Positions 1-64,000 of a stretch of 64,000 bases of DNA are shown here, piece by piece. A program made the position numbers and the translations under genes. The DNA comes from a bacterium. Its GTDB lineage: Bacteria; UBP6; UBA1177. The stretch spans positions 1-64,000 of the forward strand of contig JAGCXM010000021.1 of assembly GCA_017961325.1 (NCBI GenBank), given 5' to 3'. The notes under the pieces are model-generated. The model saw only the letters and a program-made list of their open reading frames with translations. It was not told where the DNA came from and did no database searches. The first letter of the stretch is position 1, and every line of letters begins with the position of its first letter.

Positions 1-2
1 GA

Positions 3-113
3 GCAGGATATTTCAACGGAGGCCCTGAATTAAAAATCAGAAGACCGAATACGCCTTGGAGTCATTCTTTTTCTACAGGATTCAGGTGTGTTAAAGATAT
101 AAAAGATGAATAA
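3..113 (+). CDS. C-terminal end of a formylglycine-generating-enzyme-like (SUMF1/FGE) protein, partial
   Basis: An open frame enters from the left edge and stops at TAA 111-113, giving the last 36 residues of a protein. The stretch SHSFSTGFRCVKD closely resembles the end of FGE-sulfatase (SUMF1) domains, which finish with a GFRCV(K/R) motif. Such domains are common in secreted or lipid-anchored proteins of this kind of genome. Only the tail is visible, so neither catalytic competence nor the full domain can be judged. The next gene follows after about 120 bases on the same strand. Confidence 0.6.
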   Translation, partial: AGYFNGGPELKIRRPNTPWSHSFSTGFRCVKDIKDE

Positions 114-235
114 TGCCGTAAGTAACTTTAATTTTTGGAGGTTTGCCATGAGGAATATGTGCTTCCGCTTGACTCCGCTTGCATAAAAAATAAACTATCC
201 GGTGATGTTTTTAAATAATGTTCGCGGAGGTGCAA

Positions 236-1780
236 ATGTCCGGTCATTTAAGATTATTTTTGGTTTTCTTAGTTTTGGTTCTGTTTGTTTCCTGTTCATC
301 CTCAAAATCGCAGAATGATTCCGACTCAATTCCCGATGCGGATTCAGACACTCATGATTCAGAAACCGTTGATGATGATTCTGACTCACAAGAAACTGAA
401 ATTATTGATGATTCTGAAGCAACTCCTGATCAGGATTCAGATTCCGACCCATCGGAAAATGCCGAATGTCTCGATCTCCGCTACAACGAAAACACCATTA
501 AAACCCCGTTCCCGTTCAAAGATGCAAACGGCAAGCCCACTTTTTGCCGTCCCGGCTGCGACACGCCGACTGAAAACGATCCGCAGTGTGTCCGCAACAT
601 CTGGGATTGGGAAAACTGGGAAGAACAACAAGCATATTTAAAAGAGCAGGAAAAAGATCCTAATCAGACAAAAGAACGATCGTGTTATCCGTGGCCGTGC
701 AAACTGCCTGATATGCATGCAAAAACAAAGAAAGAACTCGACACATTTGTCAGCAGTTGCGACAGATTGCTGACAGTGAATGATTATGAAGCCAGTATGT
801 TGACAAATTGGTCGCACGGAATGTACGACGGGGTTGCCGGAATGCGGTTCCTGCACAGCAGCATGATAGTTGAATATGACCCAGAAAAAGATGAATATAC
901 AACTATTGGACAATCCAAATTGCTCTCTTTTAATGAAGGCCGCTATATCTCTGAAGTTTATGACAGCTATCCAGGAGAAAATCCAGATACTTTCAAGTCT
1001 TTTACGGTATCGGTTTTAAGAACGGGAAAAGGATATTTTTATGAACTTATTCGCGATAATTATGCATTTAAAGAAACGTTTTTTGCACCTCCGTTTGCAG
1101 GAAAAAACTGGGTTCTTCTTCGTTTATCAGGAGGAAAAACGGTTTATGCATCCTCAAAAGATTGGGAGTGGCATGAAATCGGAGGAATCAACAACTATGC
1201 AGGAGAAGGCAATATAGTTGGAGACCATTTGACTTTTATCACAAACAATCGGGAACTTTATTACTGTGACCTGCGGAAATATCCGAAACACATTGATGAT
1301 TGCTTTAAGCTGAACCGTAAGGATGAATCCGGCAATGAAGAACTCGGTCACAGCCCGAGAATCGACTTGGATAATGAACACCGTATTGTTTATAATGTTT
1401 ATGGAACACCGACATTTGTTGAAGTTGATTTAAAAGATTGGAACAATCCAAAGTATACGGAATATAAAATAGAAAACAACAAAGAAACTGCATTCAGTCT
1501 GGAAATAGATATGTTACAGGGAAAGAAAATTTCGTATCAGGAATTTTTCATTTTACCCAATGGAACGGTTGATGTCATCGGTTGTTTCTACCGTTTTGAC
1601 AAGAAGCAAACATATTGCCAGAAAGAAAAAACTTTTTCGACTGATCCATCAGATTTGATGGGCTACAATGTTTTTTGGGGGAAGTGGCACTTGTGGAAAA
1701 GGATAACCAGACCCACTGCAATAATCAGGGATTTAGAATGTTACTGCAAAGAAACTGGAATTTGTCCGCTTGAACAATAA
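236..1780 (+). CDS. lipoprotein with acidic linker, unknown function
   Basis: Secreted lipoprotein of 514 residues. An ATG at 218 is in frame, but the ATG at 236 has GGAGG five bases upstream and begins directly with the signal peptide, so 236 is preferred. A hydrophobic segment ends in the lipobox FVSC. It is followed by about 55 residues of Asp/Ser/Thr/Glu-rich linker and then a globular domain of roughly 430 residues with several Cys (for example CRPGCDTP and CYPWPCKLP). I recognise no family in the globular part. It lies 17 bases upstream of the 1730-residue secreted protein, which has its own GGAG site, so the two probably form an operon that places proteins at the cell surface. The linker type is shared with the lipoproteins at 42.2-44.9 kb. 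Confidence 0.85.
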   Translation: MSGHLRLFLVFLVLVLFVSCSSSKSQNDSDSIPDADSDTHDSETVDDDSDSQETEIIDDSEATPDQDSDSDPSENAECLDLRYNENTIKTPFPFKDANGKPTFCRPGCDTPTENDPQCVRNIWDWENWEEQQAYLKEQEKDPNQTKERSCYPWPCKLPDMHAKTKKELDTFVSSCDRLLTVNDYEASMLTNWSHGMYDGVAGMRFLHSSMIVEYDPEKDEYTTIGQSKLLSFNEGRYISEVYDSYPGENPDTFKSFTVSVLRTGKGYFYELIRDNYAFKETFFAPPFAGKNWVLLRLSGGKTVYASSKDWEWHEIGGINNYAGEGNIVGDHLTFITNNRELYYCDLRKYPKHIDDCFKLNRKDESGNEELGHSPRIDLDNEHRIVYNVYGTPTFVEVDLKDWNNPKYTEYKIENNKETAFSLEIDMLQGKKISYQEFFILPNGTVDVIGCFYRFDKKQTYCQKEKTFSTDPSDLMGYNVFWGKWHLWKRITRPTAIIRDLECYCKETGICPLEQ

Positions 1781-1797
1781 TTTTATGGAGACTTATC

Positions 1798-4700
1798 ATG
1801 AAAAAGATCATTTTTTTAATTGTTTTTTGCTTTGTTTTTCCGATTTTTGCTGACGGAATAAGCAACGGTATTGTTCCAACATTTATAAACATCGAGATAG
1901 TTCCGATACCAATAAAGGGTGTGGTTGGTACAGACAAGATTGTTATTCGCGGATTTTATAACTCAGAGGATCAAAATATCAGAATTCGTGTTTTGTCTGA
2001 CAATTTGCCTGAACAATATTTTTCGCCGACTATTTTAAAAAGCATTGACGAAGAGGCTGATGGTTTTTATCTGCACGACGTTCAAATATCATCAGGTAAC
2101 AACACAATTATACTTGAAAAACAAACGGATGAGGGTGATTGGACTGAAGTTTCAAAAAAATCAGTCAAATATGATCCTGAAAGTGATGAGGGCAAGCAAT
2201 CTCTCTGGGGAAGAATTGCAAATCGTGGCAAACATCAGAATGAAGAGCAACGGGCAATTTATTTTTATCCAGGGACGAGATATGACCGAATCATTGATAG
2301 CGGCAAAAATGTTAAAAACTCAGACATTTTTTCTATGGAATCGGAGGAGAATTTTTCAAGGTTAGCGTTTTTCTATTCGAAAACGATCCATACTGATGAT
2401 AACCAGCGTTTTTTCAAAAATTCCACTGACACTAAAGGTCCTGATGATTTTGAACAGAAATGCTGGTCAAACAAAGATACGGTTAACAAGATGATGGATG
2501 AAATAAGCAATGCAAACACAAATATAGTTATGTTTGTTTATTGGGGTGACAACGATGAAACGATAGGTGAAAGCCAGCCTGAAGGTTATGAAACATTGTC
2601 TGAAAATGCAAAGAAAATGATGGACAACTATCCTAAAATTATCGTAGCCCCCACATTCCCAGAGACCTGTGATTATTATCTCGAATATAACGATGAATTC
2701 TGTATACAGTATACGGACGATGGTTCTCATACATGGCGCGTAAATGAACGCTCTGTTGTTAACTGCCAATGCAGAAATGATTCTGATTGTAATAGTAACA
2801 GTAATGATAATGAAAAATATTGTTACCAAGGAACATGTGTTATTAATAAAACATGTTCCTTATGGAATCCGTGCGTAGATAATAATCAAATATGCGACTC
2901 TGGCAAATGTGTCCCAGCAATAATGACAGGCCGTCCTATTTGGCATCATTATTTTACACATCGACCAAGCAGTGATGATAAAGATATATGTGAAGCAATA
3001 TATACTCCAGAACAATATAAAGCATCCGGCATTGATCCTCAAGGTAGGCAATATGATGCGATAGACCAGCTTTTCAAAGCTGCAGCAGACAGAAATCTTT
3101 TGGTTGTTCCGACTTTGGAACCCAGCGTGTCAGAGATTTCTATTTTTGAATTTAATCCGAGTCGGCTTAAGAATAGACTTCTGAAATTGTTAAGAAAATA
3201 TGGAAACAATCCTAACTGGCTTCAAGTATATGACAAGAAAGGAAAAGCGAAGAAAGTCATTCATATCTCACAGGCTGTTTCTTGCATTTTGAATGAAATT
3301 TCATTTAAAAACACTTTAGACACAATTGCACAGGAAATTACGCAAGAATTAAATTCGAATACCGGCATAGGGTTCCTACTTGACATAACGGCAATGCCGC
3401 CTGATAGACTTCTTAACGGATGCTATTTTCCGAATGCAACAGAACTGAAAGAAATGGACAGTTTTTTAGGAGCGAGCACATTCGGACTTCCGTTTGATCA
3501 ATATCTTACTGTAGATAATTCAAATAGGCTTAAATGGTCAGATATGGAAAATAATAAAGATGATTATTTACCTTTGGAAGATCATCTTTTCAAAAAAGCT
3601 AAAGATTGGCTTGTAAAATGGAAATACAGCGGAATTCCTATAATTCCCGACATAATTCCCGGATTTGACGACAGGTGGAGAGGGCAATCCATCAACTCTG
3701 TATTCCTAATATATGGAGATAACGAAAAGTGGCGTGAAAGATATGCCAAATTGATGTTTATGTACAATACGGCGGGATTCAATCTTACGATATGGAACGG
3801 TTACGGCGAAGGATATGTATGGGTTCCGTATAGAAAAAGGAAATTCGAGAACCCAAAAAATCTTTTGTGGGGAGATGTATATTCCATTCATCCTGATTAC
3901 AAGGAAGGAAACCGTTTCGGCAATCCTCCCATTCCTGATGATTATGCAAATTTAAAATTAACCGTTGACAAAGAAAAAAGACCTGCATATGAAGAAGAAG
4001 TCATTTACGACAATTACTGTTTTGCACAATATCTGTTTGGCATGGATGACGATCGGGATTGTGTGCCGAATAATATTGACAACTGTCCTAATGTCAAAAA
4101 TCCCGATCAGGCGGATGATGACGGAGACGGTGTCGGGAATGCATGTGACAATTGCCGGGAAGTATATAATCCGCCTAAAAACTATGAATTGGACAGTGAA
4201 TTTATCCTTGGAAGCGACGGAGCAAATGCTAAAAATTTAGGACATCTTACGAAAGTTCCGCTTTTCTTTTCTCTTTCTCGTTCTGTAAACATCAATAACA
4301 ATCTTATAACACCATATTTTGAACTTCCCAAAAAATCTGTTTACAGAATGCAGCCCGACAGTGACTTGGACGGAATCGGCAATGCATGTGATTATAAAAC
4401 ATCAGGAGTGATCACGGAAACACCGGAAAAACTCGGTTTTGCCAACAGTAAAATTACAGATATCAGAAGCGGCGATCCGAAATTTAAGATATTCGGAGAA
4501 TTTAACAGTCAAATGTATGTTAAACTGAATATGCCGGAAAACAGCGGACGTGATTTGGAATATTGTGAACGAACTGATGAAAACGAATTTGAATGCAATG
4601 CTGCCGTGCATTACTGTGCTATAGGTCACAGAGAAAAAGTTGCAGGTAACTGGGGGGCAATTGGTTCTTGTTCCACAGCAAAGAAAGCAGATGACAACTA

Positions 4701-6990
4701 TCAAAGCAAATACGATTTCGGCTACAGCCACGGAAGCGATGATTTTTCGGACGATTCAATACTCAGTTGGCAGCACCGTATTTCTATCGCTGACGGGACA
4801 AATGCTGAAAGCTGGAGTGATTTCGACAAGGCAAGAAAACCGGTAAAGGTTTCAACATCGGGCAAAAAAATAACATGGAACTGGCGGAAGGACAGGTATG
4901 AATTTAATGATTGTTTGGGGTCAAACAAAGACAGCGATTTGTGTCAAAGCCTTATCCACGGGGGCGATTACAATGTTGACAATACAATGTATTACGCACT
5001 TTCGACAAGTATTCTGCCAGTCAAAAACGGCAATAAGTTAGAAGAATTTCCGCCTTACATGAAATATGGTAAAAATGGAAAACTGGAAATAAATGATGAA
5101 TATTTCCCGGCAACCAACACCAACAAATTTGCCCGTGCATCCCGATATATGATTGAGGCACAGGAACTCAACTATTATACCAGAATGATTAATCCGCCTG
5201 AATTGCCAAAGCCGATCGAATTTCCAGACATCGAACTTTGCGCATCCTGCTACTTTGACATGCCGATACGCTATTTCGGAATAAACGAAATAATGCCTTA
5301 CGAATATGTTTCAAGATATATGATCAAGAAAAACAAAGAAAACAATGTATTAATCGATTCGCAAAGAATCATGTTCCATAAGAATCAGATTGCTTTCGGT
5401 GAGATTTCTCCCAAAGAAATGATCGGAATTGAAAGTAACGGCAAAGAATATTTCCTGACGGTGAACACTTCCGAAAGCGGAGCAGACTGGAACAGAATCG
5501 GCAGAATAGAAAACCGGGGTTCCGGAATTTCCGGAATTGAAAGTTTTGCCGCAAATTATTTCATCGCGCAAAACGGCAAGAGTGGCAAGACTTTATATTC
5601 CATTGAATTGATTAGTGAAATTCCGCAAAATCTTGATGTTAAAGATGCCTTCGAGCTTCCTGAAACGGTTTACACTGTAAACAATCTGGGAAAAATCGGT
5701 TTTGAACGTGAACAGACAAAACTCGTATTTGCAAACGGAAAGCTTTATCTTTTTGCTCAAGGCGGAAACAGTTCCGGAATGTTCCTGTTTAACGGTGCAG
5801 ATTTTGAAGAAATCCGTGGCGTTATGCCGCCGCAGAGAAACATTCTGAATGTTTCCACAACCGGCAAATACATGTTCCTTGCAGGCGGAACAGATTCCAG
5901 CAACGAAACAATGAACGATTTATGGCGTTTTGACACTGAAAGCAACACTTGGGAACAGATTCCGGTTGAACTTCAGGGCAGTTTCAGCAAAGTCATCATG
6001 CAGGAAGTTAACGGCAGAATGGTAGCATTCAATCCTGTTATCGATGAAAACACGACCTTCCCTGTTTTTGAGTTTGAAAACTCTGAGAATGTAGAAAATA
6101 TCGAAGTTTCATACTCAAGAGTAAAGATAGAGGATCTTGATTTTGAGCAGTCTTTCTGCCTCAACGAAACTGACAATTCAATTTTCCCGGGCATCACGAA
6201 TGTTTACGGCGAATGCGTGAAAGTTGAGAACTATGACTTCGGCGAAGTTACTTTCCCCGACTATAAACTGAGCGTCGCAGGTTACAGGAACAGCCTTTAC
6301 CTCGGAGGTCTGACCGGAATCCGCAGAGTTGAAACCGGAGAAAACGGCGAAGTCACAAAGAAAGAGATGATTTACAGCGGAGAATCGAACAATCTGGCAG
6401 TTTACGGCAATACGCTTTATGCAGCCAACTACAGCGAAATTGATATTTTTGAAATTGCCGAAGACGGCTCTATTGAGAGAAAATCATCAGTGAAAACAAA
6501 TGACTGCCGGAATATCAGAATTGAAGGCGGCAAACTTTTCGCAGCAGAAAACAAACGGGTAAGAATATTTGACCTGAACGATCCTCTTTCACCGGAACTG
6601 CTGAAAACCATTTCACTCAGCAGCGCTGCTGAAGACCTTGAAGTTGCAGGAAACAAGCTTTTTGTCTATGAAAATCTGAACGGACTTCTGACAAGAAAGG
6701 GAAAAATCACGGTTTTTGACGTTTCTGATGCTGCAAATCCCGATAAAATCAATGAATTCAGCCAGTATTGCAACGATCCTGAAATGCAGAAATCAGGAAA
6801 CAGCGTATACCTCGGCTGCAAGAACGGTGTTTTCAAGATTGAAGAAAACGGTCTGAAATCGGTAAGCGGCTCGAAAAACTATCTGCGTGAAGGCTACGCA
6901 TTTGACGGAATCCTCTATCAGGTTTTCAGCGGAACTCTGCATGAATCCAGGGTAGAACCTGAAGAAACTGAAGAAGACGGATGGTTCTAA
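1798..6990 (+). CDS. very large secreted multidomain protein with TSP3-like and beta-propeller-like repeats
   Basis: Secreted protein of 1730 residues with a signal peptide ending near residue 20 (cleavage after IFADG or before it). No lipobox is present. Around residues 319-372 lies a Cys cluster of EB/EGF style. Residues about 390-720 alternate strands and helices and contain PIIPDIIPGFDDRWRGQ and FNLTIWNGYGEGYVWVP, which faintly recall TIM-barrel glycosidases of the GH99-like type; this is weak. Near residues 748-785 are clear thrombospondin type 3 calcium-binding repeats (DDDRDCVPNNIDNCPNV, then DDDGDGVGNACDNC), with a further half repeat near 852. The last 450 residues carry a Kelch-like motif (NDLWRFDTESNTWEQIP) and LVIVD-like blades. 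It probably acts at or outside the outer membrane. Confidence 0.85.
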   Translation: MKKIIFLIVFCFVFPIFADGISNGIVPTFINIEIVPIPIKGVVGTDKIVIRGFYNSEDQNIRIRVLSDNLPEQYFSPTILKSIDEEADGFYLHDVQISSGNNTIILEKQTDEGDWTEVSKKSVKYDPESDEGKQSLWGRIANRGKHQNEEQRAIYFYPGTRYDRIIDSGKNVKNSDIFSMESEENFSRLAFFYSKTIHTDDNQRFFKNSTDTKGPDDFEQKCWSNKDTVNKMMDEISNANTNIVMFVYWGDNDETIGESQPEGYETLSENAKKMMDNYPKIIVAPTFPETCDYYLEYNDEFCIQYTDDGSHTWRVNERSVVNCQCRNDSDCNSNSNDNEKYCYQGTCVINKTCSLWNPCVDNNQICDSGKCVPAIMTGRPIWHHYFTHRPSSDDKDICEAIYTPEQYKASGIDPQGRQYDAIDQLFKAAADRNLLVVPTLEPSVSEISIFEFNPSRLKNRLLKLLRKYGNNPNWLQVYDKKGKAKKVIHISQAVSCILNEISFKNTLDTIAQEITQELNSNTGIGFLLDITAMPPDRLLNGCYFPNATELKEMDSFLGASTFGLPFDQYLTVDNSNRLKWSDMENNKDDYLPLEDHLFKKAKDWLVKWKYSGIPIIPDIIPGFDDRWRGQSINSVFLIYGDNEKWRERYAKLMFMYNTAGFNLTIWNGYGEGYVWVPYRKRKFENPKNLLWGDVYSIHPDYKEGNRFGNPPIPDDYANLKLTVDKEKRPAYEEEVIYDNYCFAQYLFGMDDDRDCVPNNIDNCPNVKNPDQADDDGDGVGNACDNCREVYNPPKNYELDSEFILGSDGANAKNLGHLTKVPLFFSLSRSVNINNNLITPYFELPKKSVYRMQPDSDLDGIGNACDYKTSGVITETPEKLGFANSKITDIRSGDPKFKIFGEFNSQMYVKLNMPENSGRDLEYCERTDENEFECNAAVHYCAIGHREKVAGNWGAIGSCSTAKKADDNYQSKYDFGYSHGSDDFSDDSILSWQHRISIADGTNAESWSDFDKARKPVKVSTSGKKITWNWRKDRYEFNDCLGSNKDSDLCQSLIHGGDYNVDNTMYYALSTSILPVKNGNKLEEFPPYMKYGKNGKLEINDEYFPATNTNKFARASRYMIEAQELNYYTRMINPPELPKPIEFPDIELCASCYFDMPIRYFGINEIMPYEYVSRYMIKKNKENNVLIDSQRIMFHKNQIAFGEISPKEMIGIESNGKEYFLTVNTSESGADWNRIGRIENRGSGISGIESFAANYFIAQNGKSGKTLYSIELISEIPQNLDVKDAFELPETVYTVNNLGKIGFEREQTKLVFANGKLYLFAQGGNSSGMFLFNGADFEEIRGVMPPQRNILNVSTTGKYMFLAGGTDSSNETMNDLWRFDTESNTWEQIPVELQGSFSKVIMQEVNGRMVAFNPVIDENTTFPVFEFENSENVENIEVSYSRVKIEDLDFEQSFCLNETDNSIFPGITNVYGECVKVENYDFGEVTFPDYKLSVAGYRNSLYLGGLTGIRRVETGENGEVTKKEMIYSGESNNLAVYGNTLYAANYSEIDIFEIAEDGSIERKSSVKTNDCRNIRIEGGKLFAAENKRVRIFDLNDPLSPELLKTISLSSAAEDLEVAGNKLFVYENLNGLLTRKGKITVFDVSDAANPDKINEFSQYCNDPEMQKSGNSVYLGCKNGVFKIEENGLKSVSGSKNYLREGYAFDGILYQVFSGTLHESRVEPEETEEDGWF

Positions 6991-7035
6991 TTATGTTATT
7001 TGGTACTTTGATTAACTTTTTTAATGGAGATCAAA

Positions 7036-8535
7036 ATGAAAAAAATCATGATTCTTTTCACGGTTCTTGCAATGTTTTTCATTGTTTCGTGCGACAACGG
7101 CAGTGACAGTAAGGATACTGCCGACACCGGCGACACTTCTTCCGAAACAGGCGATACCAGCGGTGATACCGGAGAACAACCCTCAGACACCGGAGATACA
7201 GGCAATGCTGATACCGGCGAACAGCCAGCGGATACCGGCGATGCTGATCCGGCTGATACCGGTGACACCGGAAATGCCGACACTGGCGATTCCGGAGATT
7301 CCGGTGATTCGGATACAGGAGATACTTCAGCCGAAACTTGGGAATCGAAATATAAAAAGGCTGATGAGCATGCCGAAAATGTCTCGGAAGACATTGTAAA
7401 TGCCAGCAACGGTCTCGGAATGAAGATTTTTAAGGTTCTTGCATCGGAAGCATCAGGCAAAAACCTAATGATTTCGCCTCTTTCCATATCGATTGCGATG
7501 AGCATGGTAACAAATGGTGCTTCAGGTGAAAATGTCACGGAAATGAAAGAGGTTCTCGGATTCGGGAAGATGGAGTTTTCAGAAATCAATTCCCAGTTTG
7601 CCCATCTTGTTCAGAGTCTGGTCGAAGCAGATAAGGATCTTGCTCTTGAGATTGCAAACTCAGTCTGGATGGATGACGAGTTTGCACCGGATGTAAAGCA
7701 GGATTTCATTGATGTGCTCAAGGAATTTTATGACGCGGCGTTTTTCACCGAAGATTTTCAGGATGAATCTACTGCCGGCAAGATAAATTCATGGGTTTCT
7801 GAAAAAACTCACGGAAAAATCGATAAAATCGTTGAAAAAATAGGTCCTACCGCAGTTATGTATCTCATCAACGCGCTCTATTTCAAGGCTGCTTGGACGA
7901 CTTCTTTTGACAAAAACAGCACATATGAAGGCGGATTCACCCTTTCCGACGGAACTGAATCCAAGGCTAATTATATGGGATTTGCTTATGATCAGGAAGA
8001 ACCGGAGTTTTACAGCTATTCATCGGAGTGGGGTGATGAAAACGGTTATTCCGTTGTCAGAATTCCGTACGGACGCGATGTTTTCGCGTTTTACGGCATA
8101 GTTCCGAATCATGACAACAAAACGAATATCGATAAATTTATCGCAAAAATAGCCGAAAACGGTATCGATTCCTATTTTGCAAATCTTGTGAAATGCAAAT
8201 TTCCCGTAAAATTACCGAAATTCAAGTTCGCTTATGAAAAATCGCTCGTAGATGTCTTCAAAGGTCTGGGTATGGAAAAGGCTTATGTCGAAGGCGCTTT
8301 CATGAATATCGCCGGCGAACCGCACGCTCCTTTCATTTCCGATATTTACCACAAGACATTTATCGAAGTTAATGAAGAAGGAACCGAAGCAGCTGCAGTT
8401 ACCTCTGTTGAAGTCGGTGACAACGCGATGCCTTCGGGATTTTATGCGACACGTCCTTTCGTTTTCGTAATCCGCGACGACAGAACGGGATCCGTTCTTT
8501 TCATCGGCAAGGTCGAAAATCCGTCAGCTGAATAA
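7036..8535 (+). CDS. lipoprotein serpin (family I4 serine protease inhibitor)
   Basis: Serpin of 499 residues anchored as a lipoprotein. The start at 7036 has GGAG seven bases upstream; the in-frame ATG at 7024 overlaps that site. The signal peptide ends in lipobox FIVSC. It is followed by an about 75-residue linker of repeated D-T-G units and then a complete serpin domain (about residues 105-499). The reactive-centre-loop hinge reads EEGTEAAAVTS near residue 447, with small residues at P12-P9 as in inhibitory serpins. The C-terminal signature includes ATRPFVFVIRD. Inhibitory serpins trap serine or cysteine proteases by loop insertion; the target here is unknown. Counting from the hinge places P1 near an Asn/Ala pair, which is uncertain. 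The likely role is protection of the cell surface against external proteases. Confidence 0.93.
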   Translation: MKKIMILFTVLAMFFIVSCDNGSDSKDTADTGDTSSETGDTSGDTGEQPSDTGDTGNADTGEQPADTGDADPADTGDTGNADTGDSGDSGDSDTGDTSAETWESKYKKADEHAENVSEDIVNASNGLGMKIFKVLASEASGKNLMISPLSISIAMSMVTNGASGENVTEMKEVLGFGKMEFSEINSQFAHLVQSLVEADKDLALEIANSVWMDDEFAPDVKQDFIDVLKEFYDAAFFTEDFQDESTAGKINSWVSEKTHGKIDKIVEKIGPTAVMYLINALYFKAAWTTSFDKNSTYEGGFTLSDGTESKANYMGFAYDQEEPEFYSYSSEWGDENGYSVVRIPYGRDVFAFYGIVPNHDNKTNIDKFIAKIAENGIDSYFANLVKCKFPVKLPKFKFAYEKSLVDVFKGLGMEKAYVEGAFMNIAGEPHAPFISDIYHKTFIEVNEEGTEAAAVTSVEVGDNAMPSGFYATRPFVFVIRDDRTGSVLFIGKVENPSAE

Positions 8536-8605
8536 ATCCTTAATAAAATCAATGTGGAGACGTTTCATGAAACGTTTCTACAGAATGAACCGTAATTTTG
8601 GAGAT

Positions 8606-9583
8606 TTAAGGAACCTCAACCCTGTTGAGAAGTTCGGATATTATTTTGTCGGTAGTGATTTTTTCTGCTTCGGCTTCAAATGACGGGATGATTCTGTGGC
8701 GCAGAACAGGGTAGGCGACTTCTTTGATGTCTTCCGGAGTTACGAAGTTTCTTCCTTCGATGAAAGCGCGGATCCTGCCGGCAAGAATAAGGAAAATGCT
8801 TGCACGCGGGCTTGCTCCGACATCGATAAGCTGGGCAATGGAGCGGTCTTTCGGATTTCTCGTCTCCGAAACTATCGAAATGACGTATTTTTTGATTCTG
8901 TCGTCGGTGTAGATCTGTTTCGCGATTTCCTGCCACTCTTTGATTTTGTTTTTGTCGAGAATTCTGTTGAGTTTCTGCACGAGTTCTCTTCGCTCGAATT
9001 TTTCAATGATTTTAAGCTCTTCCTCGGGAGTCGGGTAATCAATCAGAACTTTGAACATAAATCTGTCAACCTGAGCTTCGGGCAGCGGATAGGTTCCCTC
9101 CTGTTCAAGCGGGTTCTGCGTTGCGAGAACGATGAAAGGATCGGGGAGGGCAAAAGTCGTTCCGCCGATCGTGACCTGACGCTCCTGCATCGCTTCAAGC
9201 AGAGCCGACTGAACTTTCGCCGGCGCACGGTTTATTTCATCAGCCAGAATCACATTTGAAAAAATGACACCTTTCTTAATCTCGAAATTGCGGTCCGTCA
9301 TGTTGAATATTCTGCTTCCGATGATATCCGCCGGCAGCAGATCGGGCGTGAACTGGATCCGCTGGAAGTCAAGGTCGGTCGAATCCGCAAACGCCTTAAC
9401 GGCAGTCGTTTTCGCAAGTCCCGGAACGCCTTCCAGAAGAATGTGACCTTCGCCGATAATGCCCATAATCAGGGCTTCGACCATCTCTTCCTGCCCGACG
9501 ATAACTTTTGATATCTCCGATTTCAAAGCGCTTATCGTCAGCGCGTGATTTCTGATTTTTTCATTCAATTCGCTGAATTCCAT
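8606..9583 (-). CDS. MoxR-family AAA+ ATPase
   Basis: MoxR-type AAA+ ATPase of 325 residues. The start at 9583 has GGAGG five bases upstream on the minus strand; the longer in-frame start at 9619 lacks a site. Seen in the protein are the Walker A region LEGVPGLAKTTAVKAF, Walker B (VILADEINRAP) and the family motif LLEAMQERQVTIGG. MoxR ATPases act as chaperones for activation of metal-dependent or surface complexes, usually beside DUF58 and von Willebrand A genes. No such partner lies next to it here, which makes it an orphan within the window. It converges on the serpin gene and is divergent from the dikinase-like gene. Confidence 0.93.
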   Translation of the reverse strand: MEFSELNEKIRNHALTISALKSEISKVIVGQEEMVEALIMGIIGEGHILLEGVPGLAKTTAVKAFADSTDLDFQRIQFTPDLLPADIIGSRIFNMTDRNFEIKKGVIFSNVILADEINRAPAKVQSALLEAMQERQVTIGGTTFALPDPFIVLATQNPLEQEGTYPLPEAQVDRFMFKVLIDYPTPEEELKIIEKFERRELVQKLNRILDKNKIKEWQEIAKQIYTDDRIKKYVISIVSETRNPKDRSIAQLIDVGASPRASIFLILAGRIRAFIEGRNFVTPEDIKEVAYPVLRHRIIPSFEAEAEKITTDKIISELLNRVEVP

Positions 9584-9668
9584 ATATTCCTCCGTCAAAA
9601 AAAAACGATTCAGAAACAATCTGCATAGTAAATTTATTTCATTTTTCTGTCAACGCAAAGTTGAAACA

Positions 9669-9697
9669 TTACTTTTTAATATTTTTTGTGCTATAAG
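9669..9697 (+). promoter_or_regulatory. possible promoter of the dikinase-like gene
   Basis: In the divergent region between moxR and the dikinase-like gene, TTACTT (9669-9674) and TATAAG (9692-9697) stand 17 bases apart. GGAGG follows at about 9738 before the ATG at 9748. The match is modest and only by eye. Confidence 0.35.
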
Positions 9698-9747
9698 CAC
9701 CCGTTTTCCGTTGTTTTTAAGGTTTGTAAAATATTTTGGAGGCTTGA

Positions 9748-12700
9748 ATGTCTGGCGTTATAAAAACTTCGGAGGCCTTGAAGGTCAATTTAGCCGAAAC
9801 TTTCGTCGCGGGTTACGAATTTTCCGAGCAGGAAAAGTTCATTCTGAGTGCGGTTGAAAAACATCCGCTTCTTGAAAAAAGGATGAGGACTTTTTTTCTC
9901 GAACTCAACCATCCGTTTCCGAATTTTACAGAGGTTATCGAGGCTTACCGCTGGATAACACTGGAAAACATGTGGGTTTTCGCCGATCTTGAAGAGAGCG
10001 GCGAGCTTTTGAAACTTCTTGGCGGCTACTTTATGCAGATTTTTTCGCAGAAACTCGACATTCCGCAGAGAAACAGGCTGAGACAGACGATTTTCAACGT
10101 TCTGGAACTCCTTTACAAAATCATGCAGAGCAGCAAAATTTCGGACGAAGTCTTCAATTCTTATCTCGATATAACCGAAACTGTTCTTGCCGACGGCAAT
10201 CCGGGGCTTATGGAAGCGTCTAGTTCGCTCAAAAAATATGTGGTTGAAATATGCAAGGACGGGCGTTTCAGTGCCAGAATCTTTAAGATGTTAAAGCGCG
10301 TTATGACCATAAATTTGGATTACTGGAAAAACGTCGAATCGTTCTCCGAGTGGCTTGGCAAGAGGAAAATCGAACACGGCGGCGAAGCGCTTGAAATTGA
10401 AAAAGCGATCCTTTCGCAGTTTCCGCCGGAGCTTTTCACCGAGTGCGAAGAAGGAATCGAAAAGGCAGAAAAGTGCGAAGACTTCTTCAAACTGCCGGAC
10501 TACACATTTTTTACCGACAGATTCCGCAACACGATAGATTTCATTCCGACTCCGATATGCAAAATATACTACATTTTCTATCTTCTCGACTTTTCGTCGA
10601 TGGAAAGTCTGCGCGAATATCTTCTTTTTGACCTCAACAGAACTCTGAAAATCGTTTCGATTGACGATGAGGGTGAGGCGAAACGCTTCATCACTCGAAT
10701 GTTCGACTTTTTCAAGCCTGTGCGGGAACTTTTCCAGAGCGCGATCCTCGACTGCGTGAAAACGCTCGGCAAAGAGATAGTAAAACGCGGCAGTGCGGCT
10801 ATATGCGACCACTTTTTCGATGCCGTAATCCGCTTCGGATTCGTTTATCCGGAACTTAAGGGAGTCAATTCCGACTGGCAGATGATCGTTGACAAAAACC
10901 ACGTCAAAAACATCCGGACGTGGCTTGAAATCATCGAAGTCAACCCGTCGAAAAGCACGAAACTCCTCTCCGCTCTTCTCGTAAACCTTCGTATCGGCGG
11001 CGTTTTCATCTCAGATACCGACCTTTTCCAGAGCGACGTCACGAAGTTCCTGAACAGCCAGATAGCTCCGGCCTACCACATCGCGCGTCAGATTGCCGTT
11101 CTGTTCCCTGTTTACTTCAACGAGATCGGTGCCGAGGGCGAACTCAGAAAGATTTCGACCGCGATCGACGAAATCTGCCACAGAAAGGATCTGCTCACGC
11201 ACTTTTTGAGAAAACAGATCCATGCCGAAAGCAACAACACACACATCCAGCTTGCAAAAGATGTTTTCATTTTCTGGCTTACAGGCAAAAAGGAACATCT
11301 TCAGAATAAGATTCCCAACGAAATTTATGAGACTCTTGAACCGGCCGGCGAAATGTATGAAGGGCTGCACGAAGTTGCCCGTTTCGTAACAAACAGAGCC
11401 GGAGGCGACTATGAAACGCTTTTCACGATGAAACCGGCGGAAGTAGAGAAAATCATTGCCGATTTCGGAGCGGGTCACGAAGTAGAACAGAAGAAGGTCG
11501 GATATCTTTTCAACATCTATCTGCTTCTCAAGGAAAAATATTATCTCAATCCTGGCGATATTGCCAAGAAACTCAAGAAAATCACATATATACATCAAGC
11601 TACGATAGACGAGTTCGAAGCGGCGATGACTGACGAGGACTGGAAAAGCGCGGTAAAAATCGCATTTAAAATCATGTCAGCACTCAAAAAGACTGTTCTT
11701 TCTGAAGAGCAGACGGAAGGTGTTGAAAACATATACTACAAACGTCACATCGCGATAGGAATTCCTTCGATGTACGGCGAATACCGCGAGCCGAAGTTCG
11801 AGGCTCTGGGTATGATTTACAGAATGGAGCAGCTTGTTTCAACTATGGTCGAAAGACTTGTGTCGGTTACGAAACTGCCTTACATTTCAGCTGATAATTT
11901 AAGGGAAACTGCTGAAATCCTTGAACTTTTCCGTGAAGGTCTTGAACTCGGCGGTATTACGAGCGAAGGTTTCAATTCAGACCTCAAAATGCTCAGATAC
12001 AGCCTTGTTTCATCAAGCTTTTCGATGCACCAGTATGCGAACATTTTTGAATTTTTCGCAGAGGATCTGAGCAAGATCGTTTACGACTACTTCCTCGGGA
12101 TTCACGACCAGAACCTCAAAATCGTCCTCGAACAGTATATCGAAAAGCACAATCTTACCGTTTCATCTGAAAAGGACAAAGAGAAGATCATACACAAAAA
12201 GAGCGAGGAGTTTTACCGCGACATCATTTCGTCGTCGTTCCTCATGCAGCAGATCGACAGTCTGATAAATTATGTTCTTTCGATTCTGCACGGCATTCCG
12301 AAGAATCTGACTGCTGAAGACATCCACATGATAATGACCTACAAACGTAACTCGATAATTTCCGAAATCGACAGAAAGGACGACGAGCTCGACAATCAGG
12401 TATTCTTCGGTGCGAAAGGGTATTTCCTGAAAAAAATCAAGGAATACGGCATGCCGGTTCCGTACGGATTCATCCTCACCACAGAACTTTTCAGACGTCG
12501 CGAGGCGCTCATGAAACACCCCGAAATCGAGAAGGAAATCTATACGACGATATCCGATGAACTTGGTGTTCTTGAGGAAAAGACAGGACTTCAGTACGGC
12601 AACCCGAATAATCCGCTCATGCTTTCGGTTCGAAGCGGTTCGGCAATGTCGATGCCGGGCGCGATGAATACTTTTCTCAATGTCGGTATGAACGACGAAT

Positions 12701-13830
12701 TCGTCGAACAGCTCGCCAAAAAGGAGAATTACGGCTGGACTTCGTGGGACTGCTACCGCCGTCTGATCCAGACATGGGGTATGAATTTCGGCATTGACCG
12801 CGACCTTTTCGACAAAGTCATCGCCGATTTCAAAAAGGTTTACGGCGTCGAGAAAAAAATCGGTTTCAAACCTGAGGTGATGAAGGAAATCGCAAAGGAA
12901 TACATGAAGATTCTCGACAGCCAGAAAGTCAAATTCGAGCAGAACCTTCACAAACAGCTTTTCACTTCGATACACGCCGTATTTGATTCGTGGAATTCAC
13001 GCAGGGCCCTTGTTTACCGCGACAAACTTCACATCGCAAGCGAGTGGGGAACTGCCGTAATCGTGCAGAAGATGGTGCTCGGAAACATCAACTACGACTC
13101 CGGAACGGGCGTCGTTTTCACGCGGGAACCGAACGGCAGGGGCAGGAAGGTATGTCTTTACGGCGATTTCGTAATGTGTTCCCAGGGTGAGGATATCGTC
13201 GGCGGTCTCGTTCATCCGTATCCGGTATCTGAAAAGCAGAGACTTGAGATGAAAAATGCTCCGAAAGAGAGTATGGAAAAAGATTTTCCTGAAATATATT
13301 CGGCACTTAACGACATTGCATGCGAACTTATATACAAACGCGGCTTCGGTCATCAGGAGATAGAGTTCACCTTTGAGACGTCGAAAAAGCAGGATCTGCA
13401 CATTCTACAGATCCGTTCGTACCACCAGAATGATCTCATGCAGGAGGAGCTTGTTCCAGACAATCTCACGATGATAGGCGAGGGGACTGGCATCGGTAAC
13501 AACGTTCTGACTGGAAGGGTCGTATTCTCGATGGAGGATATCGGAAAGTGCAAAAAACTCTATCCGGGCGAAAAAATCATCGTTATGCGTCCGGATACAG
13601 TCAGTGACGACATCGACATGATTTTCGAAGCGGACGGACTTCTCACATCCCGCGGAGGAGCTACTTCTCATGCAGCTGTCACTGCGGTCAGACTCGGCAA
13701 AATCGGTGTCGTCAACTGCAAATCGCTTACATTGGATGAAGTCAACAAGACCTTCACCTTCGGCGGCGAGACGAGAAACGTCCTCTGTACGCTTACGATT
13801 GACGGCAGAAGAGGGTTCATTTACGGATAA
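9748..13830 (+). CDS. PEP/pyruvate-binding dikinase-like protein with a large N-terminal extension
   Basis: Protein of 1360 residues. Residues about 885-1240 resemble the ATP-grasp nucleotide-binding part of pyruvate phosphate dikinase and PEP synthase (FFGAKGYFLKKI; SVRSGSAMSMPGAMNTFLNVG). Residues about 1265-1360 are the mobile phosphohistidine domain with GGATSHAAVTAVRLGKIGVV, the His near 1308 being the expected phosphocarrier. There is no C-terminal PEP/pyruvate TIM barrel, so the enzyme cannot be a complete PPDK. The first 880 residues are helix-rich, with no family I recognise. By analogy with glucan water dikinases and rifampicin phosphotransferase, it may move a phosphate from ATP to a substrate bound elsewhere; this is inference. 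It is monocistronic with GGAGG before the ATG. Confidence 0.85.
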   Translation: MSGVIKTSEALKVNLAETFVAGYEFSEQEKFILSAVEKHPLLEKRMRTFFLELNHPFPNFTEVIEAYRWITLENMWVFADLEESGELLKLLGGYFMQIFSQKLDIPQRNRLRQTIFNVLELLYKIMQSSKISDEVFNSYLDITETVLADGNPGLMEASSSLKKYVVEICKDGRFSARIFKMLKRVMTINLDYWKNVESFSEWLGKRKIEHGGEALEIEKAILSQFPPELFTECEEGIEKAEKCEDFFKLPDYTFFTDRFRNTIDFIPTPICKIYYIFYLLDFSSMESLREYLLFDLNRTLKIVSIDDEGEAKRFITRMFDFFKPVRELFQSAILDCVKTLGKEIVKRGSAAICDHFFDAVIRFGFVYPELKGVNSDWQMIVDKNHVKNIRTWLEIIEVNPSKSTKLLSALLVNLRIGGVFISDTDLFQSDVTKFLNSQIAPAYHIARQIAVLFPVYFNEIGAEGELRKISTAIDEICHRKDLLTHFLRKQIHAESNNTHIQLAKDVFIFWLTGKKEHLQNKIPNEIYETLEPAGEMYEGLHEVARFVTNRAGGDYETLFTMKPAEVEKIIADFGAGHEVEQKKVGYLFNIYLLLKEKYYLNPGDIAKKLKKITYIHQATIDEFEAAMTDEDWKSAVKIAFKIMSALKKTVLSEEQTEGVENIYYKRHIAIGIPSMYGEYREPKFEALGMIYRMEQLVSTMVERLVSVTKLPYISADNLRETAEILELFREGLELGGITSEGFNSDLKMLRYSLVSSSFSMHQYANIFEFFAEDLSKIVYDYFLGIHDQNLKIVLEQYIEKHNLTVSSEKDKEKIIHKKSEEFYRDIISSSFLMQQIDSLINYVLSILHGIPKNLTAEDIHMIMTYKRNSIISEIDRKDDELDNQVFFGAKGYFLKKIKEYGMPVPYGFILTTELFRRREALMKHPEIEKEIYTTISDELGVLEEKTGLQYGNPNNPLMLSVRSGSAMSMPGAMNTFLNVGMNDEFVEQLAKKENYGWTSWDCYRRLIQTWGMNFGIDRDLFDKVIADFKKVYGVEKKIGFKPEVMKEIAKEYMKILDSQKVKFEQNLHKQLFTSIHAVFDSWNSRRALVYRDKLHIASEWGTAVIVQKMVLGNINYDSGTGVVFTREPNGRGRKVCLYGDFVMCSQGEDIVGGLVHPYPVSEKQRLEMKNAPKESMEKDFPEIYSALNDIACELIYKRGFGHQEIEFTFETSKKQDLHILQIRSYHQNDLMQEELVPDNLTMIGEGTGIGNNVLTGRVVFSMEDIGKCKKLYPGEKIIVMRPDTVSDDIDMIFEADGLLTSRGGATSHAAVTAVRLGKIGVVNCKSLTLDEVNKTFTFGGETRNVLCTLTIDGRRGFIYG

Positions 13831-13834
13831 TTTG

Positions 13835-13850
13835 TCAAATTTTAAAATTT
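13835..13850. repeat. perfect 16-base palindrome after the dikinase-like gene
   Basis: CAAATTTTAAAATTTG is a perfect palindrome starting just after the stop codon. It is AT-only apart from its ends and could be an operator or part of a weak terminator; no T-run follows directly. Confidence 0.5.
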
Positions 13851-13868
13851 GGCTAAAATACTCAGCTT

Positions 13869-13892
13869 TTGCATTTTTGTGCATAAATGCAA
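13869..13892 (+). promoter_or_regulatory. hairpin in the ftsH leader
   Basis: TTGCATTT (13869-13876) pairs with AAATGCAA (13885-13892) across an eight-base loop, a perfect 8-bp stem 35 bases upstream of the ftsH start. It might be a leader structure or an operator. The stem is seen in the sequence; any function is inference. Confidence 0.45.
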
Positions 13893-13927
13893 GACTCTTT
13901 TGTGAGATGGTTTTTTGAGGGGAAGAT

Positions 13928-15751
13928 ATGAAATTCAATTACAGGACACTGATTGTCTGGCTGTTTATCGCGATTGTCGCTTTTGCAGCAATAAGTCTTT
14001 CAAGGATGACCGATTCCGCACCGGTCAGTGAAATAAATATGACCGAATTCAGGCAGAAGGTCAAAAATCAGGAAATCAAAGAGGTTTTTATTGACGGAAT
14101 CGAATTCTCCGGGATTCTGAACGACGGAAAGGATACCAGATTCACGGTTATCGGGCCGAGTGGCGAGAGAATGTCGGAGTTTCTGGCTGAAAACAATGTT
14201 CCTGCGACTTACAAAAAGCCTGAAGATGATTCTTTACTTAAAACTTTGCTCATTTCCTGGCTTCCGATGCTCATTTTCGTCGCTATTTTCATTTTTTTCC
14301 TTCGTCAGATGAACGGAGGGAACAACAAGGCGTTTTCTTTCGGCAAAAGCAAGCACAGAATGATTTCAAAAGACCAGAATCAGATACGTTTCAGGGATGT
14401 TGCCGGTGTTGACGAGGCGAAGGAAGAGCTTGAAGAAGTGGTCGATTTCCTCAAAAAGCCTTCGGTCTATACCAGAATCGGCGCGAAAATCCCGCACGGA
14501 GTCCTTCTTGTGGGGCCTCCCGGAACCGGTAAGACTTTGCTGGCAAAAGCCGTTGCCGGTGAAGCGGACGTTCCGTTTTTCATCATAAGCGGTTCCGATT
14601 TCGTCGAAATGTTCGTCGGTGTCGGTGCAAGCAGGGTGCGCGACTTGTTCGAAAACGCTAAGGCCAAGGCGCCGTGCATCATTTTCGTTGATGAAATCGA
14701 TGCCGTCGGCCGTCAGCGCGGAGCAGGTCTTGGCGGCGGAAACGACGAGCGCGAGCAGACTCTGAACCAGCTTCTGGTCGAAATGGACGGTTTCGGCAGC
14801 GATCTCGGAATCATCGTTATCGCCGCGACGAACAGGCCTGACGTCCTCGATCCGGCTCTGCTGCGTCCCGGAAGATTCGACAGGCAGGTTTACGTGCCGC
14901 TTCCCGACATCAAAGGACGCGAACTCATCCTAAAGGTTCATGCCGAAAAGATAAAAACGGCGCCTGACATCGATTTCAGCGATATCGCGAAGGGAACGCC
15001 CGGTCTTTCGGGTGCCGATCTGGCGAATCTGCTCAATGAAGCTGCGCTTATAGCCGCATCGAGATCTGAAGAAGAAGTTACGACGGCTGACATCGAAGAT
15101 GCGAAGGACAAGATTTTTATGGGAAAAGCGCGGAAAACGATGGTGCAGACTCCCGAAGAGAAGAAGGATACCGCTTATCACGAGGCCGGACATGTCGTCG
15201 TCGGGCTTTATTCGAAATATGCCGATCCCGTTCACAAAGTTTCGATCGTGCCGCGCGGAAGGGCTTTGGGCGTAACCCAGCAGCTTCCTGAAAAGGACAA
15301 GTATTCCTATCACAGAGCCGAACTTGTTGACAGAATCAAGGTTCTCATGGGCGGAAGAGCCGCAGAAGAAGTTTTCATCGGAAGAATAACGACCGGCGCC
15401 GGCAACGACATCGAGCGTGCGACGCAGATTGCAAGAAACATGGTCATGCAGTGGGGAATGGGTGACGATCTGGGGCCGATAAGCTACGGCGAAAAGGAGG
15501 AACAGGTTTTCCTCGGAAGAGAGCTGGGCAAGAGGACGCAGGTAAGCGAAGCGACTTCGCAGAAAATCGATGAAGAAGTCCAGAAAATCATCGAAAAGGC
15601 ATACGCGGATGCGAGAACCATTCTCAACGAACACAGAGACGGCGTTGAAAGGCTTGTGGCTGCGCTTGTCGAAAAAGAGACGCTTGAACGCGATGAAATA
15701 ATGGATGCTGTCGAGCCAAAACCACAGACTGAAGAGGAAACACCGGAATAG
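13928..15751 (+). CDS. ftsH: ATP-dependent zinc metalloprotease FtsH
   Basis: Membrane-anchored AAA+ protease of 607 residues that degrades misfolded or short-lived membrane and cytosolic proteins as a hexamer. Two membrane segments (about residues 8-25 and 105-127) frame a periplasmic domain. Walker A GPPGTGKT lies near 196-203, Walker B is [13 protein letters not shown], the second region of homology contains [12 protein letters not shown], and the zinc site HEAGH lies near 418-422. Length is normal for bacterial FtsH. GAGG precedes the ATG. The SLT gene starts five bases after the stop, so ftsH, the transglycosylase and pgsA look like one operon. Confidence 0.98.
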
Positions 15752-15756
15752 AATCG

Positions 15757-16356
15757 ATGCGCTGGACGATATTTCTTCTGACATTTTCTGCATTTTTCCT
15801 TGTTTCGGCGGATACGGTAAGGGTCTATTTCCTTTACGATCCGCTTACTGACAGATACACTTTCACGAACCTGTGTCAGGATCTCCGTTCGTGCAAACCG
15901 CTTTACGTAACAAAAGGCAAAGTCAGACACAAAGCGGGTTACAAAATCAATCCCGCCAGAGAAAATCAGTATGATAAAATCATAAAACGCGCATCGCAGA
16001 AGCACGGAGTCGATTTTTTCCTGATAAAAAGCGTAATAAGAGCCGAATCGCTTTTTGATTCGAAAGCCGTTTCAAGTGCCGGCGCGAAAGGCCTCATGCA
16101 GCTTATGCCCGACACGGCTGTCGAAGTCGGCGTTAGGAATGTTTTTGATGCCGAACAGAATATCATGGGAGGAACGAAGTATTTGAAAAAACTGCTGAAA
16201 CGCTTCAAAAACGTGAAAAAGGCAGTTGCGGGATACAATGCGGGACCTGCGGCGGTTATTTATTATGACGGAGTTCCGCCTTTTGAAGAAACGGTGGACT
16301 ATGTCGAAAAAATATATGATTTTTATAAAATTTATACGGGTAAAGAGCTATGGTAA
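15757..16356 (+). CDS. lytic transglycosylase (SLT domain), secreted
   Basis: Peptidoglycan lytic transglycosylase of 199 residues, exported by a short signal peptide (residues 1-18). The goose-lysozyme/SLT fold occupies about residues 75-190. The catalytic Glu is in VIRAES, followed by the family motifs SSAGAKGLMQLMPDTA and AGYNAGPAAV. An N-terminal segment of about 50 residues precedes the domain and may be the short DUF4124-like piece often found there. It cleaves the MurNAc-GlcNAc bond in wall remodelling. It starts five bases after ftsH and its stop overlaps the pgsA start by seven bases. Confidence 0.93.
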   Translation: MRWTIFLLTFSAFFLVSADTVRVYFLYDPLTDRYTFTNLCQDLRSCKPLYVTKGKVRHKAGYKINPARENQYDKIIKRASQKHGVDFFLIKSVIRAESLFDSKAVSSAGAKGLMQLMPDTAVEVGVRNVFDAEQNIMGGTKYLKKLLKRFKNVKKAVAGYNAGPAAVIYYDGVPPFEETVDYVEKIYDFYKIYTGKELW

Positions 16357-16979
16357 AGAAAGCAAAGAATGCGAAAGAAGCTAAAATTATCGATAAGCTG
16401 CGCAATTTCAAAAAGGATCTTCTGACGATCCCGAACCTTCTAACTTCAATCAGAATCATTCTGGTACCGGTCGTTCTGCTGTTTATATGGTTCAATACTC
16501 CCGTTATGCGGCTCTGGTCGTGGATTTTCTACACAGTGGCGACCGTTACCGACTTTTTCGACGGTTATCTTGCGCGGAAATCGGGTGCTGTTTCGGTTTC
16601 GGGAAAGCTTCTTGACCCGCTTGCCGACAAATTCATTGTCAATTTAACGCTTGTTCTGCTTGTTGCGATGGGGGAAATTTCGGTTCTACCCGTTCTGATA
16701 ATTCTGGCGAGAGAGTTTTACATTTTCGGCATCCGCTCGCTCGCTCTGGAAAACGATTTAGTCATCGCCGCAGACATTTTCGGCAAGACGAAAACCATGC
16801 TTCAGATGTTCGCTCTGCCGTTTTTTATGATTAATCAGGCAACTCTGCTCGATCTCGTCGACATAAACTGGGATCCGACCGGCGTCGGCTATTTCCTTCT
16901 CTGGTCTTCAATAGTTTTCAGCCTCATCAGCGCGTTCACATATACAAAAAACGTAATGAACAGGATTTTCGGCCAATAA
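16350..16979 (+). CDS. pgsA: CDP-diacylglycerol--glycerol-3-phosphate 3-phosphatidyltransferase
   Basis: Integral membrane enzyme of 209 residues that makes phosphatidylglycerol phosphate from CDP-diacylglycerol and glycerol 3-phosphate. The CDP-alcohol phosphotransferase signature D-G-x2-A-R-x8-G-x3-D-x3-D is intact, beginning DGYLARKSG and ending KLLDPLAD. There are four or more hydrophobic segments. The gene overlaps the transglycosylase stop (ATGGTAA), indicating translational coupling. Other members of the family (for example PssA) share the signature; the length and the TDFFDGYLAR context favour PgsA. Confidence 0.92.
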   Translation: MVKKAKNAKEAKIIDKLRNFKKDLLTIPNLLTSIRIILVPVVLLFIWFNTPVMRLWSWIFYTVATVTDFFDGYLARKSGAVSVSGKLLDPLADKFIVNLTLVLLVAMGEISVLPVLIILAREFYIFGIRSLALENDLVIAADIFGKTKTMLQMFALPFFMINQATLLDLVDINWDPTGVGYFLLWSSIVFSLISAFTYTKNVMNRIFGQ

Positions 16980-17016
16980 TTTCAGAAAAGCGCCGTTTAA
17001 ACATTCGCTTAAAAAA

Positions 17017-17044
17017 TTGACTCTTTTTTAAAGTTTACTACTAT
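17017..17044 (+). promoter_or_regulatory. sigma-70-type promoter of the 6S RNA
   Basis: TTGACT (17017-17022) and TACTAT (17039-17044) are separated by 16 bases and put the start of transcription close to 17050, exactly where the structured 6S RNA begins. Confidence 0.7.
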
Positions 17045-17049
17045 TTTCG

Positions 17050-17203
17050 TGCCTGCCCGGTGCGTGAGCTTGGGGCGTTAGAAGTTTTTTCCTATTTTAA
17101 TTTTGGGGCTTGCACTTATTACCGTGAATGTGATCGGTTCGGCTTTCCCCACCTGTGAGCACAGGATAAAGCTTGCTTCGGGCAACGGCTGCGGCGGGTA
17201 TTT
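17050..17203 (+). ncRNA. ssrS: 6S RNA
   Basis: The 270 bases between pgsA and the next gene hold no ORF but a structured RNA. Its 3' part, GGGCAACGGCTGCGGCGGGT, aligns closely with the 3' strand of the 6S RNA closing stem (E. coli has GGGTTACAGCCTGCGGCGGC). TGCCCG at 17054-17059 pairs with CGGGTA at 17195-17200, as 6S requires, and AGCTT near 17067 can pair with AAGCT near 17169. The region in between would form the large central bubble, with hairpins such as CCTGT-GAGC-ACAGG (17152-17165). 6S RNA binds sigma-70 RNA polymerase as a promoter mimic in stationary phase. Ends are approximate. SRP, tmRNA and RNase P motifs are absent. Confidence 0.8.
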
Positions 17204-17273
17204 TTGGTTTATTCACAAAATCTTTTAAAATAAGCAAACTTTTAAGATTTTGAGTTTAATTTTCGAGGTCGGT

Positions 17274-18917
17274 ATGTTCAGAATTATGCCAAATAAACCA
17301 CTTTTTATTTTCTTTCTGCTGTTTTCTGCGCTGTTTATCTCCTCATGCGATATCTTTGACAGCTGCAGCAGTTCAAATTCGTATGAAATGCGCTGCAACG
17401 GCGTCGTCCTTGAACAGTGTTCCTATCGTAACGGTTCTTACACTTGGTATCGTTACCGCGACTGTTCCGAGGATTGTCCGGTTGAAATCGGTGCACAGCC
17501 GTCATGTTCCCGGAAATCATGTTCATGTTCGGTTCCGGAAATTTTTGCCTGCGAAAGCGGCGGAACATACCGTTGCAACGGTGCAAATGCCGAGAAATGC
17601 ACCGGTCTGACCGTTTATGACGGCGCGATATGGGAAAATCTTAAAAATTGTGAAAATTTTTTCACTTCGGACGAAATAGTTGAAAGCGGTACCTGTCTGT
17701 CGAACAACGAATATTATGAACCCGGATGCGTTCCGAAAATCAGAAAGGGTTTCCGCGGAAAATGGCGCAGGCTTGACCGCGAAAAGAATTATTATCTGGG
17801 AACGAACGGGGTGACGGAAGATTCTTACGGTTCGCAGGTAGCTTTAACGAAAATTACTAAAATCGACGACAATATGCTTGAAATCACTGCTGAAAACGAA
17901 ACTTTCAGGCTTGTTAGGAACAGCATAGGCGATGCCGTTTTGAAATTGAAGGTAAAAAGCGCATTCAATCCTGAGAGATCGCTGAATTCAGGCGGAGTAG
18001 GCGGAATCGATGTTATCGTTGAGAACACTCAGGATTCAGGTGAAACTTATGAAAAACAGTCAGGAAGCGACGGAAACACCGAATTCGAAGGTATGGTTTC
18101 GGGTGAATACGACATTTCCGTCGGCGGAACGAAAGTCAGGCAGAACATTTCGGATTATTTGAATGCAGGTAACTTTTATTTTGCAGAAAGCGGTTATATT
18201 TACAAGGTTCTGCCCTCGGATCCTTCGGCCGTTTTCTATTCCGAAGACAGAAACGATTCTGAAAAAGGCAACCGTTACGACATGAATATTCGTGTATACA
18301 ATTCAGGTAATGCTGACGCTTCAGCCACCACGATTTCTTTGCGGAGTTCCGACGAGACTGTCAGAATCACGGCAAAAGATGAGATTCTCGGAACGATCGA
18401 GCCCGGAAAATACGTTTCATACAGTTTTGTGATGGAAACGGTACCTTTTGCGCAAATCTCTTTTTTAAAAAACGAAATTTATCACGATGCCGAGCTGACC
18501 GTTTTACTTAGAGATATTCACGGCGAAACATGGGAAGACGTCGTAACTGTCAGGATTTACAGGAAATCCGTGCCGATTTATCTGCATTCCACAATGTCTA
18601 ATCCGTTCATTCTCCTTTCACCTCACAGAGAAATAGCAAATATGTCGAGCGTTGTCTGGGTGCCTTACCGCCCGGACGCGAAATACAAGCTTATCGCGCA
18701 GAGTCTGACTCTCAATACCGAAGGAGTTTATTCGATAGGAGTCGGATCTTGGGATGACGAACGCTGGAATTCCGACAGGGAAACATTTACCGATGTTTCG
18801 AATTTTGAACCGAACGATATGGAATCGCAGGCAAAAACAATAAATATGAACTCCCAGACGACCTCTTATCTCCACAAGAACGATCTCGATTTCTGGATTA
18901 TCGACATGAATAGATAA
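17274..18917 (+). CDS. Cys-rich lipoprotein with CARDB-like and PPC-like regions
   Basis: Lipoprotein of 547 residues. The start at 17274 has GAGG five bases upstream; an in-frame TTG at 17250 and an ATG at 17286 are alternatives. The signal segment ends in lipobox FISSC. The first 150 mature residues contain many Cys in repeated R-C-N-G contexts (MRCNGVVLEQC, YRCNGANAEKC). The middle has beta-sandwich character (VYNSGNADASATTISL), like CARDB adhesion domains. The end, EPNDMESQAKTINMN and DLDFWIIDM, resembles bacterial pre-peptidase C-terminal domains. It is probably an outer-membrane surface protein co-transcribed with the following gene. The exact function is unknown. Confidence 0.82.
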   Translation: MFRIMPNKPLFIFFLLFSALFISSCDIFDSCSSSNSYEMRCNGVVLEQCSYRNGSYTWYRYRDCSEDCPVEIGAQPSCSRKSCSCSVPEIFACESGGTYRCNGANAEKCTGLTVYDGAIWENLKNCENFFTSDEIVESGTCLSNNEYYEPGCVPKIRKGFRGKWRRLDREKNYYLGTNGVTEDSYGSQVALTKITKIDDNMLEITAENETFRLVRNSIGDAVLKLKVKSAFNPERSLNSGGVGGIDVIVENTQDSGETYEKQSGSDGNTEFEGMVSGEYDISVGGTKVRQNISDYLNAGNFYFAESGYIYKVLPSDPSAVFYSEDRNDSEKGNRYDMNIRVYNSGNADASATTISLRSSDETVRITAKDEILGTIEPGKYVSYSFVMETVPFAQISFLKNEIYHDAELTVLLRDIHGETWEDVVTVRIYRKSVPIYLHSTMSNPFILLSPHREIANMSSVVWVPYRPDAKYKLIAQSLTLNTEGVYSIGVGSWDDERWNSDRETFTDVSNFEPNDMESQAKTINMNSQTTSYLHKNDLDFWIIDMNR

Positions 18918-18923
18918 TAAATA

Positions 18924-19856
18924 ATGAATAAAATCAAATACTTGGTCTTTTTAAGCGTTCTTTGCTGCACTTTTTTCGTTTCGGCGGCAGGTGAAGAGAA
19001 CAAGCCGCACAACAGGTTTGATATCGCCTTGGAATACAGCCGGACTTCCGGTTTTATTCCTGCAGCCGATGTCTTGTGGCACTACAACGACACATTTTTT
19101 TCATCTTTGTACGGAAATTATTTTTTTTCATCCGAAAAGAAGACGCTGTCAAACTATGAAAACAGTAAATATGCCGTTTTTTCAAAGAAATTTGTTCTCG
19201 GAAGCGAGGTTTTAGGCCTCTATTTTTTGAAAAATCCGGCGCTTTTCGCTCTCAGTCTGGGATTGGAATATCAGAGGGTGAAAAACGAGGAGTTCGGTTT
19301 TTTCGACGTCAGTGAGACGACTGTGACATTTGAAGACACGATATATCAGAATCTGATACTTCCTTTTATCAGACTTACTGCCGACAAACATTCGAAAATT
19401 GTCAACAACAGGTTTTTGTTTGTATTTTACCCCTCTTACTGTCTGATGCTTGAACAAGAGATTTATTTTAACCCGCTTTTTTCGCGTAAACACACCTCGG
19501 ATTCATCGAAATGGCAGGTTCCTGCTTTTGAAATTTCTGATGAAATCTTGATTGGTTTCAATAATTTCGGCGGAATTTTACTCAACACTGCATTTTCATT
19601 CCGCGAGGCCAGATATACTTCGGCGGTTTTAAGGAAATTAGAGGACGGGTACGGTTTCGGAGAGGCTGAAGTGCGTCAGATATTTCTGGAATACGGTTTT
19701 ACGGTGTCGTATGTCATTCCGTTTGAAATCGCCGGAACAATCCACCCGAAAATCGGTGCCGGCCTTTCGGGTTCGGCGGAATTCCGCAAAAATGGCGGAA
19801 AGAAATCGACAAACAGGGATGTCGGCTATCTTTTTGTTTTCGGTTTCCACTATTGA
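18924..19856 (+). CDS. probable outer-membrane beta-barrel protein, unknown function
   Basis: Protein of 310 residues with a cleavable signal peptide (residues 1-22, ending VSAAG). The mature part alternates aromatic and polar residues in a way typical of transmembrane beta strands (for example SSLYGNYFFSS, LSLGLEYQRV) and ends in an aromatic residue pair (FGFHY), the usual outer-membrane insertion signal. No enzyme motif is visible. It starts six bases after the lipoprotein stop without a clear Shine-Dalgarno site, which suggests coupling to it. It is the last gene before the accessory island. Confidence 0.75.
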   Translation: MNKIKYLVFLSVLCCTFFVSAAGEENKPHNRFDIALEYSRTSGFIPAADVLWHYNDTFFSSLYGNYFFSSEKKTLSNYENSKYAVFSKKFVLGSEVLGLYFLKNPALFALSLGLEYQRVKNEEFGFFDVSETTVTFEDTIYQNLILPFIRLTADKHSKIVNNRFLFVFYPSYCLMLEQEIYFNPLFSRKHTSDSSKWQVPAFEISDEILIGFNNFGGILLNTAFSFREARYTSAVLRKLEDGYGFGEAEVRQIFLEYGFTVSYVIPFEIAGTIHPKIGAGLSGSAEFRKNGGKKSTNRDVGYLFVFGFHY

Positions 19857-19860
19857 TTCC

Positions 19861-19909
19861 ATTATGCGCACTTATAACAAAGGATCGAAGCCTTTCCGGA
19901 AACGATTTA
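19861..19909. repeat. island 3' repeat, copy A (after the DUF4143 gene)
   Basis: Read on the minus strand, this stretch starts TAAATCGTTTCCGGAAAGGC, continues CTTCGATCCTTT and ends with TTATAAGTGCGCATAAT. The first part recurs after the Fic gene (21408-21440) and after the restriction-modification gene (22698-22730). The TTATGCGCA box recurs at 21291-21373 and 26273. A small hairpin (AAAGG/CCTTT) is possible in this copy. Confidence 0.75.
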
Positions 19910-19912
19910 GAA

Positions 19913-21271
19913 TTACAGACAGAAAGTCATATATGCAGGAATGCATAGAATGCCGTCGTTTTCGATAAGATTTCTTGGGTGAATGATATATGAACCGCCA
20001 ATCCGTTCATTGAATTTATTACGGAATTTTTGCAACGATGTCGTTTTGTAACGGTTTGAGGACTTCACTTCAACAGGAAAAATTTTATATTCCAGTTTGC
20101 TGTTGTTGGAAAGAATAAAGTCAATTTCCATGTCGTTGCGGTGTTTTTCCTCGTTGTAATGACTATAGAAATAAAGTTTGTGACCATTGGCGGCAAGCAT
20201 CTGCGCGACAGCATTTTCGTAAAACATTCCTTCGTTGAAAGAGAGCGTTCCACTGAGAATCTGGTTGTAAATCTCTTTTTCCAGAAGTTCATTTTCATCA
20301 AAAGTATGGCTTAGAAGCAGTCCTGTATCGCCAAGATAACACTTGATGTAGCCGCGGCTTTCATTCAGGGAAAGACCGACATTCGGATCGTTGCATAGAA
20401 AACACTCGTTTGTCACCATAGAGTCTGAAAGCCAGAAAAATGTTTCATTGTAGTCGGTCGAGTCTGATTTTTCCGCAACATTCTTAAAAACGATGCGCTT
20501 TTCGTGCTGCGAAAGAAATCCAGGAATTGCGTCAAAAATGGAGATAACCTTACTTCTGTAACGGGCTTTAATCTTCATCATGTCACTGCGGTACAAATCA
20601 AGAATATCCCTTTTCTCGCGGTCAACTTCATAAAAATCCTTGCCGCTTTCAATAAAAATATCAACACATTTCGGCATTCCGCCGATAAGAAGATACTGCC
20701 TGAAAAGAAGCTTGGCCCTGTTGTGGAGACCTCTTTCAAGAGGTTCTTTCTTCACGAAACAATTTTTTATGTAATCAATGAGATTTTCTTCTCCGAGTGC
20801 CGACGCGAATTCTTCAAAATCCATAGGAAACATCTTCAGATGGCGTTCTTCCGACGGAATCACGATGTTTCGGACATTTTCCTTTATCGAAATCAGAGAA
20901 CCTGTTTCAATATAATCGTATCTTCCGTCTGCAACAAGATATTTTACAGCCTCTCTCGCTTTCGGAAAGCGTTGAACTTCGTCAAAAATTATCAGGCTTT
21001 CGCGCCTATGCAGTTTTGTCTTGTATTCAGCTGAAAGAAGCATGAAAAATGTGTCAAGATCATTGAGATAATCGGTAAAATACGATTTCACCTTCTCGCT
21101 TGCGACTGCGAAATCAAGGACAATGAAACTTTTATATTCCTTCGCAGCAAACTCTCTTGCAATTGTCGATTTGCCTATTCGTCTGGCACCTTCAATCAAA
21201 ATCGCCTTGCTTCCTCTGCACTCTTTTTTCCAAGCCAGAAGTTTCTCGTAAATCTTGCGTTTAAAAATCAT
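19913..21271 (-). CDS. ATP-binding protein, AAA_14 + DUF4143 type
   Basis: Protein of 452 residues. The start at 21271 has GAGG seven bases upstream; a longer frame to 21334 would run through the repeats and is rejected. Walker A is EGARRIGKST near residues 27-36, Walker B is LIIFDEVQRFP, and the sensor region is YIETGSLIS. The C-terminal half has DUF4143 features, including a nuclease-like segment (EIDFILSNN, FPVEVKSSN) with an E-x-K pair. Such ATPases are common, mobile and of unclear function, often suspected in defence or toxin-antitoxin roles. It is flanked by the island repeats: three TTAT(A/G)CGCA boxes upstream and copy A of the 3' element downstream. Confidence 0.88.
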   Translation of the reverse strand: MIFKRKIYEKLLAWKKECRGSKAILIEGARRIGKSTIAREFAAKEYKSFIVLDFAVASEKVKSYFTDYLNDLDTFFMLLSAEYKTKLHRRESLIIFDEVQRFPKAREAVKYLVADGRYDYIETGSLISIKENVRNIVIPSEERHLKMFPMDFEEFASALGEENLIDYIKNCFVKKEPLERGLHNRAKLLFRQYLLIGGMPKCVDIFIESGKDFYEVDREKRDILDLYRSDMMKIKARYRSKVISIFDAIPGFLSQHEKRIVFKNVAEKSDSTDYNETFFWLSDSMVTNECFLCNDPNVGLSLNESRGYIKCYLGDTGLLLSHTFDENELLEKEIYNQILSGTLSFNEGMFYENAVAQMLAANGHKLYFYSHYNEEKHRNDMEIDFILSNNSKLEYKIFPVEVKSSNRYKTTSLQKFRNKFNERIGGSYIIHPRNLIENDGILCIPAYMTFCL

Positions 21272-21290
21272 TTTTTGACCTCTTTTGTCA

Positions 21291-21373
21291 TTATACGCAC
21301 ATATAAAAATGGCACAAAAACCGATTATACGCATGTATAGAATACCAATGAACTCCGATTATGCGCACTTATA
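21291..21373. repeat. three TTAT(A/G)CGCA boxes at a 34-base period
   Basis: TTATACGCACATATA (21291-21305), TTATACGCATGTATA (21325-21339) and TTATGCGCACTTATA (21359-21373) begin exactly 34 bases apart, upstream of the DUF4143 start. Each box is a partial palindrome (TATA arms around a GC-rich centre), and the second has arms TATAC/GTATA. The bases between are not conserved except for CCGA before boxes two and three. They may be operator sites for the ATPase gene or recombination sites; the same box also marks the other island borders. Confidence 0.75.
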
Positions 21374-21407
21374 ACTACAAAAAACGGATTTTTCAAGAAA
21401 AAATTTA

Positions 21408-21440
21408 AGACAAGGATCGAAGGGTTTTGGAAAGGATTTA
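21408..21440. repeat. island 3' repeat, copy B (after the Fic gene)
   Basis: On the minus strand the stop codon of the Fic gene is the first triplet of TAAATCCTTTCC, followed by AAAACCCTTCGATCCTTG. It matches copies A and C in the TAAATC(G/C)TTTCC and CTTCGAT(C/T)CTT blocks. The centre is more diverged and the hairpin of copy A is lost. Confidence 0.65.
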
Positions 21441-22565
21441 AACTATTTCCCAGTATCCGTTTTTTCTTCCGCCTGATCGTTTGATCCGACCTGATAAACG
21501 GAGTTTTTTGACATGATAAAACACGCCGTCTTCGGTTATTTTGAATTTTAGTGCGAGTTCTTTTGTTGTTATGTGAGGATTTTCTTTTATCGCACAGAGA
21601 ATCTTTTCCGTAGTTTTTTCCGTAGATACAGAGCTGTTTTCCGTAGTGTTTTTTGCTGGAGCAGCTTCTTTTTCCGTAGTAAATCCGTTTTTTTCCGTAG
21701 TTTCTTCCGAAACTTTTCCGGCATATTTGGCATAGTCGATATGGGTTTCTCTGTTTTTGAGCTCGTTGTGCTCGTCTAAAAGAAGGTTCCGGAAAAATTT
21801 TTCGAGAAAAACGGGATTTTCTGAAATTCCTTTCTGAAGATTGGTGTAGTTCGCCCTGACAAGCGCGTTTCTGAAATACCAGCTGTTCTGCGCAAAGATG
21901 TCGTTATCGGCCTTAAAGCCGAGCGAACGCAGATATTTTATCGTGAAAACAGCCGTCGTCCGCGTGTTTCCCTCGCCGAAAGCGTGGATCTGCCAGAGCC
22001 GCGAGACAAAAAAAGTGATGTGACGGGCTATCTCATCCATCGAAAGATTTTTGTAACGGAACCTCTTCTCCTGCATGAAATCGTATTCCAAAGCGCTCTT
22101 CAGCTCGAAAGCCGCGCCATACATCACAGTATCGCCGTTCAATACCCACTCGTTTTTTGTTATGTCGTAGTCACGGAGCCGCCCTGCAAACTTGAAAATC
22201 CCCTCAAAAAGACGTTTATGAACCGCTATCAGATACGACGGACTGAAATTGAAGGAAGGTTCGCTCAGAATCTGCGCAATGCGGCTTGAAACCTTGTCAG
22301 CTTCCTCGGTACGGTTGTCAGGGTTCTGGAGCCTTAAAGATTTGCTTTTGTAATAGGAATTGATGAGACGGCTCACATCATCGAACGAAATCTCGCCTTC
22401 AATGTTGCGTTTTGCCGTCTGGTAAAGGTATTCCGAAGGTTTTAGCCCGTCCACCTGCTGCAGACCGATGGCAGTAGCCCATGCGAAAGTTTTCTCTTTT
22501 TTGTCCGCACCCGTGTGGCGGAGATATTTCTCAAAATCGGCTTCGTAATGACTTTTTTCCGGCAT
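21438..22565 (-). CDS. Fic-domain protein with C-terminal winged helix
   Basis: Protein of 375 residues. The Fic core lies at about residues 125-250 with the active-site loop HAFGEGNTRT, a close variant of HPFx(D/E)GNGR that keeps the catalytic His and the Gly-Asn-x-Arg frame. Fic enzymes usually transfer AMP to target proteins. An N-terminal segment around residues 45-75 (QTAKRNIEGEISFDDV) resembles the inhibitory VbhA-type helix, so the enzyme may be self-inhibited, although the Ser/Thr of the usual inhibitory motif is not at the expected place. A Thr/Glu-rich linker (about 285-315) leads to a winged-helix domain at the end (ITTKELALKFKITEDGV), suggesting DNA binding. It lies inside the repeat-bounded island. 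Confidence 0.9.
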   Translation of the reverse strand: MPEKSHYEADFEKYLRHTGADKKEKTFAWATAIGLQQVDGLKPSEYLYQTAKRNIEGEISFDDVSRLINSYYKSKSLRLQNPDNRTEEADKVSSRIAQILSEPSFNFSPSYLIAVHKRLFEGIFKFAGRLRDYDITKNEWVLNGDTVMYGAAFELKSALEYDFMQEKRFRYKNLSMDEIARHITFFVSRLWQIHAFGEGNTRTTAVFTIKYLRSLGFKADNDIFAQNSWYFRNALVRANYTNLQKGISENPVFLEKFFRNLLLDEHNELKNRETHIDYAKYAGKVSEETTEKNGFTTEKEAAPAKNTTENSSVSTEKTTEKILCAIKENPHITTKELALKFKITEDGVFYHVKKLRLSGRIKRSGGRKNGYWEIV

Positions 22566-22600
22566 TTTTAAGACCCGTTTTTATCCAAAAATTTCAAGAC

Positions 22601-22700
22601 ATTTCCGAAATGTCACCAAAAACAGAGGATTATACACAATTTTTAGGGAAATGCGAGATTTAGGGTGAGAATAAAACTCAGATTTTGCACAGGTATAAGA
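22601..22700. repeat. 100-base direct repeat upstream of the Fic gene (copy 1)
   Basis: About 90% identical by eye to 26191-26290, with the first 60 bases differing at one position only. Read on the minus strand, both copies contain TATAAT (22619-22624 here), a probable promoter -10 box for the Fic gene. The distal end overlaps the TTATRCGCA-like box that closes the restriction-modification cassette. Confidence 0.85.
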
Positions 22701-22730
22701 AAGAATCGAAGCCTTCCTGGAAACGATTTA
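22698..22730. repeat. island 3' repeat, copy C (after the restriction-modification gene)
   Basis: On the minus strand the restriction-modification stop codon begins TAAATCGTTTCCAGGAAGGC followed by TTCGATTCTTTCTTATA. It agrees closely with copy A. It sits directly against the 5' repeat of the next gene (Fic), so the gap between these genes is made entirely of repeat material. Confidence 0.75.
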
Positions 22731-23165
22731 ATTCCTGCCTTCAACAATGGCAATTTCGTCATCCGTCAGTCCGTAAAGCTCATAAACCTGCCTGTCGATT
22801 TCGGCTTCCAGTGCGCTGACCTGTTCTACCAGCATTTTCCCGTCATTCTGAGACTTTAGTCGAAGAATCTCATCCACCAGTTCAACTATTTGTTTTTGCT
22901 GCTCTTTTGTGGCAACAGGGATCGGGATAGTTTCAAGTTGATTCAGCTTTATTTCAAAGCCGGATGTAAAAAGTTTTCTAAACCAGAAATTGATAAGTTT
23001 GGAATTAAGAAGAGCAAGAATGAATTTCATATCATACTCTTTTTCCAACTCATAAATAACATTGATTTTATCATTGCAAAGATATTGTTCGCAGTCAAGC
23101 GTAGCATTTATTTCTATTGACATATCTTGGACCATAATCTTCTGCGGAATATTGAAAAAAGACAA
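22728..23165 (-). pseudogene. C-terminal part (target-recognition end) of the type IIG enzyme, out of frame
   Basis: These 145 codons (FFNIPQKIMVQDMS near the start; IPIPVATKEQQKQIVELVDEIL later) continue the specificity region of the type IIG enzyme encoded at 23114-26155 but lie in another frame. The two frames meet at a run of six A on the plus strand (23155-23160). One extra base in that run would join them. The segment includes the end typical of target-recognition domains (P-I-P plus a helix). It could be expressed by slippage, or the gene may be broken. It has no convincing start site of its own. Confidence 0.8.
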
Positions 23166-26155
23166 TTGATATTTTCTTTCATCAGTTCAGGTTTATACCA
23201 AATATATTCATTTGCTGTATTTACAGGTTGTTCCCAGCGTCTGAGATTTCGCCCTCGAATAATTGGATAACAATCTTCATCCCGTTTTTCATTCAAAATA
23301 AATTTCTTATCGTTTGCGCTTTTTATACCGCAACTTGCTTTCATTATGCTACCGAGTTTTACGGTTTGAACTTTGCTAAGATCTATATTTTGTTCAAAAG
23401 TGAAGTTATAGCCGTGGGTAGAAAGAATCTTTTTGTATGACAACTTACATTTTGAACTGAAAACTTCGTCTTTATCACAATTTCTAATCTCAATCTCATC
23501 ATCAATGTTCGGTTTCTTATTTTGATACGAACAAATAATTGTTTTGACTGTTGCGTTGTCAAAAACTTTGTCTGGTAATTTCACTAAATGGGTTACAGAC
23601 ACATCTTCAGCAAGAAATTTGCGAAATGGCAGAAAACTTTGTATTCCGAGCCAACTGTTAGAAAATATAAATGAAAACGAGCCATTAGGTTTTAACAACC
23701 ATGAAGAAAGTTCAGTAAAAAGCGAGTACAAATCAAACATTTTTCTTGCTGTTTTGTATCGTAACTTAAAAAAGTCTTTCAAAGAAGAATTTTTTATATT
23801 GTTCGCACTGATATACGGCGGATTGCCGATGACTGCATCGAAGCCCAGGAATTTGCCGGTATCGGCAAGAACTTCGGGAAATTCGATCATCCATTCAAGG
23901 GAATCGGCGTAGATGTCGTCGTCAAGAATTTTTTTGTTCAGTTCTTCGTCAAAAAAGACCAACTGAACTATTCCGTGAATCTGCCGCTTGATGCTTTGAA
24001 TAAGATTATCGACTTTCCGCTTGTTTTCCTTGTTGTTTTCGTTCTTGTATGCAGCGACAGCCTCTCGGTATTGACGAATGAGTTTTCGGGTGTCGGGATT
24101 TCCTTCGCTAAGAATGGAACCACCTGTTTTTATTGAATATCTGCTCACAAGCGAGTTGCCGCACTTAATGTTGATATCGATATTGGGAAGCGTTTCAAGC
24201 TGAGTAAAACCCGATTCTTCGGTGTAATATGCGTTTTTGAGAAGCTCGATCCAAAGACGGAGGCGGCAGATGTAGACGCTTGCCGGATTTATGTCCACGC
24301 CGAAAAGACAGTTTTCGATAATTGTCCGCTTTTCGTTGAAAATCGCTTCCTGAACGCGCTGCCGCTCAGGATTTATCGAATAAACAAAAGGATTCCCTTC
24401 GTCGTCAAGAATCGAAATCTCGTCGTTTTCAAGTTCAAGAGCCCAGTCGCTGCGGCGGATCCTGCGCCCGTTTTTATCAAACAGAATGTCAAGATAGGAC
24501 TTGATGAAAAGCAGCCTGTTCAAAACCGAAACAAGAAAGTGGCCGCTTCCCACAGCCGGGTCGTAGATGCGGATCGAATTTATGATTTCATTCGCTTCGG
24601 CGCGGTCATCTATTTTGTCGGCAAGTTCTTCGAGTGTTTCGCACTTCCAACCCTTGAAATTATTGAACTTCTGAATCACAGTGCGCTCAACAGTCTCTTT
24701 TGCCATATATTCCGTGATGAAACCCGGCGTGAAAAAAGAGCCGTCCTTATAACCGTTGATTTTTTCAAAAATGAGGCCGAGAACACTCGCGTTTATCAGA
24801 GTTTTTGTATCCTGCGTGATGCCGGATTCCGTCTCGCTCGAAAAGTTGTAGGAATCAAGAAAACGGAAAATGTAGGCTAAATTATCCATTTTTCCCGTCA
24901 TTCTCCGCCCCTTTTTGTCTTTCAGCACAGTGCGGGGGAAAAGTTTCATCGATTTATTCATAATTCCGCGGATTTGCAGGAGTTTTTCTTCAACGCTCGG
25001 TTCAAAGAGAGAACTGTTGAGATAAGGAACGAAGCGGAATTTTTCCCTGACCTCGCTGTCCCGTGCCTCCGGTCTGCGCCCCAGAACCTTAAAAAAGAGG
25101 ATATTGAGAGAATCAAAATCAGGAACAAGCTCTGTCGTCAGAAATCTGTATTTTTCGTCTCCCTTCCGGTATGCGAGCTGCTGACTTTCCACAAGTTTCA
25201 GGAAAATCAAACGGTTGATCCAGTTTATTGCAAGACGCAGAGCGACCTCGTAACGGCCGTTTTCGTCAAGGTTTTCTTCTTCAAGCTGATATATCGCGCT
25301 TTCAAGCAGACTCGCACCGTCGCGATCAGCCTCTTTTTTGCGCCGGATCACCTTTTTGCCCGATTCCTTGACTTCCTCAAGACCTACAATGTGAAGCAGC
25401 TCCTCATAGAAATTCTTATCCAAACTATTGGAATCATTGGCAAAAGGCTTGCCAAGAAGATGCTCCGGCGAGAAAATTTTGTAGAGAGGAATGAGAGATT
25501 CTTCGCTGCGCTCAGAATGACGATAAAACTCCGCTGGAGTTACCTTTGTCACAACGATATTTTCATTCTCGATCCACTTGTTTATCGCCGGTTTCGCGCA
25601 GTTTTCGTAAAAATATGCAGTTTTCGTGTCGGAAAGCTGACCGGCTTCAAACTTTTTGAACTGCTCAACTATCGGATTTGTTTTCACAAGGAAAAATCGT
25701 GCAAAATCTTTCGCGTCAAAAATATAAAAATCGTAATAATTTGTAATAATTATGTGCTTAATCTCGTTGTTTTGGAATTTCAGGTTCTCCTGCAGAAAAT
25801 AGTAGACACACTCCTGCAGAGCCTTGCAGTTAAAGTTGGTTTCGCTGAACATTTCAGCCGTGTTTGAGGGAGATTTCGCCTCGATTATTACCGCAGGTTT
25901 CGAGTTCGCCGTATTTCCGCCGAAAATCACAAGATCCTCGCGTCCGTTCGTATTTACCGCATAATCGGGGCTGTAAAAAGTCTCTTCCAAGAACTTTTTT
26001 ATCAGATTTTTGTGAAATTCCTCGCTTTCATCCTGCTTTCCTGAACTCAGATAAACGGACAAAGCCTTGTTCAGCCTTTCAATCTCGTTTTGCGGAACAG
26101 GCTGCCTGAAAAAGGCCGGATTTATTGATTTTTTTGCTGTAGTTAAAGTCATCAT
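23114..26155 (-). CDS. Eco57I-like type IIG restriction-modification enzyme (truncated by frameshift)
   Basis: Single-chain enzyme of 1013 residues as read, combining nuclease and adenine-specific methyltransferase. The start at 26155 has GGAG eight bases upstream; 26227 is an unsupported longer start. The N-terminal PD-(D/E)XK site is visible as REDLVIFGG and, further on, PAVIIEAKSPS. Methyltransferase motif I is YDPAVGSGHFL and motif IV is GNPPYISAN. The frame ends at TAG 23114-23116 within the specificity domain, because of a frameshift at 23155-23160. The remainder continues at 22728-23165. Residues about 212-220 read RHSERSEES, encoded by an inserted palindromic repeat. As read, the enzyme lacks the end of its target-recognition domain and may be inactive or altered. 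It is flanked by the island repeats. Confidence 0.88.
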   Translation of the reverse strand: MMTLTTAKKSINPAFFRQPVPQNEIERLNKALSVYLSSGKQDESEEFHKNLIKKFLEETFYSPDYAVNTNGREDLVIFGGNTANSKPAVIIEAKSPSNTAEMFSETNFNCKALQECVYYFLQENLKFQNNEIKHIIITNYYDFYIFDAKDFARFFLVKTNPIVEQFKKFEAGQLSDTKTAYFYENCAKPAINKWIENENIVVTKVTPAEFYRHSERSEESLIPLYKIFSPEHLLGKPFANDSNSLDKNFYEELLHIVGLEEVKESGKKVIRRKKEADRDGASLLESAIYQLEEENLDENGRYEVALRLAINWINRLIFLKLVESQQLAYRKGDEKYRFLTTELVPDFDSLNILFFKVLGRRPEARDSEVREKFRFVPYLNSSLFEPSVEEKLLQIRGIMNKSMKLFPRTVLKDKKGRRMTGKMDNLAYIFRFLDSYNFSSETESGITQDTKTLINASVLGLIFEKINGYKDGSFFTPGFITEYMAKETVERTVIQKFNNFKGWKCETLEELADKIDDRAEANEIINSIRIYDPAVGSGHFLVSVLNRLLFIKSYLDILFDKNGRRIRRSDWALELENDEISILDDEGNPFVYSINPERQRVQEAIFNEKRTIIENCLFGVDINPASVYICRLRLWIELLKNAYYTEESGFTQLETLPNIDINIKCGNSLVSRYSIKTGGSILSEGNPDTRKLIRQYREAVAAYKNENNKENKRKVDNLIQSIKRQIHGIVQLVFFDEELNKKILDDDIYADSLEWMIEFPEVLADTGKFLGFDAVIGNPPYISANNIKNSSLKDFFKLRYKTARKMFDLYSLFTELSSWLLKPNGSFSFIFSNSWLGIQSFLPFRKFLAEDVSVTHLVKLPDKVFDNATVKTIICSYQNKKPNIDDEIEIRNCDKDEVFSSKCKLSYKKILSTHGYNFTFEQNIDLSKVQTVKLGSIMKASCGIKSANDKKFILNEKRDEDCYPIIRGRNLRRWEQPVNTANEYIWYKPELMKENINCLFSIFRRRLWSKICQ
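25498..25522. repeat. palindromic repeat of the HSERSEES type, inside a gene
   Basis: GATTCTTCGCTGCGCTCAGA and the following ATGAC form an imperfect palindrome (TTCT...AGAA arms with GC/GC inside). Read in the minus-strand gene it encodes the peptide HSERSEES. This sequence is familiar as a dispersed palindromic element in many bacterial genomes. It is inserted in frame between the nuclease and methyltransferase parts of the type IIG enzyme. Confidence 0.75.
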
Positions 26156-26190
26156 CAATACTTCTCCAATTCGATTCAGATGATCTCCCA

Positions 26191-26290
26191 ATATCCGAAA
26201 TGTCACCAAAAACAGAGGATTATACACAATTTTTAGGGAAATGCGAGATTTAAGGTGACGATAAAAGTCAGATTATGCGCAAGTATAATG
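26191..26290. repeat. 100-base direct repeat upstream of the restriction-modification gene (copy 2)
   Basis: Partner of 22601-22700. On the minus strand it contains TATAAT at 26219-26224, about 64 bases before the gene start at 26155, so the repeat probably supplies the promoter. Its distal end carries TTATGCGCAAGTATAA (26273-26288), the box that also marks the other island borders. This copy forms the right edge of the island. Confidence 0.85.
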
Positions 26291-26353
26291 GTAAAAAGTG
26301 CAGATTTTCGCAATGAAAAGCCGTGCTAAAAATTTAAAAATATTATTGATTTT

Positions 26354-26383
26354 TTGCAAAAAATCGTTATTGTCCCCTACTTT
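26354..26383 (+). promoter_or_regulatory. possible promoter of metG
   Basis: TTGCAA (26354-26359) and TACTTT (26378-26383) are 18 bases apart, about 55 bases upstream of the metG start. The match is by eye only. Confidence 0.35.
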
Positions 26384-26439
26384 TTCCGGAATTTGGCCGG
26401 TATTTTTTTCACACACGAGCTTTTTTGAAGGAGAAAAGA

Positions 26440-28113
26440 TTGAAGTATTTAGTCACATCAGCTCTGCCCTATGCAAACGGTCCGATCCACCTCGGCCATC
26501 TTGCAGGGGCTTATCTTCCCGCCGATGTTTATGTGCGCTATCTCCGCAACATGAAGAGAGACGTCATATATGTCTGCGGAACGGATGAACACGGTGTCCC
26601 GATCACTATAAATGCGGAATCGCGCGGGATCACTCCCGAAGACGTCGTAAGAGAAAATCACGAGATAATCGCACGCGGCTTTGAAATGGCTGAGATGTCT
26701 TTCGATATATTTTCAGGAACGCACAACGATATCGAGAATGAGCTTTCACAGGATTTCTTCAAGAGACTCGATAAAAACGGCTTCATTTCGGTAAGAGACG
26801 TCGAACAGTTCTACTGCGAACACGACAAGATGTTCCTCCCTGACAGATACGTCGAAGGAACCTGCCCCATCTGCAAAGATCCCGGAGCACGCGGCGACCA
26901 GTGCGACAAATGCGGAAACGCCCTCAACTCGCTCGATCTCATTGATCCGAAATGCAAGCTCTGCGGCGAAACTCCGGTGAAAAAGACTTCAAAGCACTGG
27001 TTTTTAGATCTCGACAAATTTGAAAAAAGACTGGATGAATGGCTTGAGACCAAGACGAACTGGAAAAGCAACGTCAAGGCTTTCTGCAAACAGTGGTTTG
27101 AAAGAGGTCTCGAGCCGAGAGGTATCACCCGCGATATCTCCTGGGGCGTTCCCGTTCCCGTCGAAGGTGCCGAAGGAAAAGTCCTTTACGTCTGGTTCGA
27201 TGCGCCGATCGGCTACATCGCATTCACGAAAGAACTTTTCGCCAAAAGAGGCCTCGACGAAAACGAATGGGAGAAATGGTGGAAAGGCGGCGACGACGTC
27301 AAGCTCATCCACTTCATCGGCAAGGACAACATCGTTTTCCACTCGATAATCTGGCCCGCAATGCTCATGGGTCAGGAAGACGGCTGGAAACTTCCCGACG
27401 AGATCCCGGCAAACGAATTCCTCAATCTCGAAGGTCAGAAGATCTCCACCAGCAGAAACTGGGCTATCTGGGTCCACGACTTCCTTGAAAGATTCAACCC
27501 CGACTCTGTCAGATTCTACCTTGCTACGATCGCTCCCGAAACCAAAGACTCAGACTTCTCCTTCAAAGGCTTCCAGGATGCGAACAACGGCATGCTTGCC
27601 GCGATCTACGGTAACTTCGTGAACCGCAACCTCGCCTTCATCAACAAGTTCTTCGGCGGCAAGATCGAAGGAGAGACAAAGTTTTCGGAAGAGGACGAAA
27701 AAATGTGGGAAAGCGTCCATGCGGAACTCAAGGAAGTCCTCAGCTGCTACGAGACATTCTGCGTGAGAGATGCGGCTTTCCACATCATGGAAATAGGAAG
27801 GATCGCGAACAAATACTTTGATTCGATGGCTCCGTGGGCACTCAGAAAGAGCGATCCGGCGCGCTGCAACGGCGTTTTCATAAACTGCCTTAACCTTATC
27901 AACACTATCGCAACGGCTATGGAGCCGATAACTCCTGCCGCAAGCAGAAAAGTCAAACGAATGCTTAATCTGCCTGAAGTGTTTGATTTTACTGAACTTT
28001 TTAACTGTGCCATTAAAGACGGCATAAAGCTTGGTGAAGTTGAGATACTTTTCGGGATGATCGACGACGAAACTATCGCCGCCGAGAAATCGAGATTAGG
28101 CAACAATCATTGA
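26440..28113 (+). CDS. metG: methionyl-tRNA synthetase
   Basis: Class I aminoacyl-tRNA synthetase of 557 residues that charges tRNA-Met. The start is TTG at 26440, preceded by AAGGAG six bases upstream. The in-frame TTG at 26425 lies before that site and is rejected. The HIGH motif is HLGH (residues 17-20). A zinc knuckle CPIC...CDKC...CKLC lies near 145-175, and the KMSKS equivalent is KISTS near 333, a variant known in the family. The anticodon-binding helical domain follows. The optional C-terminal tRNA-binding domain is absent. It borders the accessory island on its left. Confidence 0.97.
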   Translation: MKYLVTSALPYANGPIHLGHLAGAYLPADVYVRYLRNMKRDVIYVCGTDEHGVPITINAESRGITPEDVVRENHEIIARGFEMAEMSFDIFSGTHNDIENELSQDFFKRLDKNGFISVRDVEQFYCEHDKMFLPDRYVEGTCPICKDPGARGDQCDKCGNALNSLDLIDPKCKLCGETPVKKTSKHWFLDLDKFEKRLDEWLETKTNWKSNVKAFCKQWFERGLEPRGITRDISWGVPVPVEGAEGKVLYVWFDAPIGYIAFTKELFAKRGLDENEWEKWWKGGDDVKLIHFIGKDNIVFHSIIWPAMLMGQEDGWKLPDEIPANEFLNLEGQKISTSRNWAIWVHDFLERFNPDSVRFYLATIAPETKDSDFSFKGFQDANNGMLAAIYGNFVNRNLAFINKFFGGKIEGETKFSEEDEKMWESVHAELKEVLSCYETFCVRDAAFHIMEIGRIANKYFDSMAPWALRKSDPARCNGVFINCLNLINTIATAMEPITPAASRKVKRMLNLPEVFDFTELFNCAIKDGIKLGEVEILFGMIDDETIAAEKSRLGNNH

Positions 28114-28205
28114 TACCATAGCTCACATTTTTATTTTTTTGTAAGGCTGAACTGCACTTATGGGGGTATTTTTGCTTTGCTCACATTTTTTGTGGAGGGA
28201 AAATT

Positions 28206-29708
28206 ATGAGTGACAAAATTATTGAACTCGTCGGAATTTCCAAGGAATTCGACGGTGGCACTTTGGCTGTTTCCGATTTCAATCTTCATGTGAACCGTGG
28301 CGAATTTGTCACGTTTTTAGGGCCGTCGGGCTGCGGCAAAACGACAACGCTGCGTATGATCGCAGGTTTCGAGCTTCCGACAAAGGGAAAAATCCTGCTT
28401 GACGGCAAGGACATAACCAACCTTCCGCCCTATCTCAGACCGGTAAACACCGTTTTCCAGAGATATGCACTTTTCCCGCATCTCAACGTTTATGACAACA
28501 TCGCTTTCGGCCTCAAACTCAAAAAGATAAAAACGACTTTTAAAGATAAAAACGGCAACGTAGTCGAAAAACTCGAACATCTCAAAAAGTCGGAAATCGA
28601 CAAAAAAGTCAGCAAGGCACTCCAGATGGTCGACCTCGAGGAATTCGAAAAAAGAAAAGTCACTACCCTTTCCGGAGGCCAGCAGCAGAGGATCGCAATT
28701 GCCCGCGCTATCGTCAACGAACCTGAGATCCTCCTCCTTGACGAGCCGCTTGGTGCGCTTGACCTCAAAATGAGAAAGGACATGCAGCTTGAGCTCAAGG
28801 ATATGCAGAGAAAGCTCGGGATAACCTTTATTTATGTCACTCACGACCAGGAGGAAGCCCTCACGATGAGCGACCGCATCGTCGTTATGAAGGACGGCGA
28901 GATCCAGCAGACCGGCACTCCGCAGGATATCTACAACGAGCCCGCCAACGCTTTCGTTGCCGACTTTATCGGCGAGAGCAACATCTACAACGGAACCATC
29001 GTGGGCGACAGAAAGGTCCGTTTCATCAACAAGGTTTTCGACTGCGTTGACGATTTTGAGATAAATGCAAAAGTCGATGTCGTTGTCAGACCTGAGGATG
29101 TCGAGATCGTAAAACCCGAAGAAGGGATAGTTTCGGGTCAGATCGTCTCCTCCATTTTTAAAGGTGTCCACTACGAAATGATCATGATGGTAGGCAAAAG
29201 CGAAGTCATGATCCAGTCCACCAAAGAGGTCAAAGCCGGCGACACGATCGGCATCAGAGTGAGCCCCGACAATATCCACATCATGAAAAGGGATTTCGTT
29301 TCAAACGTTTACGACGGATACATCGACAAGATCAACAAAGTCCACTTTGCGGAAGGCGCTTTCGAGTGCGACGTCACGCAGCTCTACCCCGGTTCGCACC
29401 TTGACAGCGAAGGCTATGTCATCACGGCTCAGGGAGAAAAGATCGATCTCACCAATGTTCCGGTCAGAGTCGAAGTCGGCCTCAAGGATATCGAGATCAT
29501 CGACAACGATGAAGACGGCGATGCAAGAGGTTCAATAATTTCAATAGTTTACAAAGGCGACCACTATCAGATCATCATCTGCACAGACGAAGATGAAGAA
29601 GAGATCGTCTGCGACACCGAATACCTCTGGAACGAGAACGACCGTGTCAGCGTCAAGATCCCGAAGGATAAGATCAAACTTACTTTGAAGGCGGTGGAAA
29701 AGAAATGA
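28206..29708 (+). CDS. potA: spermidine/putrescine ABC transporter ATP-binding protein
   Basis: Cytoplasmic ATPase of 500 residues that powers polyamine import. Walker A is GPSGCGKTT (39-47), the Q-loop is within [12 protein letters not shown], the ABC signature is LSGGQQQR near 156, and Walker B is [12 protein letters not shown]. An insertion of about 25 Lys-rich residues ([20 protein letters not shown]) sits between the Q-loop and the signature. The C-terminus is longer than the usual 370-residue PotA, with two TOBE-like beta domains. It overlaps potB by four bases (ATGA), so potABCD is one operon. Confidence 0.94.
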
Positions 29709-30556
29709 GCGGACTGAAATTTTCAAGAAAGCAGCTTGGGATCCCCTACGCGGTTTTTCTCATCGCGTTCGTCGTAGTTCCCCTTCTGCTTATAACTTTA
29801 TATGCTTTCACTAAAAAAGTTCCCGCCGACAAGGCGACTTTCACGATTGCGGGCGAATCGGTCTCGTTCGCAGCATCGAATTTCTCCGATTTCTTCTCTA
29901 AATCGGCGAATATCAGAGTCCTTTTCGTAAGTTTCGGACTCGCGATAATCACGACGATCGTCAGCCTTTTCATCGCCTATCCGGTCGCATACATTCTCGC
30001 TAAATCGAAATTCAACAAAGGGGGAGTTCTCCTGGTGCTTTTCATCCTTCCGCTCTGGATAAACTTCGTTCTGAGAACGGCTGCGATGAAGGAGCTTCTC
30101 TACTTCGTCGGCATGTACAAATCGAACAGCTTCAGCTTCATAAACACACTTATCGGCATGGTCTACGACTATCTTCCGTTCGTCATCATGCCGTTATATT
30201 CGGTCCTGGTCAAGATCGACAAAAGCTATGCCGAAGCAAGCGCAGACCTCGGCGCGAAGCCTGTGACGACATTCCTTTCTGTCACACTTCCGCTTTCGAT
30301 GCCCGGTATCGTGAGTGCGATATCGATGGTCCTGCTCCCGACGACTACAAGCTACGTCATCAGCGATACGCTCGGCAACGGAAACGTCACGATCGTCGGA
30401 AAGATAATCGAAACTCAGTTCCTCACGATGGACAACTGGCACGCAGGCAGCACGATCGCACTCGTCCTTCTCGTAATAATTTTCCTTTCGATGTTCCTCA
30501 GCGGCAAATTCACTGAAGAAGAGGACGAAAGCGCAGGGAGGGCTAACTTATGGTAA
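29705..30556 (+). CDS. potB: spermidine/putrescine ABC transporter permease PotB
   Basis: Inner-membrane permease of 283 residues with six hydrophobic segments. The coupling motif that contacts PotA is visible as [26 protein letters not shown] periplasmic loop follows the first segment. It starts within the potA stop (ATGA) and overlaps potC by seven bases. Assignment to PotB rather than PotC follows from gene order and the larger size. Confidence 0.92.
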
Positions 30557-31353
30557 AGAAAATAATCGGCGGAAGCTACATAACTCTGGTTCTTTTCCTT
30601 CTCTACGCGCCAATCCTTCTCCTTTTCGTCTACAGTTTCAATATGTCGCGTGAGATAGGGATCTGGTCTCCGGAATGGGGTTTTGACCTTTATTACAAAC
30701 TCTGGAGCAATACCGACCTCATGGAAACGGTCGTCAACACGATAGTTCTCGCACTTGTCGCGGGATTCATTTCGACAGTTCTCGGCACGATGGGCGCGAT
30801 CGGAATGTTCTATTCGAGCCGTCGCGTCAACAGAACGATGAACGAACTCACCAAAATTCCGATAATAAACGCGGAAGTCGTCACGGCTATATCTATCGCC
30901 CTCATCTGCACGATGTTCGGTTTCGGAAGGTCGTACGCTTCCCTTCTTATCGGGCATGTCGTCCTCACCGTTCCGTTCGTCGTCCTTTCGGTCATCCCGA
31001 AACTCAAACAGATGGACAACAACCTTTACGAAGCGGTTCTCGATCTCGGCGCGACACCGACGAAGGCGATATTCCTCATCGTTATTCCGGAAATTCTCCC
31101 CGGAATCATTTCGGGCTTCCTGCTCGCGATAAACATTTCGCTTGACGACTACATCATCACGAGTTTCACGAAGCCTTCGACTTTCAAAACGATATCGACT
31201 TATGTTTACGACGCCTACGCAAAGGGCGGAAAAAGCTCTTCCGTTCCCGCGCTCAGGGCTCTTTTTGCGATAATTTTTGTCGTAATGATCGCTTATGTGG
31301 TCATTCATACCTTTATACAATCAAGAAAATCAAGACTGGAGGGGTCAAGATGA
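30550..31353 (+). CDS. potC: spermidine/putrescine ABC transporter permease PotC
   Basis: Inner-membrane permease of 267 residues, second half of the polyamine channel. It has six hydrophobic segments and the EAA loop EAVLDLGATPTKAIFLIVIP near residues 160-180, followed by the family's SLDDYIITSF. It overlaps both potB (ATGGTAA) and potD (ATGA), a fully coupled operon. Confidence 0.93.
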   Translation: MVKKIIGGSYITLVLFLLYAPILLLFVYSFNMSREIGIWSPEWGFDLYYKLWSNTDLMETVVNTIVLALVAGFISTVLGTMGAIGMFYSSRRVNRTMNELTKIPIINAEVVTAISIALICTMFGFGRSYASLLIGHVVLTVPFVVLSVIPKLKQMDNNLYEAVLDLGATPTKAIFLIVIPEILPGIISGFLLAINISLDDYIITSFTKPSTFKTISTYVYDAYAKGGKSSSVPALRALFAIIFVVMIAYVVIHTFIQSRKSRLEGSR

Positions 31354-33077
31354 AGAAATTTTTTGCACTTTTTCTTTCTTTTTCACTTTTGTTCAGCCTT
31401 CTCCCGCTTTTCGGCGAAGGCGAAGTCGTGGAACTCAAAGTCTACAACTGGGAAGACTACATCTCTATCGATGACGGCAGCGGAGAAAGTGTTGATTTGA
31501 TTAAGAAATTCGAACAGCACTGCAAAGAGAAGTTCAATCTCAACGTCAAAGTCAGATACTCTACTTTCGGAACGCTTGAAAATATGTACAACGAGCTCCA
31601 GCTCACCAAAACGAAAGCTGAAGACGGCTCATACACCTACGCTTACGACCTTGTATGCCCGTCCGACTACATGCTTCAGAAGATGATAATCGAAGGAATA
31701 GTCGAAAAATACGACTACACGATCGAAGAAGGCAAACTCGGCCATGTCAACGGCTACTACGACAACGCTTCGAAATTCATCGTTGACCTTTTCAAAAAAT
31801 TCGGCTGGCAGGATTATGCTACCGTTTATATGTGGGGAACGATGGGTTATGTCTACAATCCGGCAGTTTTCGAGAAACTTCCCGGCTACAAAAAAGGTGA
31901 CGAAACTCACTGGGATTTCATCTGGAAGGAATACGCGAAGAATCTCGGAACGATCAAGGATTCGATCCGCGACACCTACGCTCTCGCACTCGGATACGTC
32001 TACAGAGACGAACTCACCGGACTTGCAAAAAGCTACAAATCTGGCTCGCTCACGAAAGACCAGTATGCCGACAAACTCGTCGCCCTTTTCAACAGAGCAG
32101 ACGAAGAATCGGTAAAGAAAGTCGAAGAAGCGCTTTCAGTCCTCAAGGAAAACATCTACGGATTCGAAGTCGACAGCGGCAAAAAAGACATGGCTACCGG
32201 TAAAATCGCCATCAACTTCGCATGGAGCGGCGATGCAGTATACACGCTCGACACCGCTGACGAAGACGAAAACGGCGCTGAACTCTACTACGCAGTTCCC
32301 GAAGAAGGCAGCAACATCTGGTTCGACGGCTGGGTAATGCCGAAAGGCGCGAACGTTCCCCTTGCACAGGAATTCATCAACTTCCTCGCACAGCCCGAAA
32401 ACGCAAAGGCAAACATGGATTACATCGGCTACACCAGCGCTATCGGCGGCGAAGAGATGTTCGAAAACTGCGTAGAGAACTATGGAACCTACATCATGGT
32501 CGAATGCGAAGCTCCGAAAGAAGGCGAAGCTGAAGAAAAACCTGCTGAAGGTGAAGAAAAAGCCGAAGCCGAAGGCGAAGAAGAGGAAGAAGAAGCAAAA
32601 CCCTTCCTCGACAAAGAAAGCGGCAAATACTACTGCGACAAATATGTCGGAGAGCTCAGCGAAGAAGAACTCAACAAATTCAAAAACGCTGACGGCACCT
32701 ACAACTTCCTCTACCCCGACTACGACAAGGACGACAACGTAACGGGCATGCACAAAGAAGAGAACGTCACCCTTTACAAAAACGACCTCAACTACTTCTT
32801 TGCGAACAAAACGACCGACGCTGCGGAAGAAAAGAAGGATTTCACAGTCATCACCGATGTAATCGGCAGACAGTGCTCCGCTCAGTATCCGACCGAAGAC
32901 ATCGTTTCCAGATGTGCCATCATGAAATACTTTGACGACACCGAAATGCGCCGTCTCAACGATATGTGGGACGAAGTAAAAGTCTCCTCGTCGGGAATGT
33001 CGATGGTAGTTCCCGTCATCATCGTAGTCCTCACCTGCCTCGTTTTCATAGTCGTCGCGATCATGAAGAGAAGATAG
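31350..33077 (+). CDS. potD: PotD-like polyamine-binding protein with acidic insert and C-terminal membrane anchor
   Basis: Periplasmic substrate-binding protein of 575 residues, against about 350 for typical PotD. A signal peptide (1-22) is followed by the family opening ELKVYNWEDYIS. The core includes GTMGYVYNPAVF and INFAWSGDAVYTLD, as in PotD/PotF. After about residue 385 comes a Glu/Ala/Lys-rich insert (about 388-415), then an extra segment before the C-terminal lobe resumes near 510. The protein ends with a hydrophobic helix and Lys-Arg-Arg (about 552-575), so it is probably tethered to the inner membrane rather than free in the periplasm. The operon context supports polyamine import; substrate choice is not readable. 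Confidence 0.9.
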   Translation: MKKFFALFLSFSLLFSLLPLFGEGEVVELKVYNWEDYISIDDGSGESVDLIKKFEQHCKEKFNLNVKVRYSTFGTLENMYNELQLTKTKAEDGSYTYAYDLVCPSDYMLQKMIIEGIVEKYDYTIEEGKLGHVNGYYDNASKFIVDLFKKFGWQDYATVYMWGTMGYVYNPAVFEKLPGYKKGDETHWDFIWKEYAKNLGTIKDSIRDTYALALGYVYRDELTGLAKSYKSGSLTKDQYADKLVALFNRADEESVKKVEEALSVLKENIYGFEVDSGKKDMATGKIAINFAWSGDAVYTLDTADEDENGAELYYAVPEEGSNIWFDGWVMPKGANVPLAQEFINFLAQPENAKANMDYIGYTSAIGGEEMFENCVENYGTYIMVECEAPKEGEAEEKPAEGEEKAEAEGEEEEEEAKPFLDKESGKYYCDKYVGELSEEELNKFKNADGTYNFLYPDYDKDDNVTGMHKEENVTLYKNDLNYFFANKTTDAAEEKKDFTVITDVIGRQCSAQYPTEDIVSRCAIMKYFDDTEMRRLNDMWDEVKVSSSGMSMVVPVIIVVLTCLVFIVVAIMKRR

Positions 33078-33086
33078 TGTCGGAGC

Positions 33087-33103
33087 GCGGGCGGCCCGCC
33101 CGC
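33087..33103. repeat. GC-only palindrome after potD
   Basis: GCGGGCGGCCCGCCCGC, 17 bases, forms a hairpin with a 6-8 bp stem just after potD in an otherwise AT-rich gap. A short T-run (33115-33119) follows 11 bases later, so it may act as a terminator or be a dispersed palindromic repeat. Confidence 0.5.
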
Positions 33104-33138
33104 AAACTCTTGCATTTTTCCTAAAATTCCTTAAAATA

Positions 33139-33167
33139 TTGCAGTTTTTGATTGTTGTTTTTATAGT
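33139..33167 (+). promoter_or_regulatory. promoter of the first DUF3791/DUF3990 module
   Basis: TTGCAG (33139-33144) and TATAGT (33162-33167) are 17 bases apart. The -10 box ends only eight bases before the ATG at 33176, so the transcript would be leaderless or nearly so; no good Shine-Dalgarno site is seen. Confidence 0.5.
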
Positions 33168-33175
33168 GAGATAAT

Positions 33176-33400
33176 ATGTCAAACACAGAACGGAATCAGA
33201 TTCGATACACAGTCGCCTGCATCAGCGAGTTCGCAAACAGCAAATCGTTGTCAAAACTGCAGGCTTTTTTGTATCTCTATAACCATAAAGCACTTGATTT
33301 TCTTGATGAATTTTATGATGTTGAGCATACGCTTTCCTTTGATGAAGTTCTTTCCGATATGACAGCCGTATGCCGACAGAACGGAGGAGAGATCGAATGA
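33176..33400 (+). CDS. DUF3791-like small protein (module copy 1, gene 1)
   Basis: Protein of 74 residues with the family pattern YTVACISEFANSKSLS, an all-helical middle, and YDVEHTLSFDEVLSDM near the end. The 74-residue protein at 49664-49888 is clearly homologous. DUF3791 genes commonly sit directly before DUF3990 genes, and a partner or antitoxin role is plausible but unproven. The stop overlaps the next start (ATGA). Confidence 0.8.
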   Translation: MSNTERNQIRYTVACISEFANSKSLSKLQAFLYLYNHKALDFLDEFYDVEHTLSFDEVLSDMTAVCRQNGGEIE

Positions 33401-33897
33401 TACTCTTCCACGGTTCGAATACCGACATTCTCCGGATCGATCTTTCAAAATGCAAACCCTACAAAGATTTCGGCAAAGGTTTTTACCTCACGACAATACG
33501 CGATCAGGCTGAAAGGATGGCTGTTCGCGTGGCAAGAATGTTCGGCGGCATACCGATGGTGAATGTTTACGAATTTGATAACTCTATAATGTCAAAACAC
33601 ATCTTAAATATTAAGTTTTTTCCCAATCCAACTCCTGATTGGGCCGAATTTGTAATCACCAACCGCAACTACGAACGTCTTTCGTCAATTCCCAAAGACA
33701 ACAACTGCTATGACATAGTTTCCGGCCCTGTTGCAAACGATGATTTGGCTCTGCTTTTCAGGCAGTTTTCAGACGGCTTGATCTCTTCCGTGACTCTACT
33801 TGAAGCATTGAAATACAAAAAACTGACCGATCAATACTCGTTTCACACTGAAAGAGCTTTATCTTACCTTAAAAAGACGGGAAAATACAATGTCTAA
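33397..33897 (+). CDS. DUF3990 protein, ADP-ribosyltransferase-like (module copy 1, gene 2)
   Basis: Protein of 166 residues. The start at 33397 overlaps the upstream stop (ATGA); the in-frame ATG at 33370 lies deep inside the previous gene and is rejected. Motifs shared with copy 2 are FHGSNT at the start, DFGKGFYLT near residue 25, GPVANDD near 113, and QYSFHTERAL near 147. An H-G-S, G-x-G-F-Y and C-terminal Glu pattern resembles the H-Y-E site of ADP-ribosyltransferases, so a toxin-like ADP-ribosyl transfer is inferred. It has no signal peptide, so any target is intracellular. It overlaps gene 3 by eight bases. Confidence 0.8.
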   Translation: MILFHGSNTDILRIDLSKCKPYKDFGKGFYLTTIRDQAERMAVRVARMFGGIPMVNVYEFDNSIMSKHILNIKFFPNPTPDWAEFVITNRNYERLSSIPKDNNCYDIVSGPVANDDLALLFRQFSDGLISSVTLLEALKYKKLTDQYSFHTERALSYLKKTGKYNV

Positions 33898-34120
33898 ACA
33901 GGAACAACTTATCGAATATATCACAAGCGACCTGGTTTCCTTCATTATGGAAGACTCAAAAATCCCGTTGAATGAGGCGTTACAGCGGCTTTACACATCA
34001 CAGACTTTCGCGAAACTCAATGATGTCGAAACCGGCTTGTATCTTGAAAGTCCGCTTTATGTTTACGATATTTACAAGACGGAAAAAGAGTTCGGACACA
34101 TCGTGCAGCAGGAAATATAA
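33890..34120 (+). CDS. third small protein of the module (copy 1, gene 3)
   Basis: Protein of 76 residues, helical, with the pattern EALQRLYTSQTFAKLND followed by ETGLYLESPLYVYDIY. It is homologous to 50396-50623 over nearly its whole length. Because the three genes overlap and recur in the same order, this protein probably belongs to the module as antitoxin or chaperone. I know no function for it. Confidence 0.8.
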   Translation: MSKQEQLIEYITSDLVSFIMEDSKIPLNEALQRLYTSQTFAKLNDVETGLYLESPLYVYDIYKTEKEFGHIVQQEI

Positions 34121-34206
34121 AAGAATCCAAAAAATTTGTCTTTGGTCTGAAACGACCTAAAATGTTGCGTTTTTTAGTGGTTTTATTGTTGATGTGGAGA
34201 AACAAA

Positions 34207-34401
34207 ATGAAAAAAAGGTTTGTTGTTTTAGAAGTGCTGGCTGATGAAGCAGATAGAAGGAAGCTGGATTTTTGATCCTGTACAAAATCTCTCTTTCGCA
34301 ACTCAATTCTGGTTTAAGCACATCCTATTTCAGAAAGTCGGGGAACCGCCGGAGATGCAAATGTAGTCTGCGTCAGGGATAAAAAAGCAAGTGATATTAA
34401 T
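34207..34401 (+). pseudogene. decayed 5' part of a DUF1566-type gene
   Basis: ATG at 34207 has GGAG seven bases upstream and would start MKKRFVVLEV, a signal-like beginning. The same frame meets TGA at 34273 and TAA at 34315 and then runs open without a break into the ORF at 34402. Just before 34402 it reads GDANVVCVRDKK, like the end of a DUF1566 or FGE domain. This looks like a gene with two disabling stops, or with compensating indels. The 280 bases before 34402 otherwise hold no gene. Confidence 0.5.
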
Positions 34402-35034
34402 ATGAAACCGGAAAGAAAGCCAATGAAGCAACTTCCGGATCCCAATGAATTGAAATGGTCGAAAGAGGCTTCCGATCCTATGACTTGGAAAGAAGCTTCG
34501 GATTATTGTTCCGCTCTTACTGAGAACAATTTTTCCGACTGGAGGCTTCCTAACATAGACGAGCTCAGAACACTTATACAAAACTGCGACAAAACCCGGG
34601 CTGGCGGAAGCTGCAAAATAAGCGAAAACAGGCAGTGTCTTGATGAAAAGTGCTGGAGTGAAGACTGCAACGGATGTAATGACAAAAGTGATATACTCTG
34701 GGCAAAAAAGGAAGCTATGGAAAAAGAACTGTATGAGAAATTCGGCTGGGCATGGATTCACTTTGAAAATTCCGAATATGAAAAAGCCGAGGAAGACTAC
34801 AGAAAACAAAATATTGCCGATTTCAAGAATACGAATTTCAGCAGAATTCAATCAAAAAACGCTTTCTGGTCATCAACTCTTGACCCTGAAAATATCGGGG
34901 AAGCATGGGGCGTTGATTTTATAAATGCAAGGGTCGGTCACATGAGTATGTTCATAGATGTATATGACAATACGGGAAGCGACCGACGCCCAAGTAACTA
35001 TGATTACAAACTCAAAGTTATCTGCGTCAGATAA
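34402..35034 (+). CDS. DUF1566 domain protein, probably the remaining part of a degraded gene
   Basis: Open frame of 210 residues from ATG 34402. The DUF1566 signature NFSDWRLPNIDELRTLI lies near residues 45-61, followed by FWSSTLDPENIGEAWGVDF near 155 and the usual end KLKVICVR. A Cys-rich insert (CDEKC-like, about 72-92) resembles that of surface proteins in this genome. DUF1566 proteins are normally secreted, but this ORF lacks a signal peptide and a ribosome-binding site. Together with the stops upstream, this suggests that a longer lipoprotein gene has decayed. It converges on the antiporter gene, 19 bases away. Confidence 0.7.
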   Translation: MKPERKPMKQLPDPNELKWSKEASDPMTWKEASDYCSALTENNFSDWRLPNIDELRTLIQNCDKTRAGGSCKISENRQCLDEKCWSEDCNGCNDKSDILWAKKEAMEKELYEKFGWAWIHFENSEYEKAEEDYRKQNIADFKNTNFSRIQSKNAFWSSTLDPENIGEAWGVDFINARVGHMSMFIDVYDNTGSDRRPSNYDYKLKVICVR

Positions 35035-35053
35035 AACAAACACACTCAAAAAA

Positions 35054-36409
35054 TTACAGATACTTAACAAAAATGTAAATCGTGCTGATTGCAATTACGA
35101 CAACCGCCGCAGGTGCGCTGAGTTTGCAGTATCTGCCCCAGCCGACGGGGTGTCCCGATTTTGCCGAAACCGAGGTGCCGACTACGTTTGCGCTTGCTCC
35201 GATAGGTGTTCCGCTGCCGCCGATGTCTGTTCCCATCGAAAGCGCCCACGCCATGGTCTCAAGCGAAACTCCGGTCGTCGCGGAGAGTGATTTGATAACG
35301 GGAATCATCGTTGCGGCGAAAGGAATGTTGTCAATGAATGCGCTTGCCAAAGCTGAAACCCAGATGATTATCGCAATCATTACATATGCGTTGCCTTCCG
35401 AGACTTTTCCGATAAGGTCGGCGATGAGTTTGAGGATTCCGGTCTGTTCCAATCCGCCGACGACGAAGAAAAGTCCGATGAAGAAAAGGAGCGTTTTGTA
35501 ATCGACGTGTTTCAATATGCGTGTGGCGTATCTCGGCGAGGCAAGAAGCGTGAGACCGGCTATTCCGAGTCCGATAGATGCGACGGTCAGTCCCGTTTTC
35601 GCATGGGTTACGAGCAGAACGACGGCGATTGAGAAGATAATGCAGCTGTTGCTGAAGCCGCCTTTGCTTACTATCGCCGTTCTGGGTCTGGGGATTTTTG
35701 AATAGTCAATCCCTTTTCCTGCGTTGATGTATTCCTTGCGGCAGATTAAAATGAAGTAAACGAGCGTAAATGCAAGACATATAAAGGCGATGTTTCCGGT
35801 GTTTTTTAAAAAATCTCCGAATGAATAGCCCAGACTCGTGCCGATTATGATGTTCGGCGGATCACCGCACATCGTTGCCGAACCTCCCAGATTGGCGCAG
35901 AAAATTTCAGCCAGAATCATGCTGACGGGGTTGAATTCAAGAAGCTGCGAAAGTTCTACCGTGACCGCCGCCAGAAATAATATTACTGTGATGCTGTCGA
36001 TAAACATCGAAAGGGCGAATGACATCAGCATGAATGCGACGAAAATGTAAATTACGCGGTAATGAACCAGTTTTGCAAGTCTCATGCAGAGCCAGCGGAA
36101 AAAACCGGAAGCCGCCATTCCTTCGACCATGACCATCATTCCTGCGATGAAGAATATCGTAGCCCAGTTGATCCCGGTCGAGTTTTCGGGAACGTCGCCG
36201 GCGCTGTACCAGAAACTTTTCATCATTATTGTTTTTATGTTCAGGGTTTCCATAATAGCATCCCAGCTGTGCATTCCAAGCCCGAAAACTAGCAGGGCCG
36301 TAAGGACCGCGCAGCCGAGCGTAACCAAGTGGCGTTCGATTTTTTCTGTTACCATCAGCGCGAACATCGCGAGAAAAATCGTTACAGACAGAATTTGTGC
36401 AAGCAACAT
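35054..36409 (-). CDS. ArsB/NhaD-type ion transporter (sodium/proton antiporter-like)
   Basis: Membrane protein of 451 residues with about 11-12 hydrophobic segments. The start at 36409 has GAGG seven bases upstream; the in-frame start at 36457 is unsupported. Features of the ion transporter superfamily include FIDSITVILFLAAVTVEL, NLGGSATMCGDPPNIIIG and, in the second half, SAFIDNIPFAATMIPVI and GTDIGGSGTPIGASANVV. These paired helix-break motifs fit NhaD or the wider citM/arsB-like group; sodium/proton exchange is most likely but the ion cannot be read. It is divergent from efp. Confidence 0.87.
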   Translation of the reverse strand: MLLAQILSVTIFLAMFALMVTEKIERHLVTLGCAVLTALLVFGLGMHSWDAIMETLNIKTIMMKSFWYSAGDVPENSTGINWATIFFIAGMMVMVEGMAASGFFRWLCMRLAKLVHYRVIYIFVAFMLMSFALSMFIDSITVILFLAAVTVELSQLLEFNPVSMILAEIFCANLGGSATMCGDPPNIIIGTSLGYSFGDFLKNTGNIAFICLAFTLVYFILICRKEYINAGKGIDYSKIPRPRTAIVSKGGFSNSCIIFSIAVVLLVTHAKTGLTVASIGLGIAGLTLLASPRYATRILKHVDYKTLLFFIGLFFVVGGLEQTGILKLIADLIGKVSEGNAYVMIAIIIWVSALASAFIDNIPFAATMIPVIKSLSATTGVSLETMAWALSMGTDIGGSGTPIGASANVVGTSVSAKSGHPVGWGRYCKLSAPAAVVVIAISTIYIFVKYL

Positions 36410-36520
36410 AATCAAACCTCTGATTAAAAAAGAGTGACTTGTCAAAGCCGCTTCCAAAAAACCCGCCTTTATAGCGCGAAAGATTTTTTTTGCAATAGCA
36501 AACGGCGTGAGCAGAAAAAT

Positions 36521-36549
36521 TTGACAATAAATGCAAGTGTAAGTAGAGT
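36521..36549 (+). promoter_or_regulatory. sigma-70-type promoter of efp
   Basis: A consensus -35 box TTGACA (36521-36526) and TAGAGT (36544-36549) stand 17 bases apart, about 45 bases before the efp start. Confidence 0.7.
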
Positions 36550-36594
36550 TCCGCGGTTTTTTTGTTTAATGTTGTTAATTTATAGGAGAAAATC

Positions 36595-37158
36595 ATGTCT
36601 ATTCAGACTTCGGAATTCAGAAGAGGTTTAAAAATCGAGATGGAGGGAATTCCCTATCAGATCGTTGAAATGCAGCACATCCAGCAGAAGAGAAGGGCGG
36701 TTATAAAGACCAAGCTCAGAAATGTGCTCAACGGTTCGATTGCAGAATACACATTCCTTTCAGGCGAACGTGTAGACAGTCCGGATCTCGAAGAAAAGAA
36801 TATGGAATACCTTTATCAGGACGGTGATCACTATATTTTTATGGATAACGAATCTTTCGAGCAGCTTCCGATTGACGAAAAGGTTATCGAGGATGTAATT
36901 CCGTATATGCCTGAAAACACTCAGGTTACAGTCCAATTCTACAACGGTTCCCCGATTTCTGTACAGCTTCCGCAGTTCATCGAACTCGAAGTTACCGACA
37001 CCGAACCCGGTTTCAAAGGTGACACCGTTACGACTTCGTACAAACCTGCGAAAGTGGCTACAGGCGGTCAGGTTATGGTTCCGCTTTTCATTTCAAACGG
37101 TGACGTTATCAAAATCAGCACCGAAGAATTCACTTATATCGAAAGAGTAAAAAGATAA
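36595..37158 (+). CDS. efp: translation elongation factor P
   Basis: Protein of 187 residues that relieves ribosome stalling at polyproline stretches by binding between the P and E sites. Three beta domains are evident: KOW-like at the start (FRRGLKIEMEGIPYQIVEM), the central OB fold, and the C-terminal OB with TVTTSYKPAKVATGGQV. In the first domain the tip loop that carries the modified residue (KPGKGQA in E. coli, with K34) reads IQQKRRA here, so Lys32 remains but the flanking Pro-Gly and Gly are replaced. No epmA/epmB or earP gene is seen in the window. GGAG precedes the ATG. Confidence 0.95.
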   Translation: MSIQTSEFRRGLKIEMEGIPYQIVEMQHIQQKRRAVIKTKLRNVLNGSIAEYTFLSGERVDSPDLEEKNMEYLYQDGDHYIFMDNESFEQLPIDEKVIEDVIPYMPENTQVTVQFYNGSPISVQLPQFIELEVTDTEPGFKGDTVTTSYKPAKVATGGQVMVPLFISNGDVIKISTEEFTYIERVKR

Positions 37159-37179
37159 TTTTTGAAATAGGTAACGAAA

Positions 37180-38808
37180 GTGGCAAACAACAGCGTAAAA
37201 TTCTTCAAAAGCAAGAAATCCGTTTCGGAAATAGAGCAGTTTGAGGAGAGTATTCGTAAAAATCCAGAGGATGACAGAGCCTATGTCAGATTGGCGGAGC
37301 TTTACGCAAGAGCCGGAAGAGAAACCAAAGCGATCGAAACTTATGAAAAAGTTGCAGTCATTTTCGAGAAAAAAGGTTTCCTCGAAAGGGCGAAAGCCGT
37401 TCTGAAACAGGCACTTCTGCTTAATCCGGAACACGGCAAGATCAATGTTCTGCTAGGTGACTACTACAAGCAGGGCGGTTTGGTGAAAGATGCGGCGATG
37501 AGTTACAACACGGCGGTTTCGTATTATGTAAAAATAGGAAATAAGATTGCGGCGATAAACATTCTGCGCAAAATGCTGGAACTTTATCCCGGCAATACGA
37601 ATCTTTCTATTAAACTGGCGAACATGCTTATTTCGGAAGAGATGAACCGCGATGCGGAAAAAGTGCTTCGTCCTGTTGCCGAATCGTTGAAAAACAGCGA
37701 GAAGGTCAATGAATATGTTTCTGTTTTAAAACTGCTTTACACGGCGACCGACAATGATTCCGAAATCGGAAAAACGCTAGTCAACTTCTACCTTAAAAAA
37801 GGTAGTTATTCCAATGCGCTGATAGTTTTGCAGAAACTTATCGTCGACAATCCCGACATTATAGAGTTCCTTGAAAAACTGGCTTTCGTTTTTGAAAAAT
37901 TGGGCGAAACGCAGAAGCTTATCGCAACTTACAAGCAGATGGCGGTCGTTTACACGAAACATAAGAACTGCGCTGAACGCGACGAGATGTACCGCAGGAT
38001 TCTTGAACTCGATCCCGATGACCGTGAAGCGTTGCTTGTTCTTAATGAAAACGCTAAGTTGCGCGATATAATTTCAAATAAAATCAAAACATCGGGCAGT
38101 GATGTCGTTGCAGGCGGTAAAGATGATTTTGTTATTGACGTCGCTTCTGAAAAGCCTCATAAATCATCGGTTAAATCGGCTGTCAAAGAGGCGCGTTCGT
38201 TTTTGGCTTACAAACTTTTCGAAAAGGCGATCGACAAAATCAGAACGACTGAAGGGTGGGAGAATTCTGCTGACGCTTACGATGTCTTGATAGAAGCTTA
38301 TATCGAAGAAGGAAAAGTCGGAGAAGCCGGCGAAATGCTGATTTCTTTGATAGATCTCAAGGTTTCGGAAGGAAAGACTGCGGAAGCGCGTGAACTTTTG
38401 GGTGATGCGGAAGAGATGCTCGGAGCTGACGATTCGAGAGTAACCGCACGCAAGGCCCAGATTATGCTTCGTGAAACTGATTTTTCCGATCCGGAATCAG
38501 ATGATCTTTTCAACGGCATTGCAAATCTTAATTCTGAGAAAGGCACGGAGTCGTTGAAAGAAAGTGCAGAGAAGGCTGAAACTCCGGTTGAACCGGTTTT
38601 ACCGGAAGAAAATTCCGAATCGTCCGATCTTGTATACGATGAAACAGCCGAGCCGCCTCAGGAAAGGCTTGACGAGTTGGAGTTTTACATCACGATTGAG
38701 GATTTTGTCAGTGCGACACAGCTCCTTAAAGAACTTATTGAGAGTTTCCCGAATTCAAAATTCCTGAAAGAAATAAAAACTTCGATTCCGAAAACAAAAG
38801 GAGAATAA
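37180..38808 (+). CDS. tetratricopeptide-repeat protein
   Basis: Cytoplasmic protein of 542 residues starting at GTG 37180. Successive 34-residue helix pairs are clear, for example DRAYVRLAELYARAGRETKA, then LLNPEHGKINVLLGDYYKQGG and FLEKLAFVFEKLGETQKLI. A second set of repeats follows from about residue 330. A Glu/Ser/Pro-rich linker (about 455-500) precedes a last short helical unit. There is no signal peptide. Such proteins scaffold complexes. It is co-directional with efp and the following envelope genes, whose start it nearly touches. Confidence 0.87.
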   Translation: MANNSVKFFKSKKSVSEIEQFEESIRKNPEDDRAYVRLAELYARAGRETKAIETYEKVAVIFEKKGFLERAKAVLKQALLLNPEHGKINVLLGDYYKQGGLVKDAAMSYNTAVSYYVKIGNKIAAINILRKMLELYPGNTNLSIKLANMLISEEMNRDAEKVLRPVAESLKNSEKVNEYVSVLKLLYTATDNDSEIGKTLVNFYLKKGSYSNALIVLQKLIVDNPDIIEFLEKLAFVFEKLGETQKLIATYKQMAVVYTKHKNCAERDEMYRRILELDPDDREALLVLNENAKLRDIISNKIKTSGSDVVAGGKDDFVIDVASEKPHKSSVKSAVKEARSFLAYKLFEKAIDKIRTTEGWENSADAYDVLIEAYIEEGKVGEAGEMLISLIDLKVSEGKTAEARELLGDAEEMLGADDSRVTARKAQIMLRETDFSDPESDDLFNGIANLNSEKGTESLKESAEKAETPVEPVLPEENSESSDLVYDETAEPPQERLDELEFYITIEDFVSATQLLKELIESFPNSKFLKEIKTSIPKTKGE

Positions 38809-38809
38809 A

Positions 38810-39508
38810 TTGAAGAGATTTTTTGTGCTGTTCTGTTTGAGTCTGCTTCTTTTTCCGTCGGTTGTTTCTGCCGCAATGATCAAGTTGGAGATGAACTGCA
38901 AACCGGGAGAGGAAAAAAACGAATATAAGTTTGATGTTCAGGACGGTTTTTGGAAATTTCCCGTTGCTAAAATTCAAAAAAGCAAAGAAAAAGAACAATA
39001 TACAGTAGTTATCGAAAGTTATAGTTCAACTGAGACCAAAAATGAAAGACTTTTTCTGGTCGGTGCTGAATTTAGCCACCGTTATCTTCTTTTTCCTAAA
39101 GACGGTGTTCTCACTATAGAAAACAATGAAGATTTTCCGCGTCGGATTTCCGTTTTACGCGAAGGCGGATCCGAGCCGGAAACCTTTACGATTCAGTCTA
39201 AATCGTCGATCCAGCACAGATTTACTGAAGCTGGCAACTTCACGTTGACCGATGAATCCTTTTCCTGGAATGTCGCTTCGGTTAAAGTTCTCACTACAAA
39301 TTTCGTCTGGACTTTGAATGAAGGCGCAAACAAACGCACTATCCCCGATATTGCGCCCGGCAGTTACAACTTAAAGATTTACTACGGAACACGCTGGATC
39401 TATCAGGAAGATTTTATGGTCGTTCAGAATTCGGTACAAAATTTCACTTATAAAATAGAAAACGGAAAGGTTGTCAACCTTAATTCTTATTCCACGTCGA
39501 TTGATTAA
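38810..39508 (+). CDS. secreted protein of unknown function
   Basis: Exported protein of 232 residues starting with TTG at 38810, one base after the upstream stop and with GGAG inside the end of the TPR gene. The signal peptide covers residues 1-22 (ending VVSAA). The rest is beta-rich; a segment near 85-110 (FPKDGVLTIENNEDFPRRI) and IAPGSYNLKIYYGTRWIYQ suggest a cupredoxin-like or carboxypeptidase-regulatory beta sandwich. No metal ligands are clear. It lies in the run efp-TPR-this-MXAN_5187-like. Confidence 0.8.
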   Translation: MKRFFVLFCLSLLLFPSVVSAAMIKLEMNCKPGEEKNEYKFDVQDGFWKFPVAKIQKSKEKEQYTVVIESYSSTETKNERLFLVGAEFSHRYLLFPKDGVLTIENNEDFPRRISVLREGGSEPETFTIQSKSSIQHRFTEAGNFTLTDESFSWNVASVKVLTTNFVWTLNEGANKRTIPDIAPGSYNLKIYYGTRWIYQEDFMVVQNSVQNFTYKIENGKVVNLNSYSTSID

Positions 39509-39520
39509 AGGGAGAGATAT

Positions 39521-40996
39521 ATGACTAATTTAGGTTTGAAATTAAAAGTTTTTTTCCTTATGGCAGTTGTAATCACAGCACTTTCCGCCGCTAATTTCAT
39601 TGTTTTCAAAGGATTCATTGAAAAAATCGATATTCAGGATGGTGCGAGAAATGCAGCGGAACTGGTCGGCGACAGACTGAAGAACATGAATTACAACTTG
39701 ATCGCCAACTCTTTCGAGATTGTAAAGCAGCAGAAAATAGAAAACGGAAGGGTCATTTCCCGAATTTCTTCGGAAGCCGATTATGCAATAATCAATCAGA
39801 CCGGTGCGGTTATTGACGGAAACGTAAAAATAATGACTTCTTATGCCGGCATTCCTGCTGTCAACAGAGCTTTGAAAGAAGGTTTGGCTTCGGACGGAGT
39901 GTTCAGTGTTGAAAACAACCTTTATCTTATCGGAGTCGTTCCGTTCAATGCAGAAGGCAAACTTTTTGCTGCAGTCAGCTTTAAAAAATTCTCAAATGAG
40001 CTCGTTTCAGTTTTCCCGATGCCTGTCCGCGCTTTCAAAGGTGACGAACTTATAGCTGAAAAGGGCGGAGAAACTTGGAATTCTGTAGAAAGTTCTTACG
40101 GCAAACAGCAGCTTGATGCCGATATTTCCGCGATTGTAAAGAATGCAGGGCAGAAGGAGCTCAACAAATGGACGCGTATTTTTGCATTCTTCATGCCTTA
40201 TGATGTTTCCGGCGGTGAAAAAATCACGCTTGTCGCGATGACTTCGCTGATTCCTGGATGGGAAAGTTACAATAAAGTTATTTTTACCGTTATATGTTAT
40301 TCGTTTGTGGCGCTTCTCATCGCTGTTTTCTTCACTTTCATCGTTACGCATGAAATCGACAATATCCTCAAAAATCTTGCTTCCGACGTTTCAAGGATGA
40401 GAGTAGGGGAGAAGTTGGTTCTCAAACGTTATTCTAACGGCGCGGGTATTGTTGTTTCAGCGATGAACAAACTCATCCAGCAGTATATCGAACTCAACGA
40501 CGACGTCAGCGGCATTACCGCATCTCCGCTTGTAAAGCCCAAGAAAGAAAAATCTTTTGACGATTTTGAAACTCCGATTTCGGATCCTTTCGGAACGGAA
40601 GCTGTTCATGAAAACAAGGTCGAAGAGGTTAAACCTCAGCCGGCGCGTGTTGAAAAAACTGCTCAGAAACCTGTTTCGAAAGCAGAAGTTAAGCAACCTG
40701 ATATTTCTGCTGTTACAGATGATGACGACGATGATGACGAAAACGAAAAGACGCAGATTGCTCCGACAATCTCTGAAGTTTCCGCAAGCAATCCGTTTGA
40801 TGTTTTGTGGGAGGATTACTGCAGAATCAAACGCAAAAACGGCGAAAATGTCAGTGATAAGGAAAAAACTGCTTTCATCGGCAAAGTAAGAACGAACAAG
40901 GCCTCGATTATGGCGAAGTACAAATGTTCAGACGTTTGGTTTTCCGTTGAAGAAAAAGACGGCAAACCTGTTGTGAAAGCCAAACCCGTAAATTAG
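39521..40996 (+). CDS. membrane protein with extracytoplasmic sensor-like domain and MXAN_5187-type C-terminus
   Basis: Protein of 491 residues. A membrane helix at about 8-28, a periplasmic domain of about 210 residues, and a second helix near 250-272 give the layout of a chemoreceptor or sensor. The following segment (HEIDNILKNLASDVSRMRVGE) is HAMP-like. No kinase or receptor output follows. Instead there is a disordered Asp-rich linker (DDDDDDDENEKTQIAP), then an about 75-residue domain (FDVLWEDYCRIKRKNGENVS and WFSVEEKDGKPVVKAKPV). From memory this matches the C-terminal domain named after Myxococcus xanthus MXAN_5187. The role is unknown. Confidence 0.8.
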   Translation: MTNLGLKLKVFFLMAVVITALSAANFIVFKGFIEKIDIQDGARNAAELVGDRLKNMNYNLIANSFEIVKQQKIENGRVISRISSEADYAIINQTGAVIDGNVKIMTSYAGIPAVNRALKEGLASDGVFSVENNLYLIGVVPFNAEGKLFAAVSFKKFSNELVSVFPMPVRAFKGDELIAEKGGETWNSVESSYGKQQLDADISAIVKNAGQKELNKWTRIFAFFMPYDVSGGEKITLVAMTSLIPGWESYNKVIFTVICYSFVALLIAVFFTFIVTHEIDNILKNLASDVSRMRVGEKLVLKRYSNGAGIVVSAMNKLIQQYIELNDDVSGITASPLVKPKKEKSFDDFETPISDPFGTEAVHENKVEEVKPQPARVEKTAQKPVSKAEVKQPDISAVTDDDDDDDENEKTQIAPTISEVSASNPFDVLWEDYCRIKRKNGENVSDKEKTAFIGKVRTNKASIMAKYKCSDVWFSVEEKDGKPVVKAKPVN

Positions 40997-41003
40997 GTGT
41001 TTG

Positions 41004-41285
41004 ATGAAATTTGTTTGCAACAACTGCGGTTTTACGGCCGATATTTCTGTCCGCAGGACAAACTGTCCGATGTGCGGAAGTTCAAATGTTTCATTTTCGG
41101 CAGATACGCTTATTTTGCCGGAAAACGAAGATGAAGAAAATAATAAAGTTGATAGCGGAAAAATCGCTTCGGCTTCCGCAAAATCTTGTAAAAAATGCGG
41201 CAGAAAAAGCTGTAAATGTAAAATTCTGACTGTTGTCGTCATTTTGATTCTCGCTGCGCTGGCGGCTTTCTTCTTTTTGAAATAA
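41004..41285 (+). CDS. small zinc-ribbon protein with C-terminal membrane anchor
   Basis: Protein of 93 residues. An N-terminal rubredoxin-like zinc ribbon is seen (CNNCGF...NCPMCGSSN), then a polar spacer, a second Cys set (CKKCGRKSCKC) and a C-terminal hydrophobic helix of about 20 residues. It is a tail-anchored protein facing the cytoplasm. The gene sits seven bases after the MXAN_5187-like gene and four before rsmD, so it is in the same operon. Function unknown. Confidence 0.75.
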   Translation: MKFVCNNCGFTADISVRRTNCPMCGSSNVSFSADTLILPENEDEENNKVDSGKIASASAKSCKKCGRKSCKCKILTVVVILILAALAAFFFLK

Positions 41286-41288
41286 TCA

Positions 41289-41840
41289 ATGAATCTCAGA
41301 ATTTCTTCCGGATTTTTAAGAGGGAGATTAATAAAAGTCCCGGATACCGGTTTGAGACCGACCGAAGAAAAGGTGAGAAGTGCGTTTTTCAACACCCTTT
41401 TTTCGATGATAAATTTTGAAAACAGAAGTTTCCTCGACATTTTCTCAGGTAGCGGCGCGTTTGCATTTGAAGCTGTAAGCCGCGGATTTAATTCGGCTTT
41501 TTCAGTTGAACAAAATAAAAAAGCTGCAAAGACTATTATCTCGAATTCTATAGAACTCGGGCTTGAAAAATCTGTAAAGGTTCTTCCGGTGGATGCTTTT
41601 TCATTGAATTTTGCTTTTCTGGAGAAGAAATTCAATGCCGTTTTTATTGATCCGCCTTATGTTCTGGGAGATAAGATGCCGGATTTGCTCAATAAAATTG
41701 TTGATTCCGGAATTGTTGACGAAGTCTGCGTAATTACGGTCGAAGGAAACGGTGAAACCTTGTGGCAGCGCTACGGCTGGAGTTCGAAAACGAAAAAATT
41801 CGGCGGAACATACCTTACTTTTTTCTATAATTGGGAATGA
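41289..41840 (+). CDS. rsmD: 16S rRNA (guanine966-N2)-methyltransferase
   Basis: SAM-dependent enzyme of 183 residues that methylates G966 of 16S rRNA. The family start RISSGFLRGR and LRPTEEKVRSAFFN are present. Motif I is FLDIFSGSGAFAFEAVSRG near residues 48-66, and the catalytic motif is FIDPPY near 119. Length is normal. It is the last gene of the plus-strand run. Confidence 0.93.
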   Translation: MNLRISSGFLRGRLIKVPDTGLRPTEEKVRSAFFNTLFSMINFENRSFLDIFSGSGAFAFEAVSRGFNSAFSVEQNKKAAKTIISNSIELGLEKSVKVLPVDAFSLNFAFLEKKFNAVFIDPPYVLGDKMPDLLNKIVDSGIVDEVCVITVEGNGETLWQRYGWSSKTKKFGGTYLTFFYNWE

Positions 41841-41864
41841 TTCCAATTAATTAATCTGTTTTTA

Positions 41865-42200
41865 TCACTTTCTGACGTAGTGCGGCATTTCAAACGGAAT
41901 GACCATCGAAATTTCGACAAGTCCTCCGATTTCGCCGTTTTCCCTGTACCACGGAGCCTGATAAATCATTTTTTTTCTGCCGTTTTTCTCTATCGTGTAG
42001 ACATTCGGGTGGTCGTTTTTCATCATGTCGTGCATTTTGTCGATAGATGCCTGCTGGTGGCATTTCATAAGATTTTCACCGACCATGTTTCTGCCGCCTG
42101 AAAGGGCATTGCAGGCCGCTTCGTTCATATCCAGAATGTTTCCTTCCGTATCCATGACGGTTATTGCAGCTCCGAATTTGTCAACCCAGTCTCTGAACAT
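41865..42200 (-). CDS. single-domain PAS protein
   Basis: Protein of 111 residues consisting of one PAS fold (AAITVMDTEGNILDMNEAA at the start; RENGEIGGLVEISMVI at the end). The start at 42200 has GGAGG five bases upstream. The central KCHQQASIDKMHDMM segment is as in small PAS proteins related to DUF438-type sensors. No output domain is present. It follows the large Cys-rich lipoprotein with 11 bases between and may be transcribed with it. Confidence 0.85.
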   Translation of the reverse strand: MFRDWVDKFGAAITVMDTEGNILDMNEAACNALSGGRNMVGENLMKCHQQASIDKMHDMMKNDHPNVYTIEKNGRKKMIYQAPWYRENGEIGGLVEISMVIPFEMPHYVRK

Positions 42201-42211
42201 TTTTACCTCCA

Positions 42212-44152
42212 TTATTCACACGGGATTCTTTTGCATATACCGATTTCAACGATTTCGTTTGTTTCGGAAATTGTTGTTGATTGCTTGCAGGTGTAGTTTG
42301 CAGGGCAGTCTGACGGTTTGGAACACTCCTTGCTGCCACATGAACCGTTTTTGCATATCATGCCGATGTTGCAGTCGTAGTCGGTAAGGCAGCCTCTCAT
42401 ACAGTAACCGGAATTTTCGGAGGATTGAGAGGAACACGAAACGGAGGAATCCTCTTCGTCAGCACCTGGACAAGGTTTCGTGAGCGAGCAGCCGCTGCAA
42501 GTGCCGGACGGGGATGTCGGTGAGCAAGTGAGAGAGCTGCCGCAGTCGGAATTTTCAACACAGAAAAATGCCGGATCGTTTTTGTCTGCGCAGTAACCGT
42601 TTTTGCAGACAAAACCTGACGGACAGGTTTTTACTTCAGGCTGGCATTTTCCATCCTTTTCGACCGTTCCGTCATCACAAACACAGGTCGGAACGCCGAG
42701 TTTCTTTTCACAAGTGGTCCTGTTTATCTCATTACACGGATTCGGCGAGCAGCTTGAAACGCAGCTTCCGTTTATACATGCCGCGCCTTCAGGGCAGCTT
42801 CCGCCGGGATTTGTTTCGGAGCATGCAGTTTCGTGACATGTTGCTCTCTGGCACATGCCGTCATTGTCACCTGTCGAACCGATGCATACGGTTCCTCTGA
42901 AGCAGTCTTCGTCGGTTGAACAGTGTTTCTGACCGCAGTAGCCGAGTGAAGTGCATGTTCCGTAAGGGCAGTCGTCGTCTTTTTTGCACGTTAAAGCGCA
43001 CGGTTGTCCCTGCATTTCATCCATACACTGGGTGTTTCCGGGACAGTCGCTGTTGTATGTGCAGCCTGAGCATACGCCGCCTGCTGCATTCGGAGCTGTG
43101 CACGAAGTTTTTTCGCTGAATTCGTGGCAGTCACTGTCCTTTATGCACTGTTCGTTGCTGAGATCATGCGGCAGACAGTATCCTCTGAGACACTGCATGT
43201 CGTCCGGGCAGAGATCGTAGACGATTGTTCTGCAGGTTCCGCCGGAGTCTTCCTTGTAGTTTGTATTGCATTCGCAGTGATAACCTGCTTCGCTTGTATC
43301 GGCGACACATATCTTTTTGTTTGATTCTTTACAGGGTTTTGTTCTGCACGGGTTATCGGTGCTCATTACGCAATAGTTTCCGGAGAGTTCGTAGCCTGTG
43401 TCGCATTTGCATGTTCCGTTTACATTCGTCGAATTTTTCGGGCAGCACTTTCCGCTGCTCATCTGAAGCGGACTTTCGCACTGGCAGAAGGCTTCGTCGT
43501 TTTTTGTCGTGCAGGTGCTGTTTTCAGGACAGGTGTAACCGGCGCAATGGTCTTTTATGCATGTTCCCTGCTGGCAGGTAAATCCTTTCTGGCAGTAGCC
43601 GGTAAGACCTTCTAACGTATTTTCGGTGCACTTCGCGATGCATTTTCCCGGTTCCTCTTCAGTTTCGAGATAATAATTGTCGCACTGGCATTTCCCGCCT
43701 TTGTTCGATGAATGGGACGGACAGCAGATGCCGTAGTAAGAGTAGTAGGATACATCGCAGACGCAAGAGTAGGCAGTCCCTTCGTTTTCAGGCATACATC
43801 TTGTTTTGTGCACAGCCTGGTTTTCTGCGGTGTCACACGGATTCGGCGAGCAGATTCCGCTTACAACTGTATCGGAATCATCTTTTTCGGAATCATTGTC
43901 ATTTGCGGTGTTATCTTCATCTGATGCCGGTTTTGCTGTATCTGAATCATCTGTTATATCTGTTATATCTGTTATATCAGTGTCCTCTGTTTTCTCAGTA
44001 TCAGGGTTGTTGTCATCGTCTGAATCGTCCGTTGTATTGACTTCGGTTTCACCAGTTTGGTCTGAATCATCTTTTTCCTTTTTATCTGAACTTCCGCAAG
44101 AACATACAAAGCAGAAAAGCACTGCCAAAAACAAAATAGAGAGTTTTTTCAT
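42212..44152 (-). CDS. large Cys-rich lipoprotein with EGF-like repeats
   Basis: Lipoprotein of 646 residues. The signal peptide ends FVCSC, then comes an about 80-residue Asp/Thr/Ser linker that includes DIT three times. The remainder consists of many six-Cys EGF/EB-like units (for example CSPNPCDTAENQAV, CAGYTCPENSTCTTK). Two copies of a longer unit begin CP-x-x-M/F-x-C and contain a DC-x6-C pattern. The last 130 residues are a paralogue of the whole mature part of the adjacent 248-residue lipoprotein (both contain CSKPSDCPANYTC and end RIPC plus one residue). Probably surface-exposed and disulfide-stabilised; adhesion or binding is a guess. Confidence 0.87.
   Translation of the reverse strand: MKKLSILFLAVLFCFVCSCGSSDKKEKDDSDQTGETEVNTTDDSDDDNNPDTEKTEDTDITDITDITDDSDTAKPASDEDNTANDNDSEKDDSDTVVSGICSPNPCDTAENQAVHKTRCMPENEGTAYSCVCDVSYYSYYGICCPSHSSNKGGKCQCDNYYLETEEEPGKCIAKCTENTLEGLTGYCQKGFTCQQGTCIKDHCAGYTCPENSTCTTKNDEAFCQCESPLQMSSGKCCPKNSTNVNGTCKCDTGYELSGNYCVMSTDNPCRTKPCKESNKKICVADTSEAGYHCECNTNYKEDSGGTCRTIVYDLCPDDMQCLRGYCLPHDLSNEQCIKDSDCHEFSEKTSCTAPNAAGGVCSGCTYNSDCPGNTQCMDEMQGQPCALTCKKDDDCPYGTCTSLGYCGQKHCSTDEDCFRGTVCIGSTGDNDGMCQRATCHETACSETNPGGSCPEGAACINGSCVSSCSPNPCNEINRTTCEKKLGVPTCVCDDGTVEKDGKCQPEVKTCPSGFVCKNGYCADKNDPAFFCVENSDCGSSLTCSPTSPSGTCSGCSLTKPCPGADEEDSSVSCSSQSSENSGYCMRGCLTDYDCNIGMICKNGSCGSKECSKPSDCPANYTCKQSTTISETNEIVEIGICKRIPCE
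43951..43977. repeat. 9-base unit repeated three times within the lipoprotein linker
   Basis: CTGTTATAT is repeated three times in perfect tandem and encodes (Asp-Ile-Thr)x3 on the minus strand. Changes in copy number would keep the frame. Confidence 0.85.
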
Positions 44153-44188
44153 TTGTTACCTCTAAAATCTAAAAATTTTCTTTCCATT

Positions 44189-44935
44189 TTATTTGCAGGG
44201 TATCCTTGTGCAGTAGCTGCCTTCGGAACTGTCTGATGATGGTGTGCAGGTGTAGTTTGCCGGGCAGTCGGATGGTTTGGAACAATCTTTTTTGCCGCAG
44301 AAACTGCCTAAACCGCTTGTTCTGCAGGCCATGCCTTCGCTGCAATCTTCATCCGCGTGACAGATTCTCATGCAGTAACCGGATGATCCGGCTTGAACGC
44401 ATCTGACGGCATCATCTGTGCCTCCTCCCGGACAATCCGACGCGTATGAACAGCCGTGGCACTGACCTGTTGGAAGGCTTGAGGATGTGCATGTGAGGTT
44501 TTCGCCGCAATCAGAATTTTCGGCACAGAAAAATTTGGGATCGCTTGTGTTTGCACAGTAACCTCCTTTGCATTCGAAGCCTGAAGGACAACCGGAATCT
44601 GAATCGTCAGATTCGGAATCGCTGTCGTCAACAGAGTCCCCATCATCTGATACTGGTGCATTTGTGTCCGGGTCTTCCGGCGTGTCTGTTTCTGAATTCT
44701 CCACAGCGTCTGAATCGGTCGTTTCAGATTCATCGGAAATATCTGTATTGTCTGAATCATCGGAAACTTCGGCATTTTCAGAATCGTTTGCGGTGTCAGT
44801 GTCTGATTCGTCTGTTGTATCTGCGCCATTTACTTCAACGCTGTCCGAATCATTTTTTTCTTTGTCGCCGGAATTTTCCGATGAACATGCAAAACAGAAA
44901 AAAAGTGCTAAAAATAAAACAGAAAGCTTTTTCAT
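44189..44935 (-). CDS. Cys-rich lipoprotein, paralogue of its neighbour
   Basis: Lipoprotein of 248 residues. The signal segment (MKKLSVLFLALFFCFACS) is nearly the same as in the neighbouring 646-residue protein. A linker of about 95 residues is rich in Asp, Ser, Thr and Glu. The Cys-rich domain starts CPSGFECKGGYC and ends CTRIPCK. It starts with the ATG that shares one base with the glmM stop (TAATG), so it is translated from the pyrG-glmM transcript. Function unknown. Confidence 0.87.
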   Translation of the reverse strand: MKKLSVLFLALFFCFACSSENSGDKEKNDSDSVEVNGADTTDESDTDTANDSENAEVSDDSDNTDISDESETTDSDAVENSETDTPEDPDTNAPVSDDGDSVDDSDSESDDSDSGCPSGFECKGGYCANTSDPKFFCAENSDCGENLTCTSSSLPTGQCHGCSYASDCPGGGTDDAVRCVQAGSSGYCMRICHADEDCSEGMACRTSGLGSFCGKKDCSKPSDCPANYTCTPSSDSSEGSYCTRIPCK

Positions 44936-46296
44936 TATTTATCTCCATAAAAAGTTTTAACAAAATCAGCTGCTTTATCAACGGCATTCCGGACTTTGAC
45001 GCTGTCGGGTCCTTCAGCCATAATTCTCATTACAGGCTCGGTTCCGCTGTAACGGACGAGCATTCTGCCGCCGTCAAGAAGGGTTTCCTGCGATTTTATA
45101 AGTTCGCAGAGTCCCGGAATTTCTTCTATCGGTGTTTTTTCTCCTTTAATTCTGACTTTTGTCTGAATCTGCGGGAAAAGTTTGATTTCGTCAGCAAGTT
45201 CCGAAAGTTTTCTGCCGCTTTCGGCTAATATTTTGAGGATCATAAGCGACGCTACGATGCCGTCACCTGTCGGATTTATCTCTTTTATTATGAGGTGTCC
45301 GCTGTTTTCTCCGGCAAGGCTCAACCCTTTTTCATTGATCCTTTCAACGAGGTATCTGTCTCCGACATTCGTTCTTTCAAGGCTTATCCCGCAGTTTGCA
45401 AGGTGTTTTTCAAGCCCGGCGTTGCTCATAACGGTTACTGTTGCCGTGTTTTTAGCCAGTCTGCCGTTTTTGTTGAGATATTTTGCAATGATTCCGATAA
45501 TTTTGTCGCCGTCAACGACCCTTCCGAGTTCATCTATCGTGATGAGTCTGTCGCCGTCGCCGTCGTATGCGAAACCGGCGATACATTTGTGCTCAAGTAT
45601 TTTCGGAGCGAGGTTTTCTGGATGCAGCGCGCCGCAGTTGTCGTTGATGTTTGTGCCGTCAGGAGCAGTGAAAAAGAAAAATTTTTCCATTTTTTCAAAG
45701 GAGCAGAAAATCTTTTCAGCGATTTTCGCCGTTGCGCCGTTTGCACAGTCGATGCAGACTTTGAATGAGCAGTTTTTCAATGATTCAAAGTACTTGACGA
45801 TTCTTGCAACGTATTCGTAAGTCGGATTTCCGGCATTTTTCAATGTTCCTATTTTATCTCCGACAATATTTTCCGCACTGTTTTTAAATAGAATCTCCTC
45901 GATTTCTATCTCTTCTTCGTCGTTAAGCTTTTCTCCCCTTGCGTTGAAAATTTTTATTCCGTTGTCGTCGAAAGGGTTGTGGCTTGCCGAAATGACGATG
46001 CCGAAATCACAGCCGTTGGTGCGGACGAAATCGCTTACGAGCGGCGTTGAAACGACGCCTAAATTTATAACGTTGCCGCCGGCCGCCATAATTCCGGCTG
46101 AAACCGCAGAATTGAGCATTTCTGATGAAATACGGGTATCCGTTCCTATTGCCGCAGTGATTCTTTTTGATGGATTTTTCTTGTAAAACCAATTGGTTAT
46201 CGCTTTTCCGATCAAAACGGCGGATTCAGGAGTGAGCGGATAAACATTTGCCGTCGTTCTTATGCCGTCAGTGCCGAAAATCTGTTTTTTTGCCAT
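44935..46296 (-). CDS. glmM: phosphoglucosamine mutase
   Basis: Enzyme of 453 residues that interconverts glucosamine 6-phosphate and 1-phosphate for UDP-GlcNAc synthesis. The N-terminal FGTDGIRTTAN, the active-site loop SASHNP (phosphoserine near S105), the metal-binding DGDGDR near 240, and the C-terminal phosphate loop RYSGTEPVMRI are all present. Length is normal. It lies 27 bases after pyrG, and its stop overlaps the lipoprotein start. Confidence 0.96.
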   Translation of the reverse strand: MAKKQIFGTDGIRTTANVYPLTPESAVLIGKAITNWFYKKNPSKRITAAIGTDTRISSEMLNSAVSAGIMAAGGNVINLGVVSTPLVSDFVRTNGCDFGIVISASHNPFDDNGIKIFNARGEKLNDEEEIEIEEILFKNSAENIVGDKIGTLKNAGNPTYEYVARIVKYFESLKNCSFKVCIDCANGATAKIAEKIFCSFEKMEKFFFFTAPDGTNINDNCGALHPENLAPKILEHKCIAGFAYDGDGDRLITIDELGRVVDGDKIIGIIAKYLNKNGRLAKNTATVTVMSNAGLEKHLANCGISLERTNVGDRYLVERINEKGLSLAGENSGHLIIKEINPTGDGIVASLMILKILAESGRKLSELADEIKLFPQIQTKVRIKGEKTPIEEIPGLCELIKSQETLLDGGRMLVRYSGTEPVMRIMAEGPDSVKVRNAVDKAADFVKTFYGDK

Positions 46297-46323
46297 TTTT
46301 TCTCCTGTTTTCAGTAAGTTATT

Positions 46324-47970
46324 CTATTTTGCCTTGCGTTTTCTTTCAAGTGCCGCTTTTACGAGCCCGTTGAAGAGAGGGTGGGGATAGGTCGGTCTGC
46401 TTTTGAATTCGGGATGGAACTGGCACGCCTCAAAGTACGGATGGTCGTCAAGTTCTATCATTTCGACGAGTTTACCGTCCGGCGAAGTGCCGACGATCTT
46501 GAGCCCTGCCTTTTCAAGTTCTTCGCGGAACTTGCTGTCGTAGTTGAATTCATAGCGGTGGCGGTGGCGTTCGCTGATGGATTCGCTCTTGTAAAGTTTT
46601 GCTGCTTTCGAGCCTTTCACAAGGTTGCAGGGATATGCGCCGAGCCTCATTGTGCCGCCTTTTGCGGTGACTTTTTTCTGTTCGTCCATGAGGTCTATGA
46701 CCGGATGTTTCGTTTTTGCGTCGAATTCTGTCGAGTTGGCATCCTTCCAGCCGATGACGTTTCTCGCGTATTCGATTACGCAGCACTGCATGCCCAAGCA
46801 TATTCCGAGAAGAGGAACTTTGTTTTCACGGGCGTATCTTATCGCTATGCACTTGCCGTTTACGCCGCGCGTGCCGAATCCGCCGGGGATAAGGATGCCG
46901 TCAGCCTTTTTAAGAAGGTTTTTGTTCTTTTCAAGGTCTTCCGCTTCGATGCATTCGACGTGAACTTTAGCGTTGTTCGCCATTCCGGCATGCTGAAGCG
47001 CCTCGTGGACCGATTTGTATGCGTCTCTGATCGCGATGTACTTTCCGACAAGCGCGATCGTGCATTCATATTTCGGCTTAGTCGCCTTGCGGACAAGCAT
47101 ATCCCAGTCAGTGTGGATTACCGGTTTGATCGGGAGCTTGAGCTGTTCAAGTATCCTGAGGTCGAGCTCCTGTTTTAAAAGTTCGCGCGGAACAGAGTAA
47201 ACGGAATCGGTAACGTCCTTTTCTTCGATTACGCATTCAGGTCTGACGTTGCAGAAAAGCGCCAGTTTTTCGAGATGTTCCTTAGGGATCGTCATTTCGG
47301 TACGGCATACGAGAATGTCAGGGATGATACCGATGTTTCTGAGCTCTGCGACGGAATGCTGCGAAGGTTTGGTCTTGAGCTCTCCGGCAGCTTTGAGGTA
47401 GGGGACAAGCGTGAGGTGGACGAAGCAGCTGTTTTCGGGACCTACTTCAAAACGGAACTGACGCGCAGCCTCAAGAAACGGAAGCGATTCGATGTCGCCT
47501 GCAACACCGCCTATCTCGCAAAGTACGATGTCCGCACCGCTTTCAGCAGCCGAGCGGAAGGCATCTTTAATCTCATTCGTGATGTGCGGAACGACCTGAA
47601 CCGTGCCGCCCAGATATTTTCCGGCACGCTCTTTTGCGATGACTGATGAATATATCCTGCCCGAAGTGTAGCTTGAAGCCTTCGTGCAATGTACTCCGGC
47701 GAAACGCTCGTAGTGACCGAGGTCGAGATCTGTTTCGTAGCCGTCATCGGTAACGAAGACTTCACCGTGCTGATAAGGGCTCATCGTGCCGGGATCGACG
47801 TTGAGATATGGGTCGAGCTTCTGCATGAAAACCTGGTATCCGCGGCTTTTCAGAATGAGTGCGAGGGATGCCGAAGTGATACCCTTGCCGAGCGAACTCA
47901 CGACTCCGCCTGTGATGAAAATATATTTTGTCTGAGTTTTGCCTTTTGGTGATACGGTTTTTTTCTGCAT
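46324..47970 (-). CDS. pyrG: CTP synthase
   Basis: Enzyme of 548 residues that aminates UTP to CTP. The start at 47970 has GGAG six bases upstream; the in-frame ATG at 47982 overlaps that site. The N-terminal synthetase begins [15 protein letters not shown] with the P-loop, and [14 protein letters not shown] follows. The C-terminal glutamine amidotransferase has the nucleophile motif GICLGMQ and the His/Glu end CQFHPEFKS. It heads the minus-strand run pyrG-glmM-lipoproteins. Confidence 0.97.
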
Positions 47971-48112
47971 AGCTTTCTCCATTGAAGAATTGTTGCCAAA
48001 AATGTTTAAAGAGCTTGCTCAGCATAGGGATTTTTTGTCGAAAGGCAAGATTTCAGGAACGGTTTTATGTGAATCTTGACATCATATATATTCAAGTTAA
48101 TTTGTCTGTTTG

Positions 48113-48123
48113 GACACAGTGTC
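48113..48123. promoter_or_regulatory. operator-like palindrome upstream of the TerB gene
   Basis: GACACAGTGTC is an 11-base palindrome around a central A, 17 bases before the TerB-domain gene. TTGACA at 48076-48081 with TTAATT at 48097-48102 (15-base gap) is a possible promoter just upstream. A repressor site overlapping the leader is plausible; the regulator is unknown. Confidence 0.45.
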
Positions 48124-48139
48124 TGGATAATGAGGCCTG

Positions 48140-49612
48140 ATGACAAAAGAAATCGTCCTTGAAAACTCCTCCAACTTAAACGAAAGTCAGTACCAGGACA
48201 CTCCCATCACCGCATCAGAAGTAAACGATCCCGATATCCCGCAGAAAATCTGGGAAATGATGAAACTTTACGAATACGGCGACGGCTCATACGCGCAGCA
48301 GAAGAAAAATTTTCTCCGTCAGGGCGAGTTCATGAAGGATTTTGAGGACGATTATCACGGCTGGAGCGGAAAATGCACATACTTTTCGCCCTCATATCAC
48401 AATCTCACGCTGAGCCAGCTGAGGAAATATTTTACGTGGAGAACTGCGGCGCGGAAGGTGGAATTTCAGCCAATAGAATCTCCTTTCGTATATCTCTATC
48501 TCAGCGAGCTGCTCTGCGGGATCGGGGCCGAAACACCTGAAGAAACTCTGAAAAAAATGGCTGATTTGGAAAACGGCTTCGTAAATTCGGGTTTTGCCGA
48601 CACGCTTCTGCAGATGCACCTTAAAGAGTGGATGTTTGAATACGCGGTCATTCATGATTTTCAGCCTGAAACTGTCATGCACTATGCCGACCCGCGGATC
48701 CTGGCGCACGACACATACCTTTCGACCCTCAGAAATCCGGCGGCTAAAAAGGATGATGAAATATTTATGGCACTCAGTTTTTTTGCTGAAAAAGATCTTT
48801 TTCTTTCTCCTGTCATAACCGAATGCGAAAGCAGAGGAAAACACCTTTTCGCAGAGCTTTGGAAATGTGTTTCGGCCAGATACGATGAAGGTGGATCCGA
48901 CTTTTTCACGGCATGTTTCGGCGAACCGCAAACTTCAAAGTGGTATCCTCTTTTCAACGCTCTTTTCCGCGATGACGGCGGCGATTCCGACAAAGAATGC
49001 GTCCTGAGCGGATGCAGAAAATACTTTTGCCGCGGCGGCGTCTGGTATGAAGAGTGTTTCAACAGAATTCAGTTTGACAAAGTTAGATTCAACGCGCTTC
49101 TCCACGAAGCTGAAAGAGTTTTCAGAAAATATCTGAAATTGGGAAGAACTCTGCGGCAGAAACCTGATGAAATCTGGGCAACGCAGTATGCCGAGGCAGT
49201 CGTTGCGGCATATAAAAAAGCCGAAGCAGAAGCAAAAAGACCGAAAATAAACATCGATTTGTCGGGACTCGACAAGATCAGAAGCGATGCGGCTCTCACG
49301 CGGGAAAGCCTTCTCACCGAAGATGAGATCGAAGAAGAAAACGCCTCCGGAACAGTTCCTGAAAACGAAGAAAACGGTCTGCTTGACAAGATCCACACAG
49401 AGATCCTGCGAAACCTCCTCAAAACAGGCTCGGCAGACGAATACATCAAAGCCGCGCATCTCATGCCTTCGGTCGTCGCCGACACCATAAACGCAGCACT
49501 ATTCGACAAGATCGGTGACAACATTCTTGAATGTGACGGAAAAACCATTAAGATCGTTGAAGATTATGTTGAAGAAGTCGAAAAATTGCTGCAAAATTCT
49601 AAGCCTTGTTAA
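48140..49612 (+). CDS. TerB_N/TerB_C domain protein
   Basis: Protein of 490 residues. Residues about 40-150 match the TerB_N pattern (FMKDFEDDYHGWSG, YFSPSYHNLTLSQLRKYFTW, SPFVYLYLSELLCGIG). Residues about 340-490 fit TerB_C, with a helical core beginning near FNRIQFDKVRFNALLHEAER and ending in a short C-terminal helix. No TerB metal-binding core domain is obvious between them. In the literature on Ter-linked systems, such proteins are found with superfamily II helicases and P-loop ATPases in proposed DNA-processing or stress systems. Here the matching ATPase and helicase genes follow at 51732 and 53060, separated by an inserted module. GAGG precedes the ATG by four bases. Confidence 0.82.
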   Translation: MTKEIVLENSSNLNESQYQDTPITASEVNDPDIPQKIWEMMKLYEYGDGSYAQQKKNFLRQGEFMKDFEDDYHGWSGKCTYFSPSYHNLTLSQLRKYFTWRTAARKVEFQPIESPFVYLYLSELLCGIGAETPEETLKKMADLENGFVNSGFADTLLQMHLKEWMFEYAVIHDFQPETVMHYADPRILAHDTYLSTLRNPAAKKDDEIFMALSFFAEKDLFLSPVITECESRGKHLFAELWKCVSARYDEGGSDFFTACFGEPQTSKWYPLFNALFRDDGGDSDKECVLSGCRKYFCRGGVWYEECFNRIQFDKVRFNALLHEAERVFRKYLKLGRTLRQKPDEIWATQYAEAVVAAYKKAEAEAKRPKINIDLSGLDKIRSDAALTRESLLTEDEIEEENASGTVPENEENGLLDKIHTEILRNLLKTGSADEYIKAAHLMPSVVADTINAALFDKIGDNILECDGKTIKIVEDYVEEVEKLLQNSKPC

Positions 49613-49633
49613 AAATCCTTTTTCTGCTATAAT
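49606..49633 (+). promoter_or_regulatory. promoter of the second DUF3791/DUF3990 module
   Basis: TTGTTA (49606-49611) and a perfect TATAAT (49628-49633) are 16 bases apart. The -35 box overlaps the last codons of the TerB gene. GGAG follows nine bases before the ATG at 49664. The module can thus be expressed on its own within the larger operon. Confidence 0.65.
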
Positions 49634-49663
49634 CCGCTGTTTTTTTGAGACGGAGACACTCAA

Positions 49664-49888
49664 ATGGCCATTCTTAAACAAAATAACCAGATTTCCTACA
49701 TGGTTGCCTGCGTAAGCGGTTTTGCTGCCGCTCACGATCTTTCAAAGAAAGACGCTTTTATTTACCTTTACAACAACAAAGCGATAGCGTTTTTGAAAGA
49801 GCATTACGAGATCGAACACACTCTTTCGATCGAAGACGCTGTCGAGGATATGGCAGAGATCTGCCGTCAGAACGGAGGAACGCTTTGA
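49664..49888 (+). CDS. DUF3791-like small protein (module copy 2, gene 1)
   Basis: Protein of 74 residues, a paralogue of 33176-33400 with the same spacing of motifs: ISYMVACVSGFAAAHDLS, FIYLYNNKAIAFLKEHYEIE and EDMAEICRQNGG. Its stop overlaps the next start (TTGA). Role in the module is unknown, possibly antitoxin. Confidence 0.8.
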   Translation: MAILKQNNQISYMVACVSGFAAAHDLSKKDAFIYLYNNKAIAFLKEHYEIEHTLSIEDAVEDMAEICRQNGGTL

Positions 49889-50403
49889 TTCTCTATCACG
49901 GGAGCAATACCGAAGTTAAGGAAATCGCTCTGAAAATGTGCAAACCTTTCAGAGATTTCGGCCGAGGATTTTACCTGTCTGATATTCGTGTCCAAGCTGA
50001 GAATATGGCAAAACGTACGGTGAGGATAAAAGGTTACGGCAAGCCGATTTTGAATGTCTATGAAATCAATGACAGCTTTATGAGAAGCAATGATTTGAAA
50101 ATAAAGGATTTTTTGACAATTCCGTCTGAGGAGTGGGCTTTGTTCGTTATGAACAACAGAAATCGTTATTTTTCAGATTTGACTGAACCGCTATGCAACA
50201 ATCAGGATTGCAAGTATGATATTGTCCACGGTCCTGTCGCAAATGATGATATGGCTGTTTTGTTTCAGCAATATGAGCAGAAATTCATAGACATTGAAAT
50301 GCTCAAAAAGCGTATGACTTACAAGGAACTTTCGATGCAGTATTCGTTCCATACGGAAAAAGCTGTGGAACTATTGAAAAAACTGGAGACGATTTATGTA
50401 TAA
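49885..50403 (+). CDS. DUF3990 protein, ADP-ribosyltransferase-like (module copy 2, gene 2)
   Basis: Protein of 172 residues starting with TTG at 49885, overlapping the upstream stop. This mirrors the ATGA overlap of copy 1. The shared motifs are YHGSNT, DFGRGFYLSDIR, HGPVANDD and QYSFHTEKAV. The H-G-S, G-F-Y and late Glu pattern suggests an ADP-ribosyltransferase fold. By eye it is roughly 40% identical to copy 1. It lies between the TerB gene and a nuclease gene. The rare start codon may limit expression of a toxic product; this is inference. Confidence 0.8.
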   Translation: MILYHGSNTEVKEIALKMCKPFRDFGRGFYLSDIRVQAENMAKRTVRIKGYGKPILNVYEINDSFMRSNDLKIKDFLTIPSEEWALFVMNNRNRYFSDLTEPLCNNQDCKYDIVHGPVANDDMAVLFQQYEQKFIDIEMLKKRMTYKELSMQYSFHTEKAVELLKKLETIYV

Positions 50404-50623
50404 AGCGGACAAAAAAGACTGGCTTATCGACTCTCTCACAAAAGAAATTGCAGCTTTCATCGTTGAAGATGAAAAAATAGAATATGAAGAAGCGTTGAAA
50501 AAACTCTACACATCGCGGATTTTTGAAGCTCTTAACGATAAGGAAACAGGGCTTTACCGCGAAGGCGCGGCATATGTTTATCAGCATTATCTTGAAGAAC
50601 AGAAAAACAAAGAATCAAAGTGA
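50396..50623 (+). CDS. third small protein of the module (copy 2, gene 3)
   Basis: Protein of 75 residues, homologous to 33890-34120 (EEALKKLYTSRIFEALND, ETGLYREGAAYVYQHY). It overlaps gene 2 by eight bases, as in copy 1. It ends 18 bases before the nuclease gene. Function unknown. Confidence 0.8.
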   Translation: MYKADKKDWLIDSLTKEIAAFIVEDEKIEYEEALKKLYTSRIFEALNDKETGLYREGAAYVYQHYLEEQKNKESK

Positions 50624-50641
50624 TTTTTTAATTTCATAACC

Positions 50642-51739
50642 ATGACTAACAAAACACAAAGCTATGAAATTCTTTTGAAAGAGTTCAATAATTTACCAAA
50701 GAAGACGCCAAGAGACGAATCATTCATTTCAATTTGCGGATTCCCAAGCCGAGAAAAAGTTTCAAGTAACATTCTGGCTTTTTTTCTGGATACGCATAGA
50801 GAGCATAATTTAAAAAATTTATTTGTGAAAAGCTTATTGGAATCCGTTGGATTAAATGCAAATGATTATCCTGAAGATTTTGAATCAGAGACGGAAGTGT
50901 ATACTAAAAACGGCAAATATATAGATCTGTTTCTGCGTAACGAACGAATAAATATCGTTATAGAAAACAAGATTTATGCCGAATTATATAACGAACTAAC
51001 CGATTATTATGAAAAAGCATTAGAAGAAGTCGAAGAAAAACCTATAGGAATTGTTTTGAGCCTGTTTCCCATAGATGAAAGTAAGAAAAAAGAGGGATCT
51101 GAAAAGTTCAACTTTGTAACATATCAGGATTTCTTTAACAAAGTTAAGGAAAACATTTGGAATTATTTAGAAAAGGCAAATCAAAAATATATACCTTTCC
51201 TGTTGGATTATTTTTACAATATCGAAAATCTTGAACGGGGTGAAAATATGGATAAGGAATTTTTGGAATTTTTGCGTGAACATGAGAAACTTTCTCTAGA
51301 ATTCACTGGCAAAATAGAAGAGTTTAGAAAGAATTTGCGAGATATTGTAAAAAATGTAGGCCAATTAATTGAAGACAAAATTGAAGATAAAAATGTAAAA
51401 ATATGGGCGGCCCGAGACAGAAATAGTCAGGAGCTTTTTGATATTGCCGTTGTCGATTATTATCCGAACAAGGATATTGATATCGCTCTTGATTCCCGTT
51501 TGACTCTGAATGGATGGGAATTTGTTCTTTTTATAAGATCTGATAAATCAAATCAAGTGAACCTGGACGATTATATCAAACAAGTAGGACTTAAAGGAAA
51601 ACTCGAAAACGGGCGTTTTAAATTCGATAAAACTTTCGACTTTGATGCAAAGATAGAAGATGTCTCAGATTTTATCGCAAGCATTATAAATTGTCTGGGA
51701 AAAAAACATGTCGAAAATTCCGGAGAAATAAATGGCTGA
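50642..51739 (+). CDS. PD-(D/E)XK nuclease superfamily protein
   Basis: Protein of 365 residues. The nuclease core is visible in YIDLFLRNERINIVIENKIY near residues 93-112, giving the D and E-x-K of the active site, followed by YYEKALEEV and FNFVTYQDFFNKV as in the PDDEXK_4 group. The C-terminal half is a coiled or helical segment with a second alpha/beta unit. The gene is clearly richer in A+T than the TerB, ATPase and helicase genes around it, which suggests later acquisition. Its end overlaps the ATPase start by eight bases, so it is now coupled to that operon. Probably a DNA-cleaving effector; substrate unknown. Confidence 0.8.
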   Translation: MTNKTQSYEILLKEFNNLPKKTPRDESFISICGFPSREKVSSNILAFFLDTHREHNLKNLFVKSLLESVGLNANDYPEDFESETEVYTKNGKYIDLFLRNERINIVIENKIYAELYNELTDYYEKALEEVEEKPIGIVLSLFPIDESKKKEGSEKFNFVTYQDFFNKVKENIWNYLEKANQKYIPFLLDYFYNIENLERGENMDKEFLEFLREHEKLSLEFTGKIEEFRKNLRDIVKNVGQLIEDKIEDKNVKIWAARDRNSQELFDIAVVDYYPNKDIDIALDSRLTLNGWEFVLFIRSDKSNQVNLDDYIKQVGLKGKLENGRFKFDKTFDFDAKIEDVSDFIASIINCLGKKHVENSGEING

Positions 51740-53063
51740 AGAAAAGAGGATCGTTCCCAAACGCATTGCCCAGACTGTCATAAATTCGCTGAAAGGCGGC
51801 GTTGTTCCGAGGATCGGGCTGCCCTACATCGCGGTTGGCAGGAAAAGCGAGATCGAAGCTCTGCTTCACGATGTCGGGATCATCGCGGAAGGAGGGGCTT
51901 CATTCCGCTTTATCGTCGGAAGATACGGCTCGGGAAAGAGTTTTCTCATCCAGACGATACGGAATTACGTTATGGACAAGGGTTTTATCGTCGCCGATGC
52001 CGATCTTTCGCCCGAAAGAAGGCTTCAGGGAACTCACGGGCAGGGCTTGGCGACTTACCGCGAGCTGATAGGCAATCTTTCTACAAAAACAAAGCCGGAA
52101 GGGGGCGCGCTGACGCTTCTTCTCGACCGCTGGATAAACACGGTGCAGTCTGAAACTATGCAGGAATACGGGTTTTCGCCCGATGATCCGGCACTTGTTG
52201 CTGCTGTCGACAGAAAAATTTACGCCGTCACTTCGGCGGTAAGCGAACTTGTCCACGGATTTGAGTTCGCACGGCTTCTTTCGCTTTATTACCGCGCATA
52301 TTCCGAGGGAAACGACGAAACAAAAATGAAAGTCGTCCGCTGGTTCCGTGCCGAATACGCGACAAAACGCGAGGCAAAGGAAGAACTCGGAGTCAACATC
52401 ATAATCACCGACGACGACTGGTACGAATATCTCAAACTTTTCGCCCTCTTTTTCAGGCTCGCGGGATATGCCGGAATGATGATAATGTTAGACGAACTCG
52501 TAAACATCTACAAGATCCCGAATTCGATAACTCGCCAGTATAATTACGAAAAAATGCTCACGATGTATAACGACACCCTTCAGGGAAAGGCTCGTTATTT
52601 AGGGATAATCATGGGTGCCACGCCGCAGGCGGTCGATGACAAAAGGCGCGGAGTTTACAGCTATGAAGCGCTCCGCTCACGCTTGGCGGAAGGAAAATTT
52701 TCGCGCGAGGGTGCCCGTGACATGCTTGCTCCGGTGATAAGACTTGAGCCTCTGACTGCGGAAGAGATGCTTGTTCTCTGCGAAAAACTTGCCGATATGC
52801 ACGCAGGACTTTACGGATATCAGCGCAAGATCAATGTTGACGACCTGTCATCCTTCATCAAGCTCGAATACGGAAGGATCGGAGCCGATAACAACATCAC
52901 TCCGCGCGAAGTCATCAGAGATTTCATCGAACTCCTTGATCTGATGTATCAGCATCCAACTATGACAATGGCCGACCTCATGCAGTCGGATGATTTCACC
53001 TACACCAAATCGGAAGCCGTTTCCGACCAGACCGAGGCAGATTTTGCGGAGTTCACGATATGA
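51732..53063 (+). CDS. BREX-type ATP-binding protein (DUF2791/BrxD-like)
   Basis: P-loop ATPase of 443 residues. The family beginning IVPKRIAQTVINSLKGGVVP is present. Walker A is GRYGSGKSF near residues 63-71, and Walker B is MMIMLDELVNI near 252-262. The later GIIMGATPQAVDD and RSRLAEGKF segments match BrxD-type proteins. In BREX and related systems the protein works beside a helicase. Its stop overlaps the helicase start (ATGA), a fixed pair. It is the second conserved partner of the TerB-domain gene. Confidence 0.87.
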   Translation: MAEEKRIVPKRIAQTVINSLKGGVVPRIGLPYIAVGRKSEIEALLHDVGIIAEGGASFRFIVGRYGSGKSFLIQTIRNYVMDKGFIVADADLSPERRLQGTHGQGLATYRELIGNLSTKTKPEGGALTLLLDRWINTVQSETMQEYGFSPDDPALVAAVDRKIYAVTSAVSELVHGFEFARLLSLYYRAYSEGNDETKMKVVRWFRAEYATKREAKEELGVNIIITDDDWYEYLKLFALFFRLAGYAGMMIMLDELVNIYKIPNSITRQYNYEKMLTMYNDTLQGKARYLGIIMGATPQAVDDKRRGVYSYEALRSRLAEGKFSREGARDMLAPVIRLEPLTAEEMLVLCEKLADMHAGLYGYQRKINVDDLSSFIKLEYGRIGADNNITPREVIRDFIELLDLMYQHPTMTMADLMQSDDFTYTKSEAVSDQTEADFAEFTI

Positions 53064-55303
53064 ATGTTTTTGCCAGTTATTCACCGTTTATTCAGGATCA
53101 CATCTACAAAAGCGGCTGGAAAATGCTGCGCGCCGTGCAGAATGCCGCAGGAGAGACGATATTCGGCAGTGACGACAATGTCCTTCTTGCAGCTTCGACT
53201 GCATCGGGAAAGACCGAGGCGGCATTTTTTCCGATACTCACACTGCTTGATGAAAAACCTTCCGCAAGTGTCGGAGTTTTGTATATCGCGCCGCTAAAAG
53301 CACTCATCAACGACCAGTTCGGAAGACTGAACGAACTTTGCGAAGAAGCGGCGATCCCGGTTTACCGCTGGCACGGCGACGTTCCGCAGACTCAAAAGCG
53401 CAAACTTCTGAAAAAGCCCGAAGGTATTCTTCAGATAACGCCCGAATCGCTTGAATCACTGATGATAAACAAGCACATGGAGATCCCGTCCCTTTTCTGC
53501 GACCTGCGCTTTATCGTGATAGACGAGATCCACTCTCTTTTGCGCGGCGACCGCGGGATGCAGACATTCTGCCTCATCGAGCGCCTGTGCAAAGTCGCCG
53601 GCTGCAATCCCAGAAGGATAGGACTTTCGGCGACCATCGGAGATCCCGAAGCGGCAGGAGCTTTCCTTTCGGCGGGAAGCGGCAGAAAGACCGTGATCCC
53701 GCGTTTTGACGGAGGGAAAGAGGTGTGGCGGCTCTCAATGGAGCATTTCTACAACACTGATCCACAGGCAGATTCAGCCGATATTCCAGACGAAGCAACA
53801 GAAGATGAAAAGGCGACCGACACCGCTCCGGACAAGGCTGATCCGGGACTTGCATACATTTTCGAGCATACACGCGGCAAAAAATGCCTTATCTTTACAA
53901 ATTCAAGGGAAGAGTGCGAATCGGTCTGCCAGAATCTGCGGCAGTACTGCGAAATAAAGCGCGAACCCGACCGTTTTCTGATCCACCACGGCAACCTTTC
54001 GGCATCGTATCGCGAAAGTGCGGAAGAAGAGATGAAAGATGACTCTTCGCTGATGTCTGTCTGCGCCACGGCGACGCTTGAACTAGGCATCGACATCGGC
54101 AGACTTGAGCGCGCTTTCCATATCGACGCTCCTTTCACAGTTTCAGGCTTTCTGCAGAGGCTCGGAAGGACAGGCAGACGCGGTGACCCGTCAGAGATGC
54201 ACTTTGTCATGCGCGAAGACCATCCGGAATCGAGAGCGATGATGCCGGAACTTATTCCGTGGTATCTTGTGCAGGGAACAGCACTTGTCCAGCTTTACAT
54301 AGAAGAGCGTTTTGTCGAGCCGCCGAAGACTGACAGGCTTCCATTCAGCCTTCTCTACCACCAGACAATGAGCACGCTTGCTTCGTGCGGAGAGATGACG
54401 CCGGCAGAACTTGCCTCAAAAGTGCTTCCGCTCAACTGTTTCAGAAGGATAACGCAGGATGATTTCAAGATCCTTCTCAGACATCTGATCAATATCGGCC
54501 ACATCAGCCGCACCGAAAACGGAGGTCTTATCGTCGGTATTGCCGGAGAAAGAATAGTCAATAACTACAAATTTTACGCCGTATTTCAGGAAAATATCGA
54601 ATATTCGGTAAAAGCCGATTCCGTTGAACTCGGAACGATCGTAAAACCGCCGCCGGCGGGAGAAAAAATCGCGATCGCAGGGCGTGTCTGGGCTGTTGAC
54701 GAAGTCGATCACAAAAAGAGGATCGTTTACTGCACGCTTGTCAAGGGGAATATCCCTGCATATTTCGGCGATGTCGCAGGTGACATCCACACCCGCATTT
54801 TAGAGCGGATGCGCGGCGTTTTAAATGAAGAAAAAAGCTATCCCTACCTCATGCGCCACGCAACTGCAAGGCTTCACGAAGCAAGAGAGACTTTCAAAAA
54901 AGCGGGGATGGCTCAAAAACCCCTAATCCATTTGGGCGGCAGTATGTGGGCGCTTTTCCCGTGGCTTGGAAGTTACGCATTCCTTGCATTGGAACGTTTT
55001 CTGAAGATACGCTGCGGATCAAAACTCGGGCTCAAAGGGCTGAGTCCGTCGCGGCCTTACTTCATGCAGTTCACAATGAAAGCAGACCCCGAAACTTTCT
55101 ACAAAACCGTTTCCGAAGAGGCTGCGAAAGGGATCGATCCGATGGAACTTATCTATCCCAAAGAGAATCCCGTTTTTGAAAAATACGATGAATTCGTACC
55201 TCTTGAGCTCATCAGAAAAGGCTTTGCTCTAGGAATTTTAGATATCGAAGGAATGAAAAAGCGCGTTTCGGAGTGGGCTGAAATCGTGCCGTCTCAAAGT
55301 TAA
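53060..55303 (+). CDS. DEAD/DEAH-box helicase (Lhr/YprA/BrxHI-like)
   Basis: Superfamily II helicase of 747 residues. Motif I is AASTASGKTEAAFFP near 43-57, motif II DEIH in FIVIDEIHSLLRGDRG, motif III GLSATIGD, and motif VI QRLGRTGRRG. The C-terminal 300 residues carry winged-helix and further beta domains as in Lhr-related enzymes. It would translocate on DNA and act with the BrxD-like ATPase. It is the last gene of the TerB operon; mraZ begins 130 bases later with its own regulatory region. Confidence 0.92.
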   Translation: MNVFASYSPFIQDHIYKSGWKMLRAVQNAAGETIFGSDDNVLLAASTASGKTEAAFFPILTLLDEKPSASVGVLYIAPLKALINDQFGRLNELCEEAAIPVYRWHGDVPQTQKRKLLKKPEGILQITPESLESLMINKHMEIPSLFCDLRFIVIDEIHSLLRGDRGMQTFCLIERLCKVAGCNPRRIGLSATIGDPEAAGAFLSAGSGRKTVIPRFDGGKEVWRLSMEHFYNTDPQADSADIPDEATEDEKATDTAPDKADPGLAYIFEHTRGKKCLIFTNSREECESVCQNLRQYCEIKREPDRFLIHHGNLSASYRESAEEEMKDDSSLMSVCATATLELGIDIGRLERAFHIDAPFTVSGFLQRLGRTGRRGDPSEMHFVMREDHPESRAMMPELIPWYLVQGTALVQLYIEERFVEPPKTDRLPFSLLYHQTMSTLASCGEMTPAELASKVLPLNCFRRITQDDFKILLRHLINIGHISRTENGGLIVGIAGERIVNNYKFYAVFQENIEYSVKADSVELGTIVKPPPAGEKIAIAGRVWAVDEVDHKKRIVYCTLVKGNIPAYFGDVAGDIHTRILERMRGVLNEEKSYPYLMRHATARLHEARETFKKAGMAQKPLIHLGGSMWALFPWLGSYAFLALERFLKIRCGSKLGLKGLSPSRPYFMQFTMKADPETFYKTVSEEAAKGIDPMELIYPKENPVFEKYDEFVPLELIRKGFALGILDIEGMKKRVSEWAEIVPSQS

Positions 55304-55376
55304 AAAATCCGCTTTTTAAAATATCATCAGCAAATTCAGCATATTATAAAAAAATATAAAAAATTTATAAAAAAAA

Positions 55377-55431
55377 TTGATTTCAAAAATCGTCGTGGTA
55401 AAAAATGGTGTCTTAGTTATTTTAAGTGGGA
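55377..55431 (+). promoter_or_regulatory. mraZ promoter and probable MraZ box
   Basis: TTGATT (55377-55382) and TAAAAA (55399-55404) are a possible promoter. TGG triplets within GTGGTA (55395), ATGGTG (55405) and GTGGGA (55426) start 10 and 21 bases apart, on one helical face. MraZ is known to bind TGGG-type repeats with a ten-base period in its own promoter. The site here is degenerate, so this is a proposal. Confidence 0.45.
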
Positions 55432-55435
55432 AAAA

Positions 55436-55927
55436 ATGTCAACGCTTCAACAGACATTCTTCGGCAGAAAGGAATACAGGGTAGATCCGAAAGGGAGAAT
55501 TCCTCTTTCTTCGGAATATTACTCCCAGCTTGATCTGGCTGATAACAATGCCGTTGTAATCGCGAAAAATTCCAATGACGAACACAATTTTCTTGAAGTT
55601 TTTTCCAAAAAACAGTGGGATGAGAAACTGTCGATAATTGATCTCATGGAAGATGACGACGATAAAGAATGGCTCCTTATGAACTATGTCGGTACGGCGG
55701 TTCTGGCGGAACTTGACAATCAGAACAGAATCAGGCTTCCGAAATCTTTCATCGATTACGCAAACATTGATAAGGATGTCGTTTTTATCGGCGCAATAAG
55801 AACCCTCTGCATCTGGTCGAAAGAAGAACTTGATAAATCTTCACAGATATCCAAGAGTTCGAGGGAAAGCCGCCGCGAAAAGATGAACGCAGCAAGAAAA
55901 CTTTTTGACGAAAGAGGGAATAAGTAA
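55436..55927 (+). CDS. mraZ: transcriptional regulator MraZ
   Basis: DNA-binding protein of 163 residues, first gene of the division/cell-wall cluster. Two AbrB-like halves are seen: YRVDPKGRIPLS in the first and AELDNQNRIRLPKSF in the second, each with the D-x-x-x-R-(I/L)-x-(L/I)-P pattern. A Lys/Arg/Ser-rich tail of about 30 residues is added. MraZ regulates its own cluster. The stop overlaps the rsmH start (TAATG). Confidence 0.95.
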   Translation: MSTLQQTFFGRKEYRVDPKGRIPLSSEYYSQLDLADNNAVVIAKNSNDEHNFLEVFSKKQWDEKLSIIDLMEDDDDKEWLLMNYVGTAVLAELDNQNRIRLPKSFIDYANIDKDVVFIGAIRTLCIWSKEELDKSSQISKSSRESRREKMNAARKLFDERGNK

Positions 55928-56850
55928 TGGATTTCATTCATGTTCCCGTTCTTCTTGACGAAGTTCTGTCTTCTTTTGACAACAATCCTGAAGTTTTTGT
56001 CGATCTTACTTCCGGCGGCGGCGGTCACGATGCCGAAATTCTGAAAAAATATCCGGATGTCAGGGCGGTATTGATCGACAGGGATCTTGATGCCGTTGCT
56101 CATCTTAAAGAAAAATTCACTTCGTTCCCGAATGTTACGGTAGTTCATTCTGCTTTCAGTGATGTTGATAAGATCTTGTTTTTATTAAAGATTCCAAGAG
56201 TTGATATCGTGTTTGCGGATTTGGGTGTAAGCAGTTTCCAGTTCGATACGCCGCACCGTGGTTTTTCAATGCAGAAATCCGGACCGATGGATATGAGAAT
56301 GGATGCGACTTCGCAGCTTACGGCACTTGATTTCATAAAAAATTCGACCGAAGGCGGACTCAGAAATATTTTGAGTGAGTATGCTCAGGAGCGCGAAGCG
56401 GGAACGGTTGCGAGAACCCTTAAAAAGTGTGCCGATGACGGAATGACGACGACTCTGGAATTTGCCGAAGCGATAAGAAAAGCGAAAAAATATGCGAAAA
56501 AGGGGATAGATCCTTCGACCCAGGTGTTTATGGCGCTGCGTATGGCGGTTAACGACGAACTCGGCGAGCTTGAAAGAGCGCTGAAAAAATCTTTTCCTCT
56601 TCTTTCGGAAAAAGGAATCATGGGAATCATCACTTTCCATTCGACCGAAGACAGAATCGTGAAGAATTTTTTCCGCGACCGCAAAAACAACGTTCCGTAT
56701 TACGAAGACGAAAGAGAGAACGTTCCTGTCGATAAAAAAGGGAAATTCGAGACCGAAATGATTCTTCCGGATGCCGGGGAATGCGGAAGAAACCCGCGTG
56801 CAAGAAGTGCAAAACTCAGGATTTTAAAAACAACGGCCGGTTATAAATAA
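55927..56850 (+). CDS. rsmH: 16S rRNA (cytosine1402-N4)-methyltransferase
   Basis: SAM-dependent enzyme of 307 residues (formerly MraW). It opens HVPVLLDEVL, as the family does. Motif I is FVDLTSGGGGHDAEIL, then FADLGVSSFQFD, RGFSMQKSGPMDMRMD and the C-terminal signature with ARSAKLRIL. Length is normal. It is in its usual place after mraZ. Confidence 0.96.
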   Translation: MDFIHVPVLLDEVLSSFDNNPEVFVDLTSGGGGHDAEILKKYPDVRAVLIDRDLDAVAHLKEKFTSFPNVTVVHSAFSDVDKILFLLKIPRVDIVFADLGVSSFQFDTPHRGFSMQKSGPMDMRMDATSQLTALDFIKNSTEGGLRNILSEYAQEREAGTVARTLKKCADDGMTTTLEFAEAIRKAKKYAKKGIDPSTQVFMALRMAVNDELGELERALKKSFPLLSEKGIMGIITFHSTEDRIVKNFFRDRKNNVPYYEDERENVPVDKKGKFETEMILPDAGECGRNPRARSAKLRILKTTAGYK

Positions 56851-56861
56851 AGGAGAGAACT

Positions 56862-57224
56862 ATGGCAGCTTATGTTCACGCAGATTCTGAAAACACAAAG
56901 AAGGAAAGAATCAGATTTTTCAGCAATTCAAGGATGATCGGGACTAAAGTGAGAACACTTTTGTCCGGCGAAATTGCAGTTTATATCTGCATGATTTTGG
57001 CTGCAGCCTCTCTGATGATGGCTGACAGCTACTACAAGGCCTATAAAACGAACCTTGAATCAAAAATTGTGAAAATGCTCAATGAAACCAAGGAGATGGA
57101 GTGGCAGAAAAGTACTTCCGAACATCTATATCTCCAAATGACTTCTTCCTCGGAACTCATGAAAAAAGCTACTGAAATGAAGCTTTCGGTCACGACTTCC
57201 GATAAAATGGTCAGATTCAATTAA
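56862..57224 (+). CDS. ftsL: FtsL-like division protein
   Basis: Small bitopic membrane protein of 120 residues with a cytoplasmic head of about 37 residues, one membrane helix (about 38-55) and a periplasmic coiled-coil-like tail (ESKIVKMLNETKEMEWQKS). FtsL sequences are poorly conserved, so the call rests on topology, size and position between rsmH and ftsI. FtsL joins FtsB/FtsQ in activating septal wall synthesis. Confidence 0.7.
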   Translation: MAAYVHADSENTKKERIRFFSNSRMIGTKVRTLLSGEIAVYICMILAAASLMMADSYYKAYKTNLESKIVKMLNETKEMEWQKSTSEHLYLQMTSSSELMKKATEMKLSVTTSDKMVRFN

Positions 57225-57248
57225 TTTAGGTTCAGCCGTGGAGAAGCA

Positions 57249-59327
57249 ATGGAAAAAAGTCGAAAAATCTATCTTTTTTTCGCGTCAGTTCTCTTTATTT
57301 TGTTCTTAGTCTTAATAGCACGATTTTATCATTTACAGGTTACACAGCACGAAAAAAGTTTAAAGGAAGCTGAGGGTCCGGTCCGTGTTTCGGTTGTCAG
57401 CGGAAAGCGCGGTACGATATACGACAGAAACGGCAATCCGCTTGCGATGAGCGAACAGAAAGTGAATATCGCAATTGACCCGAAAGGTGTTCAAGACAAG
57501 GATTTTATGGCAAGAATAGTTTCTCAGAATCTCGATATCGAGAGGAGCAAAGTCCTTAGTATTCTAAGAAAACCTTCTAATTTCAGATACTTAAAGAAAG
57601 ATGCCAGTTACGATGAAGTTATGGCTTTGAAAAATGCAGTAAAAGAGGCATCAAAACGCGAAGAAAAAATCTTTAAAAACAAAGATCTTCCCTCTGAAGA
57701 CAACGCAAAGGCCGCAATCCGCTTGAAAGATTTGGAAAATATAATTTATGAAGAGGGTTACAAACGCGTTTATCCGCAGGGGAAACTGCTTGCAAATGTT
57801 CTGGGTTTTGTTCAGGCGAATAAAAATCCAGCAGAAGAAGGTTCCGAAGGTCTGGAGGGAATTGAAAAAAAATACGACCAGTATCTGGTCGGAGCGAAAA
57901 AGGAGATACGCGGAAGCAGTGCAAAAAAATTTGACAGGGATATCGATATCGATAATGAACTTGAATTAAACAAAGGTGCAGATGTATATTTGACGATAGA
58001 TTCCGAAATCCAGTTCGTCGCCGAGGAGGAATTGACGAAAATGGTTGAGAAAGTCCATGCGAAATGGGGCGGAGTGGTAATCATGGAACCTTCGACCGGC
58101 AAGATTCTCGCGATGGCGAACTATCCGACTTTCGATCCGGAGCATTTCGGAAAATATCCTCCTGAAAATAAAAGAAACTATGCCGTAAGCAACCTTTTCG
58201 AACCGGGATCCACCTTCAAATCTTTTTCAATTTTGGCTGTTTTGAACGAAAATCTGGTCAAACCGGGAGAGTTGGTTTTCGGTGAAAACGGAAGTTTTGT
58301 ATTCGGAAAGAAGGTCATTCATGATTCTCACCCGAATCAGTGGATGACGATCAGAGATGTTATCGTAAGTTCAAGCAACATCGGAACGATAAAGTTCGCC
58401 AACAGGCTCTCTAACGAGCAGCTTTACAACTATTTTTCAATGTTCGGTTTCGGTCAGAAAAGCGGAATCAACATTTCTGGCGAAGCAAACAGACCGATCC
58501 GCGACTACAAAAAATGGTATCTTATAGACAAGGGCAACATCTCTTTCGGACAGGGTATTTCTGTAAATATGGTGCAGATGGCGCGTGCTTATTCGGCTAT
58601 TTACAACGGCGGAGTTTTGTGGAAGCCGATTCTCGTCGATAAAGTGAAAGGGAACAATATTGAAAAAGTTTTTGTGCCGGAACCGAAAAGAATAAATTAC
58701 AATTACAAATCCGATAAAAAAATAATTGATATGCTCGAAGGTGTCGTTTCCGATGATCGCGGAACTGCGAAAAAGGCGAGACTCAAAGGGGTGGAAGTCG
58801 GCGGAAAGACGGGAACTTCACAGATTTACGATCCTGTTGCGAAAAAATTTTCGTGGAATAAGGTAGTCTGTTCTTTTGCCGGAGCAGCTCCGAACAACGA
58901 TCCGAAATTCGTAATGATTGTCGTTATCGACGAGCCTGAAGGAAGAGAGTTCGGCGGAAGTGTCGCCGCGCCGGTTTTCAGGGATATCGCCGCGAGGATT
59001 CTGCCGAAATTCGATGTTTTTGTTGATAAAAAGGAAAAAGATAAGGATATTATTGCAGATTTTAATACGTCCGATGTCACCGGCAGCGTTATTGATTCCG
59101 ATAATTCAGAGCTGGAATCCGATTATGTCAAAATCCCCGATTTCGTGAATATGGGTGCGACTGACGCTTTGAGAATGGCGAACGGCAAAAATCTGGATGT
59201 GGTTTTCGTCGGAAATCCGGCAAACAACAAAAGTATAGTCAGTCAGTCTCCGAAATCTGGAGAAACGGTTCTTTCCGGAACCATGATAACTCTTTACACT
59301 GAAGAGGAAGATGATGAAATCAAATGA
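57249..59327 (+). CDS. ftsI: division transpeptidase FtsI/PBP3 with PASTA domain
   Basis: Septal peptidoglycan transpeptidase of 692 residues, anchored by an N-terminal helix (about 7-25). The PBP dimerisation domain begins GKRGTIYDRNGNPLAMS. The catalytic motifs are STFK (S321, K324), SSN in VSSSNIGTIKFAN, and KTG in GGKTGTSQ. A C-terminal PASTA-like domain (IPDFVNMGATDALRMANG, then SPKSGETVLSGTMITLY) is added, as in many deltaproteobacterial and Gram-positive PBPs. Its end overlaps murE. Confidence 0.95.
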   Translation: MEKSRKIYLFFASVLFILFLVLIARFYHLQVTQHEKSLKEAEGPVRVSVVSGKRGTIYDRNGNPLAMSEQKVNIAIDPKGVQDKDFMARIVSQNLDIERSKVLSILRKPSNFRYLKKDASYDEVMALKNAVKEASKREEKIFKNKDLPSEDNAKAAIRLKDLENIIYEEGYKRVYPQGKLLANVLGFVQANKNPAEEGSEGLEGIEKKYDQYLVGAKKEIRGSSAKKFDRDIDIDNELELNKGADVYLTIDSEIQFVAEEELTKMVEKVHAKWGGVVIMEPSTGKILAMANYPTFDPEHFGKYPPENKRNYAVSNLFEPGSTFKSFSILAVLNENLVKPGELVFGENGSFVFGKKVIHDSHPNQWMTIRDVIVSSSNIGTIKFANRLSNEQLYNYFSMFGFGQKSGINISGEANRPIRDYKKWYLIDKGNISFGQGISVNMVQMARAYSAIYNGGVLWKPILVDKVKGNNIEKVFVPEPKRINYNYKSDKKIIDMLEGVVSDDRGTAKKARLKGVEVGGKTGTSQIYDPVAKKFSWNKVVCSFAGAAPNNDPKFVMIVVIDEPEGREFGGSVAAPVFRDIAARILPKFDVFVDKKEKDKDIIADFNTSDVTGSVIDSDNSELESDYVKIPDFVNMGATDALRMANGKNLDVVFVGNPANNKSIVSQSPKSGETVLSGTMITLYTEEEDDEIK

Positions 59328-60762
59328 TTTTATCGCATCTTTGTCGGATTTCACGCTCGAATGCGGATCTTTCGGCAGCGATGCGGAGTTGGTGAAAATT
59401 ACCGCCGATTCGCGTGAAGTTATGTCCGGCAGCGTATTTTTCTGCGTCAAAGGGCTGAACATTGACGGCCACGATTTCATTGAAACGGCTTTTGAGAAAG
59501 GTGCTGCGCTTGTCGTCGGTGAAAAAGAGTGCGGAATGAAGAATTATGTCCGCGTCAGATCGGTGAAAGATGCATTGAAGGCTGTTCTTCCCGATTTTTA
59601 CGACTATCCGGACAGAAAAATGAAAATGCTCGGCGTTACCGGAACAAACGGCAAGACCTCGACCACATTCATTCTTGAAAATATTCTGAAAGACGATCTT
59701 AGTTGCGGAATCATAGGCACTTTGAATTACAGATACGCGGGAAAAGTCATTCCGGCGCAGAATACGACTCCGCTCAACTGGAAGTGGTATTCCCTAATCG
59801 ACGATATGCAGAAATCCGGCGTTGAAACGGTTATTTCAGAAGTCAGCAGCCATGCTCTTGCCGAAAACAGAATCGAAAAGACGATGTTCGACGCCGCGAT
59901 TTTCACGAATCTGACGCGCGACCACCTGGATTTTCACAAGACTTTTGAAAACTACTATCAGGCCAAAAAAAAATTGTTTGCGGAACACCTTAAAGAAGGG
60001 GGAACGGCAGTCATAAATATCGACGACGAAGCCGGAAAAAGGCTCTCGGAAGAACTTTGCAACGTGAAACAGATAAGAATTTCTGAAAAGGACAAGTCTG
60101 TAGAATTATTTATGAAAATTGATAAAATTTCTGACGACGGAAGTGAAGTCGTTTTCACATTGAACGGCGTTTCCAGAAAAGTGAAGATTCCTCTTGTCGG
60201 AAATTTCAATATCTACAATACAGCCGGAGCTTTTGCCGCAGCCAGCCTGTTTATAGGAATTGAAAAGGCTTTTGAAAGGATAGAAAACAATCTTTTTGTT
60301 CCGGGAAGGCTCGAAAAAGTAGGCAGTCACGCCGTTTACATCGACTATGCACACACTCCTGACGCTATGGAAAACGTTCTCGTTACTTTAAGAAATTTAG
60401 GTGCTTATGAAAAAATCACAATCGTTTTCGGTGCCGGCGGCGACAGGGACAGCGGAAAACGTCCGCTCATGGGTGAAACGGCATGCAGGTTCGCCGACAG
60501 AATCATCGTGACAGACGATAACCCGAGAACCGAAGATCCGAAGAAAATAATATCCGACATTCTTGCAGGATGCCCCGGTGATGCTGATGTCACGGTGATA
60601 AACGACAGGGCGGAAGCCATCAGAAAGGCGATTGAAATGATGGGTGAAAAAGATGTCGTTCTCATTGCAGGAAAAGGGGCTGAGGATTATCAGATCACGA
60701 AAAGCGGAAAAAAATTTTTTTCGGATAGATTTGAAGCTGAAAAATCATTAGGGGAGAGATAG
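59314..60762 (+). CDS. murE: UDP-MurNAc-tripeptide synthetase (meso-diaminopimelate adding)
   Basis: Cytoplasmic ligase of 482 residues adding the third residue of the peptidoglycan stem. ATG 59311 and 59314 are adjacent; GAGG at 59304 gives the better spacing to 59314. The ATP site is GVTGTNGKTSTT near 106-117, followed by SSHALAENRIE and FTNLTRDHLDFH. The DNPR motif in TDDNPRTEDP near 400 is the meso-diaminopimelate signature. It overlaps ftsI by 14 bases and abuts murF directly. Confidence 0.95.
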   Translation: MKSNDFIASLSDFTLECGSFGSDAELVKITADSREVMSGSVFFCVKGLNIDGHDFIETAFEKGAALVVGEKECGMKNYVRVRSVKDALKAVLPDFYDYPDRKMKMLGVTGTNGKTSTTFILENILKDDLSCGIIGTLNYRYAGKVIPAQNTTPLNWKWYSLIDDMQKSGVETVISEVSSHALAENRIEKTMFDAAIFTNLTRDHLDFHKTFENYYQAKKKLFAEHLKEGGTAVINIDDEAGKRLSEELCNVKQIRISEKDKSVELFMKIDKISDDGSEVVFTLNGVSRKVKIPLVGNFNIYNTAGAFAAASLFIGIEKAFERIENNLFVPGRLEKVGSHAVYIDYAHTPDAMENVLVTLRNLGAYEKITIVFGAGGDRDSGKRPLMGETACRFADRIIVTDDNPRTEDPKKIISDILAGCPGDADVTVINDRAEAIRKAIEMMGEKDVVLIAGKGAEDYQITKSGKKFFSDRFEAEKSLGER

Positions 60763-62049
60763 ATGTTCACAACTTTGCTGCTTGAAAAGGCTCTTGAAAA
60801 GGCCGGGTTAAAAAAAAAGTTTAAAAATGAAATAATTTCAAAATGTTGCATTGATTCCCGCGAATGTGACGGAAATTCGCTCTTTTTTGCTTTCAAAGGT
60901 GAGAAAACAGACGGTCACAATTATATTCCCGAACTTCTAAAAAAGGGTGTAATCTGCATCGGTTCGGAAGATATTCCGGCAGACGAAAATTACATCAAAG
61001 TGCCGGATGTACTTGATTTTATGAGCGTTTTGGCGCACGAAAGAAGAAAACTCTTTCACGGAAAAGTTATAGCCGTCACCGGTTCGAGCGGCAAAACTTC
61101 GACCCGCCAGCTCATAGCTTCCATGGTTACTGTTTCGGGAAAGATCGTCTATGCGACGACAGGAAATCTCAACAACCATCTGGGGCTTCCGCTCGTCATT
61201 CTGAATATGCCTCTCGGCACGGAAGTTCTCGTTCTTGAAATGGGGATGAACCACGGCGGAGAAATCAAAAAACTGGTTGAAATAGCCGATCCCGATTTCG
61301 TGACGATTACAAACATCGGAACCGCCCACATCGGTAATTTTGCAAGTCACTCGGATCTTGCCGCCGCAAAACTCGAAATTTTCAATTTTTCAAAAGCCGT
61401 TGTTTCGGCGAATGTTGCCGATCCGTACATGAAAAAATGGGTGAATGAGCATAAAAACTCAAGAAATATCCATACTTATTCAAATGAAGAAGTGGCGGAA
61501 ACAGCAAAAGATTTTGAAGAACTTCCGAATTTTATGGCGGAAAACATAACGTGCGCCGCGAATGTTGTTCAGGCAGCCTTGGGAACTTTGCCCGATCTTA
61601 AAAAAGCGGTCGAAAAATGTGTTCTTCCCGGAATGAGAGGAGAGGTGAAAATCATCGGAAAACGCACTTTTGTCGTTGACTGCTATAACGCCAATCCTGA
61701 TTCGATGCAGAAATCGATAGAAAATTTTTACAAAAAATACGCTTTGAAAGAATCAAGGGAATGCACGCTGATTTTGGGCAGTATGTTCGAACTCGGAAAT
61801 TTTTCAGAAAAAATGCATGAAGAACTTGTAAATTCTTTAAAAAATTTTACACTGTTAAAGGCGGTTTTTTTGGTCGGTTGCGAATTCGATAAGATAAAGT
61901 CGGATTTTTGGAACTGCAAAAAGTTCGTTTTTTTGGGTGATGTTGCTGAAATCAAAGGACTGCTGCCGGAAGAAGGGGCGTTTCTCGTGAAAGGTTCACG
62001 CGGCAACAGACTTGAAAGACTTTTGGATTTTCCGGAGGTTTTGAAATGA
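60763..62049 (+). CDS. murF: UDP-MurNAc-tripeptide--D-alanyl-D-alanine ligase
   Basis: Ligase of 428 residues that adds D-Ala-D-Ala. The Mur ligase P-loop is VTGSSGKTSTRQL near 104-116. LNNHLGLPLVILNM, EMGMNHGGEIKKL and the C-terminal DCYNANPDSMQKSIENF are typical of MurF. It starts immediately after the murE stop and overlaps murD by four bases (ATGA). The mraY gene that usually follows murF is not here. Confidence 0.95.
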   Translation: MFTTLLLEKALEKAGLKKKFKNEIISKCCIDSRECDGNSLFFAFKGEKTDGHNYIPELLKKGVICIGSEDIPADENYIKVPDVLDFMSVLAHERRKLFHGKVIAVTGSSGKTSTRQLIASMVTVSGKIVYATTGNLNNHLGLPLVILNMPLGTEVLVLEMGMNHGGEIKKLVEIADPDFVTITNIGTAHIGNFASHSDLAAAKLEIFNFSKAVVSANVADPYMKKWVNEHKNSRNIHTYSNEEVAETAKDFEELPNFMAENITCAANVVQAALGTLPDLKKAVEKCVLPGMRGEVKIIGKRTFVVDCYNANPDSMQKSIENFYKKYALKESRECTLILGSMFELGNFSEKMHEELVNSLKNFTLLKAVFLVGCEFDKIKSDFWNCKKFVFLGDVAEIKGLLPEEGAFLVKGSRGNRLERLLDFPEVLK

Positions 62050-63332
62050 ATGCTCTGATAGTAGGACTTGGAATTTCCGGAATCTCTTCCGCTAAATTTC
62101 TCAAAAATTCGGGATATGAAATTTTTATTTACGACGACAATGCGGCGCAGCTTGAAAAATATTCCGCAGAGTATCAAAAATACGACGGAAATCTGAAATA
62201 TGATCTTGCCGTAATCAGCCCCGGGGTTCCGTCCACGCACAGGGTTATACAAAAATTGAGTGAACAGGAAACAGAAGTCATCGGCGAACTCGAACTTGCC
62301 GGAAGGTATGTAAAGGACGAAAAAGTGATTGCCGTCACCGGTACGAACGGAAAATCGACGACGGTTTCACTCGTGCACTCGTTTCTTAAAAATGCCGGAT
62401 TCAGGTCGTTTCTCTGCGGAAATATCGGAGAACCTGTCATCAACGGAATAGGGAAGGGATACGAATTTTTCGTTATAGAACTCAGCTCTTTCCAGCTTGA
62501 GACCCTGAAAAGCCTGAAGGTCGATGTCGCGATGATTTTAAACGTCACGCCTGATCATCTTGACAGATACAAAGATTTTGAAGATTACAAAAATACTAAA
62601 CTCAACTTATTGAATTTGTTGAAAAAAGGCGGCACGGCCGTTCTCGGAACGGGCATCGTTGACAAAGATTTCAGGCATCCCGGTTTTGATCTGAAACTGT
62701 TTTCCGTTGACGGAACAGACGACATAAAATGTGATGAAACCAATGTCTATTTTGACGGCAAAAAGCTGAAAGTCGATGATCTCAAAATCAGCGGTCACCA
62801 CAATGTCGAAAACATAATGGCTGCCGTTTTGGGTGTAAAAAAATGGGTCAGTGATACCGGCATTTTGAGAAAGTCCTTGCTTGAATTTAATCCTCTGGCT
62901 CACAGAACCGCTTTCGTAGATAAATTCCAAGGCGTTGAATTTATTGATGATTCCAAAGGAACAAATGTCGGTGCCGTTGAAAAGGCACTCGCAGGGTTCG
63001 ATGACGGAAAAGTCGTCCTTATTTTAGGCGGCGTTGACAAAGGCGGAAGTTATGCCCCTGTTAGAGTTCTTGCAGAAAGAAAGTGCAAGGGAGTTGTCAT
63101 CATCGGCGCTTCCAAAGAGATAATCCGTCCTTATTTCAAGGGATTTAAAAATGTTGAAACAGCCGACTCGATGGCTGAAACAGTTGAAAAGTCCTTCAAG
63201 CTTGCCGGAAATGACGGCGTAGTTCTCTTTTCGCCTGCATGCTCAAGTTTCGACTGGTACAAGAACTACAAAGAGCGCGGTGATGATTTTGTCAATAAAG
63301 TCAAAGAGTTGAAGGCAGAATTGGAGAAGTAG
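62046..63332 (+). CDS. murD: UDP-MurNAc-L-alanine--D-glutamate ligase
   Basis: Ligase of 428 residues that adds D-Glu. It opens with the nucleotide-fold GLGISGISSAKFL. The ATP site is VTGTNGKSTTVSL near 97-109, followed by SSFQLETLKSLKVD, NVTPDHLDRY, HNVENIMAA and the C-terminal DDSKGTNVGAVEKAL. Length is normal. It overlaps murF and is directly followed by ftsW. Confidence 0.96.
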   Translation: MNALIVGLGISGISSAKFLKNSGYEIFIYDDNAAQLEKYSAEYQKYDGNLKYDLAVISPGVPSTHRVIQKLSEQETEVIGELELAGRYVKDEKVIAVTGTNGKSTTVSLVHSFLKNAGFRSFLCGNIGEPVINGIGKGYEFFVIELSSFQLETLKSLKVDVAMILNVTPDHLDRYKDFEDYKNTKLNLLNLLKKGGTAVLGTGIVDKDFRHPGFDLKLFSVDGTDDIKCDETNVYFDGKKLKVDDLKISGHHNVENIMAAVLGVKKWVSDTGILRKSLLEFNPLAHRTAFVDKFQGVEFIDDSKGTNVGAVEKALAGFDDGKVVLILGGVDKGGSYAPVRVLAERKCKGVVIIGASKEIIRPYFKGFKNVETADSMAETVEKSFKLAGNDGVVLFSPACSSFDWYKNYKERGDDFVNKVKELKAELEK

Positions 63333-64000
63333 ATGGAAAAGACGGTAAAACTTTATTTTGCAGTTTTTTTCTCCATCATCGTTTTCGGAATGGTTATGGT
63401 TTTCAATATCAGAATGTTCAACGTTCCGTCCGCAGAAGCTGCTTTTCCGCAGCAGATAAGAGGACTTGTATTCAATTTTGTTATTGCTGGAACCGGATTT
63501 CTTGTTGCCTACTTTATGAACCTTTCGTGGCTTAAAAATTCATCGAAATTCATTCTCCCCTTTATAATCTTTCTGCTTTTTGCAACTCTGATCATCGGAA
63601 CAAAGGTTAACGGTTCGAAACGCTGGATAAATCTTTATTTCATGATGATTCAGCCTTCCGAATTCGCCAAAATCGTCGCTGTCGTCTATTTGAGCGAGGT
63701 TATGACGAAAAAGGGCGAAAAAATCAGGCTTTTCAAGGACTTGATTTATCCTGTCGGGTCAATAGGGCTGATTGCGCTTCCGATTGCTGTCGAGGATTTG
63801 GGAACGGCAAGCGTTATTTTTGCGACTTCGATCGGAATGCTGATTTTGGGCGGAATGGACAAGAAACACCTTATGTTGTTGATTTTTCTGGCACTTCTTT
63901 TGTTTCTGGCAATGGTTTTCATGCCGGGAAAAGGTTATCGCGTCAGCCGTTTTTCAGCTTTCATAGATCCGTGTGCCGAAGCTAACAGAACGACTTTCGG
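63333..64000 (+). CDS. ftsW: FtsW-type septal peptidoglycan glycosyltransferase, partial
   Basis: The frame opens at ATG 63333, immediately after murD, and is open to the window edge (222 codons). Several membrane helices are visible. Family motifs NGSKRWINL and QPSEFAKIVAVVYLSE are present, and VEDLGTASVIF occupies the place of the usual Q/E-P-D-L-G-T motif. FtsW polymerises glycan strands with FtsI at the septum. RodA is a paralogue, but the position in the cluster favours FtsW. The C-terminus lies outside the window. Confidence 0.92.
   Translation, partial: MEKTVKLYFAVFFSIIVFGMVMVFNIRMFNVPSAEAAFPQQIRGLVFNFVIAGTGFLVAYFMNLSWLKNSSKFILPFIIFLLFATLIIGTKVNGSKRWINLYFMMIQPSEFAKIVAVVYLSEVMTKKGEKIRLFKDLIYPVGSIGLIALPIAVEDLGTASVIFATSIGMLILGGMDKKHLMLLIFLALLLFLAMVFMPGKGYRVSRFSAFIDPCAEANRTTF

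Follow-up and report, generated by a model that had tools for sequence, protein, structure and literature searches.

The window, that is, the whole stretch of 64,000 nucleotides that was analysed, contains a type IIG restriction-modification gene that breaks off inside its target-recognition domain (TRD). The remainder of the domain continues from about the same point in another frame, and a run of six T's lies close by. The question raised by this locus is whether the gene was interrupted by a change in the length of this run, as expected for a phase-variable gene, or in some other way.

Domain architecture of the interrupted gene

The coordinates of the gene and its parts are given in Table 1. 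ORF1 encodes an N-terminal nuclease, a helical domain, an adenine methyltransferase (MTase) and the first part of the TRD. It comprises 1037 codons when counted from the outermost GTG (26227). However, since the frame of the related locus L003 opens only at ORF1 residue 23, after a stop, translation likely starts from ATG at 26155 or 26152 rather than from this GTG. ORF2 encodes the out-of-frame remainder of the TRD and a C-terminal tail. It matched the Pfam family TaqI_C over profile positions 36-118 (3.1e-14) and, over 178 columns, shared 70% identity with the C-terminal end of the intact chain encoded at another related locus, L004. Both ORFs matched the PADLOC family REase_MTase_IIG (PDLC03612), ORF1 with an E-value of 4.1e-209 and ORF2, with the C-terminus of the family (1107-1246), with an E-value of 7.8e-22. 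Considering these Pfam and PADLOC matches together, ORF1 and ORF2 are one broken type IIG gene.

Table 1. Features of the type IIG locus and of its interruption (positions in the window)
Feature	Position	Strand	Evidence or remark
ORF1 (type IIG: nuclease, helical domain, adenine MTase, first part of TRD)	23114-26227	minus	premature end at 23114
ORF2 (out-of-frame remainder of TRD and C-terminal tail, TaqI_C)	22728-23165	minus	
DUF7149, PD-(D/E)xK-type nuclease domain	25433-26140	minus	Pfam, 6.6e-78
DUF7814, helical domain	24794-25432	minus	Pfam, 3.6e-73
Eco57I-type N6-adenine MTase core	23561-24313	minus	Pfam PF07669, 2.9e-35; NPPY begins at 23824
Segment putatively exchanged with an L004-like allele	22864-23804	minus	downstream edge less sharp
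Junction of the 16-nt deletion	23168/23167	minus	alignment to intact L004; placement ambiguous by 3 nt (AAT repeat)
Six-T run	23155-23160	minus	same in the intact relative

The original prediction, made from the DNA letters, had assigned the gene to the type IIG enzymes and had placed the frameshift inside the TRD. Both points were borne out, the former by the Pfam domains and the PADLOC match and the latter by the position of the ORF1 stop within TaqI_C, with the rest of this domain lying one frame away. A complete TRD in a single polypeptide was found in L004 and not in the window. The locus is a disrupted member of the type IIG enzymes, its copy of PDLC03612 being split between two frames.

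The nuclease and the MTase are fused in one chain. Residues E47, D76, E94 and K96 were invariant in all 14 aligned sequences, which comprised the window gene and 13 of 22 related loci (L005, L009, L010, L011 and L020-L024 were left out); the codons of the invariant D and E-x-K lie at about 25936 and 25882-25874. Foldseek found no match at E<=0.001 for a model of the nuclease part (residues 23-480; mean pLDDT 84.9). When this model was compared with known structures by VIA-align, BpuSI came first (Z 9.7; 144 aligned, rmsd 3.5), and DrdV was also matched (Z 8.4; 230 aligned, rmsd 10.9). The helical part (model residues 244-441) matched positions 159-289 of MmeI (Z 9.1; 123 aligned, rmsd 3.0). 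Because unrelated mitoribosome chains reached Z values of up to 7.3 in this comparison, the nuclease assignment rests on the motif and the fold together. No papers on DUF7149 were found in the literature collection searched.

The same chain carries the N6-adenine MTase core with NPPY and also the sequence DPAVGSGHF, which we take to be a form of MTase motif I. A model of the MTase and TRD (mean pLDDT 70.7, with a weak TRD) matched CamA, BrxX/PglX, M.BseCI, MmeI and TaqI. TaqI was also found in a sequence search against solved structures, with an E-value of 5.5e-11 across the MTase and TRD.

BpuSI and DrdV are single-chain enzymes with an N-terminal nuclease, a helical connector, an N6-adenine MTase and a C-terminal TRD. 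The window gene has the same domain order as BpuSI (PDB 3s1s) and DrdV (7lo5), but its sequence is only 14% and 11% identical to theirs, respectively, and its TRD is interrupted.

Mosaic structure of the gene

The gene was compared with its relatives in two other species of the same genus, each species being represented by one genome. L004 (taken as the same record as L027, genome G003) is intact, has 1197 codons and is the nearest intact chain to share the recognition domain of the window gene. L003 (taken as the same record as L026) is from the second species, genome G007.

The change from L003-like to L004-like sequence in the window gene fell within 23813-23804, immediately behind NPPY, which is MTase motif IV. 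Over 26050-23951, it was 95-99% identical per bin to L003 and 56-87% identical to L004, identity to L003 falling to 91% in the bin adjoining the seam (23950-23801). Over 23800-22901, identity was 39-51% to L003 and 92-98% to L004 per 150-nt bin. Sites differing between L003 and L004 were also counted in 100-nt bins. At these sites, the window was L003-like in 626 cases versus L004-like in 28 over bins 26100-23900, and L003-like in 14 versus L004-like in 440 over bins 23700-22900; isolated exceptions thus occurred on both sides of the seam. The seam bin 23800 (10 L003-like, 5 L004-like) and the tail bins 22800 (15, 18) and 22700 (3, 12) are outside these sums, and there were 1171 sites overall. 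At the protein level, the last 560 residues before NPPY were 96% identical to L003 and 72% to L004, and the part after NPPY was 29% identical to L003 and 92% to L004. Gaps set the tail apart from L004 as well, a single 150-nt bin accounting for 81 nt of them.

When 28 genomes of the phylum were searched, the same TRD was found only in G000, the genome of the window, and in G003, L004 being the only intact allele with this TRD. The next-best TRD match by E-value was 32% identical, and identity reached 73% in short stretches matching the tail or the insertion within it. No relatives on viral contigs were confirmed for either the TRD or the body of the gene.

The gene is clearly a mosaic. We infer that it arose by recombination, in which the C-terminal half of the gene, from MTase motif IV onward, would have been exchanged with an allele like that of the congeneric species L004 comes from. 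The distance between species was estimated from MetG, which was 95% identical in G007, 92% in G003, 99% in G009 and 97% in G006. Considering these distances and that no DUF7149 match was found in G009 and G006, it appears that both the type IIG gene as a whole and parts of it are transferred between species.

TRD exchange and broken restriction-modification genes are both known phenomena, described in PMC3077401 and PMC4996451. PMC3077401 describes cases of recombinational TRD exchange in specificity genes that concern S subunits with domain-flanking repeats and occurred within species (H. pylori, S. pyogenes and M. agalactiae). In the window gene, unlike in these cases, the C-terminal half of a fused type IIG enzyme is common to different species and the upstream seam is at motif IV.

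Cause of the frameshift

Over 23800-22901, the sole indel between the window and L004 was a stretch of 16 nt missing from the window. In L004, these nucleotides sit between AATATC and AATTGTC, and the allele reads AAT, 13 bases, AAT. The deletion site lies between two AAT triplets, seven bases upstream of the six-T run, and the gap may be placed at the junction given in Table 1 or up to 3 bases downstream. With the deletion, the frame changes and five residues, A-R-P-R-E, are lost. These are residues 1020-1024 of L004, in which TaqI_C spans residues 986-1106.

According to the original prediction, the frameshift was at the homopolymer, where one added base would restore a single chain. The run was found to be present, and such an addition does join the frames, but this is arithmetic only. 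The open frames of ORF1 and ORF2 overlap by about 64 nt, and any additional base within the overlap would join them; an addition at the run is equivalent modulo three to restoring the 16 nt and gives a chain that is five residues shorter than L004 at this place. The six T's are unchanged in intact L004, both alleles reading GTCTTTTTTCAAT. The lesion is the 16-nt deletion beside the run and not a change in the run itself.

The deletion may have originated by slippage or misaligned repair at AAT. When the L004 sequence around the deletion site was folded to look for a hairpin, the z-score was 0.07, and 97 of 200 shuffles folded at least as well.

It is probable that the locus represents a recently inactivated single-chain type IIG gene, in which the recognition half was exchanged and a 16-nt deletion followed as a step of ordinary decay. 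Decay had been named as one of the alternatives in the original prediction, and it is this alternative that was supported. After the exchange, the deletion at AAT, with its 3-nt end identity, would have cost the TRD five residues and put its remainder out of frame, and the main product would lack the second half of the TRD and the C-terminal helices. One TRD serves both activities in type IIG enzymes. Because it directs both, the truncation would be expected to abolish restriction along with modification, and no self-damage would result.

The main alternative is misassembly or within-species polymorphism: the chromosome might really have the 16 nt, or the mosaic might be an artificial joining of two species from a strain mixture. 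Since the G000 assembly consists of 48 contigs, a minority variant or a misassembly is conceivable, and the four nearest relatives (L003-L006) are marked as metagenome assemblies. However, the TRD differs from that of L004 by 4-5% of bases over 23810-22890 and is therefore not the L004 allele itself brought in by contamination. The ATPase gene that follows downstream on the same contig is 95.6% identical to its counterpart at L003; a chimera of L003-like and L004-like sequences would therefore need two joins. Moreover, no other interruption was seen in the gene, and an error of the homopolymer type would not yield a gap of 16 nt. Such an artefact is thus considered unlikely.

Type IIG genes subject to phase variation, exchanged TRDs and decaying restriction-modification systems are all already known, and a recently inactivated mosaic gene fits the known fast turnover of restriction-modification genes and would not surprise a specialist. 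What the locus adds is a clear case of a fused type IIG enzyme whose recognition domain is common to two species, with the upstream seam at motif IV and probable subsequent inactivation.

Age of the deletion and possible residual function

Substitution rates were estimated by the NG86 method, and few changes underlie the resulting figures (11 changed codons after the deletion). For the body of the gene versus L003, dN was 0.0144 and dS was 0.127 (771 codons; 54 synonymous and 26 non-synonymous codon changes). For the TRD versus L004, dN was 0.0117 and dS was 0.182 before the deletion (213 codons; 19 synonymous, 6 non-synonymous), and these values were 0.0181 and 0.194 after it (92 codons; 7 synonymous, 4 non-synonymous). 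Over the full length of ORF2, diverged tail included, dN was 0.094 and dS was 0.383 (145 codons). No further stop or frameshift was seen in the gene. Because nothing else was seen to be broken and synonymous changes prevailed on either side, a recent origin of the deletion is probable, but most substitutions may predate it.

The low dN/dS on either side of the deletion could also be read as a sign that the gene still functions. ORF1 and ORF2 might form a split enzyme, ORF2 having a possible start codon (TTG at 23165) inside ORF1, or slippage on the six U's of the transcript might produce a fraction of full-length chains that lack the five residues and may differ in specificity. In a phmmer alignment, TaqI was found to have no residues equivalent to the deleted five, and a chain without them could fold. 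On the other hand, the break is inside a single TRD domain, visual inspection revealed no canonical -1 slippery heptamer that would point to programmed frameshifting, and a run of six U's is only weakly prone to slippage. Every one of the substitutions may, moreover, be older than the deletion. Retained function is accordingly regarded as very improbable. As TaqI has no equivalents of the five residues, their loss by itself might be tolerated, and the frameshift is what matters. In distant TRDs, a PR...F-like pattern was present at the A-R-P-R-E site in a few cases (L079, L040 and L009) and absent in most of those listed. In the MTase and TRD model, residues 499-545, which span the deleted segment at 540-544, had pLDDT values below 50; for this reason, no structural claim is made for A-R-P-R-E. 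That the deletion was something other than plain decay, giving a split or slippage-joined enzyme whose TRD, without A-R-P-R-E, reads a changed target, and that exchange and small deletion together thus made a new specificity, is extremely doubtful.

The six-T run and phase variation

In the window, 208 A/T runs of at least 6 nt were counted (about one per 308 nt), 11 of them in the gene, and the chance that such a run falls within a 64-nt stretch is estimated at about one in five. Since A/T runs are this common and the frames overlap by about 64 nt, the presence of six T's near the frameshift is a cheap coincidence. When the gene was scanned for long homopolymers, no A/T run longer than 7 nt and no G or C run of at least 6 nt were found. 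No hypermutable tract in the gene accounts for an on/off difference in frame, the T6 run being the same in the intact allele; this comparison of run length was made with one allele, L004, the sole close TRD match among 28 genomes.

Switching or retargeting by slippage, which had been suggested originally and in which the run would gain or lose a base to turn the enzyme on and off, is scarcely credible: although an added base would join the frames and type IIG genes that switch in such a way exist, the run is short and of a common kind, intact L004 has the same six T's, and the 16 nt missing alongside fully explain the frame. An example of true switching, described in PMC4889913, is Cj0031 of C. 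jejuni NCTC11168, a phase-variable type IIG enzyme with a polyG tract (G9/G10), both activities of which are predicted to be lost together. The window gene resembles it in being divided between two frames and in the predicted joint loss of activities. However, Cj0031 switches via its polyG tract of 9-10 nt, whereas the window gene has a 16-nt deletion and no change in repeat length. It is tempting to blame a frameshift on a nearby homopolymer, but where an intact relative carries an identical run this reading is wrong, as the comparison with L004 makes clear.

Related copies and their decay

A search of genome contigs yielded 22 related loci, and a search of 61 genomes, including that of the window, gave matches in 26. 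Eighteen of the 22 loci were a single open frame of 1100-1252 codons from stop to stop. Two (L005 and L023) were cut at the contig 5' end and otherwise open, and two were interrupted elsewhere, L010 by an in-frame stop and L024 by a frameshift. In the genome of the window itself, a 5' remnant of a further copy was found at G000:C47:15203-15415 (L054), where an open frame of 78 codons is followed by a frame change. At G008:C16:27263-28665 (L053), the 5' end corresponds to ORF1 residues 11-65, the last stretch of the match fading. A match to the C-terminal tail lies about 1.2 kb past this 5' end (E 1e-7), and a weak tail-like match lies directly behind it (E 0.018). Considering the interrupted L010 and L024 and the remnants on G000:C47 and G008:C16, it may be concluded that decay of such type IIG genes is not rare here.

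Flanking repeats, neighbouring genes and inserted peptides

The region 19913-26227 beside metG is a variable gene-cassette site. A 98-nt direct repeat (92% identical; 22601-22698 and 26191-26288) precedes both the type IIG gene and a Fic gene, and a 49-nt repeat (84%; 19861-19909 and 22682-22730) follows the type IIG gene and an ATPase gene. Owing to these repeats, the genes here share starts and ends, and this may help cassette exchange. Partial copies of the repeats were found at G000:C17:6650 and C43:196548. A scan of 19800-26450 for promoters and terminators gave no excess over shuffles (7 versus 11.1 expected and 7 versus 7.7).

The Fic/wHTH protein (21438-22565) matched the PADLOC candidate family PDC-S72 (2e-145), and the AAA_14/DUF4143 ATPase (19913-21334) matched the candidate family PDC-S01 (1.5e-101). 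In G007, a Fic gene (95.5% identical) is located near metG, with a copy of the leader and other open frames between them, and no type IIG match was found in the 12.9 kb of this metG region. The type IIG gene of G007 lies near alaS, together with the same ATPase gene (95.6%) and a different middle gene without a Pfam match. The corresponding stretches of G009 and G006 matched the window only over metG and the near upstream sequence.

An in-frame insertion of the palindromic-repeat type, RHSERSEES, was observed in the nuclease domain at about 25497-25519 and is also present in L003. HSERSEES is inserted in the TRD of L003 as well, and the tail of L004 contains SSPKLGEV...SPSNLEG (around 9340-9470). 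Such insertions resemble selfish palindromic elements inside coding genes. With at most one mismatch to one DNA pattern, HSERSEES was found at only 2 sites in the genome.
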